Positions 1 to 64,000 of a stretch of 64,000 bases of DNA are shown in pieces. The notes beneath the pieces were generated by a model that saw only the letters and a list, made by a program, of their open reading frames with translations, searched no databases and was not told where the DNA came from. The position numbers and the translations under genes were made by a program. The stretch's first letter is position 1. The number at the start of each line of letters is the position of its first letter. The DNA comes from a cyanobacterium endosymbiont of Epithemia clementina EcSB (GTDB lineage: Bacteria > Cyanobacteriota > Cyanobacteriia > Cyanobacteriales > Microcystaceae): NCBI RefSeq assembly GCF_029919255.1, contig NZ_CP123991.1, forward strand, positions 1,543,110 through 1,607,109. Direction: 5' to 3'.

Positions 1-957
1 ATAGTAATTATTTAATTACTAATATCAATCATAAAACTGTACTAAAATTTCTGTATTATGCCATATTTTCTACTATTCTAACCTGTAGTATTAATTTATT
101 TAGAATATTTTTAATAGAATTTTCTCAATTTAGACTAAATATATTAAATTTTAGCTAAAGCCTTTTTAAAGCTTCTATATTTTATATATTTCAGGATTTG
201 CTTATTTATATGATTTCTACGCTAACTCCTTTATATAAATCTATATATATTACATAATAATTTTTTTATTCTTCAATTAAAGAAATTGATAAAATTACTG
301 ACTGTTTCAATAGCTGAGAGTTTTGATATATAGTTATTAATTTAAATTTTTGAATATCTTAGTTATTTTCTATTCACTTATTTCATTCCTTATGTCACTA
401 TTTAACACCTCTTAAATGAAAAGGTATTAAATAATTTTTATCTTAAATATTTCAATATATATTTAATTATTTATTAGGTAAATTTATTCCAGCATTAATC
501 ACATCCAATTTTATAAAAATCAATTTTAAAGCAGATAGTTCTTTCTGCTAAAGACAAAACAAATATATAAATGTTAATTCATTATTTATATAAATTTTTT
601 TAGCATTAACAGAGGGAAATATATTGTTAATTAAACTAAAGTTCAATTGCATTGAATAGATATGCAATACTACTCTTCAATTCAAAGAATAGCAAAATTT
701 ACGGCTTCGAACTGAATCGTCTAACTATCTGTTTAATTTTTAACATCCTTTACAAGACATTAGGATCACACCGGTAGAATAATTGAAGTCTATAACACTG
801 AAGGTAATTGTATGACTGTGCATAGAAAAAGATAGTAAATTAAATCCTTTAAATTTAGATAATCGATGCTATTGAGATCTATCTTGATCCATTGTTAAGT
901 TATAATGTTCGAGTTACGTTAGTAGATAATAAGTAACTTTACTTAATAAAACGATAG
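1..957. other. AT-rich gene-poor region
   Basis: No gene, RNA or clear gene remnant could be supported here on either strand. The first 600 bases are extremely AT-rich. The last 300 are slightly richer in GC and contain a TATAAT-like hexamer about 55 bases before the next start codon, with no convincing -35 box at normal spacing. Confidence 0.6.
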
Positions 958-1185
958 ATGACTATTCAAACTCTTACTCGTTCGTCTTCACCCAACTACC
1001 AGACCTCTATTAGTTCCTCAACTCAGCAGCGGTCACAAACAAAGATAGAGTCAAATTCAGTAAGACAACTAAGCAAATCCTATCAAGCAATACAGCAACT
1101 AAAATATTTACATCTAAAAGCTGAAATTGACGTTCTTCTACAAAAGTTACAGACGATAAAGCAAAATAATCAAATGGAGAGCTAA
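958..1185 (+). CDS. small conserved-type hypothetical protein
   Basis: A 75-residue protein of unknown function. The first half is rich in Ser, Thr and Gln and looks disordered. The second half, about residues 38-70, is a predicted amphipathic helix with leucine spacing (around LKYLHLKAEIDVLLQKLQ) that could form a short coiled coil. It has no membrane segment or catalytic motif. A hairpin terminator lies 10 bases past the stop, which supports a real transcription unit. It converges on rpe. I recall similar short helical proteins in Cyanothece-type genomes but cannot name a family, so function is open. Confidence 0.6.
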   Translation: MTIQTLTRSSSPNYQTSISSSTQQRSQTKIESNSVRQLSKSYQAIQQLKYLHLKAEIDVLLQKLQTIKQNNQMES

Positions 1186-1194
1186 TTCTAATCA

Positions 1195-1255
1195 AAAAGG
1201 CGATTAAATTGATCGCCTTTTATCATCTTTGAGTTCATATTTGTATGAACTCAAA
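1195..1255. terminator. paired hairpins between convergent genes
   Basis: Two adjacent stem-loops. The first has 10-bp arms (1195-1204 with 1212-1221) rich in GGCGAT and preceded and followed by A/T runs. The second has 12-bp arms (1228-1239 with 1244-1255). They sit between the stop of the small plus-strand gene and the stop of rpe, so they probably terminate both transcripts. Confidence 0.75.
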
Positions 1256-1264
1256 TTTTAGAGG

Positions 1265-1966
1265 TTAAACTGCCGCTAATTCTGGCTGAGGACGCTTGCT
1301 GTTTCGAATTTTTTCAATGGCTTCGTCATAGCTAGGAGCTTCGAATATTGCTGAGCCGGCAACAATAGCGTTAGCACCCGCTTCTAACACTTGCCAAGTA
1401 TTGTCTGGTTTTAAACCTCCATCAACCTCGATCCAAGGATCTAGTCCACGCTCATCACACATCTGACGGAGTGTACTAATTTTACCTACCATTTCGGGAA
1501 TAAAGCTTTGACCGCCAAATCCCGGATTAACACTCATAATCAGTACCAAGTCACATAGTTCTAGGACGTATTCGATTAAGTTTAAGGGAGTAGAAGGATT
1601 AAGAACTACGCCAGCTTTTTTACCTAATTCTCGAATTTGTCCTAGGGTGCGGTGTAGATGAGGAGAAACGTTATGTTCGGCATGAACAGAAATAATATCA
1701 GCACCAGCTTTGGCAAAATCAGCAACATATTTTTCAGGTTCAACAATCATTAAGTGAACATCCAAAGGCTTGTCAGTGTAGGGACGAATTGCCTTAATGA
1801 CCAGTGGACCAATAGTGATGTTAGGGACAAAACGACCGTCCATTACATCAACATGAATCCAATCAGCTCCTGCTTTGTCTACGGCTCGGACTTCTTCTCC
1901 TAAAAGACTAAAGTCAGCTGAGAGAATGGAAGGGGAAATTACGATGGATTTAGTAGATTGGCTCAT
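1265..1966 (-). CDS. rpe: ribulose-phosphate 3-epimerase
   Basis: Interconverts ribulose 5-phosphate and xylulose 5-phosphate in the pentose phosphate and Calvin cycles, in the cytosol. The 233-residue TIM barrel is full length. It opens with the family motif SPSILSADF near residue 11, followed by [12 protein letters not shown] (metal and substrate binding), DVHLMIVEP, and SVNPGFGGQ near residue 145, then EVDGG and a phosphate-binding AGSAIF segment. It is transcribed away from a broken membrane-protein gene and ends at a shared terminator. In an organism that has lost photosynthesis its use would be the oxidative pentose phosphate pathway, which supplies NADPH; that role is inferred. Confidence 0.97.
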
Positions 1967-2134
1967 AACTTTAGAATATTCTCCGATGGCTCGCTTGTGA
2001 CATTAATATTAACAAAGTCTTTAAAATTTACCTAATCATGATCTGTTAGATGACTAAAATTGTTCAACTTTATAGTAGGTTTTTATCGTAGGTTGACTTT
2101 AGGATTAAAACCAATTAGAGATTTTACTAATTAG

Positions 2135-2346
2135 CTAACTGAGGATCATGCCTAAAAATATAATAGTGATTGCTGGATTAAATAGAGGTTGCCATAATTC
2201 GTAGCATAAATTAGAACCAAGAAGAATATCTATTGAACGTCCGGTTACCGTCACAGCTAACCAAAGAAAAAGAAGCAATAGCTAAAAATGTGTCAGCTAC
2301 TAAAAAACGATTTAACCAAATATTTTTTTTTATTATTCCTGTTCAT
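2135..2346 (-). pseudogene. decayed small membrane protein
   Basis: Reading the minus strand, a hydrophobic protein appears in pieces: IWLNRFLVADTFLA, then after a frame change LLLLFLWLAVTVTGRSIDI and YELWQPLFNPAITIIFLGMI before a stop. The pieces join into a plausible two-helix protein of about 65-70 residues. One shift falls in the middle (near 2275) and another in a run of nine T just before the first ATG. I do not recognise the family. It lies directly upstream of rpe on the same strand. Confidence 0.6.
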
Positions 2347-2927
2347 ATTATTCAAATTCCCTACTATTTCTATATGTTTATATTTGATTAAATCATTGAA
2401 AAGTTAAATAACGATACGAATTATTAACCCAGTCAACCTAGTTTAGTATAAAAAATAAATACATACAAAAAAGGTTAACTTCAAATTAATAAAACATTTT
2501 TATTTAAAAAATAAAAACTATAATTTATCTTGACAATATAGAAATCTTTTTTAAAAATAGAACTAGTACATAAACATTAACACTTTTGTACAGTATTAAC
2601 TGTCTTTATTTTTTCGGTAGTGTTAAAGTTCCTATTTAGGAATTAGACACAATTTTTAAAAATTTTAAGAAAATATGTCCAAAGGACAGGTTTTTAAAAA
2701 TATCACCTAGTTTCTCGATAAACTTCTCTGAAAAATATTGTAGTTGGACGTTTAGGGGGTATATAAATTTTAAAGATTTATTTTATATACTTAAATCTGA
2801 GTCAATATATAGTCTTGAATTTTTAGCAAAATTAGTTTTGTAAAACAAGGTTTTTACTCCTGTCAAATAACTTACTAAAAGTCAAAATAACAGACATAAA
2901 TAATTTCTATTTAGATAAAAAACTTGA

Positions 2928-2970
2928 TAAAAATATCTTCTTCTTATTTAAGAAGAAGAAGATATTTTTA
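2928..2970. repeat. 18-bp inverted repeat
   Basis: Perfect 18-bp arms (2928-2945 and 2953-2970) around a 7-base loop. The arms are made of TTC/GAA triplets flanked by A/T runs. The next palindrome begins 13 bases later. No gene ends nearby. Confidence 0.85.
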
Positions 2971-2982
2971 AAATTAAAACTG

Positions 2983-3031
2983 CTAGTCAAAGCTAATCTA
3001 ATTCAATTTGAATTAGATTAGCTTTGACTAG
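2983..3031. repeat. 24-bp near-perfect palindrome
   Basis: A 49-base palindrome with perfect 24-bp arms around one central base, starting and ending in CTAG and followed by a run of six A. The arms are longer than in ordinary intrinsic terminators, and the nearest intact gene is more than 1 kb away. Confidence 0.9.
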
Positions 3032-4091
3032 AAAAAAGAGTACTAATAAAATATTTTTTACTTTATTAGTCAATGCATAGACTACCTATATTTTTGTATT
3101 AATTATAAAAATTATTAGTAAATTAATTCGTACAAAAAATAAAAAAATATTATGGATTATTAAAATTAAGCGTCTGTATAAAATCAATTCATAACCAAAT
3201 AAATCTTAATAGAGAACAGACTAGAAGCAAAAATAAATTATGAAGAAATCTTTGTGAGTTAACACGAGGCTATTGCGATAGCTGTTGTTAATGTGAAAGC
3301 ACAAGTAGGAAATTGAAGTAAGTCTATTTCTACTACCTAAATTAATAAAGTGACTTTTGATAAAATAAGTAATTTTAATTAAACAATTTAAGTCATTTTC
3401 TTAATGTCTTTAGACTATGCGTTCTAATTTAGAGAGTTAACTTAAATAAATAATCAAACAAGTATTTCTAACTATTTAATGTAAAAGAAATATTAAAAAT
3501 TTTGTCTACCTTAAATTTTGAATGAGTTTAACATTAAGACTATGAGGTAATAAAAGACTTATGTAAACTTACAAATATAGATTTTAATAAACTCAATTAA
3601 GTTTATTCTTATTCATATATAAAAAATTATATTATATGTAATGTTTTTATTTCCTATGTACGTATTATTTATATCTTCTTTTTATAAGTTATTTTATGAT
3701 TAGGTTTGCTTTAAACTAAAACAACCATATTTAAATTCTATATTTTATCTTTTTTTCTGTAACCCAATATTGTCGAATTTTAAAAATTAATAAAAATAGA
3801 TTTTATTCATTAGTTCTATAGTAAAAACTCAGTCGCTTTAGTTATTTCAGCAAATAATCAATATTATTAGGTAATAATTTTATATTTTTTTGTAGTTATT
3901 TTACTTTAAAAATAACACTTTTTGGAAGGTATATATTATTCAGATAATTCAATAAATATTAATGTTGAATTTTGGTCGTACTTATTAGTTGATTAAACCA
4001 TTAATTTATACTCTTGCCATGAAGATTATTAATGTATAAATTATAATTATTCTTTCTATTCGTATATTTCTACTATTTAAAATAGTTGTTA

Positions 4092-4131
4092 ATAACACAA
4101 CAAAAAATATAGATATTTTTTGTTGTGTTAT
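4092..4131. repeat. 19-bp inverted repeat
   Basis: Perfect 19-bp arms (4092-4110 and 4113-4131) separated by two bases, containing ACACAAC/GTTGTGT. It is one of three hairpins clustered within 250 bases. Confidence 0.85.
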
Positions 4132-4164
4132 ATTTTTAGTACTATACTCTAAGTTTTATTTTTG

Positions 4165-4218
4165 ATATAAACAGAAAAAAATATTTCTAATACTAAAAAT
4201 ATTTTTTTCTGTTTATAT
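4165..4218. repeat. 22-bp inverted repeat
   Basis: Perfect 22-bp arms (4165-4186 and 4197-4218) with a 10-base loop. The arms centre on ACAG plus seven A and its complement. It lies 33 bases after the preceding hairpin. Confidence 0.85.
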
Positions 4219-4295
4219 TAGGGGAAGTAAGAGTTGAATATATTTCACTTAAAATTGTTGGCACGTCGCGATTATTTATATTTAAACAATTTTTT

Positions 4296-4332
4296 CTACT
4301 AATATTACTACTAACAATAGTAATATTAGTAG
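4296..4332. repeat. 15-bp inverted repeat
   Basis: Perfect 15-bp arms (4296-4310 and 4318-4332), built from TACTAATAT-like sequence, with a 7-base loop. It is the third hairpin in this cluster. Confidence 0.8.
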
Positions 4333-4500
4333 ATAGTTTTTGCGATCACTTACTGGAAGGTTACTTGCATCGTAAATTTATTTAAAATTTGTATAAAATT
4401 TATTATTATTTTGAGTCATTATTACTCATCAAGTTTATCCTGAAATAATTGATTATTTAAGTTAAATCTATAAGCTAATTTTTAATTAAAATTATAATAA

Positions 4501-4570
4501 TTTATATAGTCAAAAATAATGTAACTGAAGTATTAGAAGAATGAATGATATTTATTTTTGACTATATAAA
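4501..4570. repeat. 19-bp inverted repeat, long loop
   Basis: Perfect 19-bp arms (4501-4519 and 4552-4570) enclosing 32 bases. The spacing is longer than in the other palindromes of this region and could hold a small structured loop or the trace of an inverted duplication. Confidence 0.75.
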
Positions 4571-5061
4571 CTCATACTGATTAGTTACTTGCTCTAGATG
4601 AAAAGTACTGACAGGACGTTAAGAGAGTATGATGATTTTAATTCCAAAGTACTATATGTAAAAAGTGAAATTTTAATTCAGCATAATCACTGATTTATTA
4701 GTTAAATCTATAGCTAAAATAACCATAGAATTAGCTAGTCGGATATTAGAAATATAATAGCTTATTCACAGTAGAATATTTCAGAGACAGATATCTAATC
4801 TTTAGTGTCAAATATTATTAAATAGAACTCTTAAAATTATAGACATGTAAAAATTGGGAAAAAATTCAGCAAAGTAATTAGTTTATTTCGATATAAATTT
4901 ATTATTTATTGATTAATATTTGTCGTTGTATGCAACAGCAATTAATTCACTAATATTGATATATTATCTATTTTTTGGGTATTTATAGTTAAACTAATTA
5001 GACCTAGATTTAATTTATAAATGTTATTTTTTTACAATGTAACATTCACAAACAATGTTGA

Positions 5062-5108
5062 ATATGTTTGTCTTTTATCAATAAAATTTTTGGAAAAGAC
5101 AAACATAT
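5062..5108. repeat. 15-bp inverted repeat
   Basis: Perfect 15-bp arms (5062-5076 and 5094-5108) containing GTTTGTC/GACAAAC, with a 17-base loop. No adjacent gene. Confidence 0.75.
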
Positions 5109-5195
5109 ACTAGTCTACATCCAAAAACTTACTTTTTTATTTCCTCCAATTAGGATGGTATTTTTCTGTTATTAAACTAACTTAATTATCTCTTT

Positions 5196-5243
5196 TTAAT
5201 CCATTGTAATTAATCTTAATTAAGATTAATTACAATGGATTAA
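5196..5243. repeat. 48-bp perfect palindrome
   Basis: A perfect 48-base palindrome with 24-bp arms and no loop, centred on TTAATTAA and containing CCATTGTAATT and its complement. It lies in gene-poor DNA about 500 bases past the end of the GH57 gene. Confidence 0.9.
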
Positions 5244-5739
5244 CCGTAAAAAAGTATCCTTAGAAAGGATATTTTGAGTTTATATAGATAATTATCTATA
5301 TCAAATAAATAACAATATTTATTATGCTTAATTCTAATAGATTTATTGCAACTGAAATCGTTTCTTGATATAATTTTAATTATCTTAGTAATACAACTCG
5401 GTCAGATAAAACTTCTAATAATAAAGATTAATTACGATAATTTTATTATGAGTATTCTTTTATAAGAACCTGTACAATTTTACTCCTATTTTTTCGGGTG
5501 GGAATTTAGTAAACAGGTTTATTAATGAATCTAGCCAGATTATCAGAAAGAGTAACATCCAAAAGTAAACAATTAAAAGTTAAAGCAATTTTTGTCTATT
5601 TTAAAATACTTATTGAGCTGAAAGTAATTTTCTGATACATGATGTCTTTCTTCTTTTCAGTATCTTCCAAGCTTTAAAATACCCCGACTAACCACTTGAT
5701 CAATTGGGACTTCTGAATTTATGGAAAATCAACCTTAAA

Positions 5740-7230
5740 TTATTTAACTAATCTTTGTCCACGATTATAAAGTTCATGGGCATAATCAGTCCAAATTCCC
5801 TGTCCCCAATAGCGGAAACAACTGGTTTCCACTAACAAGGTGTAGAGTAACGCTTCCTGATATTCGGGAGTTTTAGTGACACAAGGATCACGTTGGACTA
5901 AAGAATCGAATTTCCGGTGAAAATCAGCACTGAGTTGATTCATGGGTTCTAAAACGTTTTCGTAACCATTAACCCAACTCAAATTGTCAGTCCAAGAAGC
6001 CCCATCCATGTGAAACCGATCATCAATGGTTGGTAACTCTTCAATAGCTTTAGCAACTACCTCCGGAGTAACATTATTTAGGTCAATCTTATTCCAAATT
6101 TTGTGTTGTCCTACGGCTTGACAAGTGGGATAATCATTGGCGTTGACCCCTGCGGTTTCAAGGAGTTCAATATATTCAGTTCCGTTGAAGCCTACCACAT
6201 TACCTTCTTCTTTGATTTTATCCCAAACAGGGTTAAATCCATCAGGAAACTCATTCATCATGACTCCACCATTTTCCCCGTCAGCAATTTGGGAAACACA
6301 ACAAGGAATCTCAATATCTCTAATTTTATACCGTTCCCGTGATTTAGCTTCATGGTAGGGCTGCATTTGAGCAACAAGTTTAGTATCAGACCCTTGGGTT
6401 TTAATCAAGGCAGTAATACTAACGGTTTCCCCGTAGGAATTACGCGCTACTAAACGGTTAGGAACATATTTATCATCCCCATTCTGGTGTAAATTTCTTC
6501 CGTCTAACCTTTCTACTGAGTCTTCTTGCACCAGTAACCAACGATAACCGCATTCTTTAAGAGCTTTGATATATTCAAAAAGAGTATCGGGGTTATTGGG
6601 GAGGTGCATTTCCGGTGGTGAGAAGCCTTTCACCCGTTTGAGGGCATCATAACCAAAAATTGAGGCAAAATGGTGTTGCCACGCCCGCATCTGGAGTTTA
6701 AGGTCGGGAATAGGCGTCGAGGGGGCTACCGCATGACTCCACATAGTCCCTAGCCATTCTACATAGGGCTGATATTGAGATTCACAGGTGATGCGCTTAA
6801 GCTCATTAAGGATGTCATAACTCTGCATTTGTTGAAATCCCCAGAGAAGATTTCCAGAATAGTCGAGCATAATTCTGGGATTTCCCCCATTGTCGACGAT
6901 TCTTGGGATAAATTCACCCATGCGACGGTAACACCAAGAAAAAACCTCCGCGTTGTGATTATCTCCTACGTCTTGATTTTCAAACATATTCTGGAGATTA
7001 CAAATCAATTCACCCTTTTTTCCTGCAGGAATTGTGGGTTGGTGCATATGAAGGGCGCAGGCAAACCCTGCTTTAACATTGTCCAGAGTTATGTTTGTAG
7101 TAGATAAAAAGACTGAGTCGTCGTGTTGAACTACTGAGGTAATTTCTCGTTCCCAACCACTAATTGGAGGTAATTCTGGTTTTAATCCTTTTATATTTTC
7201 TAAATTAAACGATTGTGCTGTTGCAATCAT
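5740..7230 (-). CDS. glycoside hydrolase family 57 protein
   Basis: A 496-residue protein of the GH57 alpha-glucan-active family, expected to act on glycogen-type or other alpha-linked sugars in the cytosol. It carries the family's first conserved region HMHQPTIP at residues 61-68, a GFSPPEMHLP segment near residue 205 (second region), a WLLVQEDS strand, and DGASWTDNLSW near residue 410 that resembles the region with the acid/base Asp. There is no signal peptide. It stands alone between two long gene-poor stretches. Whether it is an amylase, a branching enzyme or a 4-alpha-glucanotransferase cannot be decided here. Its survival is notable because a glycogen synthase gene in this window is broken. 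Confidence 0.85.
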   Translation of the reverse strand: MIATAQSFNLENIKGLKPELPPISGWEREITSVVQHDDSVFLSTTNITLDNVKAGFACALHMHQPTIPAGKKGELICNLQNMFENQDVGDNHNAEVFSWCYRRMGEFIPRIVDNGGNPRIMLDYSGNLLWGFQQMQSYDILNELKRITCESQYQPYVEWLGTMWSHAVAPSTPIPDLKLQMRAWQHHFASIFGYDALKRVKGFSPPEMHLPNNPDTLFEYIKALKECGYRWLLVQEDSVERLDGRNLHQNGDDKYVPNRLVARNSYGETVSITALIKTQGSDTKLVAQMQPYHEAKSRERYKIRDIEIPCCVSQIADGENGGVMMNEFPDGFNPVWDKIKEEGNVVGFNGTEYIELLETAGVNANDYPTCQAVGQHKIWNKIDLNNVTPEVVAKAIEELPTIDDRFHMDGASWTDNLSWVNGYENVLEPMNQLSADFHRKFDSLVQRDPCVTKTPEYQEALLYTLLVETSCFRYWGQGIWTDYAHELYNRGQRLVK

Positions 7231-7930
7231 ACTGCTTTCCTTGGACTTTTGATACTAAATTAATATCATGATACTGATTACTCCTCATCATTTTTATGCG
7301 ACACTTTTCCTTGCTATTTAAATTTTACTCTATAAATTAGATGATTTAAGCTTAAATTTCCCAGTAATATTGTCAGGTTTATTTGAAAAAGAATTCGGAG
7401 ACTGATTTACTTAAAATTTTGAGATATTGCTATTGTAGAGATGTGGTTAATTCCATTAATAGCCAAAATAAAATATTAGGAGTAGACAAATTCACTAAAA
7501 CCACAATCTAACTTGTCCTAGTTATCTTTAAAAGATATTGTTCTAGAAGTGAGTTGAATGAAAAATTTTAGAGGGTTAGTCTTATTTAAATGGTATTTTT
7601 TTTACTAACCTAAACAACTTTTATTCCTACTGTATTCTATGACCTTAAAAACTTTATTTCTCTAAAAATAGAGTTACTGGAATCTTGAAACCATTGCAAC
7701 GTGGATTTTTATCTCTTGTTTATTAAAATTTTGTCACTGCTAAGTTAAAAGAACCTTAATCATTAAAGTTAATTAACTTTTACACTCTAATAACTATAGT
7801 TTATGGTAGTTTGTTTTTATTTATCTAAAATTTTATATTTTTTATGACTTAAAAATAGTTGTAATTACTCTCATTAGGCAGAGGCTAATAGTTCTAGATA
7901 ATTATCTCAACTAGGTCACATTTGTTTATT
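7231..7930. other. gene-poor spacer
   Basis: About 700 AT-rich bases between the GH57 start and the CPP1-like stop. All frames carry dense stops. No hairpin, RNA gene or recognisable gene remnant was seen. Confidence 0.5.
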
Positions 7931-8548
7931 TTAACGCATAAAACTGCTGATTAACCAAAACATAATCAATGTAACGACACTTGTTAGCCTATCTAACTCT
8001 AAAGAAATACTAAGATTAGCACTACTGAGTAAACTAATAATAACTGTTCCTGATCCTACACCAATTAATAAACCGACGATAGTTATGAAAAAAGCCCTTA
8101 CAGACCGTTGCTCTTTACGGTTGAGAAAATAGATATTTGCAAAAACTCCTAACACCAAAATAAAAGGAATCTTACTGGAAGGCATAACAATAATAAAGGT
8201 AGCCAAGGTTGCGAATACCCCAGTCGTCCAAAGAATATCATTAGAAGATGGTGTATCAATAAAACCTTGTACCCACGGGAGAGAATTATCTAAAGATAGG
8301 GAAAGAGGAGTTGAAGGAATTTCTACCGATTTTTCCGGGAAACGGATACGATCTGGCACTTTAATTTTTCCTTCTTGTCTCATTCTAAGACGGTCCATAA
8401 TAATGGCATCATAAGCCACTTCAATATTTTCAACTGCTTTATTATCTTCACGATATTTTTGACTCAAACGATTTTTAGCTTCTTGGATTTCCTCAAATGA
8501 GGCTAAATCATTAATTCCTAGGACCTCATAGGGACTTTGTTCACTCAT
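7931..8548 (-). CDS. CPP1-like (J-like) membrane protein
   Basis: A 205-residue protein with an N-terminal J-domain-like segment (SPYEVLGINDLASFEEIQEAKNRL, residues 5-28) that lacks the HPD signature of true DnaJ proteins, then a cytosolic linker and three or four hydrophobic helices from about residue 105 to the end. This architecture matches the cyanobacterial and plastid CPP1 family (chaperone-like protein of POR1), which in chloroplasts protects the light-dependent protochlorophyllide reductase. Keeping it in a non-photosynthetic genome would imply another role. It lies 75 bases downstream of tatA on the same strand and may share its transcript. Confidence 0.8.
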   Translation of the reverse strand: MSEQSPYEVLGINDLASFEEIQEAKNRLSQKYREDNKAVENIEVAYDAIIMDRLRMRQEGKIKVPDRIRFPEKSVEIPSTPLSLSLDNSLPWVQGFIDTPSSNDILWTTGVFATLATFIIVMPSSKIPFILVLGVFANIYFLNRKEQRSVRAFFITIVGLLIGVGSGTVIISLLSSANLSISLELDRLTSVVTLIMFWLISSFMR

Positions 8549-8623
8549 CTAAAATTTCCTCTTAGAATATTTCTCTACATTATTTAAGCTACTAAATAAA
8601 TTAAACAACAATTTTTTAACTGT

Positions 8624-8908
8624 CTATTCTTTTTGCGTATTATTAATTGTCTCCCTTGCAGGATTATTTACAGAAGATGGTTTGGTAGTTTTATTTTCCT
8701 CTAACTGGGCTTTCATCGTCACAGAATTTTCTAATTTTTGGGCTTCACGTTTAAACTCATTTTCAAACTCTTTAGAGGCTTCTTGGAAGCCTCGAATAGC
8801 TTTGCCTAAACTCCGTCCAATTTCTGGTAGTTTCTTGGGTCCGAAGATTAATAAGGAAATTACAAAAATCAATGCCATTTCTGGGAGTCCTATACCAAAA
8901 ACGTTCAT
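8624..8908 (-). CDS. tatA: Sec-independent translocase TatA/E subunit
   Basis: Pore-forming subunit of the twin-arginine translocase, which moves folded proteins across the membrane. It has a short N-terminal helix with GLPEMALIFVISLLIFGP, the family's FGPKKLPEIGRSLG hinge and amphipathic helix, then a charged tail. I chose the second Met, giving 94 residues, because AGAGGA at 8915-8920 is spaced correctly for it, while the upstream ATG nearly touches that site. Length and motifs are normal. It precedes the CPP1-like gene in a likely two-gene unit. Tat substrates such as Rieske proteins may explain its retention; that is inference. Confidence 0.93.
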   Translation of the reverse strand: MNVFGIGLPEMALIFVISLLIFGPKKLPEIGRSLGKAIRGFQEASKEFENEFKREAQKLENSVTMKAQLEENKTTKPSSVNNPARETINNTQKE

Positions 8909-8914
8909 AAACAT

Positions 8915-8920
8915 TCCTCT
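8915..8920 (-). promoter_or_regulatory. ribosome binding site deciding tatA start
   Basis: AGAGGA on the minus strand lies six bases before the ATG at 8908 and immediately before the alternative ATG at 8914, so it favours the shorter TatA. Confidence 0.55.
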
Positions 8921-8926
8921 ACATTA

Positions 8927-9769
8927 GTCAATGACTATTATCGATCTGTGACGAGACCAACACTTTATACTGTTATTCTAAGCTAACTGACCTAACATGA
9001 TATTAAATACCGACTTTAAAAAGTCTGATAAATAGGGAAAAGTTAAGATAAAAGATTTGTATCTCCAAGAGAAACAATTAAATACTGATTAATCTTTACT
9101 TTTCTTTCATTAACTCAATGATAATTGATCAACTAACCGTTAGCCTATTAAATTCATAGAGCTTTACACTAAAGATAACTGATAACCTATCGATCGCAGC
9201 TGAGACTAATTTCCAAAATTGACAGTAAACCTTTAGATAATTAGGGGAAAATTGTAAATTTATAAGATAATCAGCAAAAATACTGAATATAATCTCATTA
9301 TAACGAGTGGTTTACCGACCAGGGACACTTTTCTGCACTCAGAGTCAAGTAGTTTGAGCGAATCTATTAACTCAGTACGCTGTGCCATAAACGATAAATT
9401 TCGTCTCTAAAAACGTTGTCTGTTTCCTTTTAATTAAGTGGATCCTCCCGTACTCACATATTAGGGATTATTAGTTCATCCAAACAGATTAACTTTTCTC
9501 CCCTCAAATCCCCTCAAAGCAGTTAGTTGCAGACAAGTTTTCTCCAATTGTTTAGTTAATTAAACCCAGTCTCCGGAAGCTTTATAATACTGTTGGCTGT
9601 TGTAGCATATTCTGGCTAGAAAATTTCGATCGTGGCACAGAACAAACCTTACTAGGTTAGTCTTTCTTTTGCCCCCGCAACACACCCAGTCCGTTTTTAT
9701 CGTAAATTATGCTACGGTAATGTTACCTACGGTTCTTTTAGAATGTGATCCACAAACAATCTCTGAGAC
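8927..9769. other. spacer with possible protein remnant
   Basis: Minus-strand reading of 9270-9740 gives short protein-like runs in changing frames, such as ARICYNSQQYYKASGDW and VFRDEIYRLWHSVLS, interrupted by several stops. GC content is higher than in the flanking spacer. It may be a decayed gene upstream of tatA, but I could not assign a family, and a structured RNA cannot be excluded. Confidence 0.35.
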
Positions 9770-10246
9770 TTAAAAGTTTGACTGCTGGGGAGATGATGGC
9801 TCAGAAAAACTAGCAATTAATAAAAAAATAATGCCAAAATTGATAAACACATCAGCTAAATTAAAAACTGGAAATTGAATTAATCGAAAATCAAGAAAAT
9901 CGACTACATATCCAAATAAAAAACGATCTATTCCATTTCCTAATGCTCCTGCCAGGATAAATCCATAACCCAACTGTTCTGTAAACCTCATTTTATTCCC
10001 CCACCAAGCTAAAACCATTAGCCCTAAACTAACTCCTAAAGAAAGCCAGCGCAGCCATTTCGCCCCCCCAGTAAAAAAACTAAAGGCAGCTCCTGTGTTA
10101 ATAACATAGGTAAAATGGAATACTCCTGACCAGATATGGATAGTTTGTCCTAAATTCGTAAACCATTGAGTAACCCAATATTTAGTTATTTGATCAATTA
10201 TTAAACCAGCTAGGCCAACCAGCCAAAAAAAACTGTTTTTTTTCAT
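9770..10246 (-). CDS. lspA: lipoprotein signal peptidase (signal peptidase II)
   Basis: Membrane aspartyl protease that cleaves prolipoprotein signal peptides after lipid attachment. The 158-residue protein has four hydrophobic helices. The two catalytic aspartates are visible: D107 in GNGIDR and D132 in NLADVFIN; the conserved VINTGAAFSF segment lies at residues 48-57. Start and length are typical. It is last in a same-strand run bioB-bioY-lspA, 58 bases after bioY. At least one lipoprotein in the window (the binding protein at 12616-13929) would be its substrate. Confidence 0.96.
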   Translation of the reverse strand: MKKNSFFWLVGLAGLIIDQITKYWVTQWFTNLGQTIHIWSGVFHFTYVINTGAAFSFFTGGAKWLRWLSLGVSLGLMVLAWWGNKMRFTEQLGYGFILAGALGNGIDRFLFGYVVDFLDFRLIQFPVFNLADVFINFGIIFLLIASFSEPSSPQQSNF

Positions 10247-10304
10247 GTGCGTTCGCTATATTTAGGATAATTTTTAACCCTAATTTCTGCTCAAATGAAG
10301 TTTC

Positions 10305-10889
10305 TTAGTAAAATAACAGTTGACGTAAAATGAAAGCCGCTACAGCAACGGCACAAGTAATCGCTAACTGACTGGGCAAGGGATTGGCAGAATAATTCAT
10401 GATCAACTCGGGCAAACTCTTAGGAGAAACTGTTGTAGGATTCAAAAAAGATAACCCGATTAAATACACCAAGCCACATAGATGAATAATCAATAATCCA
10501 CAGACAGCACTCCAGGCTAAACACTCCAATCTTCGCCTAGTTCGAAAAGCCATAAAACCACATAGCCAAGCTCCTGGAATAAATCCCAACAGATAACCAA
10601 AGCTGGGCTCTTGCCAGTAATTTAGACTCCCACCTTGAGCAAAGACAGGCAATCCAAATAAACCCAGGAAAACATAAGCAATTTGTGACAGAACCCCGGC
10701 ATTCTTTCCTCCCACACACCCAGTCAACAACACGGCTCCCACTTGAAAGGTTACGCCTAGAGGTATGGATTCAACGCCTTGTTGTTCCCAATTCCACGGC
10801 AAACCAACCACGAAAGCCTGCACAAATGTACTGAAAACAGTTAATAATAGACCAATTATTGCCCAGAGAAATTCATTGGTAGCAGACAC
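10305..10889 (-). CDS. bioY: biotin transporter BioY
   Basis: Substrate-binding S component of an ECF-type biotin uptake system in the cytoplasmic membrane. The 194-residue protein has five or six hydrophobic helices and the family's GxxxQIAYVFLGLFGLPVFAQGG-like stretch near residues 65-87, followed by PSFGYLLGF, the signature of the biotin-binding fold. Its first 34 bases overlap the end of bioB in another frame, so the two are probably translationally coupled. No ECF ATPase or T component is present in the window, so it may work alone or with components encoded elsewhere. Confidence 0.93.
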   Translation of the reverse strand: MSATNEFLWAIIGLLLTVFSTFVQAFVVGLPWNWEQQGVESIPLGVTFQVGAVLLTGCVGGKNAGVLSQIAYVFLGLFGLPVFAQGGSLNYWQEPSFGYLLGFIPGAWLCGFMAFRTRRRLECLAWSAVCGLLIIHLCGLVYLIGLSFLNPTTVSPKSLPELIMNYSANPLPSQLAITCAVAVAAFILRQLLFY

Positions 10890-12064
10890 CTTAAATCGGG
10901 GATAGTTTTGGGATAACGATGGGTTTTAATTTCTTGCGATTGTGTTTTATGTTCACCAGGGATTGGAGCTTCACCCCCTTGTAGTCCTAACGATTCAACC
11001 ATAGCGATATCTCGTTCTGGAAGTTGTCCGAAGGTTGTGAGATAATGTCCAATTAGCATAGCATTAATTCCGGCTTTTAACCCTAGACTTTGTAATTCGC
11101 CCATAACTGTTTCCCGTCCTCCAGCATAACGCAGGATCTGTTGAGGTAGGATAAAGCGGAAGATAGAGATCGCTTTGAGCACTTCAAAGGGATTAAGTGG
11201 GGAACGTCCTCCTAGGGGAGTTCCTTTTCTAGGGTTAAGTAAATTTATAGGAACAGATTCTACCTCTAATTCTCGCAAGGCTAAAGCGAGATCTATCCGA
11301 TCTTCCCAGGTTTCCCCCATGCCCAAAATACCTCCCGTACAGGACTGAATACCGGCTTCTTTAACGGTTTTAACAGTTTTAACGCGATCACGCCAACTGT
11401 GGCTGGTAACAATTTCAGGATAAAAATTCTCGGAGGCTTCTAGATTGTGATTGTAGCGGGTAACTCCAGCTGCTTTTAAGGACCGGGCTTGTTCTGCGGT
11501 AATTTCTCCCAAAGCACAGCAAGGTTTAATATCTGTTTTGGTAGTAATTAGTTGGATAGTTTCTAAAATTTGCTCAAATTCTTTGGAGTTTACTCCTTGA
11601 TATTTGGAACCTCGCCCTTGACTCACTAAACAAAACCGCTTTGCCCCTGCTGCTGCTGCGGATTTAGCTCGATCAAGAATTTCTTCGGAAGACTTTAGTC
11701 CATAAATGGGGGAGTCTTCTCCCTGATGGTGAACAGACTGGGAACAAAAGCTACAATCTTCTGAACAGTTCCCCGATTTCACGTTGACAATACTGCACAG
11801 ATCCACTCTTGTTCCACAACAGGCATGTTTGATATAATCAGCAGCCTCACATAGTAACAGAATATTCTCTTGTCCTTCAATTTCTGTGAGGGTTAGGGCT
11901 TCTGATCTAGTGATGCGAATGCCCTCAATAATTCTTTGGGCTAATTGATTAAGCCAGTCCTTTAAAGTCTGTTCCCCTTGATGAAGTAGGGAAATGGTTG
12001 AAGGAGAGGAGGATAAGGATACTTGAACCACAGTTGGCTTTTCCTGATGCTGTTTTAGAACCAT
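10856..12064 (-). CDS. bioB: biotin synthase
   Basis: Radical SAM enzyme that inserts sulfur into dethiobiotin in the last step of biotin synthesis. The 4Fe-4S cluster motif CxxxCxxC is at C100, C104 and C107 in GNCSEDCSFCSQS. Downstream come YNHNLEASENFYP, CTGGILGMGE and NLLNPRKGTPL, all family signatures. At 402 residues it is slightly longer than bacterial homologues, with an extra N-terminal segment of about 45 residues before the conserved helix. It heads the bioB-bioY-lspA run and overlaps bioY by 34 bases. No other biotin genes are nearby, but synthesis and uptake are kept together here. Confidence 0.97.
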   Translation of the reverse strand: MVLKQHQEKPTVVQVSLSSSPSTISLLHQGEQTLKDWLNQLAQRIIEGIRITRSEALTLTEIEGQENILLLCEAADYIKHACCGTRVDLCSIVNVKSGNCSEDCSFCSQSVHHQGEDSPIYGLKSSEEILDRAKSAAAAGAKRFCLVSQGRGSKYQGVNSKEFEQILETIQLITTKTDIKPCCALGEITAEQARSLKAAGVTRYNHNLEASENFYPEIVTSHSWRDRVKTVKTVKEAGIQSCTGGILGMGETWEDRIDLALALRELEVESVPINLLNPRKGTPLGGRSPLNPFEVLKAISIFRFILPQQILRYAGGRETVMGELQSLGLKAGINAMLIGHYLTTFGQLPERDIAMVESLGLQGGEAPIPGEHKTQSQEIKTHRYPKTIPDLRCLLPMNFSGQ

Positions 12065-12180
12065 TTGGATTGTATCATGAGGACTCCCTATCTGTCTGAA
12101 CTGACATAGTTTTGATTATAGGTATTATACAAAAATCCTTTTTTTTTCGCTTTTAACTCTTAAAAATCAGTCAATTTGGT

Positions 12181-12207
12181 TATAATGTTGACAACGAAAA
12201 ATTGGAG
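12181..12207 (+). promoter_or_regulatory. -10 element and RBS of the PCD gene
   Basis: TATAAT occurs at 12181-12186, 31 bases before the start codon, and GGAG at 12204-12207 sits nine bases before the ATG. No strong -35 box is seen at 16-18 bases upstream. Confidence 0.5.
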
Positions 12208-12216
12208 TAGTCCATC

Positions 12217-12561
12217 ATGAGTGATCTTGCAAAACAAGAACTTGAAGCTGTCAGTGCTGATACTCCTTCTGTTGTTCCAGAAGAAGTTAAAAAACTAAAA
12301 ACCCAGATTCCTGATTGGCATATTGTTGAAAAAGAAGGACAGTTACAACTAAAAAAATTGTATGAATTTCCAGATTTCCGAGAAGCAATCACTTTTACTA
12401 AGGCCGTCGGAGATCTCGCTGAATCAGAAGGGCATCATCCAACTTTACTAACAGAGTGGGGAAAAGTTACTGTATCTTGGTGGACCCATGCCATTGCTGG
12501 ACTCCATAAGAATGATTATATCATGGCTGCTAAAACCGATAAAATTAGAGAAATACTTTGA
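12217..12561 (+). CDS. pterin-4a-carbinolamine dehydratase family protein
   Basis: A 114-residue protein of the PCD/DCoH family, which dehydrates 4a-hydroxytetrahydropterins in the recycling of pterin cofactor. The conserved active-site set is present: EGHHP at residues 71-75, a W/T/H segment ending in H91 (SWWTHAIAGL), and D100. The first 25 residues are an extra polar extension. Cyanobacteria use such proteins in pterin metabolism, and related members assist Rubisco assembly, so the exact role is open. It is divergent from bioB and convergent with the binding-protein gene. Confidence 0.88.
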   Translation: MSDLAKQELEAVSADTPSVVPEEVKKLKTQIPDWHIVEKEGQLQLKKLYEFPDFREAITFTKAVGDLAESEGHHPTLLTEWGKVTVSWWTHAIAGLHKNDYIMAAKTDKIREIL

Positions 12562-12615
12562 AACTACCTATTTTATAAGAAAAAATAACATAAAATTAGC
12601 ATAGGTAACATCTTT

Positions 12616-13929
12616 TTAGTCTTCAGTTGCATCGGTGGGACTAATTTTATCAATTATTTCGGTAGTTCCATCTTCCCTGACTGTCCAGACATTATATATT
12701 CCGACTACGTCCCCATTTCCGTCGATATCAACGTTACCACTAGCTCCTTGATAATTAATGTCTTTTCCACTGCGAATTAACTCCATTGCTTCGCAAGGAT
12801 CCGTAACTTCTATTCCAGGGGCATTAGCCACCTCGCGAATTTTACTTTGAATTCCTTCTCCTGTATTAGCATCTGCCGCTTCCGCTGCCAACATTAGGAG
12901 AATAGTAGCATCCCAACTATGGGGTATAAAAGCAGTAAGTTTATTCCCTGTTTTGTCTTTCCACTTAGTTGTAAAAGCTTCTAAAGCTTCACCATCAGCT
13001 CCGGGAACTGTTCCTAAAGCCCCCGCTAAAATGGATATTCCATTAGTTGTTTGACCAACTTGCTTGATAAAGTCTTCTGAATAAACCCCGTCAGTTAATA
13101 GTACAATTACTCCTTCGGTTAGCCCTTGTTTGTAAGCCGCTTGCAATAAAACACTTCCTGTTTCAGGATAAAGAGCCGTTGCCACAGCGTCAGGTTGATT
13201 TGCAAAGGCTGCTGCTGCTTCACTGTCGAGAACAGCCGATTTAGGATCGTAACGAATAGGCCTGCGTTTACCTGTCATTTTTCCTCCCTGCCTTTTAAAC
13301 GCAGAGATAAATTCTTGTTCAAACCCAACTCCGTAGTCATTATTGATCACTACCGTTCCAATAGTGTTGAAGCCCTTTTTATTGGCTAAGGCTGCTAAAG
13401 CCCGAGCCTGATAGGTATCAGAAGGAGCAGTTCTAGCCCAGTAACCCTGAAAATCACCATTTTTTGCCTGTTCAGTAAAAACGGGACTGGTGCTACCTGG
13501 GGAGACTAACATCACATTATTTTTAACCGCAATTGTAACAGCTGCACTTGATACACTACTGGTAAATGCTCCAACTACTCCCGCAACTTTATTAACTTCT
13601 GCTAATTTTGTCATTGCTGATACGCCGGCGGTGGGATCAGTTTGAGTGTCTTCGGTAATGAGAGTTACAGGTTCGTCATTAACCCCACCGCAAGCGTTAA
13701 TTTCATCGATGGCTAATTTGACAGCTTCGGGCATATTCTGACCAATTGAAGATAAATCACCAGTTACAGGTAATAAAGCTCCTAATTTTAGTCCATCAGA
13801 GAAAGAGGAGTTAATCGTTTGTTTTTGTTCCTTACCACAACCAACCAATAAGCTACTGCTCAACATAAGGGCTAGAGCTAAGGTAATGGGAAATTTCAAA
13901 AAATTTTTTCTTAAAGAACTGATCATCAT
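12616..13929 (-). CDS. natB: branched-chain/neutral amino-acid ABC transporter binding lipoprotein
   Basis: Periplasmic type I solute-binding protein of the Leu/Ile/Val family. A lipobox LLVGC places the lipidated cysteine at residue 31. The body shows GALLPVTGDLSSIGQNM, AIDEINACGGVN and VVGAFTSSVSSAA, all typical of this fold, across a normal 437 residues. It resembles NatB, the binding subunit of the cyanobacterial N-I neutral amino-acid transporter, hence the tentative symbol. No permease or ATPase genes are adjacent. In cyanobacteria these parts are often scattered, so absence of neighbours does not prove loss. Substrate choice is inferred. Confidence 0.85.
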   Translation of the reverse strand: MMISSLRKNFLKFPITLALALMLSSSLLVGCGKEQKQTINSSFSDGLKLGALLPVTGDLSSIGQNMPEAVKLAIDEINACGGVNDEPVTLITEDTQTDPTAGVSAMTKLAEVNKVAGVVGAFTSSVSSAAVTIAVKNNVMLVSPGSTSPVFTEQAKNGDFQGYWARTAPSDTYQARALAALANKKGFNTIGTVVINNDYGVGFEQEFISAFKRQGGKMTGKRRPIRYDPKSAVLDSEAAAAFANQPDAVATALYPETGSVLLQAAYKQGLTEGVIVLLTDGVYSEDFIKQVGQTTNGISILAGALGTVPGADGEALEAFTTKWKDKTGNKLTAFIPHSWDATILLMLAAEAADANTGEGIQSKIREVANAPGIEVTDPCEAMELIRSGKDINYQGASGNVDIDGNGDVVGIYNVWTVREDGTTEIIDKISPTDATED

Positions 13930-14059
13930 TTAGTTAACTCTCATGTAAAGTGTTTTTTGAGGGTTTTACTTCAAAAAGTAGATGAATCTTGAACAAGATT
14001 GTAGAAGCTAAACAATAGGTTGCTGCGCTTTTACGGTCTAAGTTACACAAGTTTAAGAA

Positions 14060-14146
14060 CGGAGAGGGAGGGATTCGAACCCTCGATGGGTGTTACCCCA
14101 TAACTCCTTAGCAGGGAGCCGCTTTCAACCGCTCAGCCACCTCTCC
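14060..14146 (-). tRNA. tRNA-Ser (GCT)
   Basis: Folds into a complete class II tRNA: 7-bp acceptor GGAGAGG/CCTCTCC, D arm, anticodon arm CCCTGCTAAGG-type with anticodon GCT, long variable arm, and T arm containing GGTTCGAATCC. The discriminator base is G, as expected for serine, and the CCA end is not encoded. It reads AGC/AGT serine codons. Confidence 0.97.
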
Positions 14147-14267
14147 AGAGTACGTCAGCTTATGGTAGCATATTTCGTGTAACCAAAACTATATTTTTGG
14201 CTCTCGATTTTCTTTGCTCTTTAACTTGAGGATTTTTTAAGCTTCCAAGAGTTACACATTGTATAGG

Positions 14268-14460
14268 TTATGTCAAATGTGAGTCGTCTGAAACAAATAA
14301 AGCAATAGCTATCATAATACTTATTGGAATAACCCAAAATTGCTCATTTATCTCTGGGCTTTCAACTAACTGGTCCTCTCCTTTTTTGACTGAGATTAAT
14401 CAATGTAAAGAAACCTAATTCTTGGTCATTCTGAAATAAATCGTTAAATACCTCGAATAA
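14268..14460 (-). pseudogene. frameshifted small membrane-anchored protein
   Basis: Two minus-strand pieces in different frames fit one protein: EVFNDLFQNDQELGFFTLIN followed by EDQLVESPEINEQFW and a hydrophobic tail IPISIMIAIALF ending SDDSHLT and a stop. The frame changes in an A/G run near 14380. The start is not recoverable upstream. The result would be a short cytosolic helix domain with a C-terminal membrane anchor. No family was recognised. Confidence 0.6.
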
Positions 14461-14640
14461 ATGATGACAACCCTAACATTAGAATTAAGCGAAAACACTA
14501 AGCATAGAGCTTAGTTTACAATTAGTGGCTTATTCCTTCTTAAAATAGTCTTTTGAATGCCTTTTGTCATAAAAATATTCTCTGTTCTATAAGTTTTCTA
14601 TTCTTTATTTTTAGCTAGCACTTCATTACAGAGACTTTGG

Positions 14641-15039
14641 TTAATGATTAACCGTAAGGATATAGGGAAAACGTTGAGTGTCATTCTCTAAAACATCTTT
14701 GAATTGTTTAGCCACCACAGCAATTTTCTCAGAATCAGTTTGTTGGAGATAGTGTAATAATTTTTGGCTTTCTCTTACTAGGCTGGATACATCAATTTCT
14801 CGATAGTCAGGTTGATAAGAACTAAGCCGTCTAATGCCTTCCCCTAACAAAATTACTGCTCCACGCCAATTATGGTTTTCCAAATGGTAGCAACCAACAG
14901 CAATTTGTAAAATACCTTGATAAAATTGTCTATCCAGCTCTACAGCATCCATCCATAGAGCTTCTAAAGTATTATGACAACTATAGAATTCACGATAGTT
15001 GAATTGCTCAATTCCTCGCCAAAATTGCTTTTTTGACAT
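14641..15039 (-). CDS. DUF309 domain protein
   Basis: A 132-residue all-helical protein of the DUF309 family, known from cyanobacteria and plastids but without a defined function. The signature FWRGIEQFNYREFYSCHNTLEALWM covers residues 6-30 and is followed by RQFYQGILQIAVGCYHLENHNWRGA (residues 37-61), which matches the conserved helix-turn-helix-like core of the family. It has no signal peptide or membrane segment. It is eight bases downstream of ftrC on the same strand, so the two are probably co-transcribed. Confidence 0.88.
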   Translation of the reverse strand: MSKKQFWRGIEQFNYREFYSCHNTLEALWMDAVELDRQFYQGILQIAVGCYHLENHNWRGAVILLGEGIRRLSSYQPDYREIDVSSLVRESQKLLHYLQQTDSEKIAVVAKQFKDVLENDTQRFPYILTVNH

Positions 15040-15047
15040 GGTTTCGT

Positions 15048-15416
15048 TTAAGAATCGATGTTGTCACGAACTTCTTTGATATATTCAAAATTAATCTGTT
15101 GTTGATCTCCTGCAAAGTCGTTATCTGGAGTGATAAACAGCATACAATGGCACTCCTTACGTTCACGCATGGGAACACATGGACAGTTCCAAAAAGTATT
15201 TTTCACTTCAGCCTCTTTATCTTCGTAATGACGACAAGGGCACAAAGGAGCACCTAATTCTTGTTTATGTCTTGCCAGTCCTTCAATAACCACCGCTGTT
15301 ACTGATGGTTCACTACAAAAATAAGTGTCAGTCTGTTTCGCATATTGTTCAGCAAAGTTTTTCATTGCCTCTAGAGTTTTATCATTATATTTCGAGTCAG
15401 TATTGGCTGAAGTCAT
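15048..15416 (-). CDS. ftrC: ferredoxin-thioredoxin reductase, catalytic chain
   Basis: Catalytic beta subunit of ferredoxin-thioredoxin reductase, which passes electrons from ferredoxin through a 4Fe-4S cluster to the disulfide of thioredoxin. All signature cysteines are present: YFCSEP, CPCRHY, NCPCVPM and CHC. I start at the ATG giving MTSANTDS (122 residues), matching the usual length; an in-frame ATG 39 bases upstream would add an atypical segment. In photosynthetic cells it links light to enzyme control. If photosystems are lost here, reduced ferredoxin must come from another source. The variable-chain gene ftrV is not in this window. Confidence 0.95.
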   Translation of the reverse strand: MTSANTDSKYNDKTLEAMKNFAEQYAKQTDTYFCSEPSVTAVVIEGLARHKQELGAPLCPCRHYEDKEAEVKNTFWNCPCVPMRERKECHCMLFITPDNDFAGDQQQINFEYIKEVRDNIDS

Positions 15417-15451
15417 GGAGTTTGTACAAAAATTATATTGAGGTTTCTCAT

Positions 15452-15718
15452 TCAACTTAACACTTTCACACAGTCATCAGATAATAAACATTTTTCCGAC
15501 GTTTGAATGAGAAACCTCAATTGATCGAAACCGTTTTTAGCTTGGTTATAGCTTATTCTACTATAACTGAATATAACTGAGGTAAAATTCTTGTTTTTTT
15601 GTTCACTTTTGCGGATTCTCTCAATTAAACGTCTAATATTTTGGTCGATCTTAACTACTTTTGGCTGAAAATCTCCGATTGGGCGACAGAAATTGAAGGA
15701 TAAGAGCCAAGAAAACAC
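15452..15718 (-). CDS. hypothetical protein or gene fragment
   Basis: An 88-residue open frame just upstream of ftrC. It begins with a short hydrophobic stretch and continues as a basic helical segment (about VVKIDQNIRRLIERIRKSEQ, residues 21-40). No conserved motif is recognised. It could be a small real protein, a remnant whose end has drifted into the ftrC leader, or chance. Sequence composition is compatible with coding but weak evidence. Confidence 0.3.
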   Translation of the reverse strand: MFSWLLSFNFCRPIGDFQPKVVKIDQNIRRLIERIRKSEQKNKNFTSVIFSYSRISYNQAKNGFDQLRFLIQTSEKCLLSDDCVKVLS

Positions 15719-18189
15719 TTTTGATACAACATTATAATTTTGTGTTAAACCCTCACTAGATTGATCTAAATGTATGAGCTACATACACAGGTTTAGGCTA
15801 CCGTCCAATATCGCCTGCAACAATCCTAGCTAAATCTTGGAACTGTGGGTGGTATTGGAATTATTATTTAGATTTATGCCATAAAACTCGTTCAAAAGAT
15901 GGGTAAAGGACTATTAATATATGCCATTTTAAGGTTTTGAGCAGACACAAAGTAATATCTTTAGTTAAGTGATGTTTATTTCTAATACTTACATACGCTT
16001 GCTTTGAACTAGTCAATTGTTTGTTCTCACTTTTCTAAAAACTTCAAGAGTAAATGCCATGCTTAAGTCTTAAGTTAATGACTAGAAAGAAAAATTAGAA
16101 TTATCAGCAAAGAGAAAAGCTATATGTATTAAATTAGGTTTAATTTATACCCATTATTTTTTATTTATGGGTATAAATTTGATACTTGTAAACATTTTAG
16201 ACAAGCATCAATATCAACAAAAGCGTTAAAAACAAGTAAAAATTATCTTGTAAGTTACAGAGTAATAATACTAATCCTATAGGATTTAAGATAAATAAAA
16301 AAACTAATTATAAATAATTTTTACTCTATAAAATAATACCTAAATATATTAGATGTTAATGATTCTAAAAACTTAATAATTTAACTAAAAAGTGTAGATA
16401 CTATCGACAAGTGCTATCTCCTCACTAAAATTTTTTCTAAGGACGAACTATAAAACAAAGTATTCATATCTTTAAGCATAGCATAGAGTTTAGTTCCTCA
16501 TTAACTAAACTTATTTAATTTTATCTTTATTCTCCATTTTCTCTCTTAAAATATTAACTTTACATGATAAATTAGATAGTTGAATAAGACTAAAAAATAA
16601 TAATAGTAAAGTAGCTAAAGTTTATTTCATTATTTATCTATTTCTAGGATATTTTTTATGCTAACTAATTTTTAAATTACCAAAAACTTAGTATGTGTTT
16701 TACAAGCACATACGCCTGCATTCTCTTCTACTTTTCGAGATTAGGGGAACTTATTAATACAAAGAAAAGGCGATCAACCATAATGTAGCTATTACTAATT
16801 ATAGGAATAAGCAATAAATATTTTATGTTTTTTTGAATAAAACGCATAAGATTTAATATAAAAATATACTAAACTTAATTTTTTAGCTTAAATTACCGGC
16901 AATCTGTGTCTTGATTAAGTCAGTATAGTACAACATATTATATTTAAAACATTGATTTTTTAAAAAAAGCTATAGTCTACCTTTTTGTGTTGTAAATTGT
17001 ACTCATAAATATTACTAAGTTAACTAAAATTGTTAGATTAACAAAACGAATCAATAAACATTAAAAATAAATTCTTTATTCTCTTGTTACAGATTAGTAG
17101 TATTGCTAATTCAAAGAAATTTAAGACTACTTACAAAATTTTGATATTATCGAGATAATACTAAATTCATAGGATAAATTTATGAAATAAAAGAATATTT
17201 ACTTTTAACAGTATCTAAAGCATAAATGATAAAAAAGTAGTATTTATGCTATATAAGTAAAATTTTATTATTATAATAAAATTTTTAAGAAATTGTTGGA
17301 TAAATAAATTTAAAATAAAAAAAATAGTTATTTAAACCCATATAAATAATTTCAGTATTTTTTTAAAAAAATACTGAAATTAAAGCTAATCAGATCAGAA
17401 AAAAATTGGAGCCTTGTTTAAGAAACACTAATTACTATAGTAAGCCAGGTATATGAATATTTATATATCGAGAGATTTGTTAACCCACTAATAAGGAAAA
17501 CTTTATTGAATTAAATTCTAAGAGTAAATACAAAATAGCTAAATTTAATTGACGAACATTTTATCAAAAAAATAGGACTATCTTAAAAAAGGCTTTCTTG
17601 ATAGAAAATTATTAGGGATAGTATCATAGCAAACAGAGAAAATTTATTTCAAAAATTACTAGAAAGTGTTTGCTAGATTACTCTTCAGAATTAAAGCTAG
17701 CAGAAAGATTATAGACATTGGTAGATAATCCTTAAATCAATAAGTTCTAAGTTAATTAGTATTCTAAAATATTTTATAAAATAGAAGAAATTATGCTAGA
17801 TAGTTATATTATTCATAGTAATAACGGATAAAGAATAAGCATTAATAATTAATAGTTTCAAAAAAAATTTTAAAACTATTTAATTTAAGAAATATTTTTA
17901 TCTTTTTTATTGATTTTTTACACAGAAAATATTAATTAAATATAATTCGATCTACTATTTTTTTAGTTTTTGTTGATAGAGCTTGTTTAAAAAATAAGTA
18001 ATATATTCTTTACTTGTCAAAAAAATACTGATTCAGTCTTGCATTAACTCAGAAACATATTTAAGATTGTCTGTCTTATTTAGAGTTAACTTAAAAGTTA
18101 ATAACTCACTGCAGTTATTAAATACTAAAAATTGTTTAAAGTTAAAATAACATTCCATGAAACTTTCATCCCACCCAACTAAGTTTTTA
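15719..18189. other. long AT-rich gene-poor region
   Basis: No intact gene. At its left end, minus-strand 15790-15860 reads QYHPQFQDLARIVAGDIGR without stops and may be a protein scrap. The rest is extremely AT-rich with dense stops, and contains one clear palindrome (17348-17381). Confidence 0.5.
17348..17381. repeat. 34-bp perfect palindrome
   Basis: Perfect palindrome with 17-bp arms and no loop: TTTCAGTA plus seven T on the left and its complement on the right. No gene lies within about 1 kb on either side. Confidence 0.85.
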
Positions 18190-18620
18190 AAAACTCAGTA
18201 TGCTTTACTGATAGACTGATTAAAGATTTTTATTGGGATAAAATTGATAAAACTAGTTTCTATAATTTCTTTTTTGTGAGTCTATAAAAAACAGTACAAT
18301 GAGATCTTTGTCCAGAATATTCACTTTAATAAAGTGAAATCTTTTTTTGAGGGTTTGATATACTTACCCATGACAAGCAATTACGATGGTCACAATTGTG
18401 TTTCTTTTCGAACGAAAACAGTATCTTTGTTTCTACAATAAATACTGTCAGTGTAAGAACAGAGTGACAATGCTATTTTTATCTTTGATAGTAGTCATCT
18501 AGATCACAAAATACTTTGATAGAACCAAGATGAAATTTTATTTCCATAGTACCAGACCTCAATAAATGCTGCTTCTAGCATAGAGCTGCTGCTTCTTTTT
18601 TTTTCTAAATTCCTATAGAA
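18190..18620 (+). mobile_element. decayed transposase remnant, copy A
   Basis: Weak protein traces in shifting frames resemble the C-terminal part of an IS630-type DDE transposase: DNAIFIFDSSHLDHKIL, then QDEILF and a PDLN motif, in the order of the family pattern MDNA...H.S......LF.PPYSPDLNP. A second diverged copy at 25990-26450 shares several blocks of DNA, including a 17-base identical run starting ACTAGTTTC. No terminal repeats could be defined. The family label is tentative. Confidence 0.5.
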
Positions 18621-18802
18621 TCCAGGAGGTTTAAATAAGCTAAGACTGGGCTGTTTAATTATTTTTTTAAAAAAATAAAAGAAAAATTCTTGTGTTAATT
18701 TTCTAAAAAAGCTACCCTTTTTTGTGAGGTTCAATGGCTATTGATCTCCACAAGGTCTGCTTCCGCAGTTAAGGTGAGAAAAACGATATTGAATAATACG
18801 GC

Positions 18803-19762
18803 TTAATTAACTTCAAACTTTTCATAAGCTTCTACAATTTTTTGTACTAATGGATGCCGAACCACATCTACCTGAAAAAATTGACAAAAAGCAATACCCT
18901 CTACTGACTTTAAAATCTTTTTTGCTATCACTAATCCTGAATCCTGATGACGAGGTAAATCGGTTTGAGTTATATCTCCAGTTACCACCATTTTTGAACC
19001 TAAACCTAAGCGTGTCAAGACCATTTTTAATTGAGCAGGAGTAGTATTTTGAGCTTCATCAAGAATCACAAAAGCATTATTTAAAGTTCGTCCTCGCATA
19101 TAAGCTAAAGGCGCAACTTCTATTTCTCCTCGTTCAATTAAATCAGGAATTCGTTGAGGGTCAATAAATTCATTTAATGCATCATAAAGAGGCCGTAAAA
19201 AAGGGTTGACTTTTTGTTGTAAATCTCCTGGCAAAAACCCTAATTTCTCTCCTGCTTCCACTGCAGGACGGGTTAGAATTAAACGTTCACATTGATTATT
19301 TAATAATGCTTGCACAGCTAAAACAGCTGCCAAAAAAGTCTTTCCAGTTCCGGCTGGTCCAATACAAAAGGTAATATCATGGGTTTGAATTGTCTTAATA
19401 TATTCTCGTTGACGAAATGTTTTTGCACGAATAATTTCTCCCCGTCTAGTTTTGGCTAAAACTGATTGTTGTAAGTTTTTATATTCCTCAGTTTGTCCTG
19501 TATCTATTGCTTGAAAGGCTGTCATTAAATCAGGACGAGAAATTGATTTTGTTTCCTGCCAATATGGTTGGAGTAATCTCACCACCTGTATTGCCCATTT
19601 AACAGATTTTTCTTTTCCATAAATCTGTAACTCTTGACCCCTTAAAACTAAATTAGCTCCAGTATAACTGGACAAAAATTTAAGGTTTTCTTCTCCAATT
19701 CCCGCTAAAGCAATAGCACTTTCATGTGTTGGTAGTTGAAAAGTTTGGGAGGTTTCAGTCAT
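18803..19762 (-). CDS. phoH: PhoH-family ATPase
   Basis: A 319-residue cytosolic P-loop ATPase of the PhoH group, linked in bacteria to RNA metabolism and phosphate stress. The Walker A motif GPAGTGKT is at residues 135-142, followed by LTRPAVEAGEKLGFLPGDL, YMRGRTLNNAFVILDEAQN (Walker B, DE) and VVTGDITQTDLP. The N-terminal 70 residues look like a small KH-like nucleic-acid-binding domain. Length and motifs are normal. It stands alone, with a decayed transposase downstream. Confidence 0.94.
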   Translation of the reverse strand: MTETSQTFQLPTHESAIALAGIGEENLKFLSSYTGANLVLRGQELQIYGKEKSVKWAIQVVRLLQPYWQETKSISRPDLMTAFQAIDTGQTEEYKNLQQSVLAKTRRGEIIRAKTFRQREYIKTIQTHDITFCIGPAGTGKTFLAAVLAVQALLNNQCERLILTRPAVEAGEKLGFLPGDLQQKVNPFLRPLYDALNEFIDPQRIPDLIERGEIEVAPLAYMRGRTLNNAFVILDEAQNTTPAQLKMVLTRLGLGSKMVVTGDITQTDLPRHQDSGLVIAKKILKSVEGIAFCQFFQVDVVRHPLVQKIVEAYEKFEVN

Positions 19763-19879
19763 AAAACACTAAATATTATAGTTAAGATGTAAAGTACAAT
19801 TTTTTTACTAATCTAAACATAGAATCTAAGAGACTGTTGATTAAGTAAATCTTAAGAGAATTTTAGGGCGTGTATTAAA

Positions 19880-19915
19880 CTGTAACGCCTCAAAAAATAT
19901 TTTGGGACGTTACAG
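19880..19915. repeat. imperfect 16-bp hairpin
   Basis: Arms CTGTAACG... (19880-19895) and ...CGTTACAG (19900-19915) pair over 16 bp with one mismatch and one G-T wobble around a 4-base loop. It lies in the 315-base space between phoH and ndhH, which otherwise contains only the ndhH terminator. Confidence 0.65.
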
Positions 19916-20023
19916 CAGAAAAATAAAAAAGAGAAATTGCTCAAAAACTATAATGTGCTTAACAAAGCCTACTCATATATTTAGTTTAGGCACAGTCTCT
20001 AAACTCCAATAAATAACTTAAAT

Positions 20024-20050
20024 AAAAAAAGAGAGGAGATTAACCTCCTC
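20024..20050 (-). terminator. intrinsic terminator of ndhH
   Basis: On the minus strand, GAGGAG pairs with CTCCTC around a 6-base loop, then a run of seven T follows. It lies 28 bases past the ndhH stop and has the classic intrinsic terminator form. Confidence 0.85.
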
Positions 20051-20077
20051 CAAAAATTAATTATCACTAAAAAACCA

Positions 20078-21262
20078 TTAACGGTCTACCGAGCCCATAA
20101 TAATATCGATACTGCCCAAAATTGCCATAACATCAGCTACTTTCATCCCTTTTAGAAGATGGGGGAGAATTTGCAGGTTATTAAAGTCGGCTGCACGAAT
20201 TTTCCAACGCCAAGGGAAAACATCATTATTACCCACAATAAAGATGCCAACTTCCCCCTTACCGCTTTCTAAGCGGACATAATGTTCTCCTTCAGGAATT
20301 TTAAAAGTGGGGGCAACTTTTTTGGCGATATATTGATAGTCGAAATCATTCCATTGGGACTCTTTGCCTTCCATCATCCGCTTTGCTTCGAGGTTTTCAT
20401 AAGGACCTCCTGGTATGCCTTTTAGCGCTTGATAAATAATTTTGACAGACTCACGCATTTCCCGGATACGGACTAAATAACGGGCAAAACAGTCCCCTGC
20501 AGTTTCCCATTGAATGTCCCAGTCAAAGTCGTCATAGCATTCGTAATGGTCAACTTTACGTAGGTCCCATTTAACCCCAGATCCTCTTAACATAGGACCT
20601 GATAGACCCCAATTAATAGCTTCGTCGCGGGTAATAGTACCGATTCCTTCGACACGGCGACGGAAAATGGGGTTGTCAGTGATTAATTTTTCATATTCAT
20701 CAATTTTAGGGTCAAAAAAGTCACAGAAATCTTCACATTTGTCAATCCAACCATACGGCAAGTCAACGGCAACCCCCCCAATCCGGAAGTAATTGTTGTT
20801 GATTAACCGCATTCCTGATGCTGCTTCCCAAAGATCGTAGATCATCTCCCGTTCACGGAAAATGTAGAAAAATGGAGTTTGTGCGCCAACATCTGCTAAA
20901 AATGGACCTAACCACAATAAATGATTAGCAATACGGTTGAGTTCTAACATGATGACGCGGATATATTGGGCGCGCTTGGGAACTTCAATATTCGCTAGTT
21001 TTTCAGGGGCATTAACGGTAATTGCCTCATTGAACATACCTGCAGCGTAGTCCCACCGACTGACGTAGGGAACATACATGATATTGGTACGGTTTTCAGC
21101 TATTTTTTCCATTCCTCGATGGAGATAACCGATAACGGGTTCACAGTCTACCACATCTTCTCCATCTAGGGTTACGATCAAACGTAATACCCCGTGCATT
21201 GAGGGATGGTGGGGACCCATGTTAAGTACCATGGGTTCGGTTCTAGTTTCTATTTTTGACAT
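20078..21262 (-). CDS. ndhH: NAD(P)H-quinone oxidoreductase subunit H
   Basis: The 49-kDa-type subunit of the cyanobacterial NDH-1 complex, which passes electrons from ferredoxin to plastoquinone and pumps protons; in the peripheral arm it lines the quinone site. At 394 residues it is full length, with [15 protein letters not shown] (residues 14-28), the quinone-site HGVLR loop, [18 protein letters not shown], and the C-terminal end DIIMGSVDR. It has its own terminator and no ndh neighbours, as is usual in cyanobacteria. Its intact state beside decayed photosystem genes suggests that NDH-1 respiration is kept. Confidence 0.97.
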
Positions 21263-21596
21263 AGGGCTGTTGGTCTTTTTCCTCCAATTGTATTATTATG
21301 ACACCGCCATCGCGCATAAATCTGATGAATGGGTGATCGCTGATGTTGACACAAAAAGTTCAGGATCGATCCTTATTCATTCCCCATACTATAAAAATGA
21401 CCAAAATTATGGGATTCTATCGCCTACACAAAAAGTGAGTGCTAAAGGTAACTTTCTTAAAGCATATGTTAGAGCCACCATTAAAATAGCATTTACTCGA
21501 TCTAAGGCTAAAGGTATATTAATACTGGCAATGGTGGAAAAGAAAGATTTAAACGAGAAGAATATCAAATCTCTTCTTCATTCTCACGTAGTTTAA
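21219..21596 (+). CDS. hypothetical protein or fragment
   Basis: A 125-codon open frame whose first 15 codons lie antisense to ndhH, so a true start is probably further in; no good candidate ATG was found. From about residue 30 it reads like a mixed alpha/beta protein, with [14 protein letters not shown] and [22 protein letters not shown]. No family is recognised. It could be the surviving end of a decayed gene in the region upstream of ndhH. Confidence 0.3.
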
Positions 21597-22822
21597 TCAA
21601 GTCGGGTCTAAAGATTTTGAATGATGATTGCACTTCTAACCTTCGATAATATTTCATCTATGACAGTAGAAAATAAATCTCTCAATATCAAGAGCTACTC
21701 TAGATAAATTTTAAAAAGCTTTCTTTAGTTCTTTGATACTGACTTTACAGTTGTTAAAGATTAAATTGTCCGATTTTAAATCTACATGAGCTATACAAAC
21801 CCTGGCTCCATCTGCATTCCCAAGTGCAACTCTGAGCTTTAACCGTATCAATTTGTTTGCAATTGGTACAGTTAAAAAGATACCCTAAAGTAATGGTGTC
21901 ATGAAGTCAGACATTAACTCTTCTAGAAATTTCAGTAAAAATATATCCCTTAAATTAGTAACAAAAAAGGTAGCTATCAACATAGCCAAAGCACAATAAA
22001 TAATCATTTTAATAATCTGATAACGGTTCTTAAAGGCTAATGGGATGGAATAATCTATTGATTAACGACTAATGACACAAGGTGTTTATAGAGGCTGTCT
22101 ATCGGAATCTATAATATAAATAAGTTAGTATAAAAGTGAATACAAACTTCACAAGTAATAAGGAGATTATACTAAAAGCATTTATCACAAAATTACATCA
22201 TGAACAACCATGATCTATTCTTCTGAGATGATATGAGAACATAGTAAAGTATCATGAGGGGTTTTGTTTAAATCCACAGTGTATTTAAACTATTGACGTT
22301 TATCATCGGTAAAGCTAATCAAGGCAATGAGGAAATTACAGATGAAAGCTGCTGAGATAGTGATATTGTTACAATCTAATTCAGAAAGTATATCTGGGAT
22401 TTTGTGTTATCAGAGGACTTCAAACCACTTTACTTCTTCGACGGTACTTTTAACTTTTATGAACTTACTCAATACTAAAGCTCTATATAATCTGTTAATC
22501 ATTGATAGTGTAAAAAAATTACATTGAGAATATAGTTCATGTACACTGAGACCAAAAATAATTTAAAGTATTGGTAAGTTAATTCAGCAATTTTCTTAAG
22601 TTCATTTTTTGAGTGGAATTAAAGCTCTTTTTGTTGAGCTTTAATATAGACTATCATCATGACAAAATAAGGGGAGAAGTATATGTTATTTATGATTAAT
22701 AATTCCTAGACTTAAGGCATGTCTGGCCTGTCTATAGTGTATTTTTATTTTTTTTATTACTTAAAATTTCTCTTGATATTTCTTTTTTCTTTTACCTGTT
22801 CCTTTTTACTTTTCTGAAAGAT
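21597..22822. other. gene-poor region with possible remnants
   Basis: No intact gene. Minus-strand 21745-21910 can be read as a Cys-rich piece (LFNCTNCKQIDTVKAQSCTW) or, in another frame, as a piece ending AHVDLKSDNLIFNNC; both are short and cannot both be real. A 10-bp hairpin lies at 22618-22645. The remaining sequence has dense stops. Confidence 0.4.
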
Positions 22823-23797
22823 ATGTGGACTCTTCTTCATGCTCGCTTACATACCACATTACGAGAACGCAATCTATTACCGCCAAGAAAATATATTTTA
22901 ATTGCAGTTTCAGGGGGTCAAGATTCGTTATGTTTACTCAAGCTTTTACTTGACTTACAATCAAAATGGACTTGGAAGATTGCGATTGCCCATTGTGATC
23001 ATAGGTGGAAATCTGACATTGGAATAGCAGATTTTGTACAACAATTGTCTAAAAAATGGGGAATTCCTTTTTATTTAAAAACTGCTTCCCAACTCAAAGA
23101 AACTGAAGCAGCGGCTAGAAATTGGCGATATAAAGCATTAACAGAAATTGCCCAAGAGAACAACTTTCCTATAATTGTTACTGGACACACCCAAAGTGAT
23201 CGCGCTGAAACCTTACTTTATAATCTCGTTCGTGGTGCAGGAAACGACGGACTAAGTGCTTTAACCTGGCAACGTCTCCTGACAGATAATATTACTTTAG
23301 TTCGTCCTTTATTAACTATAAATCGTTCAGAAATTCGGGAGTTTTGTCAAACGTATAAGCTTCCGATCTGGGAAGATCTAGCAAACGAAGATTTGAACTA
23401 TGCCCGCAATCGTATCCGAAAAGAATTAATCCCTTATTTAAAAATAAATTTTAATCCTCAAATTGAAACAACTTTAGCTAGAACCGCTGAAATAATAAAG
23501 GAGGAAACTGAATATTTAGAGAGTTGTGCTCAAATTAGCTTAGAAAAGGCACTTAATGAAGATAAAAATCAATTAAATCGTCTAGTTTTGCAGTCAGTCC
23601 CTCTTCCATTACAACGACGAGTTATGCGTCGATTTCTTTCAAAGATAAGTCCCAAAAATCCTAACTTTGAGCAGATAGAAGCCTTAACAAGGCTAATTAA
23701 TGCTCCTAGACGATCCCGCATTTCTTCTCTTCCTGGTAATCTGATAGCAGAAGTTCAAGAAAATTGGATAATTTTTACAAGGAAAGAAACAGTCTAA
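22823..23797 (+). CDS. tilS: tRNA(Ile)-lysidine synthase
   Basis: Modifies C34 of the tRNA-Ile(CAU) anticodon to lysidine, so that it reads AUA codons; essential in bacteria and heavily used in an AT-rich genome. The PP-loop motif SGGQDS is at residues 30-35, followed by IAHCDHRWKS and the TGHTQSDRAETLLYNLVRGAG segment near residue 130. The 324-residue length matches the cyanobacterial form, which has a short C-terminal domain. There is no clear ribosome binding site. It is followed by a broken gene on the opposite strand. Confidence 0.96.
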   Translation: MWTLLHARLHTTLRERNLLPPRKYILIAVSGGQDSLCLLKLLLDLQSKWTWKIAIAHCDHRWKSDIGIADFVQQLSKKWGIPFYLKTASQLKETEAAARNWRYKALTEIAQENNFPIIVTGHTQSDRAETLLYNLVRGAGNDGLSALTWQRLLTDNITLVRPLLTINRSEIREFCQTYKLPIWEDLANEDLNYARNRIRKELIPYLKINFNPQIETTLARTAEIIKEETEYLESCAQISLEKALNEDKNQLNRLVLQSVPLPLQRRVMRRFLSKISPKNPNFEQIEALTRLINAPRRSRISSLPGNLIAEVQENWIIFTRKETV

Positions 23798-23884
23798 AAT
23801 AACCCTAATTAAGATAATCCATAAAGTTTTAGTATTAATTTAATAGTCTAGTTTTATTTTACTCTAAAAGGATTAAATAAAAGG

Positions 23885-24496
23885 TCAGGATAAAAACGGT
23901 TGAATTCGATTGAATTTAATTAACAAACTGGCAGTAACGGTCAATAGTACTGCTATTAAAGCAGGGGCAGGGAGATAACCTTTGTCAAACCTTCCATGAA
24001 TTGTTAATTAACAAGGAGAAACGGTAATTTTAGTGTCTGTCATAGTTAACTCTCCAGAGATAAATTCACCAAAAGCAGCTACAGGCTAAACAAAATACTT
24101 TAGTATTTCATTAAATGTTTAAGGTAAATCAATAATGATTTCTTTGATTTTTGTATTTTTTCGATCTTTAATCGTAATTAAATAAGCCCGGTTAAACTAA
24201 CTAAGCTATCCAGTAATATAGAGGAAAAGAATACCAGGAGTGGTAAGTAAAATCTCCTGCATAATTTAAAGTAATACGATGAGGATAACATTTGGATCCA
24301 TAGAGAGCTTGTGCATTTTAGTGTGTTTTTACCTAACATAGGATCGCCGGTGGCGTTACAAAAATTATGAGATTTTTATTGGTAAGCAGCTGACTCACCA
24401 TAAGGAGTCAGCCAATATTAAGATATCTGCGGAAGCCAAAGGTGTAGAATCGGACTAGAAAGTTGCTATTAAAATTAAAATCAGCAATTCTTTCAT
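23885..24496 (-). pseudogene. decayed exported or membrane protein
   Basis: A minus-strand start (MKELLILILIATF, a signal-peptide-like stretch) is followed by pieces in changing frames: IFVTPPAIL, then HRITLNYAGDFTYHSWYSFPLYY, ITIKDRKNTKIKEIIIDLP, PVAAFGEFISGELTMTDTKI and a final run YLPAPALIAVLLTVTASLLIK with a membrane helix, ending at a stop. At least four stop codons or shifts interrupt it. The joined protein would be about 200 residues with an N-terminal signal and a C-terminal anchor. I could not name the family. Confidence 0.7.
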
Positions 24497-24642
24497 AAGA
24501 AATGTTTCCTTTTTTTTAAAAACTAACTTTTTGCATATAAGATAAAAAGATAAGTTAAGTATCGATAACATCTTAGTCTCTGATCAGTCAGTCAAGTGAA
24601 TAAAATAAAAAAAAGTAGTCTTTCGCTACAAGCCAGCAGAAA

Positions 24643-25683
24643 ATGGTGACGGTATTAGCCATTGAGACAAGTTGTGACGAAACTGCCGTTGCAATTGTAA
24701 ATGATCGCAATGTTTTGAGTAGTGTAGTAGCCTCACAAATTCCTCTACATCGCACTTATGGTGGTATTGTTCCTGAAGTAGCCTCCCGCGAACATTTAAT
24801 AAACATCAATCTTTGTATTGAACAAGCGTTAGCCCAATCTCAAATTAGTTGGCAAGAAATTGACGGTGTAGCCGCTACTGTCGCCCCAGGATTAGTAGGG
24901 GCATTGATGGTGGGAATTACAACGGCTAAAACTCTCTCTCTTGTACACCAAAAGCCTTTTGTTGGCGTTCATCACCTCGAAGGCCACATTTACGCAACTT
25001 ATTTAAGTGAATCTACTTGGGAACCCCCATTTTTATGTTTGTTGGTATCAGGCGGTCATACCAGCTTAATTCGAGTTCAAGATTGTGGAGTCTATGAACA
25101 ATTGGGCACAACTCATGATGATGCGGCCGGGGAAGCATTTGATAAAGTCGCACGATTATTAAATTTAGGCTATCCAGGGGGGCCAGCCATTGATCGCCTC
25201 GCTAAAACCGGTAATCCTAATGCGTTTCTTTTTCCAGAAGGACGAATTTCTTTACCGGGAGGTGGCTATCATCCTTATGATTCTAGTTTTAGCGGTCTGA
25301 AAACAGCGGTATTGCGGTTAGTTCAGAAATTAGATAAGGGAGATAATGGACCATTACCCGTAGCTGATATAGCAGCCAGTTTTCAAGCAACTGTAGCACG
25401 CTCACTCACTAAAAAAACTATTGCCTGTGCTTTAGATTATGGTCTTCATTCTATTGCTGTTGGGGGAGGTGTGGCGGCTAATAGTGAATTGAGAAAACAA
25501 TTACAAGCATCAGGAGTTAAACACAATCTGAAAATTCATTTTCCTCCTCTAAAATTATGTACTGATAATGCTGCAATGATTGGTTGTGCTGCAGCTGCTC
25601 ATCTTTCCCGAGGACACACTTCTTCTTTAACTTTGAATGTAACTTCTCGATTGTCTATTAATAAAGTTATGCAACTTTATTAA
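24643..25683 (+). CDS. tsaD: tRNA threonylcarbamoyladenosine transferase TsaD
   Basis: Transfers the threonylcarbamoyl group to A37 of tRNAs reading ANN codons, working with TsaB, TsaE and TsaC. The 346-residue ASKHA-fold protein starts VLAIETSCDETAVAIV, then has PEVASREHL, the metal-binding histidines in GVHHLEGHIYA, LVSGGHTSL, and the family's GEAFDKVARLL and AVGGGVAANSELR segments. All are intact and the length is normal. It is a single-gene unit flanked by decayed sequence. Confidence 0.97.
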   Translation: MVTVLAIETSCDETAVAIVNDRNVLSSVVASQIPLHRTYGGIVPEVASREHLININLCIEQALAQSQISWQEIDGVAATVAPGLVGALMVGITTAKTLSLVHQKPFVGVHHLEGHIYATYLSESTWEPPFLCLLVSGGHTSLIRVQDCGVYEQLGTTHDDAAGEAFDKVARLLNLGYPGGPAIDRLAKTGNPNAFLFPEGRISLPGGGYHPYDSSFSGLKTAVLRLVQKLDKGDNGPLPVADIAASFQATVARSLTKKTIACALDYGLHSIAVGGGVAANSELRKQLQASGVKHNLKIHFPPLKLCTDNAAMIGCAAAAHLSRGHTSSLTLNVTSRLSINKVMQLY

Positions 25684-25989
25684 TAGACAATCGTTAACAT
25701 TTATTAAATTTTGTTTAAAACTTCTTTATTCACTAAAAAATAAAAAACTTTTAAGTAAATACTACGAACTATGGATAAGTCTTTAAAGTTAAATCTAAAA
25801 ATTTGTATAAAAAAATTCTATATACAATATGATGATAGTAGTTTCTAATTAGGTAGTTTATAAAACTAGCAGCATATAAACTATCCAATCATATCTTCAT
25901 AACTTACTAAATCAATTTTATTGATAACTTAATCAGTATTTATAGAAATTTAAAGTCATAAAATTTACAGGTATTTTTTTAGTTTTAAA
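25684..25989. other. AT-rich spacer after tsaD
   Basis: About 300 bases of AT-rich sequence with dense stops in all frames. No terminator-like hairpin with a T run, RNA gene or gene remnant was seen. Confidence 0.5.
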
Positions 25990-26450
25990 GACTTAGTTTG
26001 TTCTATATCAAATCTGATAAAAGAATTTTATCCGAGTAGTTTTAATGAAACTAGTTTCTATAATTTATCTTTTGTAAGTTAGAAAAAATAGCATAATAAT
26101 ATTATTGTTCAGGACATAAGCTCCACCAAACGATTATCGCTAACTAGATTAGGAAATATTTTTTTACAACGGAGAAAATCTGAAATAAATAAAATCTTTT
26201 AATAATTCGATCTTCTGACCTATGATAAACGATTACAAAAATCATAATTTCATATCTTTACAAATGGAAATGGTATCTATTTTTTACTTTCAATTGAAAA
26301 ACAAAATGACAATGCTGTTTATTTCCTTGATAGAAATGATTTAGATAATAAAATATATCGGTAATATCGAGACGATACTTAATATTTACAGCACCAGATT
26401 TAAATTAATAAATTCTATGTCTAGTATGGAGCTGTCATTTTTCTTTACAA
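25990..26450 (+). mobile_element. decayed transposase remnant, copy B
   Basis: Diverged second copy of the sequence at 18190-18620. Matching blocks occur in the same order: ACTAGTTTCTATAATTT, then a tract with GACAATGCT and CTTTGATAG/CTTGATAG, and a region encoding a PDLN trace (here read from TTTACAGCACCAGATTTAAAT). DNAVYFLDRNDLDNK corresponds to DNAIFIFDSSHLDHK in copy A. It is more decayed than copy A. An IS630-type origin is tentative. Confidence 0.45.
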
Positions 26451-26516
26451 TATGTGCTAACTCAAATCACACTTATAATTAAAGCTACTAACAAAGAGCA
26501 GTAAATAGCGGTCTAA

Positions 26517-26547
26517 GTAATAGTCTATTAATCTAATAGACTATTAC
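26517..26547. repeat. 14-bp inverted repeat
   Basis: Perfect 14-bp arms (26517-26530 and 26534-26547), GTAATAGTCTATTA and its complement, with a 3-base loop. Another hairpin follows 26 bases later. Confidence 0.75.
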
Positions 26548-26573
26548 TCTATTTTCTAATAAAAGAATTGGAC

Positions 26574-26612
26574 AATAAAGCGGTAATTTTCTAAAAAAAT
26601 TACCGCTTTATT
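26574..26612. repeat. 17-bp inverted repeat
   Basis: Perfect 17-bp arms (26574-26590 and 26596-26612) containing AAAGCGGTAA, with a 5-base loop. The arm is GC-richer than its surroundings. Confidence 0.8.
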
Positions 26613-26920
26613 ATCGTTAACTCAAGGAGAAAAAATTTACAAATTTCTATATTTAGACTAGGAGATAGCCAATTAATCATAGATATTAACTTTAATAAAA
26701 TTCCATGTAGATGAAAGCTCCTAACTGAATAGCTAGATAAAGGAAAATTTATGTCTTAATTTAGGTAATTTTTTCCCCAGTAAAGATTAAGATAACTAAA
26801 TTATATCTTCTTAAGAAGGGGCTGATTAAACTAAGAGTAGTTAAAGTTTTTGCTAGCTCCAGGGCAATGTTATTGTTAAACTTGACTAAGTTTTATTTAT
26901 TTAAATTGGAAACTAAATAT

Positions 26921-26962
26921 TGAGAATAAACCTACGCCAAACGTGGCATAGGTTTATTCTCA
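26921..26962. repeat. 14-bp inverted repeat with inner stem
   Basis: Perfect outer arms TGAGAATAAACCTA (26921-26934) and complement (26949-26962), with an inner GCCA/TGGC stem. No neighbouring gene. Confidence 0.75.
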
Positions 26963-27468
26963 ACCAAACAAGAGGCGGTGATCATCTGTAACGAAGTAAA
27001 CATCATTAACAACAATCAACTTAAGAATAATCAACCTCATATTACAATTGACTAACTACAAATATTGACTTCAAATACTAGTTAAAAACATTAATTAGAT
27101 CTATTTTTATAGCTCTAATTAATAACGTAACTGAAGCATAGCTAACAATAGTATCGGTCTGGCTAAAGGAATATTATTTATTGTTTGTGTAGGTAAGCTC
27201 AAAGTTTGAGAGGACAATAACTATTCATCTATATTCTTTTTTTTATAAAACTGAACAATGATTACTGTTATTACTACTCTTAAATAAGTTTTTTATAAAA
27301 AAAGGAATATTCTAACCTAAATAAATATAATTTAACCCCAGATGATTTGATAGAGATCAAAAACGATAACCCGGATTATCTTCACTTTTAAATATCTGGA
27401 TCATCGATATAGTTAAGGACAATGTCGCTATTTCTATAAATAACCAACTACAAAGAGTATTCCTTGAT

Positions 27469-27644
27469 GTAAAACTATCGAGAGCTACAAAATCTATGGG
27501 AACCAGCAATATGGTGACGCAATACTTGAATACTCAAGCATAAATTATTGTAAGAAGTCTACCAACTTCCTACCTCAAATACCAAAATCTATAACTAAAG
27601 AATGTCATATTGAGCAATTGCTGGAAATGTTTCCTCCTGACTAG
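27469..27644 (+). pseudogene. possible LysM-like protein fragment
   Basis: An open stretch reads KTIESYKIYGNQQYGDAILE and continues through YSSINY, FLPQIPKS and IEQLLEMFPPD to a double stop. The pattern KIYGNQQYGDAILEYN followed by PQIPKS resembles a LysM repeat (KIYGDxxYWxxIxxxN...LxIP). No start codon is present and the upstream frame is closed by a stop, so this is a fragment. The family link is only suggestive. Confidence 0.35.
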
Positions 27645-28257
27645 TAGTTAATAGCCCTAAAGAGATTACCACTATAAAAACTCTCAATAATAAAAGCCAG
27701 ATCACTCTTAATTCTGCGATCGACTCTTGTAGTATTCGGGGAACTTTAGCGGTGGAAAGTTAACTTTAAGGAAGTTTAAGCAGAATTTTAGGACGTTTTA
27801 GTATATTTTTTTGAGAAAAAGTAGAGATAACTACATAAGAAAAGGAACAAGTTAAATTTTAACCGCACAGTTGTTTTCCCTGGGTATCAGACAACGGCTA
27901 TAACTGTAACTACTATTTTAACCTTTCTACAAGAGAAGAATAAGTAAAATTCACCCGAATGATACATTTAATTTGAAGACTCAGATAACCTGTTTAGACC
28001 TAATATTAACCAACTTCATAATCCTGAAATAAACCCTTCTAGCAAAACATTTTTAGTTGCTTTTAAATCAATCTAAATTATTGAATTATCGCTTATCTAT
28101 CGTAGTCTTAAAAACTATTTAGGTATGAGGAGTTAAGAATAATTATTTATTGCTACTTTTTTAATCCTTCATAATAGGTTAAATAAAAATAGTGTATTAA
28201 CTACTTTAATTAAGCTAAACCCTACTTAATAGAGTGATTGCCTAGAGAGCATACTTT
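27645..28257. other. gene-poor region
   Basis: About 600 bases with no supportable gene; dense stops on both strands. It ends at the large palindrome beside the glutaredoxin-like gene. Confidence 0.5.
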
Positions 28258-28311
28258 TACATTAGAGAGTGATGCATAAAAAATATTTTTTATGCATCAC
28301 TCTCTAATGTA
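28258..28311. repeat. 54-bp perfect palindrome overlapping a coding end
   Basis: A perfect palindrome with 27-bp arms and no loop, centred on AAATATTT. Its right arm encodes the last six codons and stop of the glutaredoxin-like protein; its left arm lies beyond the stop. It is the longest inverted repeat noticed in the window. It could be an unusually long terminator stem or the product of an inverted duplication of the gene end. Confidence 0.92.
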
Positions 28312-28559
28312 TATTTTTGTAGTAATTGCTCCAATCTAGCAACGGAAAGACGGGGAGAAGGACGGGGAATTATTTTTTCAGTCTTTCCCCATTTTTGATA
28401 CAGAACAGGAACTTCATATTGATAGGCTTTGAACCAATCCTCACGAGTTGTGATATCTCTAATTTCTACGTTGACATTTAGAGTTTTAACCTGTCCTAAT
28501 TTTTCTTTTAGTCCTTCACATAAATGACAACCAGGTTTACTATAAAGAATTAGTTGCAT
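28290..28559 (-). CDS. glutaredoxin-like thiol protein
   Basis: An 89-residue thioredoxin-fold protein of the DUF836/glutaredoxin-like group. The redox motif is CHLC at residues 11-14 in YSKPGCHLCEGL, followed by VEIRDITTREDWFKAYQYEVPVLY with the cis-proline before the VPVL strand. The C-terminal end RLEQLLQKYTLESDA is formed by the large palindrome, so its last residues may be recently changed. The role is presumably thiol-disulfide exchange in the cytosol; partner unknown. It stands alone. Confidence 0.85.
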   Translation of the reverse strand: MQLILYSKPGCHLCEGLKEKLGQVKTLNVNVEIRDITTREDWFKAYQYEVPVLYQKWGKTEKIIPRPSPRLSVARLEQLLQKYTLESDA

Positions 28560-30802
<2,243 letters not shown>

Positions 30803-30822
30803 CAATTAACAATTTTGTTTTA

Positions 30823-30827
30823 GGGAG
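30823..30827 (+). promoter_or_regulatory. rplY ribosome binding site
   Basis: GGGAG nine bases before the rplY ATG is a clear Shine-Dalgarno site, unlike most starts in this window. Confidence 0.6.
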
Positions 30828-30836
30828 TAATTATCT

Positions 30837-31145
30837 ATGTCTCTTAGTATTGAATGTCAAAAAAGGCCCGAAGGCAGTAAACCTAATGCCCTGCGTCGCG
30901 AAGGATTAATTCCTAGCAGTTTATATGGCCATGATGGAGCAAATTCTGTGTCCTTAGTCGTTAATGCGAAGGAAGCAATTAACCTTTTAAAAAAGGTTTC
31001 TGTCAATGAGACCATCATTGAAGTTAAGATATCTGATTTATCTTGGACAGGCAAAGCTTTGATTAGGGAAGTACAAGCTCATCCTTGGAAAAGAACGGTT
31101 TTACATTTAAGCTTCTTTCATGTAGCTAATACTGAAGCAGCCTAA
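30837..31145 (+). CDS. rplY: 50S ribosomal protein bL25 (short form)
   Basis: Binds 5S rRNA in the large ribosomal subunit. The 102-residue protein starts with RPEGSKPNALRREGLIPSSLYG, the bL25 N-terminal signature, and continues with the beta-barrel segments to VLHLSFFHV. It corresponds to the short form without the long CTC extension. It sits 34 bases after purA and is followed by a strong terminator, forming a likely two-gene unit. Confidence 0.94.
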   Translation: MSLSIECQKRPEGSKPNALRREGLIPSSLYGHDGANSVSLVVNAKEAINLLKKVSVNETIIEVKISDLSWTGKALIREVQAHPWKRTVLHLSFFHVANTEAA

Positions 31146-31191
31146 TGGTTTGACATTTTCATCCCCCTCAGTGAAAACATATTAATTAATA

Positions 31192-31226
31192 TCCCCGTTA
31201 ATCTACTGAGACAACGGGGAATTTTT
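31192..31226 (+). terminator. intrinsic terminator of purA-rplY
   Basis: TCCCCGTT (31192-31199) pairs with AACGGGGA (31213-31220) and is followed by ATTTTT. It lies about 45 bases past the rplY stop and 40 bases before the ribH stop. Confidence 0.85.
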
Positions 31227-31265
31227 AGCTTTCTAAAGCATCAGTTGATTTGTCAACTTCAAAGA

Positions 31266-31859
31266 TTATTCTGGTCGTTCTGAAATTTCTGAGAAAGATT
31301 CACTAACCATTGGGAGATTATGGGAAGAAACTGGTAACTTAGGAGGATTATTACCTTGGTACGTTGAGGGTCGTACTTGCTGGTTAATTTGCCCCATCAA
31401 ACTGGCCATTTCCAAGGCATTAAGAGCATAATTCCAACCCAAATTGCTTTTAATTCCAGCTCTTTCCAGAGCTTGTTGCATAGTATCGGTGGTTAAAACC
31501 CCAAAAATTACCGGAATGCCTGTTTGAAAACCCACTGCTGCTATCCCTTTAGCAACTTCTGCGGCTACATAATCAAAGTGAGGAGTATGTCCTCGAATCA
31601 CAGCCCCCAAACAAATGATGGCATTATAACGATGAGATATAGCTAGTTGACGAGCCACTAAAGAGATTTCAAAACTCCCTGGGACCCAAATATAATCAAC
31701 TTGATTGCTGTCAGGCTCAACATTGATACCGTGCCGTTTTAAACAATCCTGACAACCTGATAAAAGTTTTTCGGTCACTAGGTCATTAAAACGACCAATA
31801 ACGACGGCAAAGCGTAAGGTAGATAGATTTTGAGTAAAAGTTCCCTCGAATGTTGTCAT
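31266..31859 (-). CDS. ribH: 6,7-dimethyl-8-ribityllumazine synthase
   Basis: Penultimate enzyme of riboflavin synthesis; forms an icosahedral or pentameric assembly. Conserved segments are present: VVIGRFND near residue 19, [40 protein letters not shown] with the catalytic His, and [17 protein letters not shown]. At 197 residues it has a C-terminal polar extension of about 35 residues beyond the usual core. Its upstream neighbour on the same strand is the broken psbZ. In Synechocystis psbZ and ribH are also adjacent, so the ancestral order is kept. Confidence 0.96.
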
Positions 31860-31902
31860 GATATTTAGTTGAGTAGGTCAGTGTAAGGGTTATTTCTTAT
31901 CA

Positions 31903-31930
31903 GTAGAGGTCAACAGCTGTTGACCTCTAC
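31903..31930. repeat. 28-bp perfect palindrome
   Basis: Perfect palindrome, 14-bp arms, centred on CAGCTG and containing AGAGGTCAAC. It lies between ribH and the psbZ remnant, about 45 bases upstream of the ribH start. Its GC content is much higher than the surroundings, so it could be a terminator or protein-binding site. Confidence 0.8.
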
Positions 31931-31989
31931 ATCAGTTATTAGTTTATCCATGATTGACAGTTAATGCCCCTATCTGTAACTTCTACTTT

Positions 31990-32195
31990 CGATGGGGACA
32001 TTTGCATTACATTTGAAAAGACGTTCAAAACCCCTACAATAATAACCAGGATAGTCCAAATAACAGACCAAATATTTGGGTTAATGTAGACTGATTTTAG
32101 TTTTGGGAAAAGGTATAGGCTGCTAGGACACCGAAAATTATGATAAAGGAAAAGAGGATTAAAACTGATAAAGCAATTTGGAAGATGATATACCT
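31990..32195 (-). pseudogene. psbZ: broken photosystem II protein PsbZ
   Basis: The minus strand reads IIFQIALSVLILFSFIIIFG then VLAAYTFSQN, which closely follows the first helix and loop of PsbZ (Ycf9; compare the family pattern ...VGVPVAYATPQNW). A TAA stop at 32097-32099 falls where the conserved Trp after QN is expected. After a frame change the second helix continues as IWSVIWTILVIIVGVLNVF, the PsbZ C-terminal pattern. No ATG precedes the first helix. PsbZ is a 62-residue subunit at the photosystem II/antenna interface. The conserved neighbour ribH supports the identification. The gene cannot make a normal protein. Confidence 0.85.
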
Positions 32196-32199
32196 CGTA

Positions 32200-34915
32200 A
32201 AGGTTTTCTTAAAGCTAGCTTACTAATAAGTAAGCTGATAAAAACAAAAATATCCATAGCTTCCCTAATTTTAGTTATTTAAATCCTTGAGTAATTATCA
32301 AGTTCAAGATACAAGGAACTATTAGCTTATATTAGTAAGAACGTCACACTTCAGTAATTTTTATATCAAAAAAAGCTGTATAAATATACAGAGGTTAAAT
32401 AAAAGTAATTTTATACTTTTATTTAATTCAGAAAAATAGAGTACCAATTTTTTTTAAAAAAAAGTTAAAATATATGTAAATAATATGATCTAATCAGTAA
32501 TATTGCTCTATATAAATATAGGACAAGGAATTTATAAACAGTAATTTTATGAATAAATAGAAAATATTTAGCGATGCAATATTTTTTTTAGAAAATTAAC
32601 TTATCTATACTTATACTAAAATTCATATTTTATTGAAAACCGATTCTTGTATTACTAAGTTTTTAGTAAAGAAAGCGCGAATTTTAATTCTACTAAAGCT
32701 TGTATAATATATATATTATACATTAATAAATAAAAAAAGAAGTGATACTATAATTTTTATTATTAATTCACTAGTAAAATAGCAGGCTAATTAACTTTAG
32801 GATTAAAAATTAACTTAATGTCTGAATTTACAAACTTTCTTTTTAATAAACTTCAATTTAATATTAGGATTTTCTATCTTTTTCAAATTTATTCCTTGGC
32901 TAAAATAGGCAGTATTTTTCATGAATTTAGACTTAACCTATATAATAATAGGTATACTGTTGATGCTGATTAGTTAATTTCAATACTCTTAATATTTAAG
33001 CTAATTTTCTTAAAAAAAATGAATATTAAGCTAAATATATTTTTACTTATTCTTAATATCTTTCAACTAACTAGTATTTAAAGCTTGTTAGTTTTTTAGG
33101 TTAGGTTTTTTATTAAAAAACTTAATTAAATATTTACTAGTCTCGTGAAATGAGATATATCTGCCAATACTTCAGTCAATCAAATCAATTTATTTATGAC
33201 TTCCTTATAGAAGTTTTGAAGATTAAAAGTAACCTCTTTAGTTTAGATAAAAACTCATTTATCTAAATTTTTACTTATTTTATTTTTTTATAAAATTCTT
33301 ATTTTTTTAGAATTTTATGTTTGTTCTAAGCATGAAAAAACTTAGTTTTAATAATTTTTAAAAAAGAGATAGTTTATATATTTTATGTATTTTCTTTTAA
33401 AAAAATATATACCTTTTTAAAAGAAATTTTAAGATATATTTTTTCCTGTTAAAGGAAACTATTTTAGAGTTAATTTATCATTTTTGCTTATTTTTGTAAA
33501 GTTTAAATATAAAAAAATAAGTCAATATTGTATATATTTACAGTAAAAAAACTATTTTTATCTCATTTAGAATCTAAAAATAAGTAGTGGTAAGTTTTTC
33601 TAACTTTGGAATTTAATTGTTAAACCTGAATTAAGTCTTTGCTTCTATAGGTATAAGTTAAGTAAAAATGTCAAGCATAAAATATATTTTGCGCAAGACA
33701 AAAATTGCAACAATACTATTTATATTAGAATTGCTATTTCTGAAAATTTAATTATTAACAATCAATTTTTTTCTTTATATATTTGATATTAATAGAATTA
33801 ATGGCTTTCGCAAAGCTAAAAAAGTTAAAATTTTTTTTATATTTTTAAGCTTTAAAGTAGCTTAAAAATCGAATGTTAATTGAAAGCCAAAGAAACTACT
33901 TTAAATTCTATTTTTAGATTTTTTAAAATTAACTATTTATTGTTTTTTGCGATTTATTAATTGGAAGTTTTAGAATCTTATATTCTATTTTAGTTTACTT
34001 ATATAAGTCTATTATATAAAGAAAATAATAGTAAATAAAAAATATATTCTGATTTATCTTTTATAAGATTTAAATTTTTTCTGAGTTTTTATCAATTATA
34101 TACATCAATATATAATATTAATTATAATTAAGTTACTAGGTAACTTAATTAGTTCTGCAGATTTTTTTAGGAAAAAATTGATTTTAATAATCTTGTTCTA
34201 TTGACTAAATTTGCTGTTATACGATAAAAGTCTTTATTGAAAATTTATACTAGTCATATGCTTTTAAATATTTTTTTATAGAATTTCATTTAGCTTTAAA
34301 TATTAGTTAAGCTTGACAAAAAAAAGAGGTCAAAAAGTGAAGATTATGTCTAATTGACAAGATAGTACTTTGTTTCGAAATTATCTTAGGAATGGAATAT
34401 CAAAATTAGCGTGTTTACTGTAGTAATACATTACAATTTTAATAAGTAAATTTTCAATGAATATGATTGATTTAAAAAAATCTATTATATTTTCTATTAT
34501 ATTTAATGTTCTTATTTTTAATAAGTTCTTATGAATCAAGACTAGAAATATTTTTCTAATTTAAATTATCATTTGTACTAATGATAAATGACTGGACAAT
34601 AAATAGTTAAAGAAAGTTCATCTCTTTTCCGTGTACTCAGATGCTCCATTTACTCAAAAAAAAATATCTAAGTTTCCTTGTAAATCGTTTAGGTTTAATT
34701 AAATTTCTTGTTATTTTACCTATTTATTAACGTCTGTATAAGAGCAAAATTATGAAAACATTTATTTAAATTTATGAATATTGAGGCGTTGCAAAAAAAA
34801 AAGTTTATAACACTTCAATATTCTTTTTAATATAGGAGAAACACCTCAAAGTTAATTTATTAAATTACTATGTATAATAGTACATATTATGTGTTATCTT
34901 ACAACAGCTTAGCCC
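32200..34915. other. extremely AT-rich gene-free region
   Basis: About 2.7 kb with A/T homopolymer runs and dense stops. A 13-bp hairpin lies around 32393-32424. No gene, RNA gene or recognisable remnant was found; it looks like fully eroded sequence. Confidence 0.6.
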
Positions 34916-35443
34916 ATGTCTGATTTATATGTTTCTTGGCCAGAATATCATAAATATATTGAAAATTTAATAGTTCAGATATATCAATCTCAATGGGAAT
35001 TTGACCAAATAGTTTGTTTAGCTAAAGGAGGGTTAAGAATTGGGGATATTCTCTGTCGTCTTTATAAAAAACCTCTAGCCATTCTCTATACCGCTTCATA
35101 TATAGGCAAAAAAAATGAACTCCGAGGAAAAATTCAAATTTCTAATCACTTAGCCATGATAGGAGAATCATTAGGACATCGAATACTGTTAGTCGACGAT
35201 TTAGTTGATTCTGGTATGAGTCTTCAAGAAGGAACTAAATGGTTACATAACTATGATTATAATCAAAAGATAATTGAAATTCGCTCTGCTGTCCTCTGGT
35301 ATAAAAGTTGTTCTACAATTAAACCTGATTATTATGTGGAATATTTAGAAAATAATCCTTGGATTCATCAACCTTTTGAATTTTATGAACAAATAACCCC
35401 TGAAAATGTAGCTAACAGTTTCAATAATCATTATTTGTACTAA
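34916..35443 (+). CDS. purine-type phosphoribosyltransferase
   Basis: A 175-residue type I phosphoribosyltransferase. The PRPP-binding motif is ILLVDDLVDSGMSL near residue 91, and the N-terminal hood strand QIVCLAKGGLRIGDILCRL resembles xanthine/hypoxanthine/guanine phosphoribosyltransferases. It would salvage a purine base with PRPP in the cytosol, but related cyanobacterial proteins are only annotated generically and the base is not clear from the sequence. The ATG is closely preceded by AT-rich DNA with no clear ribosome binding site. The next gene on the strand is the CsoR-type regulator. Confidence 0.85.
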   Translation: MSDLYVSWPEYHKYIENLIVQIYQSQWEFDQIVCLAKGGLRIGDILCRLYKKPLAILYTASYIGKKNELRGKIQISNHLAMIGESLGHRILLVDDLVDSGMSLQEGTKWLHNYDYNQKIIEIRSAVLWYKSCSTIKPDYYVEYLENNPWIHQPFEFYEQITPENVANSFNNHYLY

Positions 35444-35578
35444 AATAGTAAGGTGTTTAGCCTGATATATGTATTCCATACTTCGAAAGTTATACAGTTA
35501 AATTACTGGTCCAAAAAGCAATTTACAAAATCTCTACGAAAAAACCATAGAGTCATCGATTATGCCAATCAATAATAA

Positions 35579-35875
35579 GAATTACTATCATGGATACGTT
35601 CTCATGTTAATAATGACGAATCTTTAAAGAAAATCTATAACCGCCTTTCTTGCATTGAAGGACATACTAGAGGGGTTAAAACGATGCTAACAGAGAACTT
35701 TCCCTGCCCAGAAATTTTAGTCCAATTAGCGGCAGTTAGAGAAACAATTGAGCGAGTATCTCGGTTAATTTTGGATAAACACTTAAGCGAATGTCTAGCA
35801 CGTGCGGCACAAGAAGGTGATATCAATAAGGAAATTGAAGAATTAAAAGCAGCAATAGATAAATTTTTACCTTAA
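35579..35875 (+). pseudogene. CsoR/FrmR-type metal-sensing repressor without start codon
   Basis: The frame from 35579 to the stop encodes an almost complete CsoR-family protein: SLKKIYNRLSCIEGHTRGVK, then MLTENFPCPEILVQLAAVRE and LILDKHLSECLARAA, ending EELKAAIDKFLP. The expected metal ligands C (FPCPE), H and C (KHLSEC) are present. However, two in-frame TAA codons precede the domain, and the first ATG (35684) lies inside helix 1, removing a quarter of the protein. An ATG at 35562 is out of frame by one base. Either the gene is freshly inactivated, or an unusual start or a truncated product is used. It neighbours a decayed P-type ATPase. Confidence 0.7.
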
Positions 35876-36080
35876 TCGTATATTTACGTTAGTTGATTGT
35901 TTCTTAAAATCAAAAATCATATAGCGAATTAATTCAATTTAGCTTACTCACTCATGTCTTTCTGTCAAGACTTCTCAAGGTTATTTTCGAGTAAGTGGGA
36001 ACAGATATAAACTGTAGGAGTGATTTTCTTGTGCAGATTATATTAATATATATGAGAAAAATTCCTTATTATTCCGCGTA

Positions 36081-36990
36081 TTAGCTAAATAATTGGACTA
36101 TAACACCAGTTGAGTCTAGAGAGATTGGAATCATAGGTACGACTAAACATATAAAGATGTTATCAACTTGATTTGGTAGAATTAACTTTGAAGAAGTTAC
36201 TGTAGAAAAATAACTTTTACGAGCGGGGAAATTGACTTTTTTTTCTGAACGCAAACGCATGAGTATGATATGCAAAGGCAATAGTTAGTCAGACTGGGAA
36301 CCTAAACACAATTACTCCTATGTGCAATCACTCCTATATGATTTCGATTAAAGTAGCTGCCAAATTAATTCTAACACGCTATCAATTCTCAATAATTTTA
36401 TGGCACAATATGGCACAACAAGTGTTATAAGTGCTATAGTTAATTCCCAAACCTTCGACTCAATTCCCGACACAGGAACTTATCAAGGTACCAAACAAGA
36501 GTTGATTTAGTTAAGGTTAGAGGAAATTATGAATGTTCCTAGTCCTGAAGTTAAACTTACTTTAGCAAAGTTTAAAGAAACTTGTATTCGTATGATCGTT
36601 ATTACGGAAGAATATCAATGAACGGCCCTGACGATTACAAAAAAAAAGTATATAATCCTGATTGGACAACTATTAGCAAAGTTTTCTCCATCCAAACTAG
36701 AATTATAGGAAAAACAAATCAACGTCTATATTAAAAGTGTACCTTAAATGTAAACTCTGTATCGTCCGTACTTTGCAAAGGTGCAAGAGATTAGTGATTA
36801 TGACAGAAGATGAAGATGGAGTAAACAATGTCCATATCAAACAAGCAGATATAGATATCAGCATTGCTATGGGCATTACACAGATAGATGTAAATAAAGT
36901 GTGAATAAAGAGCAAATATTATGGTTTTCTCTGATGATAATTTTGCTACTGTTATCGCGACCAGAAGAAGATTTTCCAAGGAACCCCAAT
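36081..36990 (+). pseudogene. decayed P-type cation ATPase (PacL-like)
   Basis: Landmarks of a P-type ATPase appear in the right order but in different frames and broken by stops: FSERKRMSMI (nucleotide-binding region, near 36235), LILTR, then PSPEVKLTLAKFKETCIRMIV near 36540, and MTEDEDGVNNVHIKQADIDISIAMG (the TGDGVND hinge; here GD has become ED), followed in another frame by SDDNFATVIATRR. They match Ca2+-type (PacL/PMR1) ATPases best. The phosphorylation site DKTGT and the N-terminal membrane region were not found, so it is also truncated. Confidence 0.8.
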
Positions 36991-37348
36991 CATAAAATAC
37001 CGATATTTTAAAAAAAATAGTGTTGATAACCTTATGTATTACTTAAATAAGTGATATACTTACATTTTGTTCAATCAATTTTTTTACCCTTGATCTTATG
37101 GAAAGTAATGATTACAATGAAGGTGCTTAAATTAAAGTTAATTTATATTTCTATATAACACAATTTATTTGATATTTAAGTATTAAATCGGCATCAATTA
37201 TTGATCTATTTTTAATTTAGTTCCCTACTCTTTGTTTAGGTAGAATTGGAAAAAATTATTTATTTACTTCAAAAAAAAAGCATCAATCTTGTTAAGATAT
37301 ACAATACTAATCAAATAACTTATTTAAAAGATTAAAACTTAACGATTT
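36991..37348. other. AT-rich spacer before rsmG
   Basis: About 360 bases of AT-rich sequence after the ATPase remnant; no gene or RNA supported. The rsmG promoter must lie here but no distinct boxes were seen. Confidence 0.45.
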
Positions 37349-38080
37349 ATGTCCTCTGACTCATTACCTGAATTAAATGAAATTTGGCGAAAAACTCTAC
37401 ATTGGGAACCAACTAAATCACAACTTGAACTATGGGAGAAATTATATCAAGGAATTATATCATCCAATCGTAAAATCAACTTAACTAGGATTACTGACCC
37501 CAATGATTTTTGGGAAAAACACTTGTGGGATTCTTTAGCAGGCATTGATACAAAAATTATTGATATTAAGTTATCTTTAAAGGGAATCGATATTGGTACA
37601 GGGGCAGGATTTCCAGGTATTCCAGTAGCTACAATTTATCCTAATTTACAAGTTACTCTTCTTGATTCAAGAATTAAGAAGATCAAGTTTATTGACCTTA
37701 TTTTAGACAATTTAAAGTTAAATAATTGTCAAACATTAGTCGGAAGATCAGAAACTATTGGACAAATTAAAGAATATCGAGCAACTTACGATTTAGCTTT
37801 AATTCGTGCTGTTGGTAGACCTTCTGTTTGTACTGAATATGCCTTGCCTCTCTTAAAAATCGGAGGAATAGCTGTATTATATAGGGGACATTGGCACGAT
37901 GAAGATCAGTTAAACCTAAAATCTGCTTTAGAAAAATTAGGGGGTGAAATTATATCAATTAAAAATATTGAAACTCCATTAACTCAGAGTACTCGCAACT
38001 TTATTTATATTCAAAAAAGATCTACAACTCCCCGGCAATTTCCTCGTCAAATAGGAATACCTACTCAGAATCCTTTATAA
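37349..38080 (+). CDS. rsmG: 16S rRNA (guanine-527-N7) methyltransferase
   Basis: SAM-dependent methyltransferase that modifies G527 in 16S rRNA. Full length at 243 residues. The SAM-binding motif GIDIGTGAGFPGIP lies near residue 75, after ITDPNDFWEKHLWDSL, and VTLLDSRIKKIKFI follows; ALIRAVGRPS contains the catalytic-side loop. The C-terminal RSTTPRQFPRQIGIP is typical of cyanobacterial members. No near neighbour on the strand. Confidence 0.95.
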   Translation: MSSDSLPELNEIWRKTLHWEPTKSQLELWEKLYQGIISSNRKINLTRITDPNDFWEKHLWDSLAGIDTKIIDIKLSLKGIDIGTGAGFPGIPVATIYPNLQVTLLDSRIKKIKFIDLILDNLKLNNCQTLVGRSETIGQIKEYRATYDLALIRAVGRPSVCTEYALPLLKIGGIAVLYRGHWHDEDQLNLKSALEKLGGEIISIKNIETPLTQSTRNFIYIQKRSTTPRQFPRQIGIPTQNPL

Positions 38081-39411
38081 ACTGTACTCTACCATAACTG
38101 AGATACAAAACGTTGAAAAGAGAACGCCTCTTTGCTTAGTTTTTAAGAAACTAAATTATAAGTCAAATTTTTAGAGAAATGTTTTTAAAAATTATGAAGT
38201 AAAACTTTTGACCCTGACTGAACTTTCTGGAGATTATCGACTTTGAACTTGTGACTATTTTTACAATCAAGATTTTGCCCCAAATCCTTATATTGACAAT
38301 AATATACAACTCGACATCTCAAGGGACTTTACATATTTGGGAGAAAAAGTTCTCAAGAGAGATAGGAACACTGACTGGTATTTTCCTTTAATAATTAAAA
38401 TTTATTAATTCTGAGTAATTTCTTTAGATAGATAACCAAACATTTTGGATAAACAATTACAGCTTGAATGTTGAAATTTAACAATAAAATACTAAGTATA
38501 AAAGTATTATTTTTCAGCTCTATTTTCTAAACTCGTGATTTTACTCGTTAGTTCTACGTTATAAGTTCAATAGAATTAAACAATCTATGTTTTTGGTAAA
38601 AAAGTCTAAAAAAATAAGAACTTCGATAGTTTTCTAACTAAAATAGATAAATGTTTTCATAAAAAATCTTAATTATCATACTGATTATTAAGATATTAAT
38701 CAATAATAAAATATTATTTTTTATGAGCAATAGATAAACTTTTTACCTTAAAAATGGATAGAAACATATTGTTAGTATATTTGATATATACAAAAAACGA
38801 ATAACAAATTTAGGCAGTGTTGGTTATATATAGAGTTTGTTATTCTTCTTTTATTCTCTAAATATAAGTAAAAAAACAAACAAGAAACAAATAATAAAAA
38901 CTGACAAAGTTAATTGATAGCATAGATTGAATTATTAGAATTAAATATAAATCTAATTCTTTTTTTAAAAAAAGCTAAGAAGAAATATTTATAATGATGC
39001 AGTTGACTAAATAACTAATCAAAGGCTATCAAATATATCCCATAATCTGTTTTTATTATTTCATCATGAATGTATAGAGAGTAATGTTTAAAATGGGAGA
39101 CTAAGTAAAACGATTAAACATTATCTGATCATAATTAATATATTCTTTTGTCTATATATCAATTATATCAAGCAATAATTATATTCTCTCTTTTTAAGAC
39201 TTATAGTATTTTCTTAAATCCAGTCTTTCTTAATTTCTTAACTAACTAAAGAAAATTAGTATAAAAATAATTTCACTCTTGCGAAGAGTGTATAGTTATT
39301 ATGCTGATAATTTCCACTAAAGACTTTTTTCTGATTAACGAGGTATTCCCTATAATAACATCTATATTTAAAATACTCGTAATTTATTACTTAATAAACT
39401 TTTAGGACAGA
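38081..39411. other. gene-poor region
   Basis: About 1.3 kb. At its left end the plus strand 38249-38407 is open and reads DYFYNQDFAPNPYIDN, then IQLDISRDFTYLGEKV and NTDWYFPL; this looks like the end of a protein but lacks a start and a recognised family. The remaining sequence is AT-rich with dense stops. Confidence 0.45.
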
Positions 39412-39484
39412 CGGGAACGGAGGGATTTGAACCCCCGACACCCAGGACCGGAACCTGGTGCTCTATCCACTGAGCTACGTACCC
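39412..39484 (-). tRNA. tRNA-Arg (CCG)
   Basis: A complete cloverleaf: D arm GCTC/GAGC, anticodon arm CCAGG/CCTGG with loop TTCCGGT (anticodon CCG), T arm with TTCAAAT loop, discriminator G. CCA is not encoded. The acceptor stem GGGTACG/CGTTCCC has a U-U mismatch at position 4-69, unusual for a functional tRNA. It reads CGG, a rare codon in an AT-rich genome. Its end lies about 60 bases past the permease stop on the same strand. Confidence 0.93.
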
Positions 39485-39542
39485 ACAACCGAGTCTCAGG
39501 ATAACATTATCTGTTGTCGGTTTGGAGATCATTAACAAAAAC

Positions 39543-40454
39543 TTAACGACGGGTTTTAGGGTCCAATGCATCCCGTAAACCATCTCCAACATAGTTAATA
39601 CTTAAAACAGTCAAAAAAATCGCTAACCCTGGAAAAAAAGCCATATGGGGTGACCAGGTCAAATAATCTTTGGCTTGAAACAGCATTTGTCCCCAAGTTG
39701 GCATATCAGGAGGAAATCCCAATCCTAGAAAACTTAAAGTAGATTCGGTAACAATTCCATTACCTACTGCTAGAGTCGCCGCTACGATGATGACACTTAA
39801 GACATTGGGTAGAATATGAACCGAGATTAATCGTAAAGGACTAGCACCCAGGGCAGTCGCCGCACTTATAAACTCCATTTCCCGTAGTTTTAACACATTT
39901 GCTCTCACAAGTCGCGCTACGGACATCCAATTAAGTCCACCAATGACTATCACAACTAAAATAAATATACCTAACTCAGGGCCGGCAATCATTTTAATCG
40001 TATCTCGAAATAGATAAACTACCAGCAATAATAGGGGTAATTGGGGTAACGATAAAAACAAATCCGTTAAGCGCATCAATACACTGTCTACTAACCCCCC
40101 ATACAACCCAGCGATCACCCCGATAGCAGTTCCTAAAAAAATTGCCACCATCATAGCCGTAATTCCCACAGTTAAGGAAATGCGTCCTCCAAATAACACC
40201 CTTGCGAGTTGATCCTGCCCAAGATCATTGGTGCCAAAAAGATGTTGCCAACTTGGGGGAGTAGACGCTTGAGAAAAGTCAATGGTATCGATGGGAACAT
40301 GATAAAAGAATGGACCAACAACGATACTAGTAATAATAAGACTTAATAAACCTAACCCCAATAAAGCTAGGCGATTACGACAAAACCGCCGCCAGGTATT
40401 TCGCCACAAATTATTTGAGGGATAATTTTTCAGTGTTGGGGACTCAAAAGTCAT
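39543..40454 (-). CDS. oligopeptide/dipeptide ABC transporter permease (DppC-like)
   Basis: Inner-membrane permease with about six hydrophobic helices, 303 residues. The N-terminal segment WRRFCRNRLALLGLGLL and HLFGTNDLGQDQLARVLFGGRISL mark the OppC/DppC group. The EAA loop that contacts the ATPase is visible as EFISAATALGASPLRLISVHILPN. It would import peptides or, in some cyanobacteria, other small solutes. No OppB, ATPase or binding-protein gene is adjacent, so partners must be elsewhere if the system works. A palindromic element lies just upstream. Confidence 0.92.
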   Translation of the reverse strand: MTFESPTLKNYPSNNLWRNTWRRFCRNRLALLGLGLLSLIITSIVVGPFFYHVPIDTIDFSQASTPPSWQHLFGTNDLGQDQLARVLFGGRISLTVGITAMMVAIFLGTAIGVIAGLYGGLVDSVLMRLTDLFLSLPQLPLLLLVVYLFRDTIKMIAGPELGIFILVVIVIGGLNWMSVARLVRANVLKLREMEFISAATALGASPLRLISVHILPNVLSVIIVAATLAVGNGIVTESTLSFLGLGFPPDMPTWGQMLFQAKDYLTWSPHMAFFPGLAIFLTVLSINYVGDGLRDALDPKTRR

Positions 40455-40542
40455 TAGATTCCTTGCTCTTACCCGACATAATTTTTAAAGACGCCCATCG
40501 TAAATCAGTTAATTCTTATCTTAACTTAACCCTTTAACCTTC

Positions 40543-40572
40543 ATCATGTTATGTGAAGGGGTATAACATGAT
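40543..40572. repeat. 10-bp inverted repeat upstream of permease
   Basis: ATCATGTTAT and its complement, separated by 10 bases, about 90 bases upstream of the permease start. It could be an operator, but no known regulator site was recognised. Confidence 0.4.
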
Positions 40573-41091
40573 TCTAGGAGACTTTGTATTGCCAGCAATT
40601 TGCCAGGTCTCTACACATCTCAGTAACTGATGATAACCCCTATTCTGACAGTGTTCCTTTTAAACGGAGAACTCCCTATCTAAAAAAGCGCAAACAGTCA
40701 AGTATAAGTAATTATCTCTTAATAATATCGATGTGCCTTAATAAATAGGTAACATCTCTTCTCAAGGATTACCTGGAATTTAGAATAAAAGATGGCATCC
40801 TGATACTACAACTTGAAAATGGGGAGATTATCTAATCTCAGTCTTTCCTAAAAAGTTGAGTATAATTTCAAACCCAAGTCCTCCTTACTGCGGTTTAATA
40901 ATTGGCTTGTCTTACAAGATGTTTTGTAGACGAAGTCCATTTTCTTCTCCTTTGTTGTCCTTTAACTCTTGTACTGACACTCTTTCTATCATAAAAACCT
41001 CAGAAGAAGTTACTTCCTCTGAGGTTTTTATGATAGAAAGCCGAAGCATTATGGCAACATGACTTTACCCCAATAAACATACCGTCTTCAA
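40573..41091. other. gene-poor spacer with a long hairpin
   Basis: About 520 bases; no gene supported. The short plus-strand open frame here is created by the hairpin arms and is not considered real. Confidence 0.5.
40982..41040. repeat. 23-bp inverted repeat
   Basis: Perfect 23-bp arms (40982-41004 and 41018-41040) with a 13-base loop whose ends also pair. The arms contain AAAAACCTCAGA and its complement. Confidence 0.88.
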
Positions 41092-41509
41092 ATGGGTATT
41101 GAGCAAGTTTTTATATTGATATTGATTATCAAATTATTTTTGTCGGATAAAGTTGACTTCAGCTCTAAAATAGATGGGATTAAATTCAGTGATACTAATA
41201 TATTTCGGACAAATTTTTATGAGACTAATTCAATCGATACTGCCGATCTTCCAAATAAAGCTATCTTGAATTATTCAAGGTTTAGTGAGGCAAATTTAAG
41301 TGTTTTTTTTGAAAATACTTTTTTTATAAAAGTCTATTTCCACTGTTTAGTCTCGGTTAATCTAACTTAAATCAGAGCAAATCTAACGAGTGCTAATTTT
41401 GAGGAGCAACTGTTCAAGGCTCTGAATTTGGCAGAAATCTAGGCATGATTGAGAAAATGAAAATTAGTTTAGGGAAAAAAAAGCTATTTTTGTTAGGAAT
41501 ATACAAATG
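41092..41509 (+). pseudogene. broken pentapeptide-repeat protein
   Basis: After an N-terminal hydrophobic stretch (FILILIIKLFL) the frame contains pentapeptide-type repeats, A(N/D)LxX style: FSDTNIFRTNFYETN, NYSRFSEANLS, then VNLT, a TAA stop, and in the same frame RANLTSANFE. A later frame change gives GSEFGRNLGMIEKMK before a final stop. So one stop and at least one shift interrupt a membrane-anchored pentapeptide-repeat protein of about 135 residues. Function of such proteins in cyanobacteria is mostly unknown. Confidence 0.7.
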
Positions 41510-41577
41510 ACCTGAAACAACCGAAAAACCCCATTACCGTTTTCTAATTTAGGTGTGGGGGTCATTCGGAGACTATC

Positions 41578-41829
41578 TTATATAACTTGCTCTACTTCGG
41601 CAACTTCAGGGATCATTTCCTTTAACCGTCGTTCAATTCCCATTTTTAGAGTCATAGTTGAACTGGGACAAGATCCGCAAGCACCTTGTAAGCGAAGTTT
41701 AACGATAGGACCGTCAATTTCTACGAGTTCTACATTACCACCATCAGCCATCAAGTAAGGGCGCATCTCATCCAACACTTGTTCCACATTGTCTCTAGTG
41801 AGTGCCATTGCTTCCATAGTTAACCTCAA
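41578..41829 (-). CDS. nfu: NifU C-terminal-like iron-sulfur scaffold (Nfu)
   Basis: Fe-S cluster scaffold/carrier of the Nfu type. The 83-residue protein (or 79 if the second in-frame ATG is used, giving [10 protein letters not shown]) carries the domain [16 protein letters not shown] and the cluster-binding CGSCPSS motif with C51 and C54. Cyanobacterial CnfU proteins of this size deliver clusters to ferredoxin and photosystem I; with photosystems decaying, ferredoxin, NDH-1 and possibly nitrogenase are the likely clients. It is a single-gene unit ending next to the broken pentapeptide gene. Confidence 0.93.
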
Positions 41830-42039
41830 TCTACTTCAGTTCTAAAATTGCTGCTATTGTCATCCTAACGCGAAGCCTGGCATTTGATAAGCATTGTTAG
41901 CCAAAAATTTTCTTAGCTTTGAAAAAGCCATCCTAACAAATAAATATAGTTTTTTAGGTGATCGCCTTTTCTTTCAAAAAAAATGGACATGGACAATACT
42001 TCACAAGACAATAGTTAATTTTTTTCTCTTATTAAGAGT

Positions 42040-42672
42040 TCAATGTTCAAAAATATCTCTATATTGTTCAAGATCTAAATCTACAAAAACAGGGATACAA
42101 TCAAAACAATTTTGAGCCAATTTCCACCTTCCCTCTCGTTTTAACATAGTTCTTAATTTTTGTTGAATGGATAGTAAATATAAGACATCATTTGCCGCAT
42201 AATTTAGTTGTGCCTCGGATAAATTAGAGATGTTTCCCCAATCTGAACTTTGGGAACTTTTATTCAATTCAATGCCTTCTAATTCCTGCACTAAACTTTT
42301 TAATCCATGAGAATTGGTATAAGTACGAGCTAATTTACTAGCGATTTTAGTACAGAAAATAGGTTGAGTCTGAATCTTAAAGTTGTACAGTAATTGCGCG
42401 ACATCGAACCGTGCGTAATGAAAAACCTTAAGTACTTTTTTAGATTCCATTAACTGTTTTAAATTAGGGGCTTCTGTTTGTCCTAGTCCAATACGAATAG
42501 CTGTAACAAATCCATTAGGATCACATAATTGTATTAAACAGAGACGATCACGTTGGGGAATTAAGCCCATAGTTTCTGTATCTACCGCAATGGCTGGAGT
42601 AGCTAAATAACGGCGTAAAGTATCATCAGATAAATCGCAATCTTCAACTTGAAAATTTGTTAAAGTTAACAT
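42040..42672 (-). CDS. RNase D-like 3'-5' exonuclease
   Basis: A 210-residue DEDDy-type exonuclease domain. Motif I is D31 and E33 in AVDTETMGL, motif II lies in VFHYARFDVAQL, and motif III in YAANDVLYLLSIQQKL. It lacks the C-terminal HRDC domain of full RNase D, as in the short cyanobacterial forms. It probably trims the 3' ends of structured RNAs such as tRNA precursors. No neighbour on the strand within about 200 bases. Confidence 0.9.
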   Translation of the reverse strand: MLTLTNFQVEDCDLSDDTLRRYLATPAIAVDTETMGLIPQRDRLCLIQLCDPNGFVTAIRIGLGQTEAPNLKQLMESKKVLKVFHYARFDVAQLLYNFKIQTQPIFCTKIASKLARTYTNSHGLKSLVQELEGIELNKSSQSSDWGNISNLSEAQLNYAANDVLYLLSIQQKLRTMLKREGRWKLAQNCFDCIPVFVDLDLEQYRDIFEH

Positions 42673-43816
42673 AAAAAAATTACTAATGGTTTAATAGATC
42701 TTTAAAAGAAGCGGTCAAATTAATCTAGAGAAGAACCAAAGTCCAGTAATGGTCAGTGAGAGTGAATTAAAAATTGAGTTACTGAATCCAGCCTACAATA
42801 TTTTAGTATTGTAAGACAAAAGGTTTTGTAAAAAAATTCGGTTACATCAAACTGGATTATCTAGAATTAACTAGTAAAATGCCAAGTCAGGAAACTTTAG
42901 AGTTAAAAACTGACAAATTCTTTGAAGACTCTTCTTTTAACCAACTTCACCTTATTGTTAACACCTCCTGACGACACTGTTTAATTTTATATTTTATCTT
43001 GCCCAAACAATCAAACCGTAAAGAAAGTCAGTAAAAGTCTATTTCTTCAATTTTAAAAAATTGTTTCATTATTCATTGTTACCAATGTAACTGAAAGTAA
43101 TTGTATGTAGTCAACAAAGTTTAGTTGGAAGATTTGAGGCTGTTTTTACTCACTTTTTCAGTACTTTATAAGCTTTTATGAAGTGAGATTTAATTGGATT
43201 TAAAGAATTTAGAATGATTATGTAATATTCAAAAATGATTCTATTTTGAAGTTAATTTTTAATTAACTTCAAAATAGAATGACTTATTTTAAGTATTCTT
43301 GATCTTGATTTTAAAAAAATGCCTATTTTTAATAGTTTTTGTTGCCAGAATATACAGTGATTGTTTTCTATATTTTATACAGCTAGTGTTAGAGTTAACT
43401 TGTCAATACATAACTACAAGAATGGTATGGCGACTTATATTTTTTAGTTTTTATTGATTAATTTAGAAATTTAGTTTGAGGAACTTAAGATTATACAAAA
43501 GGCGATTTTAATTAATCTTCTCATGGATAATTGATTCGCTCGTCTGGAGAAAACTAGGATCGGTTAAGCTGAAAAGAGTAAGTCTTTCAAGGAAAAAGTT
43601 TATTAATTTTTTTAAGTTAGAGTAATTCTTTAGAAATTGAATCACTGGCTAAACTTTCTGCCATTTCAATGATAATCACACCAGAAGGTTAAACAGACGA
43701 TAGACTATAGATATTAGTCAATCTTAAAATAGATTGTTAATTGTTTTTTGATAAAAATGGTTATCTGTCGGAGAAATCGCTAATAATAGTAGGTAGACAG
43801 TTTACCATTATTTTGA
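42673..43816. other. gene-poor region with one long hairpin
   Basis: About 1.1 kb. A plus-strand scrap at 42879-42971 reads MPSQETLELKTDKFFEDSSF without stops, but no family is recognised. A 20-bp hairpin is at 43238-43280. No RNA gene seen. Confidence 0.45.
43238..43280. repeat. 20-bp inverted repeat
   Basis: Perfect 20-bp arms (43238-43257 and 43261-43280) with a 3-base loop, containing TATTTTGAAGTTAATT. Confidence 0.88.
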
Positions 43817-44434
43817 ATGACAGTGATCGCACCGACCCCAATTACTTATCCTATTGTGGAAACCTTTCACTCTATCCAAGGAGAGGGAGCATGGATGGGA
43901 GTAAGTGCATTTTTTATTCGTTTAGCTGGATGTGATGTTCACTGTTCATGGTGCGATCAAAAAGAGTCCTGGCCAATTAAACCTTATCCTCAAAGGTCTG
44001 TAGAAGAGTTGGCAGAGTTAGCGAAACAAACTAATCCCGCCATCGTTGTTATTACAGGGGGAGAACCCTTGATTCATAATTTAGATCCCTTAACGGACGA
44101 ATTAAGGAGTTTAGGGTTGCGAGTTCATTTAGAAACATCAGGAACACATCCATTTAGTGGTAGTTTTGACTGGGTAACTTTTTCCCCAAAAATGTTTGGG
44201 CTACCCAATGAAAGTATTTATAATCAGGTTAATGAATTAAAAGTTGTTATTGCATCAGAATTAGATTTATACTGGGGATACCAAGAGGCTAAAAAAGTCC
44301 CTTTGGATGCGATTAAGTATTTACAGCAAGAATGGAACAACCCTGAAAGTAAACAACTAATTCTGGATTTTGTTTTACAAAACCCCGATTGGCGAATTAG
44401 TGTACAAATACACAAGTTTTTAAATTTTAGGTAA
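43817..44434 (+). CDS. queE: 7-carboxy-7-deazaguanine synthase
   Basis: Radical SAM enzyme of the queuosine/7-deazaguanine pathway; rearranges 6-carboxytetrahydropterin. The cluster motif is CxxxCxxC with C39, C43 and C46 (GCDVHCSWCDQKE). IVETFHSIQGEGAWMG at the start and VITGGEPLIHNLDPL follow the family. The 205-residue length is complete and it ends in the usual RISVQIHKFLNFR. It supplies precursor for queuosine in tRNAs. No que neighbours in the window. Confidence 0.95.
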   Translation: MTVIAPTPITYPIVETFHSIQGEGAWMGVSAFFIRLAGCDVHCSWCDQKESWPIKPYPQRSVEELAELAKQTNPAIVVITGGEPLIHNLDPLTDELRSLGLRVHLETSGTHPFSGSFDWVTFSPKMFGLPNESIYNQVNELKVVIASELDLYWGYQEAKKVPLDAIKYLQQEWNNPESKQLILDFVLQNPDWRISVQIHKFLNFR

Positions 44435-45216
44435 GTGTGAGTGGAACTGTTTTACCTCAATTCAAAAAGTTACTTGAATTTAAACTAATTTAGAATTATT
44501 GTAATAGGGTTTCTTTGAGTGTTACTAAACACGATTTTTAATATTATTAGTTAAATCTTGATAACTCTTTGAGGAGATATGGCAGCTAAATTTATAGCAC
44601 TACGTGTTATGTTTAGAACATTGATTAATGTTACAAGATTTTGTAAGTTCATACACTATCTGCCTTGCAATAAGGTAATATTTTTTATCTTTACTTTGCA
44701 CTACGTTCTTATGAGTAATTGCTAGAAATTTTGGATAAAAAATAATTAGCAAGTAGTAACCACTGTACTCATCTCTGATACTTCTCCCGACGATCAGTTT
44801 GAGCATAGAACTCTGGTCTATCTACTCGACAACGGGAGGTTGATATTTCAGTAATCTTCATTTAGATAGAAGATATTACCTTTTATCTACCTCTGCCCGG
44901 ATACCTCCACAATCAGCACTACTCAATATCTATTAGCTGTAAGCATATTGTCTTTAAATCACTAGAAACCCCTTTATACTCGTTTTCTAACTTTTTAGTG
45001 TTACTAACTGTCTAACGTAATCTAGAAGTGCCCGTCTCTATTAGCTAATTTAATGAGATCCGCGAAATCCGCCCTTTAATTTTTTGGACTGTTCTCAGAG
45101 GTGGAGCTAGACCTACTCTAGGTTTTCCAACTTTTTAGTCAAGCTCTGATCGTGTTTTGATCTCGACATCAATACATTGCAAATACTCCCCTATTTTTTG
45201 ACAGGTACCGCCCGTC
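44435..45216. other. spacer with possible decayed gene
   Basis: About 780 bases between queE and the prohibitin-like gene. Minus-strand reading of roughly 44940-45215 gives nearly continuous protein-like text with only a few stops: GEYLQCIDVEIKTRSELD, then KVGKPRVGLAPPLRTVQKIK and KKLENEYKGVSSDLKT. GC content is higher than in most spacers. It may be a recently lost gene downstream of the prohibitin-like gene; the family is not recognised. Confidence 0.4.
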
Positions 45217-45220
45217 TACA

Positions 45221-45238
45221 GCGCGGGTATTCCCGCGC
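45221..45238. repeat. GC-rich hairpin
   Basis: GCGCGGG pairs with CCCGCGC around TATT. It stands out sharply in AT-rich DNA. It is 38 bases beyond the prohibitin-like stop but has no T run, so it is not a classic terminator. Confidence 0.75.
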
Positions 45239-45276
45239 AGAAGCTAGACAATATGTTTCAAAACTTAAAGTAAAGG

Positions 45277-46164
45277 TTATTTGTTTTGTAGATCCCCTAG
45301 ATTAAATAGAAACGGTACACTTCCTTTATTTTCACTTCCCATCACTAACACATTAGGCATTTTTGCTCCCCCTTCTTTCCAAGCTTCGATTGCCTCTTTT
45401 TGGAGAACTAATTCACCACCTTGGGCTTTTAAAGTTTCTGCTAGTAAACGTTGGGCCTCTGCTTTCCCTTTAGCACGATTAATATCGGCTTGAGCTTCTT
45501 GTTCAGCCTCCTGGGCAATATAAACCGCTCGTTGAGCCCGTTGTTCAGCAATTTGTTTTTCTTCAACGGCGCGAGCAAATTCAGGAGAGAAGTTTAAATC
45601 AATAACGCTTGTATCAAGGACAATAATGCCATATTTAGCTAAGCGTTCATTGAGGGCATCATCAAAGTCTTGTTTCAGTTCACTTCGTTGAGTAATAGAC
45701 TGTTCTACAGTGCGTTTAGCTGCTGCAATCTTAAAAGATTCTTGGGTTTGGGGAGCAATAATTTTTGCAACGATATTTTGTAATGTTCCTTGCGTCCGGC
45801 GAATTTGAGCTACTTGTAAAGGATCAAGACGAAAGTTGATTGCAAAACTAGCGGTAAGATCTTGTAGATCTTTAGTAGCACTTTGGGCAGGAACTTCAAA
45901 TTTTTGTACCGTTACATCATAAACGTCCACAGTTGAAATTAACGGCGGTTTAAAGTGTAATCCTTCTAACAATGCCCCATCTTGGGCTTTTCCTAAAACA
46001 CTAAGCACCCCTGCCTGACCAGGGTTAATTACAATAAATGAATTAAAGCTAATAACAACCAATAAAGCGGCAATGATGCCACCAATTAAAGGTTGTAAAC
46101 TGGGGAGGGATTGACGAGTCACAAGTTCTTCTCCTTGATCTGAATTTAATGTTAAGCTTAACAA
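45277..46164 (-). CDS. prohibitin-like SPFH protein
   Basis: A 295-residue membrane-anchored SPFH (band 7) protein. A single helix lies at about residues 27-48, followed by VINPGQAGVLSVLGKAQDGALLEGLHFKPP, the prohibitin signature, and a long C-terminal coiled coil rich in Glu, Ala and Gln (EEKQIAEQRAQRAVYIAQEAE). Such proteins form ring-like membrane assemblies linked to protease control. The Synechocystis homologue is annotated as a prohibitin. It is on the same strand as hemB, 77 bases downstream, possibly one transcript. Confidence 0.93.
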   Translation of the reverse strand: MLSLTLNSDQGEELVTRQSLPSLQPLIGGIIAALLVVISFNSFIVINPGQAGVLSVLGKAQDGALLEGLHFKPPLISTVDVYDVTVQKFEVPAQSATKDLQDLTASFAINFRLDPLQVAQIRRTQGTLQNIVAKIIAPQTQESFKIAAAKRTVEQSITQRSELKQDFDDALNERLAKYGIIVLDTSVIDLNFSPEFARAVEEKQIAEQRAQRAVYIAQEAEQEAQADINRAKGKAEAQRLLAETLKAQGGELVLQKEAIEAWKEGGAKMPNVLVMGSENKGSVPFLFNLGDLQNK

Positions 46165-46241
46165 CGTATTTTAAGAGTTCGGAGTTTCGATTCATGAAGT
46201 TTAGAGTTAAAAACTCCTTCTTGTCACCTTGCTCTTCACCC

Positions 46242-47228
46242 TCAAACTTCTTTTAGCCACTGTACCGCATCTTTGGCATGGTAAGTCATGATCAAGTCGG
46301 CCCCTGCCCGTTTGAAACTAGTTAGAGTTTCTAGGATCACTTTTTTCTCGTCGATCCAACCATTAAGGCCTGCTGCTTTGACCATAGAATATTCTCCAGA
46401 AACGTTGTAAGCTACTACAGGAAGGTCGGTTATCTCTTTAACACGCCATATTACATCCATGTAGGATAAAGCAGGTTTAACCATCAACATGTCTGCTCCT
46501 TCTTCAATGTCTAATTTCACTTCTTTGAGGGCTTCTCGAGCATTTCCTGGGTCCATTTGATAAGTACAACGATCTCCAAATTTAGGAGAAGATTCGGCTG
46601 CATCACGGAAAGGACCATAGTAAGCAGAAGCATATTTAGCAGCATAGGAAAGAACAAGAGTATCATTGAATCCTGCTTCATCTAACCCCTGTCGAATCGC
46701 TTGGACAAATCCGTCCATCATCCCTGATGGGGCAATAATGTCAGCCCCTGCTTTAGCTTGGGAAACTGCCGTTTTTTTCAGTAACTCTAGAGTGGGATCG
46801 TTAAGGACTCGTCCAGTTAAATCCCCCACTTCTAGATAGCCACAGTGACCGTGATTGGTATACTCACACAAACAGGTGTCGACAATAACCACTAAATCGG
46901 GAACTGCTTCTTTAACAGCAGTAGCCGCCTGTTGAATGATTCCATGATCATGCCAAGCCCCTGTCGCTGCGATATCTTTAGTTCTAGGAATACCAAAAAG
47001 GATAATAGACGGAATTCCTAAATCGTAAATCTCTTTGGCTTCATCAACAATTTTATCTACCGAGAGTTGATAAACTCCTGGCATAGATTTAACTTCTGTG
47101 GCGATCTTTCTCCCAGGAACAGCAAATAAAGGGTAAATTAAATCATTGGTTGTCAAAACTGTTTCTCGCACCATACGGCGCAGCTGAATGGTTTGACGTA
47201 GACGACGAGGGCGATTAATCGGAAACAT
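46242..47228 (-). CDS. hemB: delta-aminolevulinic acid dehydratase (porphobilinogen synthase)
   Basis: Joins two 5-aminolevulinate molecules to porphobilinogen, an early step to heme and other tetrapyrroles. At 328 residues it is complete, with [19 protein letters not shown], the metal-site [24 protein letters not shown] and the Schiff-base lysine segment [12 protein letters not shown]. The intact gene shows continued heme need (cytochromes, cytochrome oxidase) even if chlorophyll is not made. It precedes the prohibitin-like gene by 77 bases. Confidence 0.97.
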
Positions 47229-47541
47229 AAGTCAAAAATTGAAGATAAAATCAAGTTAATTTTGCTATTTCGATAACTTAAAAGTCGTCGAAGATTACCT
47301 ATTTATGGTGTCTTTGAGTCAAAAGTAAAGTCTCACCAAGACTATTTCTATATTTACATTCATTTTAATAAGAGTTTTCAAGGAACTAAGAAATAATAAA
47401 CTAGTGTAGGTGTTGTATAGCTGATCAGAATTAGTTAGAGGGCAGGGGTTCTCATCTAGTTGAGCTAAAAAGTCTGTTTATAGAAGACTGTATTTCAAGT
47501 TTTTTAACTAAAGTTAAGTCTTATTAAGACAGGTAAACTAC
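47229..47541. other. divergent promoter region
   Basis: About 310 bases between the divergent hemB and the rsuA-family gene. Promoters for both must lie here, but no clear -10/-35 pair or operator was recognised. Confidence 0.45.
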
Positions 47542-48327
47542 ATGAAAGAAAGGGTTCAAAAAATTTTATCCCAGTGGGGAATTGCCTCTCGTCGAAAAGC
47601 TGAAAAATTGATTTTAGCCGGACGGGTAAAGCTTAATGGACATCAAGTGCAGTTAGGTGAAAAGGCTGATCCTAAATATGATCGGTTAGAAGTAGATAGC
47701 CAAATTATTCAACCAGCCCAACGGCCTAATTTTCTGTATATTTTACTCAATAAACCTCAAAGAGTCGTTTCTACGTGTGACGACCCTCAACATCGTCCTA
47801 CAGTCCTTGATTTACTACCAAAAAAACTCTGTCAGGGTACAGGGGTACATCCAGTTGGACGACTAGATTTCAACTCAACTGGAGCTTTACTTTTGACTAA
47901 TGATGGAGAATTAACCCTCAACTTAACCCATCCTCGGTATCATTTACCGAAAACTTATGAGGTTGTTATTTCTGGAAATATTCCAGAAACACGCTTACAA
48001 CAATGGCGTGAAGGTGTTATGCTTATGGGCAAAAAGACTTTACCAGCCCAGGTTAAGGTAATTCATTGTTGCCCTCATCAGCAAACCCACTTGCAAGTGG
48101 TTATTACTGAAGGAAGAAACCGTCAAATCCGCCGTATCGTACAACAGATGGGGTGTAATATACTCCGACTCCACCGCAGTGCGATCGGTTCTATTACCAT
48201 AGATTCAGAGTCATTCCATGAATCTAGCTTACCCAGCGGGCACTATCGTTTGCTAACAACTTCAGAAATTGATTTTCTGAGATCTCGCCCCTATTTGATT
48301 ACGGAAACATTTCAAAAGCTCAGTTGA
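47542..48327 (+). CDS. RsuA/RluB-family pseudouridine synthase
   Basis: A 261-residue rRNA pseudouridine synthase. It begins with an S4 RNA-binding domain (ERVQKILSQWGIASRRKAEKL, residues 3-23) and carries the catalytic-Asp motif GRLDFNSTGALLLTNDGEL near residue 105, then TEGRNRQIRRIVQQMG. It modifies either 16S or 23S rRNA; the subgroup (RsuA, RluB or RluE) cannot be fixed here. The stop lies just before the next gene's start, so translation of the two is probably coupled. Confidence 0.93.
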   Translation: MKERVQKILSQWGIASRRKAEKLILAGRVKLNGHQVQLGEKADPKYDRLEVDSQIIQPAQRPNFLYILLNKPQRVVSTCDDPQHRPTVLDLLPKKLCQGTGVHPVGRLDFNSTGALLLTNDGELTLNLTHPRYHLPKTYEVVISGNIPETRLQQWREGVMLMGKKTLPAQVKVIHCCPHQQTHLQVVITEGRNRQIRRIVQQMGCNILRLHRSAIGSITIDSESFHESSLPSGHYRLLTTSEIDFLRSRPYLITETFQKLS

Positions 48328-48332
48328 GCATT

Positions 48333-49136
48333 ATGTCTAGAAAAAAGCCCTCTGTTAATCCATTTTCAGATTCACCATCCAAGATAGAGCGATCTGAAAT
48401 CTCTCCCAGAAAAGGGAGTATAACTTTTTGGCGACGGTTAGTGGCTAAAATTTATCTGAATATATTGGTGACGGAAAATCAGACGGGGGAACTTACAGAA
48501 ATGGAGTATAAAGTAGATTCACCGGTAGTTTCCTCTTTGAGGGGAATTAAGCGACTTCTATCTAGGCTTCGATGGGATAAAAAAACCTCATCCTATGATT
48601 TCGAACAAGTACAACATGATATTCTCGCCGATATAGGAGCCCAACTCAATCAAGCTCGTCGGGAGCAGAATATCTCTCTTGAGGCAGTTGCCGCTGACAC
48701 CTTTATTTCTCTGGGGTTGTTAAAGTCACTAGAAAATGGCATTTTAAAGGACTTACCAGAACCTATTTATGTCAGAGGACTAATTAGGAAAGTTGCTGAT
48801 TATTTAGGTTTAAATGGTAGGGGTTTAGCCAATTCTTTTCCCCCAAAAATGGCAGAAAATTCTTCTAGATTTTCCCGTGTTCAGATTTCCTTTCCCACTT
48901 TTGAGTTACGTCCTCTTCATCTCTATTTTATTTATATTGCCATTGTCATTTTGTCTGTTGAAGGGATTTCTAATCATCTTAAACGTACAGCTTTAGAATT
49001 AGAGATGGGGAAAGTTTATCAATCATCCCCTAGGTCCTCTTTGTCAGTTACAGTATCTAGTGATCAAAGTTCTTCTGTTAACCAGCAACAAAAAGTTTTA
49101 CAAAAAAAAGTCTGTTGTGATGGACACTACCATTAA
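48333..49136 (+). CDS. RodZ-like helix-turn-helix membrane protein
   Basis: About 267 residues. A Cro-type helix-turn-helix domain (DIGAQLNQARREQNISLEAVAADTFIS and onward, roughly residues 109-165) is followed by one membrane helix (LYFIYIAIVILSV) and a short Ser-rich tail. This order is that of RodZ, which links MreB to the envelope, but the periplasmic domain is much shorter than usual and ends in a polar tail, suggesting loss of its C-terminal part. I start at ATG 48333; a TTG nine bases upstream overlaps the end of the rsuA-family gene. The reduced tail may reflect altered cell shape. Confidence 0.75.
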   Translation: MSRKKPSVNPFSDSPSKIERSEISPRKGSITFWRRLVAKIYLNILVTENQTGELTEMEYKVDSPVVSSLRGIKRLLSRLRWDKKTSSYDFEQVQHDILADIGAQLNQARREQNISLEAVAADTFISLGLLKSLENGILKDLPEPIYVRGLIRKVADYLGLNGRGLANSFPPKMAENSSRFSRVQISFPTFELRPLHLYFIYIAIVILSVEGISNHLKRTALELEMGKVYQSSPRSSLSVTVSSDQSSSVNQQQKVLQKKVCCDGHYH

Positions 49137-49730
49137 AGATGACTGTTGATTAACAGCTATCATTGATGGTTAAATGTCATTTAAAAGCACTCTTAAGAAA
49201 GAAATAAATCTAACTTAAACAGCAAAGTTTCCTATCTTCTCTTTTATTTTATATATCTTCCTAAAAAGAAGTACAAAAAGTAACTTCTCTATTTTTTATA
49301 ATTTTTTTTAGTTAGTCTTAGACAAGACTGACTGCTTCTATTCTGATGAATATATCTTAACCCAAGCTGGGAAAATATTCTGCTATGATCTCTTTATTTC
49401 TTTTTTAAAATCAGGCTATAAGTTTTTAATTTTCCATACATACTAGCAGCATTTGTCAATTGAGTAGTTCTTAATAACAGCAATTACTCAACCAATCAAT
49501 TCTGTCTTAATCGGCCACTAAATTAATCGCTTGATTAATACCTTTAGGATTTTTATATTTTTGAGTTTGTAAATATTATTTGATTTTTAATCAAAAGTTT
49601 ATACTAAAGTTAAAATTATAAAAATAAAGAATAAAGACATAAAAATATGAGTTTTTCTTATATAGATTCCATCAGTTTTCTGACTTTTACAACTTTATAA
49701 GTTAGTTGATTCTTCATGACTATATAAGCT

Positions 49731-49777
49731 TATGACAGAAGTATTAATACTACGATAGTATCAATACTTCTGTCATA
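49731..49777. repeat. 22-bp inverted repeat
   Basis: Arms 49731-49752 and 49756-49777 pair over 22 bp with a single mismatch around a 3-base loop; they contain TATGACAGAAGTATT. Confidence 0.85.
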
Positions 49778-50141
49778 GAAATGAGATGAATTTTTATATT
49801 TATCCATCGTTCAAAAGTAAAAGAAAATAAAAAAATTGATGTAATGATCGCTGTGATTAACATCAGATTTTTTCCTAGAGCTCTAAAGTGTGAACTTTAT
49901 CTGTATAAACTTTCAAGATATGAAGTATTTTTTCTGAAGTTAAATTAAGTTTATGGATTCAACTACAGACAGTAGTAAATAACACTGCAATGTCTTTTTT
50001 TCTGTGTAAGTAAGTCCTCGTTTTTTATAAACAATTGCTATATTTAGCATAAAACAAGAGAAATAATACTCTAATTTTTTTAAAACAAAAGAAAAAAATT
50101 AAACTAAATTATTGGCTATTAACATAAAAATAGACGTTTAC

Positions 50142-50180
50142 TAGTATCAAATATTTCATTACATGAAATATTTGATACTA
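50142..50180. repeat. 18-bp inverted repeat
   Basis: Perfect 18-bp arms (50142-50159 and 50163-50180) with a 3-base loop: TAGTATCAAATATTTCAT and its complement. Confidence 0.85.
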
Positions 50181-50565
50181 TAACGAAATTTAAAATATAT
50201 TAAAGTTTTTTAAAAATAAAATAAGAAGGTTAATTTACCAAAAGCTAAACATAAAAATCTAAATATAATTCAATTTTATTAAAAGTTATTTTCAATAATA
50301 CATAAGCTACTATTTTTAATATTCCCAAGTTTATTAAAAGTTAATTATATTAGTCTATTTTCTAATTTATTCAATGTCAATCAATAGTTGATCTATTTGA
50401 TTGATAGTTTTAAATAAAGTACTATGTTATGTATGTCTACTTATAAAGAGTTAACAAATACTACTAAAACAAATCAAGTTAAATAAATCAAATATATGAC
50501 AAAATTAATTAAGTTAGATATTCATAAAATTCTTAAATAGGTATTGATAAGTTTTCTTATATAAA

Positions 50566-50985
50566 TTAAGCAATGCGATCAAGAAGTCGACGACGTTTTT
50601 GTTCAAATTCATACTCTGAAACTAAACCTTCTTCCCGTAATTGATCCAATTCCCGTAATCCTTCGGCGATAGCCTCAACTTGTATCGGTTTAGTGATGCT
50701 AGGATTAAGCTCAACGAATTGGGGATTATTTAAGGATAACCCGTTAAACTGAGCTGTAAACAGTTCTTGCCCTTGCACAAGGTACCATACAACGTCAATA
50801 GTACAAGCAATGCGGGGAATAGGACTATCCCACAATAGAAAATAGATGACTCCCCAGACAGGTTGTCCTAAGTAGAATTTATGAAGTCCTGCAATCGGCC
50901 ACGGAACAATGGTAGCGAGTAAGGCTAAGATAATCCCAACTTTACGACTTTTTGGTTTATTTAATAGTTTTTCCAAAATTTCCAT
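50566..50985 (-). CDS. TM2-domain protein with SHOCT-like tail
   Basis: A 139-residue membrane protein. Two hydrophobic helices form a TM2 domain with the signature GLHKFYLGQPVWGVIYFLLW (residues 33-52). The C-terminal 30 residues, LRELDQLREEGLVSEYEFEQ and following, match the short C-terminal SHOCT-type motif found in many proteins with membrane helices. Function of these proteins is unknown. It stands alone, divergent from the DUF1825 gene. Confidence 0.85.
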   Translation of the reverse strand: MEILEKLLNKPKSRKVGIILALLATIVPWPIAGLHKFYLGQPVWGVIYFLLWDSPIPRIACTIDVVWYLVQGQELFTAQFNGLSLNNPQFVELNPSITKPIQVEAIAEGLRELDQLREEGLVSEYEFEQKRRRLLDRIA

Positions 50986-51334
50986 GGAATATTTGATGAA
51001 ATAGTAATAATTGATCTAATTTATTTAATCTACTGTTCTTGACTGTCGTTGATAGGGAAACAGTTCCCTCTTAAACTCAGAAGCATCTTAACAAAATTAA
51101 TTACCAAGTTTACAATGTCTAGTAGTAAAGCTACAATCTTTATTAGACAATTGTTAAGGAAATACATATCCTACAGTTGTTAGTATCTCAGTTAACTACT
51201 AAAAAGTTAACTACTAAAGATAATACGGAAAACCGTAGTTTTCAGGAAGTTTAGAGTCATTTACAATGGAATGTGGTGTTCTGTTGTTATACGGGACTGC
51301 TGGTTAACACCGTTTAAAATTACGTAAAATAACA
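50986..51334. other. divergent promoter region
   Basis: About 350 bases between two divergently transcribed genes. A direct repeat of GTTAACTACTAAA is present around 51192-51219. No clear promoter boxes were seen. Confidence 0.4.
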
Positions 51335-51649
51335 ATGGGATTTTTTGATTCTGAAGTTGTTCAACAAGAAGCCAAGCAATTATTTGAAGACTATCAATCT
51401 TTAATGAAATTGGGAGGGGAATACGGAAAGTTTGATCGTGAGGGCAAGAAAATTTTTATAGATAAAATGGAAGCCCTTATGGATCGGTATAAAATTTTCA
51501 TGAAACGCTTTGAACTATCGGAAGATTTTATGGCAAAAATAACTGTTGAACAACTTAAAACTCAACTAGGACAATTTGGTATCACCCCTCAGCAAATGTT
51601 TTATCAAATGAATTTGACTTTAGAGAGAATGAAATCTGAAATTGAATAA
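51335..51649 (+). CDS. DUF1825 family protein
   Basis: A 104-residue helical protein of a family nearly confined to cyanobacteria and with no known function. It begins MGFFDSEVVQQEAKQLFEDY and contains LMDRYKIFMKRFELSEDF and the C-terminal QLGQFGITPQQMFYQMN, which follow the family consensus through the full length. It is soluble, with no signal peptide. lhgO follows on the same strand after about 120 bases. Its retention in a reduced genome suggests a role unrelated to photosynthesis. Confidence 0.9.
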   Translation: MGFFDSEVVQQEAKQLFEDYQSLMKLGGEYGKFDREGKKIFIDKMEALMDRYKIFMKRFELSEDFMAKITVEQLKTQLGQFGITPQQMFYQMNLTLERMKSEIE

Positions 51650-51772
51650 TCAACAGTGAATTAAGTTAATTCTAAGAACTGATAAATTGATACTTTTATC
51701 TAGTCTTTTCCTATAATTCTCATACAAGGGAATAAATGATAAGATTAAGACTGTTTTTAATATCAAAAAATC

Positions 51773-52954
51773 ATGTATAACTTCGCAATTATTGGTGGAG
51801 GTATTGTTGGACTTTCCACGGGTATGGCATTGGGTCAGAAATATCCTAATGCTTCGATTGTAGTTTTAGAAAAAGAGGACTGTGTTGCCTTTCATCAAAC
51901 TGGTCGAAATAGTGGTGTCATTCACTCAGGAATTTATTATAAACCTGGTAGTTTTAAGGCAAAATTTACTTCTGTTGGTAATCAATCTATGGTGGATTTC
52001 TGTCGCACCTATGATATTCCTCATGAAGTTTGCGGAAAAGTTATTGTTGCTACGAAAGAAAAAGAACTTCTCTTATTAGAGAATATTTATCAACTGGGTT
52101 TAGAGAAAAAGTTAAAAGTCAAAAAGATTAGCTCCCAAGAAGTCAAGGAAATAGAACCTTATGTTAACTGTTTAGCTGGAGTTTATGTTCCTACTTCAGG
52201 AATTGTTGATTATAAAAAAGTAAGTCAAAAGTATTCTCAATTAATTCAAAAGCAAGGAGGAGAAATTTGCCTTAATACAGAAGTCAAAAGAATTATTAAA
52301 ACTTCCGATAGCCAAATTTTAGAAACCAATCAAGGAACAATTAAAACTAATTTTGTTATTAATTGTAGCGGATTGTATAGTGATCGCGTAGCTAAATTAG
52401 CAAAAGTTGATAGTCAAGTTAAAATTGTCCCCTTCCGGGGTGAATATTACGAATTGATTCCTGAAAAACGTTATTTAGTAAAAAACCTTGTTTACCCTGT
52501 TCCTAACCCCGAATTTCCTTTTTTAGGTGTTCATTTTACCCGCATGATTGACGGTAGCGTTCATGCTGGACCTAATGCAGTGTTGAGTTTGAAGCGAGAA
52601 GGATATAAAAAGACAGATTTTAACCTCAAAGATTGTGCTGAAGTTATGACCTATCCAGGATTTTGGAAGCTGGCAGCCAAACACGCTGATGAAGGTATAA
52701 AAGAAATGATCCGCTCTTTTAGCAAAGCTGCTTTTGTTCACAGTCTACAACAAATTATCCCTGAAGTAACCGTCTCTGATGTAATTGCGAGTAAATCGGG
52801 AGTTCGCGCCCAAGCTCTGAAACCTGATGGGGGATTAGTAAATGACTTTTTAATTATTCAAGATAAACAAGCTTTACACGTTTGTAACGCACCTTCTCCG
52901 GCGGCCACTGCTTCTTTAGAAATTGGTAAAGCAATTGTCGCCCGAATTCCGTAA
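51773..52954 (+). CDS. lhgO: L-2-hydroxyglutarate oxidase
   Basis: FAD-dependent oxidase/dehydrogenase that clears L-2-hydroxyglutarate, a side product of 2-oxoglutarate metabolism. The N-terminal FAD motif GGGIVGLSTGMAL lies at residues 8-20, followed by GRNSGVIHSGIYYKPGSFKA, the LhgO signature, and VPFRGEYYELIPEKR and HFTRMIDGSVHAGPNA. Complete at 393 residues. Since 2-oxoglutarate is the carbon signal for PipX and PII in cyanobacteria, clearing its reduced form may matter here; that link is speculative. It ends at a strong hairpin terminator. Confidence 0.93.
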   Translation: MYNFAIIGGGIVGLSTGMALGQKYPNASIVVLEKEDCVAFHQTGRNSGVIHSGIYYKPGSFKAKFTSVGNQSMVDFCRTYDIPHEVCGKVIVATKEKELLLLENIYQLGLEKKLKVKKISSQEVKEIEPYVNCLAGVYVPTSGIVDYKKVSQKYSQLIQKQGGEICLNTEVKRIIKTSDSQILETNQGTIKTNFVINCSGLYSDRVAKLAKVDSQVKIVPFRGEYYELIPEKRYLVKNLVYPVPNPEFPFLGVHFTRMIDGSVHAGPNAVLSLKREGYKKTDFNLKDCAEVMTYPGFWKLAAKHADEGIKEMIRSFSKAAFVHSLQQIIPEVTVSDVIASKSGVRAQALKPDGGLVNDFLIIQDKQALHVCNAPSPAATASLEIGKAIVARIP

Positions 52955-52967
52955 ATAATTCTGATTG

Positions 52968-53013
52968 AAAATAATAAACTGAATCAAGCAATTCATTCAG
53001 TTTATTATTTTTG
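52968..53013 (+). terminator. intrinsic terminator of lhgO
   Basis: Perfect 16-bp arms (52968-52983 and 52996-53011) AAAATAATAAACTGAA and its complement, ending in a T run, 14 bases past the lhgO stop. Confidence 0.8.
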
Positions 53014-53624
53014 TGCCATCAGTTTACGAAGTAATATTTTCTGAAAGTGAAACTTAGCATACCTAGACGACCTGTCCAGGTTTCAGCAAAAGAAGTGAAT
53101 CTGAATTTAGCGTCTTACCCTTCCATAAATTGTGGCTCTTGTTTATGTAAAAATTGCATCCTAGTCAACAATTGATCTTTGATTCTAATCAAGCTTCTTG
53201 AAGTATGCAATATTTATTTACAATTAACACTCTCAGTATTTATAAACAATTTAAACATTATTGACTGATATCTCTGTTCTAGAGAGACTTAGAAATGACA
53301 TCCTTAACCATTGATTTTCTTCATACATCATAGATCGTGTCCAGTCAGACATAGAAAGACTCACGCATGATTCCTTATAAATTGAGTTAATCTTTCAGAA
53401 AGTCATGCTAAATTACCTAACAAGATAGATGAAAAAATTGACTGAAACTCCTTATCATCGTCATTAATGGCCTTGTGTTGGATCCAAAAATGTTCAAAAG
53501 GCAAGTCAATTCTTTATGCTATAAGCTGATTAACATAGGAATCCCAGACACTATGAGCTGATTAGGACTCTGTTACAGACCTGATTTATTTGCTACACTC
53601 GCTCGATTAGACTGAACTATTATT
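53014..53624. other. spacer with possible gene scraps
   Basis: About 600 bases. Minus-strand 53095-53200 reads RIKDQLLTRMQFLHKQEPQF and 53250-53355 reads MSDWTRSMMYEENQWLR; the plus strand near 53465-53605 has another open piece. They look like fragments of decayed genes but none can be named. Confidence 0.4.
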
Positions 53625-56276
53625 ATGCCAACGCTTGTTATCGTCGAATCTCCGACTAAAGCTCGTACCATTAGAAACTATCTACCCAAAGGGTATCGCG
53701 TCGAGGCATCTATGGGTCATGTACGAGATCTCCCTGCCTCAGCTGAGGAAGTTCCCGCATCGTATAAGGAGAAAAGTTGGTCAAACTTAGGGATTAACAT
53801 TGAAAATGATTTTGAGCCACTTTATGTCGTTCCCAAAGGGAAGAAAAAAGTGGTTCAAGAACTTAAATTTGCTTTAAAAGAGGCAGATGAGTTAATTCTT
53901 GCTACTGACGAAGACCGTGAAGGGGAAAGTATCAGTTGGCATTTGCTCCAGCTACTGAAGCCCAAAGTTCCTATCAAGCGTATGGTCTTTCATGAAATTA
54001 CCCGTGAGGCTATCCAACAGGCGTTGAAGAATTGTCGTGATATTGATAAGAATTTGGTTCATGCCCAGGAAACAAGACGAATTTTAGATCGTTTAGTTGG
54101 TTATACGGTTTCTCCGTTACTTTGGAAAAAAATCGCTCGCGGTCTTTCCGCTGGACGAGTGCAATCAGTAGCAGTTCGTCTATTGGTACAACGAGAACGA
54201 GAACGCCAAACTTTCCAGTCGGGAGGATACTGGAATCTCAAAGCTTTATTAGAAGCAAAAGATAAGAACTCCTTTGATGCTAAATTAGTGACTCTAAAGA
54301 ACAAAAAAATTGCCACAGCTAACGATTTCAACCCCAATACTGGAAAAATTACTCAGGGACGGGATGTAATTCTTCTTGATAAAGATCAAGCCTATACTCT
54401 TAAAGATCGCTTAGACGGAAAACATTGGACTGTTAGCAATACAGAAGAAAAGCCCACAACTCGCAAACCTGCTCCTCCTTTTACTACCTCTACCCTACAA
54501 CAGGAATCTAACCGAAAATTAGGAATTTCAGCGCGAGATACTATGCGGATTGCCCAAAAACTTTATGAAGAAGGGTATATCACCTATATGAGAACAGATT
54601 CTGTCCATTTATCTGATCAAGCCATTGCTGCTGCGAGGAACTGTGTTGAACAAAAATATGGCAAAGAATACCTTAGCCCCAAACCTCGTCAATACACAAC
54701 TAAAAGTAAGGGAGCCCAAGAAGCACACGAAGCTGTTCGTCCGGCCGGAAATGAGTTTCGCACTCCCCAAGAAACAGGGTTATCAGGCAATGAGTTTTCC
54801 ATCTATGATTTAATTTGGAAGCGTACTGTAGCCTGTCAAATGGCAAATGCTCGTTTAACCCAAATTGTTATTAGTCTCGAGGTAGAAGACGCAGGCTTTC
54901 GCTCTTCAGGTAAACGGATTGATTTTCCAGGGTTTTTCCGCGCTTATGTTGAAGGGTCTGATGATCCTGAAGCAGCTTTAGAAAACCAAGAAGTAATCCT
55001 TCCATCCCTAAAAGTAGGAGATCATCCTAATTGTCAGCAATTAGACGTATTAGGCCATGAAACCCAGCCCCCTACTCGATTTACGGAAGCATCTCTTGTG
55101 AAAATTCTCGAAAGTGAGGGAGTCGGTCGTCCGAGTACCTACGCCAGCATTATCGGGACAATTATTGATCGCGGTTATGCTCAAATGCGCAGTAAAGCTT
55201 TAGTCCCGACGTTTACCGCTTTTGCCGTAGTGAGTCTATTAGAGCAACATTTCCATGATTTGGTGGATACAAAATTTACCTCGAAAATGGAACATACCCT
55301 CGACGAAATTGCCACTGGAGAAACTCAATGGGTACCCTATCTCAAGGATTTTTATCTTGGGGAAAAGGGGTTAGACAATCTGGTTCAATTGGGTATTGAG
55401 AATATAGATCCTGCAGTTGCTAAGGCTGTTAATCTAGATAATTTAGAGGTTACTGTTAAACTTGGAAAATTTGGACCGTATATTGAGGTGATACAAGAAG
55501 AAGAAGTGATTACCGCTTCAATTCCCATGGATTTGACCCCAGCTGATCTAAATCCTGAACGAATATCCACAATTCTTAAGCAAAAAATAGAAGGACCTAA
55601 AGAATTAGGGTTACACCCTGAAACAGGAGAATCTATCTACACTCTTATCGGGAGTTATGGTCCTTACGTTCAATTGGGAGAGGTTAGCGAGGATAATAAG
55701 AAACCCAAACGCACCTCCTTACCCAAAGACATGAAACCTGAAGATGTCACTCTAGAGAAAGCCGTGGGGTTGTTATCTCTCCCTCGTCTGTTAGGAAATC
55801 ATCCTGATACGGGAGCCAAAATCAAAGCAGGTTTAGGGCGGTTTGGTCCTTATATAGTTCATGATCGGGGCAAAGAAGGTAAAGATTATCGTTCCCTAAA
55901 AGTTGGGGATGATGTCTTGACGGTTAACCTAGGACGAGCTTTAGAATTATTAGCCCAATTAAAGCGAACTAGAAGAGGAGGTCAAGGGACCAAGAAACCG
56001 CTACGAGAATTGGGAATCCATCCTGAAGACAAAGAAGCCATTAATCTTTATGAGGGTCCCTATGGTCTTTATGTTAAACATGGCAAGGTTAATGCAAGTC
56101 TTCCCGAAGGAGAAAAAGTTGATACTTTAACTCTAGAAACAGCATTGGAATTGTTAGCCACAAAAGCGACAACTAAGAAAAAGACAAACCGTAAATCAAC
56201 AAAAAGCAAAACGACAACTAAAAGCAAAACTACTAGTGAAAATGCAAAATCGACAGCTGATAGTAAGAACACATAA
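53625..56276 (+). CDS. topA: DNA topoisomerase I
   Basis: Type IA topoisomerase that relaxes negative supercoils. The Toprim domain begins LVIVESPTKARTI and contains DEDREGE at residues 95-101; the active-site tyrosine is Y321 in YITYMRTDS. Then come the ARRPAGQEAHEAVRP-type region and, after residue 610, several C-terminal repeats of the GPY(I/V)... type with LGxHPETG segments, followed by a Lys/Thr/Ser-rich tail of about 35 residues. At 883 residues it matches cyanobacterial TopA. Its stop overlaps the next ATG by one base. Confidence 0.97.
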   Translation: MPTLVIVESPTKARTIRNYLPKGYRVEASMGHVRDLPASAEEVPASYKEKSWSNLGINIENDFEPLYVVPKGKKKVVQELKFALKEADELILATDEDREGESISWHLLQLLKPKVPIKRMVFHEITREAIQQALKNCRDIDKNLVHAQETRRILDRLVGYTVSPLLWKKIARGLSAGRVQSVAVRLLVQRERERQTFQSGGYWNLKALLEAKDKNSFDAKLVTLKNKKIATANDFNPNTGKITQGRDVILLDKDQAYTLKDRLDGKHWTVSNTEEKPTTRKPAPPFTTSTLQQESNRKLGISARDTMRIAQKLYEEGYITYMRTDSVHLSDQAIAAARNCVEQKYGKEYLSPKPRQYTTKSKGAQEAHEAVRPAGNEFRTPQETGLSGNEFSIYDLIWKRTVACQMANARLTQIVISLEVEDAGFRSSGKRIDFPGFFRAYVEGSDDPEAALENQEVILPSLKVGDHPNCQQLDVLGHETQPPTRFTEASLVKILESEGVGRPSTYASIIGTIIDRGYAQMRSKALVPTFTAFAVVSLLEQHFHDLVDTKFTSKMEHTLDEIATGETQWVPYLKDFYLGEKGLDNLVQLGIENIDPAVAKAVNLDNLEVTVKLGKFGPYIEVIQEEEVITASIPMDLTPADLNPERISTILKQKIEGPKELGLHPETGESIYTLIGSYGPYVQLGEVSEDNKKPKRTSLPKDMKPEDVTLEKAVGLLSLPRLLGNHPDTGAKIKAGLGRFGPYIVHDRGKEGKDYRSLKVGDDVLTVNLGRALELLAQLKRTRRGGQGTKKPLRELGIHPEDKEAINLYEGPYGLYVKHGKVNASLPEGEKVDTLTLETALELLATKATTKKKTNRKSTKSKTTTKSKTTSENAKSTADSKNT

Positions 56277-56482
56277 TGGCCTTACCGGACTTAAGTTCTA
56301 ACGCAATTAAAAATTGTGGCTTAAATCTGACAAGAGTAAAACGGTATAACATAAGCTTGTCTTCACCAGCTTATAATTTAGCTCTGGAGACAGACTTCAT
56401 CTTTGTGAAATCAGGTTTTAGCCTGATTCGATCTCAAAAGTTCCTTTCTTCTAAATTATTGAATCGAAAACTATTTCCTTGA
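56276..56482 (+). CDS. short hypothetical protein, probably truncated
   Basis: A 68-residue open frame whose ATG shares a base with the topA stop (TAATG), an arrangement typical of translationally coupled genes. It reads MALPDLSSNAIKNCGLNL at the start, with no membrane helix or known motif. The tight coupling suggests it was the first part of a real gene whose remainder is lost or frameshifted; the function is unknown. Confidence 0.35.
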   Translation: MALPDLSSNAIKNCGLNLTRVKRYNISLSSPAYNLALETDFIFVKSGFSLIRSQKFLSSKLLNRKLFP

Positions 56483-56561
56483 CATAACTCATTATAAATA
56501 TTAAAAACTGATACAGTTACAATAAATAGTGAGGATGGGAGAAGTTAGGTAGCAAACTATT

Positions 56562-58033
56562 ATGTATATTGTCCAAATTGCCTCAAAATACGTCCCCGCC
56601 ATCAAAGTGGGGGTGGGGGGACGTAGCTTACAGACTAAGTCGGGAACTCGAAAGTAAAGGTAACTGTGTCGAACTAATTCTCCCTATGAATGATAGTATA
56701 TGCTACAATCCCATTTGGGAGATCCATTAGGTCTATCAAGATTTATTTATTCCTTCATAAGGATAGAACTGTTTAGTGTTCCGTTTTTTGTGGTAATGTA
56801 TACGGGCGACTTTGTGTTTTATTCAACCCAACCCTCGCGATTATTTATTCAACTGAAGATATTATTATGACGCTATAGATGATTGTACGCGCTTTGCGTT
56901 TTTCAGTAAAATGGCCTTAAAAATTCTTTTTAAGAGTAATAAACGTTTTGATATTATCTACTGTCATGACTGGCAGACGGCACTGGTTCCAATTTTACTG
57001 TTTGAAGTTTATACACATTATAGGATCTTGAAAAAGATAGTTGGTTATACCATTCATAACTTCAAACACAAAAGTATTGCCGGCGTTGATGATGAGCAAC
57101 TGGACCATATAATGAGCTCTACTATCTCAATTATGATCATCTATGCGATAACTTTAATGATAGTGTCGTCAACCTATAAAAAGAGGTATTGTTTACTCTA
57201 ACTATGTCAACACGGTTTCTACTCATCATGCTTGGGAAGCTCATTTTGGAAACGAGGGTCATAGTTTGAGCCACACTTTAGAAATTCATCAACAAAAATT
57301 TGGTGGCATTCTTAATGAACTTGACTATAGTATTTGGAGTCCCGATATTGATAGCTATATCCTGAAACACTATGGCTCTGAAGATTTTGAATTAAAAGCT
57401 CGTAATAAAAAAGCTTTAAGATAACGTTTCTTATTAAGAGATGAAGATAAACCCATTGTTGTTTATATTAGTCGCTTGGATGATCAAAAAGAAGTTTATT
57501 TAGTTCGCCATTCTATCTATTTTAGAATAGCAAAGAGAGTACAATTTTTCTTTTTAGGAGCAGTTACTGCTTCAGATATTAATAACTGGTTCTGGCATGA
57601 AAAACATCACTTAAACAATAATTATGATGTTCATTTAGAACTTAAGTTTAATAAAAAATTATCCCACTTAATTTATGCAGGAGCAGATATGATAGTTGTT
57701 ACTAGCAATTACGAACCATGTAGATTAACTCAAATAATTTCTTTACGGTATGGAACTATTCCTATTGTGCGTGGGGTTGGTGGTTTGATTAATACGGTAT
57801 TTGATCGAAATTATGATCAGTTTCATCACGCTGAAGAACGCAATGGTTATGTTTTCTTCCAAGCAGATTTTAATGGTTTAGAATCTGCTTTACATCGTCC
57901 TTTAGAGTTATGGTAATATACTCGAGAAGGATTTTATAATCTAGCTAAACAAGAGATGCAGTATGATTACTCTTGGCAAAATTTAGGAGATAAATATATA
58001 GAAGTTTACGACTTGATCCGTTTTGAGTTTTAG
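56562..58033 (+). pseudogene. glgA: wrecked glycogen synthase
   Basis: Pieces of a GlgA-type glycogen synthase appear in order across the full length: MYIVQIASKYVPAIKVG at the start (homologues have APxIKAGGLGDV; the ADP-glucose loop KxGGLGDV is destroyed), ALKILFKSNKRFDIIYCHDWQ, YTIHNFKHKSIAG, SNYVNTVSTHHAWEA, VYISRLDDQKEV, NNWFWHEKHHLNNN, LSHLIYAGADMIVV, EPCRLTQIISLRYGTIPIVRGVGGL and the end YDYSWQNLGDKY. Several stops and frame changes separate them, so no functional enzyme can be made. The C-terminal half is better preserved than the N-terminal half. Confidence 0.93.
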
Positions 58034-58217
58034 CTTTGATTTGAAGCTCAAAACTTTGTTGGGATAATTATTTAAGTTTTAGAGAGGTATTGAACAATTA
58101 TACCTCTCTGTTATTTTTTGAATATAATACAAAGAAAAATATCACACGTTCTCTGACCGTTGTAAAATTAGCAGTCTGTGGTTAACTGAGATAATCTACC
58201 TAAAATTGATTTTAACT

Positions 58218-58952
58218 TTAAGATAGGGAAGATATCAAAAATTCTGCAAGTCCTAAATTGCGAATGCCTTTAGGAGTAACTTCAAAACGATAAGGTAATA
58301 TTTTTACTCCCTTATTAACCGCTTTCCTTAAAAGTTTTCCATAAGTGGCATCGAAATTATCTCCAGGGGCAAAAGAATAACAATCTTTTCGATTGATAAA
58401 ATAGAGCATGATTGGTTTTGCATCTGGCAAAAGTGATATTAATTCTTTTAAGTGTTTTTGTCCGCGACTGGTGACAGTATCAGGAAAGAGGGCTATTTTT
58501 CCTTGGCTAAGGGTTGTATTCTTTACTTCTATATAAATGGGAGACTTGTTCCCATCTTGTGTTAAAAGAAAATCGATACGACTTTTTTTATCACTCCCAT
58601 AGGGAACCTCACAATGAACTTGGGTATATTGTCCTGCTAACTCTACTAAACTTTGTTGTTCCAAAGTTAGTTTAATTACCTTATTAGGGAGAGCCGTATT
58701 AATTCCAACCCAAGTTCCCTCAACATTAATCATTTCCCAAGTGTAGGCTAATTTTCGCTTAGGATTATCACTTTTAGAAACATAAACATGACTGCCAACC
58801 TTACTCACTCCTATCATTGGCCCTGTATTGGCACAATGAGCCGTAATTATCTTACCTGTTTCAAGTTCAATATCAGCTAAAAATCGCTTATAGCGTCTAA
58901 TTAAAATCCCTGAAATTAGAGGAGGATAGGAATAAACAAAATCAGAAGTCAT
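58218..58952 (-). CDS. sfsA: SfsA family DNA/RNA nuclease-like protein
   Basis: A 244-residue protein of the SfsA family, named for sugar fermentation stimulation in E. coli; family members resemble nucleases and bind DNA. Signature segments are RRYKRFLADIELETGKIITAHCANTGPM (residues 19-46), SRIDFLL and YIEVKNTTL with the D..E.K nuclease-like triad, then FPDTVTSRGQKHL. All are present and the length is complete. The cellular role in cyanobacteria is not established. It converges on the glgA remnant. Confidence 0.93.
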   Translation of the reverse strand: MTSDFVYSYPPLISGILIRRYKRFLADIELETGKIITAHCANTGPMIGVSKVGSHVYVSKSDNPKRKLAYTWEMINVEGTWVGINTALPNKVIKLTLEQQSLVELAGQYTQVHCEVPYGSDKKSRIDFLLTQDGNKSPIYIEVKNTTLSQGKIALFPDTVTSRGQKHLKELISLLPDAKPIMLYFINRKDCYSFAPGDNFDATYGKLLRKAVNKGVKILPYRFEVTPKGIRNLGLAEFLISSLS

Positions 58953-59535
58953 TATTGTTAATCATTAGAATAATCAAGTAAGCGAGCTTAAAAAAGTCTA
59001 AAATGGAAAAGTAGTTAAAAGAGAGAACTAGTTATATGCCAGCCTTTTTAAAAATTAAGCTAACAGTATAAATAGTAGAAACTATCAAGGTTGGTTTGCA
59101 ATTCAAAAATTTTATCTACAATTAAAGCAAAAGTAGAAATATTATGTTTAAATCCTAAGGTTTAAAGAGTTAAAAACATTTAAAATTGTAAGTGGAATTA
59201 TTCAGGCAATACAATTATAAAAACAATTTTTAGATGGATTATTTAAGGGAGAGGAGAGTTATGCTACACCAAGAAAGGTGAAAAAAAAAGAATAAAATAG
59301 TTCCAGAGAGTTGAAAAATAAAAAAGTAATTCTAATATAACAGATATATTTGGATCGAGTAAATGAATACAAGTAATTTAGTCAAAGTACAGCTGAAACA
59401 ATCACAAAAAAAAGGATTGCATCCATTTCTTTTTATCAACCTGTTAGTTCGGAACTGATTTTAATCAAAGCTCACGAAATCAGAGAAACAAAATAATCTT
59501 CTTTTTTACTTTTCATTTAAGGCTACTCATTTCAC
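58953..59535. other. gene-poor spacer
   Basis: About 580 AT-rich bases. A 31-codon open stretch begins at the ATG at 59364, without homology I can recognise. No terminator or RNA gene was seen. Confidence 0.45.
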
Positions 59536-60345
59536 TTATTCGCCTAATTTTCGGGATTGCTGATAAGCTACCTGTACCGCTTCAATGATAGCCGACCGAA
59601 ATCCAGCTTTTTCTAATTGGGCTACTCCAGCGATTGTAGTTCCTCCTGGACTAGTGACTTTATCCTTCAATTGGGCTGGATGTAACTCAGTGTTTTGTAG
59701 CAATTGTACCGTTCCTAACACCGTTTGTAACGCTAGTTGAATGGCAATTTTCCTGGGCAAGCCAGCATACACTCCTCCATCAGCTAAAGCTTCAATCATC
59801 ATTGCTACAAAAGCGGGTCCTGATCCCGATAGTCCTGTGACCGCGTCTATTAAAGACTCTGGCACTTGTACCACTTGTCCGACTGCCTCAAAGAGAGTAG
59901 TTGCTAAGGTCAAATGGTTTGGTTTAACTCCTTGTCCAGGAGAGATCACGGTCATCCCTGCTCCGACTGTAGCCGGCACATTGGGCATTACTCGCAGTAT
60001 TGGATATTTAGGGAAACCTGCTTCTAAACGAATTAAGGGAACCCCAGCTAAAATAGAGATAACGAGCGGGTAAGGCTGAGGACGTTCTACCAAATTTAGT
60101 GAGGACAAAACCTCATCTAACACCTGGGGTTTGATGGATAACAATAACACCTCTCCCGACTCAACTACTGTTTGGTTGTCTTCAGCAATATGAACCCGAT
60201 AGGTTTGTTCAAGAAACTCTCGCCGCTGTTGGTTAGGTTCGCTAACTAACACCTCGTGAGATTGATAAAGTTTTTTGTTTAAAAGGCGGGATATTATAGC
60301 CTCTGCCATCACCCCGCCGCCGATGATACCTAATCTAATAGACAC
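59536..60345 (-). CDS. proC: pyrroline-5-carboxylate reductase
   Basis: Last enzyme of proline synthesis; reduces pyrroline-5-carboxylate with NAD(P)H. The 269-residue protein starts LGIIGGGVMAEAI (Rossmann nucleotide site), has LSIKPQ, RVMPNVPATVGAGMT and the C-terminal signature TVLGTVQLL and DKVTSPGGTTIAGVAQLEKAGFR. Length is normal. It is last in the same-strand run pipX-pipY-sepF-proC, an arrangement also found in other cyanobacteria. Confidence 0.97.
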   Translation of the reverse strand: MSIRLGIIGGGVMAEAIISRLLNKKLYQSHEVLVSEPNQQRREFLEQTYRVHIAEDNQTVVESGEVLLLSIKPQVLDEVLSSLNLVERPQPYPLVISILAGVPLIRLEAGFPKYPILRVMPNVPATVGAGMTVISPGQGVKPNHLTLATTLFEAVGQVVQVPESLIDAVTGLSGSGPAFVAMMIEALADGGVYAGLPRKIAIQLALQTVLGTVQLLQNTELHPAQLKDKVTSPGGTTIAGVAQLEKAGFRSAIIEAVQVAYQQSRKLGE

Positions 60346-60439
60346 AAGTTTTAATTGAATTTAACTTAACGATCCAGCTTTCACCAAAACATTATAGTTA
60401 CCACAATATCGACGTAACGGGACCTTACATCTCCACTGA

Positions 60440-61018
60440 TCATTGAACCAGGCGGCTGGCGTCAGTTCCCCAACTAGGGGTGGGAGCTGAAGTACGCACA
60501 GGAGTTGTGGGAACTTCAGGCACATCATGAACCATCCCAGAAAGAGTACTTACCTTAACACAGCTTGGGGTAAATAAGAAAATACTCTCACCTATTCTTT
60601 CTTGGTGTCCATCAATAGCATAAGTTCCACCTGCTACAAAATCTACGGCTCTTTGTGCTTCTTCGGGATCCATCACATTCAAATTAAGAACAACAGACTT
60701 ACGCTCCCGCAGGGTTTGGATAACCTGGGGCATTTCGTCAAATGAATGGGGTTCAACTACTACTACTTCAGCAATGCTATTAGTAATCCCCGGCATTCCG
60801 ATGACATTATTCCTATTTGTTCCTATAGATGAATCCGAAGTTAAATTCAAATCACGGTTGCGTGAAGACGGTTGAGTATAGTCTTTTCCCATGGAAGAGA
60901 GATGCTGCTCTTCCTCCATTTCTTTATAATCTTCTGAATCATAGGGATCGTATTCATCATATACAGGTTCATCAATACCCACAATTCTTTTTAGCTTCTC
61001 TGTCAAAGACATATTCAA
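60440..61018 (-). CDS. sepF: cell division protein SepF
   Basis: Binds FtsZ and aids Z-ring assembly and septum formation. The 192 residues contain an N-terminal amphipathic segment and an acidic, disordered linker (residues 17-85), then the SepF domain: [53 protein letters not shown], of which the G-T-Y-A-I-D-G end is diagnostic. It sits between pipY and proC on the same strand, spaced about 95 bases from proC. Confidence 0.95.
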
Positions 61019-61220
61019 AATTTCCGTTTTTTACAAAGGGTTAACCAAACAAGGGAAATAAAGGTTAAAAAACAATATTGTACCTGTTGGCTTAAAATTA
61101 GATTTAGGGCTCTATTGAGTCACTCTTCGCACTACCTAGTTTGTTGTAAGGACGAGTGAACTTTTCTAGTCTGGCGACGCTATCAAAGCCAGTTCCTTTT
61201 AGTCCGGATGGCTCTACTAT

Positions 61221-61276
61221 TTAGTCGTTTTACTTCAATAACATGTTCTTAGTCGTTTAAGTTCAAAAATATGTTC
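61221..61276. repeat. 28-bp tandem direct repeat, two copies
   Basis: Copy 1 (61221-61248) and copy 2 (61249-61276) abut exactly and match at 24 of 28 positions. Each starts TTAGTCGTTT and ends ATGTTC. Repeated motifs of this length are common at the ends of IS21-like and Tn7-like elements, but no transposase trace was seen beside them. Confidence 0.85.
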
Positions 61277-61304
61277 CCTCATTTTAGATTTTAGAAAAAT
61301 ATTA

Positions 61305-61367
61305 TTTGACCAGCTGTCTTAACATTTTAGGATATCTTTGACCAGCTGTCTTACATTTTAGGATACC
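61305..61367. repeat. 31/32-bp tandem direct repeat, two copies
   Basis: Copy 1 (61305-61336) and copy 2 (61337-61367) differ by a one-base indel and one substitution. Each begins TTTGACCAGCTGTCTTA and ends TTTTAGGATAnC. They lie 28 bases after the other tandem repeat; the high identity suggests recent origin or selection. Confidence 0.88.
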
Positions 61368-61512
61368 AACGAACAAAGATCTCTAAAGAATATAAACAAT
61401 TTATGAAATAAAAAGAATATGTTAGATTATGTGAACTTTTTTGTCTTGAATAGAAACAAAGACGCTTTTAATCAATTTTCAGGGTAATGAGGAAGTTAAT
61501 CACCAAACATAT

Positions 61513-62169
61513 TCAATCTCTTTTCCCAAAGATAATTCTCCCTAGACGAATCATAGTTGCTCCTGCTTGTATGGCTAGTTGATAGTCATCAGACATCCCC
61601 ATTGACAATTGATTGAGATCTAAGCTTGACTGTCTTTTGATTTTATGAGCTAGATCTTTTACTTTTTTAAAAGTAGCTAAAATTTCTGCTTTAGATAAAC
61701 CTAAAGGTAAAATTGTCATCAGACCTTTTATTTCCAAGCTTTTAAAGTTTTCTAGTTCTAATAAGTTTGCGAAAAGTTCTTCTTCTATCCAGCCATATTT
61801 ATTAGGATCGGATAAAATTTTGACCTGAAGACAGACTTTAGGAGATAGGGAAGATTCAGCGGCAAGTCGATTAAGACGCCGAACAATTTTAAGACTGTCA
61901 GCCGAATGAATCCAGTCAAAGTGTAACAGCACTTTTTTTACTTTATTGGCTTGTAAATGCCCAATAAAATGCCAACAAATATCTTTTAGGTCGTTGAGTT
62001 GTTCTTGTTTTGATATGGCTTCTTGAATACGACTTTCAGCAAAGTCTCGTATTCCTGATTCATAAGCTGCCCGCATTTGAGGAACAGATACCTGTTTGGT
62101 GACAGCTATCAAACGAACATGAGAAGGTAGTTGTTGACGAATTCGATTAAGACGTTGAGCAATGGTCAT
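61513..62169 (-). CDS. pipY: PLP-homeostasis protein PipY (YggS/PLPBP family)
   Basis: A 218-residue PLP-binding protein that helps control vitamin B6 and amino-acid pools. The PLP lysine lies in LIAVTKQVS near residue 25; FAESRIQEAISK, WHFIGHLQANKVKK, LEIKGLMTILP and QLSMGMSDDYQLAIQAGATMIRLGRIIFG follow the family to the end. It is 51 bases downstream of pipX on the same strand, the standard cyanobacterial pipX-pipY pair. Confidence 0.95.
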   Translation of the reverse strand: MTIAQRLNRIRQQLPSHVRLIAVTKQVSVPQMRAAYESGIRDFAESRIQEAISKQEQLNDLKDICWHFIGHLQANKVKKVLLHFDWIHSADSLKIVRRLNRLAAESSLSPKVCLQVKILSDPNKYGWIEEELFANLLELENFKSLEIKGLMTILPLGLSKAEILATFKKVKDLAHKIKRQSSLDLNQLSMGMSDDYQLAIQAGATMIRLGRIIFGKRD

Positions 62170-62220
62170 TGACCTAGAAAAATACTATAGTTTTGACGTA
62201 GAGTTAAATGTTCCAAATAA

Positions 62221-62490
62221 TCAGGGAAATGTTCGTTTATAAATCATCTGGAGTTCTTGATAATCTTGAAAAGCTCCTAAACGGCGCAGGTCACGCACAC
62301 GAGTCTCTACCAATAGCCTAGCACTGGAACGACTTACTGGCTCAAAAAGCATGTCAGTGGGCAAAATTTTTAATAGAAAAAATAACCGTTGAGCATATAA
62401 GGTTGTAAATAACTCTTGATTATTATCTAATAGACACACTCTATAAAGTAGCCCGAAGGTGGGATGGTTGAAATAAGTTTCGTTGCTCAT
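62221..62490 (-). CDS. pipX: PipX, coactivator of NtcA and PII partner
   Basis: Small cyanobacterial regulator that binds either the nitrogen-control factor NtcA, boosting its activity when 2-oxoglutarate is high, or the PII signal protein. The 89 residues start with a Tudor-like domain, NETYFNHPTFGLLYRVCLLD..QELFTTLYAQRLFFLL, followed by the two C-terminal helices (SRSSARLLVETRVRDLRRLG and onward). All regions are present at normal length. It heads the pipX-pipY-sepF-proC run. No NtcA site (GTA-N8-TAC) was seen upstream. Confidence 0.95.
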   Translation of the reverse strand: MSNETYFNHPTFGLLYRVCLLDNNQELFTTLYAQRLFFLLKILPTDMLFEPVSRSSARLLVETRVRDLRRLGAFQDYQELQMIYKRTFP

Positions 62491-62978
62491 TCAAGTTCCT
62501 AAAAAATTTTTTCTCTTCAAGAGAGGAATAACTAAAACTACTGGTCAATGTCAACTCGAACGTCTGTACATATAACCCTGACGGATTACTTAAATGATTA
62601 TTTTAACTATACAAACCTGAATTAGGTATTAAGAGTTTCAAGTGCGGGCACGTCTTGCTGGATAAAGGATTTGTACCTTTTAGCTCTTCTTTCTACTGTA
62701 GCTTAGACCAGTTCCAACAAAGTTATGATAAACAAAAGCCGGAAGTTTTATTCATCAAAGTTTTCAATACTTTCAAACTGAATTTTTATAAAGATCAAGT
62801 TTTGGAAGTTATTAGCTGCTGATCTATCAGACTAAGTCTATAAAAGACTAAATTTTTACAATCAAAAGATTTAAAAGTCCTTAATAGTTATAGATTATCA
62901 ATAAAGTTCTTTATTGTAAGTCTTCGTCGGGACATAACTTAAGTACAATTGGTCAGAAGTTGTTATTAGAGACGAATT
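62491..62978. other. spacer with a possible thioredoxin-like scrap
   Basis: About 490 bases between divergent pipX and the PstS-like gene. Plus-strand 62665-62822 is open and reads KGFVPFSSSFYCSLDQFQQS followed by EVLFIKVFN, which faintly recalls a thioredoxin-fold segment with one Cys. It has no start and is probably a remnant. Promoters for both genes must lie here; none was clear. Confidence 0.35.
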
Positions 62979-63935
62979 ATGTCACAAAAAAACAAGACCT
63001 ACGTGATTATTATGTTTCTTCTGATTACTGCCGGAATTTTAGGAGGGGCTTATTGGTGGTTTATTCAAAAAATTAGCGAAAATCACCGATTTTTTTCCTC
63101 TGGAATGACCATATTTCCTAAAAATAAAGTAATTACATCCGGTTCTCCTTTACCACCGCCTCCTTCTCCTACCGATTCAGGAACTTTCTTTTTTCCTACA
63201 AAGATCCCCCCAGGGATTCTCATCAGAATTAGTAGCTCGACCACTATGGAATTACTTAATCAAGCTCTAAAAAATGGTTTTGAACAACAATTTCCAGAAG
63301 CTCAGATAATTGTAAACACACAGAAATCGGATAAAAGTATTGAGTTATTATTAAGGGGCAACGTTGATATTGCAGCAATATCTCGTGATCTCACCAATGA
63401 TGAAAAATCTCAAGGATTAACTGCTATTCTTATGGCTAAAGATGTGATTGCCATCGTAATTGGAGCTCAAAATCCTTTTCGTCATGGATTAACACAAACT
63501 CAGGTAGTTGACATTTTTCAAGGAAAAATCACCAATTGGTCAATTTTAGGAAGATCTCCAGGAGCAATTCAAGTGATTAATCACCCTTCTGTCAGTAGCA
63601 CACGTCAGATTTTTGAACAATTAATCCTAAAGAGGAAAGATTTTGGTAATACTTCCGACATCATTACCACAACTAAAGAGGTAACTACTTCCACTACTTC
63701 TATATTACGAGCTCTAGGAACTGATGGCATTAGTTATGCAACCTATTCTCAAATTGGAAATCAACAGATAGTACGAACTGTCCCCATTGACGACCATACT
63801 TCTGAAGTCTCCAAATATCCTTATAGGCAATCACTCTATTATGTTTACCAAAAACCTTCTTCAGAAGCAGTTAAAACGTTTTTAGGTTATGCAGTTTCTC
63901 CTATGGGACAGCAGATTATCAATGACACTCAATAA
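62979..63935 (+). CDS. PstS-like phosphate-type substrate-binding protein
   Basis: A 318-residue periplasmic protein anchored by one N-terminal helix (IIMFLLITAGILGGAYWWF, residues 9-27), followed by a Pro-rich linker and a PstS-type domain: SSSTTMELLNQALKNGFEQQFPEAQ, DIAAISRDLTNDEKSQGL, IVIGAQNPFRHGLTQTQVVDIFQGKITNW, and SVSSTRQIFEQLI. These match the phosphate-binding family (PstS/SphX type). No pst permease or ATPase is in the window. Phosphate as ligand is inferred; single-domain relatives can bind other anions or act as sensors. Confidence 0.85.
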   Translation: MSQKNKTYVIIMFLLITAGILGGAYWWFIQKISENHRFFSSGMTIFPKNKVITSGSPLPPPPSPTDSGTFFFPTKIPPGILIRISSSTTMELLNQALKNGFEQQFPEAQIIVNTQKSDKSIELLLRGNVDIAAISRDLTNDEKSQGLTAILMAKDVIAIVIGAQNPFRHGLTQTQVVDIFQGKITNWSILGRSPGAIQVINHPSVSSTRQIFEQLILKRKDFGNTSDIITTTKEVTTSTTSILRALGTDGISYATYSQIGNQQIVRTVPIDDHTSEVSKYPYRQSLYYVYQKPSSEAVKTFLGYAVSPMGQQIINDTQ

Positions 63936-64000
63936 ATTCACACATCGAGAATATCACATACTCGCCAACATGTCTTCTATATAATTCACAATGTGACCAT

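Follow-up and report, generated by a model that had tools for sequence, protein, structure and literature searches.

Rickettsia palindromic elements and REP and MITE repeats are multi-copy families of palindromic DNA that may overlap genes, and a Rho-independent terminator has its stem at a gene's 3' end. Passages of four papers describe quasipalindrome correction by template switching in E. coli and yeast (PMC7202029, PMC3820800, PMC8794818, PMC8604942). In the mitochondrial coding palindromes of Nematomorpha, long perfect repeats are gained and lost between species and, according to passages of the study concerned, which also name the Rickettsia elements, are thought to be maintained by conversion without a function (PMC6649704). 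The genus 'Cyanobacterium' is named among those with extremely over-represented coding-region palindromes, in passages that do not state the organism meant (PMC4060949).

The locus described here belongs to the genome G000, a single contig of 3,072,807 bases whose close relatives are the cyanobacteria living as spheroid bodies (diazoplasts) in two diatoms, Rhopalodia gibberula and Epithemia turgida; the window, that is, the whole stretch of DNA analysed, covers 64 kb of it (1543110-1607109). G000 and likewise G003 (2.48 Mb) are most likely spheroid-body or diazoplast genomes, and the four diazoplasts compared are these two together with G005 and G002, which we take to be the R. gibberula endosymbiont and the E. 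turgida endosymbiont EtSB. The six high-palindrome genomes are the four diazoplasts plus G013 and G021 (1.44 and 1.49 Mb), presumably UCYN-A and called 'UCYN-A-size' below, and the five low-palindrome relatives are G001 (putatively the unicellular cyanobacterium SU2), G006 (4,679,413 bases, probably Cyanothece PCC 8801), G011, G015 and G016. Genes are ORF and Markov-model predictions rather than curated annotation.

A perfect palindrome over the end of a glutaredoxin-like gene

The palindrome at positions 28258-28311 of the window is real: its 54 bases consist of an outer, non-coding arm (28258-28284) and an inner arm (28285-28311), each of 27 nt, which are 100% complementary with a spacer of 0 nt. 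A first-pass annotation had read one arm as the last six codons and stop of a glutaredoxin-like gene, and the sequence bears this out, the inner arm carrying codons 84-89 (TLESDA), with the last base of codon 83 ahead of them, together with the stop (28290-28292) and 5 bases past it. The gene (28290-28559, minus strand) encodes 89 aa that match Pfam family PF05768 (DUF836) over residues 2-81, and an NCBIfam search of the protein gave no name. As single-stranded DNA the palindrome folds at -24.9 kcal/mol, a value reached by 0 of 200 shuffles (mean -3.1, sd 1.6), and its score is the highest among the 18 near-perfect inverted repeats of the window that score at least 14, where three shuffles gave 1, 0 and 0.

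Searches of its own genome with 17 arm bases found exact matches confined to the two arms of the palindrome and, at up to 3 mismatches, 5 matches versus 4 for a reversed-pattern control. Membership of a repeat family (RPE, REP or MITE) was rejected, given an exact copy at a single locus and 3-mismatch matches at control level. A search of the plasmid collection with the palindrome gave no match.

Alignments with G005 and G002 run without gaps through the entire palindrome, and the orthologous site forms 27/27 pairs in G000, 16/27 in G005, 13/27 in both G002 and G003 and 6/27 in G001. Random non-coding 54-mers of G005 (5380 in all) average 8.2 pairs, with 19 of them reaching 16 and 262 reaching 13. 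With the pair counts of the sisters above the random average, the perfect palindrome most likely developed out of an inverted repeat that was imperfect. G000 is unlike both G005 and G002 at 11 positions (5 in the outer arm and 6 in the coding arm), all of which are paired in G000. The first-pass suggestion of a correction resembling gene conversion holds in the sense that two existing arms were made perfect by substitutions in both, with no insertion. An inverted duplication of the gene end, which had also been put forward, or the insertion of a palindromic mobile element, is suggested at first sight by 54 bases of perfect palindrome, one arm of which is coding, but is contradicted by the gap-free alignments of both arms with G005 and G002, and with the arm absent elsewhere in the genome and unmatched in the plasmid collection we find this origin hardly credible.

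A tree of 34 window genes (7,662 aa) groups G005 and G002 with a support of 100, and a five-gene tree with G001 as outgroup places G003 outside (G000,(G005,G002)), with a support of 97 for G005 and G002. The states common to these two sisters could therefore be derived, and the palindrome would then have been perfect in the common ancestor, retained in G000 and decayed in the sister lineages, a history that gains some weight from 3 of the 11 differing positions, at which G003 has the same base as G000. However, G003 sides with G005 and G002 at 5 of the 11 (2 in the coding arm and 3 in the outer arm) and with neither at the other 3, in an alignment which has one gap across the palindrome and is thus less certain than those of G005 and G002 and not final, and G003 itself forms just 13 of the 27 pairs. 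Ancestral perfection is accordingly held to be improbable.

Perfection of an older, imperfect repeat also bears on the encoded protein, whose palindrome-coded tail falls beyond the Pfam match and is variable in length and sequence in a comparison of 30 loci that includes the one in the window. The C-termini are ...KYTLESDA in G000, ...KYTS in G005, ...KYISEKRG in G002 and ...KYVLGQEEQK in G003. The first-pass annotation had raised both the possible novelty of the last residues and the opposite case, namely homologues sharing them without the palindrome; the G000 tail is unlike the other three, and its residues are not common to homologues. The tail is non-conserved and would have been rewritten as the arms became perfect, and the overlap with the gene end would be tolerated because the tail lies outside the conserved domain.

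Palindrome excess, turnover and placement in symbiont genomes

Repeats were counted at an arm score of at least 14 and a loop of at most 10, excluding arms of at most two letters (which in G002, for example, reduced 22 repeats to 19). The four diazoplasts hold 230 palindromes in 623 kb of sampled non-coding DNA (0.37 per kb), versus 4 in 109 kb (0.04 per kb) in the five relatives, or 4 in 135 kb when G038 is added. Over all sampled DNA, repeats numbered 89 in 464 kb of G000, 76 in 480 kb of G005, 35 in 220 kb of G002 and 36 in 180 kb of G003, and with repeats wholly inside predicted genes excluded the densities per non-coding kb were 0.39, 0.32, 0.35 and 0.49, respectively. By the same measure the UCYN-A-size genomes reached 0.65 (G013) and 0.34 (G021), and the relatives 0.04 (G001), 0.11 (G006) and 0 (G016, G011, G015 and G038). 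The non-coding DNA of G000 contained 82 palindromes versus 0-2 in 20 shuffles, which control for composition and leave the age and constraint of the DNA uncontrolled; non-coding G+C is 0.27-0.28 in the diazoplasts versus 0.33-0.40 in the five relatives, and the diazoplasts hold far more non-coding DNA, the amount of unconstrained DNA differing as well. No report of a palindrome excess in diazoplasts was found in the literature searched, which included diazoplast papers and mostly excluded subscription papers and bioRxiv preprints. Predicted genes of G000 wholly contain four perfect inverted repeats with 15-17-nt arms (L136:10435-10472, L140:802-848, L148:2785-2823 and L153:17000-17037), both arms of which may be coding.

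A second perfect inverted repeat of the window (25648-25693; 21-nt arms, 4-nt loop) overlaps the 3' end of tsaD (24643-25683, plus strand, identified by Pfam) and forms 15/21 pairs in G005 and 14/21 in G002, suggesting that it has likewise been perfected or lost. Beside the palindrome, the non-coding stretch is filled by what is left of a large gene (26555-28066). SU2 has a homologue whose reading frame is still open (1,560 aa, L045:477-5159) and in which a Pfam search found no domain. One perfect inverted repeat with 17-nt arms (26574-26612) lies inside these remains, and another with 20-nt arms and one mismatch (26920-26963) lies between pieces of the same decayed gene. A further palindrome with 14-nt arms (31903-31930), some 44 bases before the start of a gene that we take to be ribH-like (31266-31859, minus strand), pairs 14/14 in G005, 13/14 in G002 and 12/14 in G003, and this conserved site is perhaps a binding site.

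Within the DNA compared, a spanning G005 alignment exists for 22 of the 89 G000 repeats, 3 of which are paired to at least 90% in G005. At three loci (L144:3635-3676, L144:4319-4358 and, in the UCYN-A-size pair, L165:12485-12545) one arm was rewritten and the other conserved, with length changes; in the first of them the right arm is 21/21 identical in G005 and the left arm 16/21, with four extra bases in G005. The G000 repeat L143:8815-8856 (19-nt arms) pairs at 18/19 positions in G005 although each side of its stem has changed, a pattern that either selection or arm homogenisation could produce. One-way template switching as a general rule was not supported, the arm asymmetry of 22 repeats (out of 25 aligned, 3 being excluded for a flank identity below 0.6 or a lack of variation) being equal to that of paired flank controls (mean statistic 1.65 and 1.65). 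At 28258-28311 the changes lie in both arms, and rewriting in a single tract is not shown.

Its place at a gene 3' end, together with a very stable predicted RNA hairpin (-35.8 kcal/mol in G000 versus -5.6 at the G005 site), would also suit an intrinsic terminator or a 3'-stabilising RNA hairpin that would owe its length and continued perfection to selection acting on the transcript; the first-pass annotation had likewise considered a terminator stem grown into the coding region. A scan for the terminator consensus returned 12 sites versus 3.8 expected, the palindrome among them, on the plus strand only, which is antisense to the gene; on the gene's own strand no T-tract directly follows the stem. 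Among the 230 diazoplast repeats, 9 overlap gene 3' ends versus 11.9 (sd 3.0) under random placing, and 21 are found no more than 50 bases from such an end (22.7 expected, sd 4.7). Gene 5' ends are overlapped by 0 (11.7 expected, sd 3.0) and have 10 at a distance of up to 50 bases (24.1 expected, sd 4.8). Gene starts in the diazoplasts are protected, and gene ends carry no preference. T-tracts occur beside 21 of 85 repeats in G000 (0.25, background 0.27) and 18 of 75 in G005 (0.24, background 0.26), and the divergent spacers of G000 carry 0.35 repeats per kb, similar to the convergent (0.42) and tandem (0.39) ones.

Selection on RNA should favour G-U pairs. In 108 repeats of same-strand spacers, which were scored more laxly and with more mismatches admitted, 15 G-U versus 13 A-C mismatches were counted on the transcript strand. 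Transcript-level selection gains some ground from the three repeats nearly fully paired in G005, including L143:8815-8856 with its changes on both sides, and from the UCYN-A-size genomes, where 21 of 39 repeats are no more than 50 bases away from the 3' end of a gene versus 9.4 (sd 2.4) expected and part of the repeats may be terminators. In one of these two genomes a hairpin with 45-nt arms (L161:16367-16459) is matched by 44/45 pairs retained in the other. For the palindrome itself, with no T-run after the stem on the gene's strand and, in the diazoplasts, T-tracts at background, we regard a terminator or selected RNA hairpin as unlikely. A mutational process at the DNA level is favoured because the diazoplasts show no 3'-end enrichment and no G-U preference, and because two of the repeats lie in a dead gene.

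Repair functions and RNase HII

Loss of a hairpin nuclease or of mismatch repair was rejected as a cause, SbcD, RecJ and MutS being above the cut-off in 39/39 genomes. SbcC had matches in 39/39 and was above the cut-off in 32/39, the UCYN-A-size G013 and G021 falling slightly below it but with full-length matches. RecG was above the cut-off in 12/12 genomes and RecQ in 10/12, the misses being again G013 and G021, so that RecQ is present in all four diazoplasts. Loss of ExoVII (xseA) was non-discriminating, with no match in the six symbionts nor in the low-palindrome G006, G011 and G038.

Passages of a yeast study report that quasipalindrome-perfecting mutations become more frequent when RNase H2 is lost and less frequent when RNase H1 is lost in addition (PMC3820800). 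RNase HII was picked after this report. Since eight families of nucleases or repair proteins, RNase HII among them, were tested ahead of RNase HI, a degree of coincidence has to be allowed for in what follows. It had no match in 6/6 high-palindrome genomes and is present in all five low-palindrome relatives, and RNase HI is present in 12/12 genomes tested. In a wider set RNase HII was found in 92/108 genomes; besides the six symbionts, the ten with no match were G029, G038, G044, G047, G060, G061, G071, G075, G078 and G087, some of these assemblies being incomplete. Among them, G038 and G061 have 0 palindromes in 100 kb each and G087 has 4 in 100 kb; G034, which has RNase HII and belongs to the same genus as G087, has 0 repeats. 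The control G059 also has 0, but its non-coding G+C of 0.21 is unusually low, perhaps owing to masked letters, and no weight is placed on it.

The absence of RNase HII is therefore a suggestive correlate of high palindrome density, and its loss alone is not sufficient: since three genomes lacking it have few or no palindromes, a second condition, such as AT-rich neutral DNA kept for long, would be needed. The six high-palindrome genomes perhaps represent only two independent losses. We see a slim chance that RNase HII was lost and RNase HI kept in the diazoplasts, and separately in the UCYN-A-size genomes, and that the ribonucleotides left unrepaired led to template switches perfecting inverted repeats throughout the genome, those at gene ends among them.

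Proposed process and comparison with known systems

Our preferred reading, to which we assign a probability of about 0.65, is that an imperfect repeat was homogenised by a DNA-level process acting across the diazoplast genomes, the overlap with the gene end being due to chance and carrying no gene-specific function. The starting point would be an inverted repeat, older and imperfect, that already spanned the end of the glutaredoxin-like gene. It may form a hairpin or cruciform in which, while the DNA is replicated or repaired, one arm is copied from the other, either by quasipalindrome correction through template switching or by mismatch repair within the hairpin. Several events, or mismatch repair within the hairpin going either way, would fit better than a simple template switch. 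The same process would operate across the diazoplast genomes, mostly in decaying non-coding DNA. How the process works at the molecular level, and that it leaves no functional element, is what we infer from the comparisons above, the palindromes being most likely a by-product of DNA copying or repair rather than a signal. In these terms there is nothing unusual about the palindrome at 28258-28311 itself; the interest lies in the genome-wide process that produced it.

A single palindrome is a curiosity, but this one leads to a genome-wide signature, with organelle-like nitrogen-fixing symbionts carrying about 10 times more long near-perfect palindromes per non-coding kb than the sampled relatives. 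If the process is mutational, diazoplast genomes would amount to mutation-accumulation experiments done by nature, in which quasipalindrome correction can be followed, and would offer a candidate genetic correlate testable in laboratory bacteria. A caution also follows: neither a hairpin where a gene ends nor correlated substitutions in a stem have to imply a selected RNA structure.

Unlike Rickettsia palindromic elements and REP or MITE repeats, the palindrome is single-copy, and unlike Rho-independent terminators it is missing a T-tract on the gene's strand and belongs to a class of repeats that is not enriched at diazoplast gene 3' ends. A published survey likewise places a disproportionate number of endosymbionts (28 of the top 200) among the genomes richest in inverted repeats, although it deals with whole-genome frequency, counts short repeats and relates them to G+C, in passages that contain neither diazoplasts nor orthologous sites (PMC10434271). 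The palindromes of Nematomorpha, as described in passages of that study, have both arms coding and reach 284 bp, whereas those reported here are mostly non-coding and the locus has one coding arm only, which lies beyond the Pfam match rather than in conserved protein (PMC6649704). There is also a close likeness to quasipalindrome correction, in which, according to the passages cited, multi-base changes templated by the other arm make an imperfect inverted repeat more perfect and coding sequence can be rewritten (PMC7202029, PMC3820800, PMC8794818, PMC8604942). A difference is that here both arms changed and a single-event tract is not shown for the locus. What is new with respect to known quasipalindrome correction is the density of such palindromes across whole symbiont genomes.
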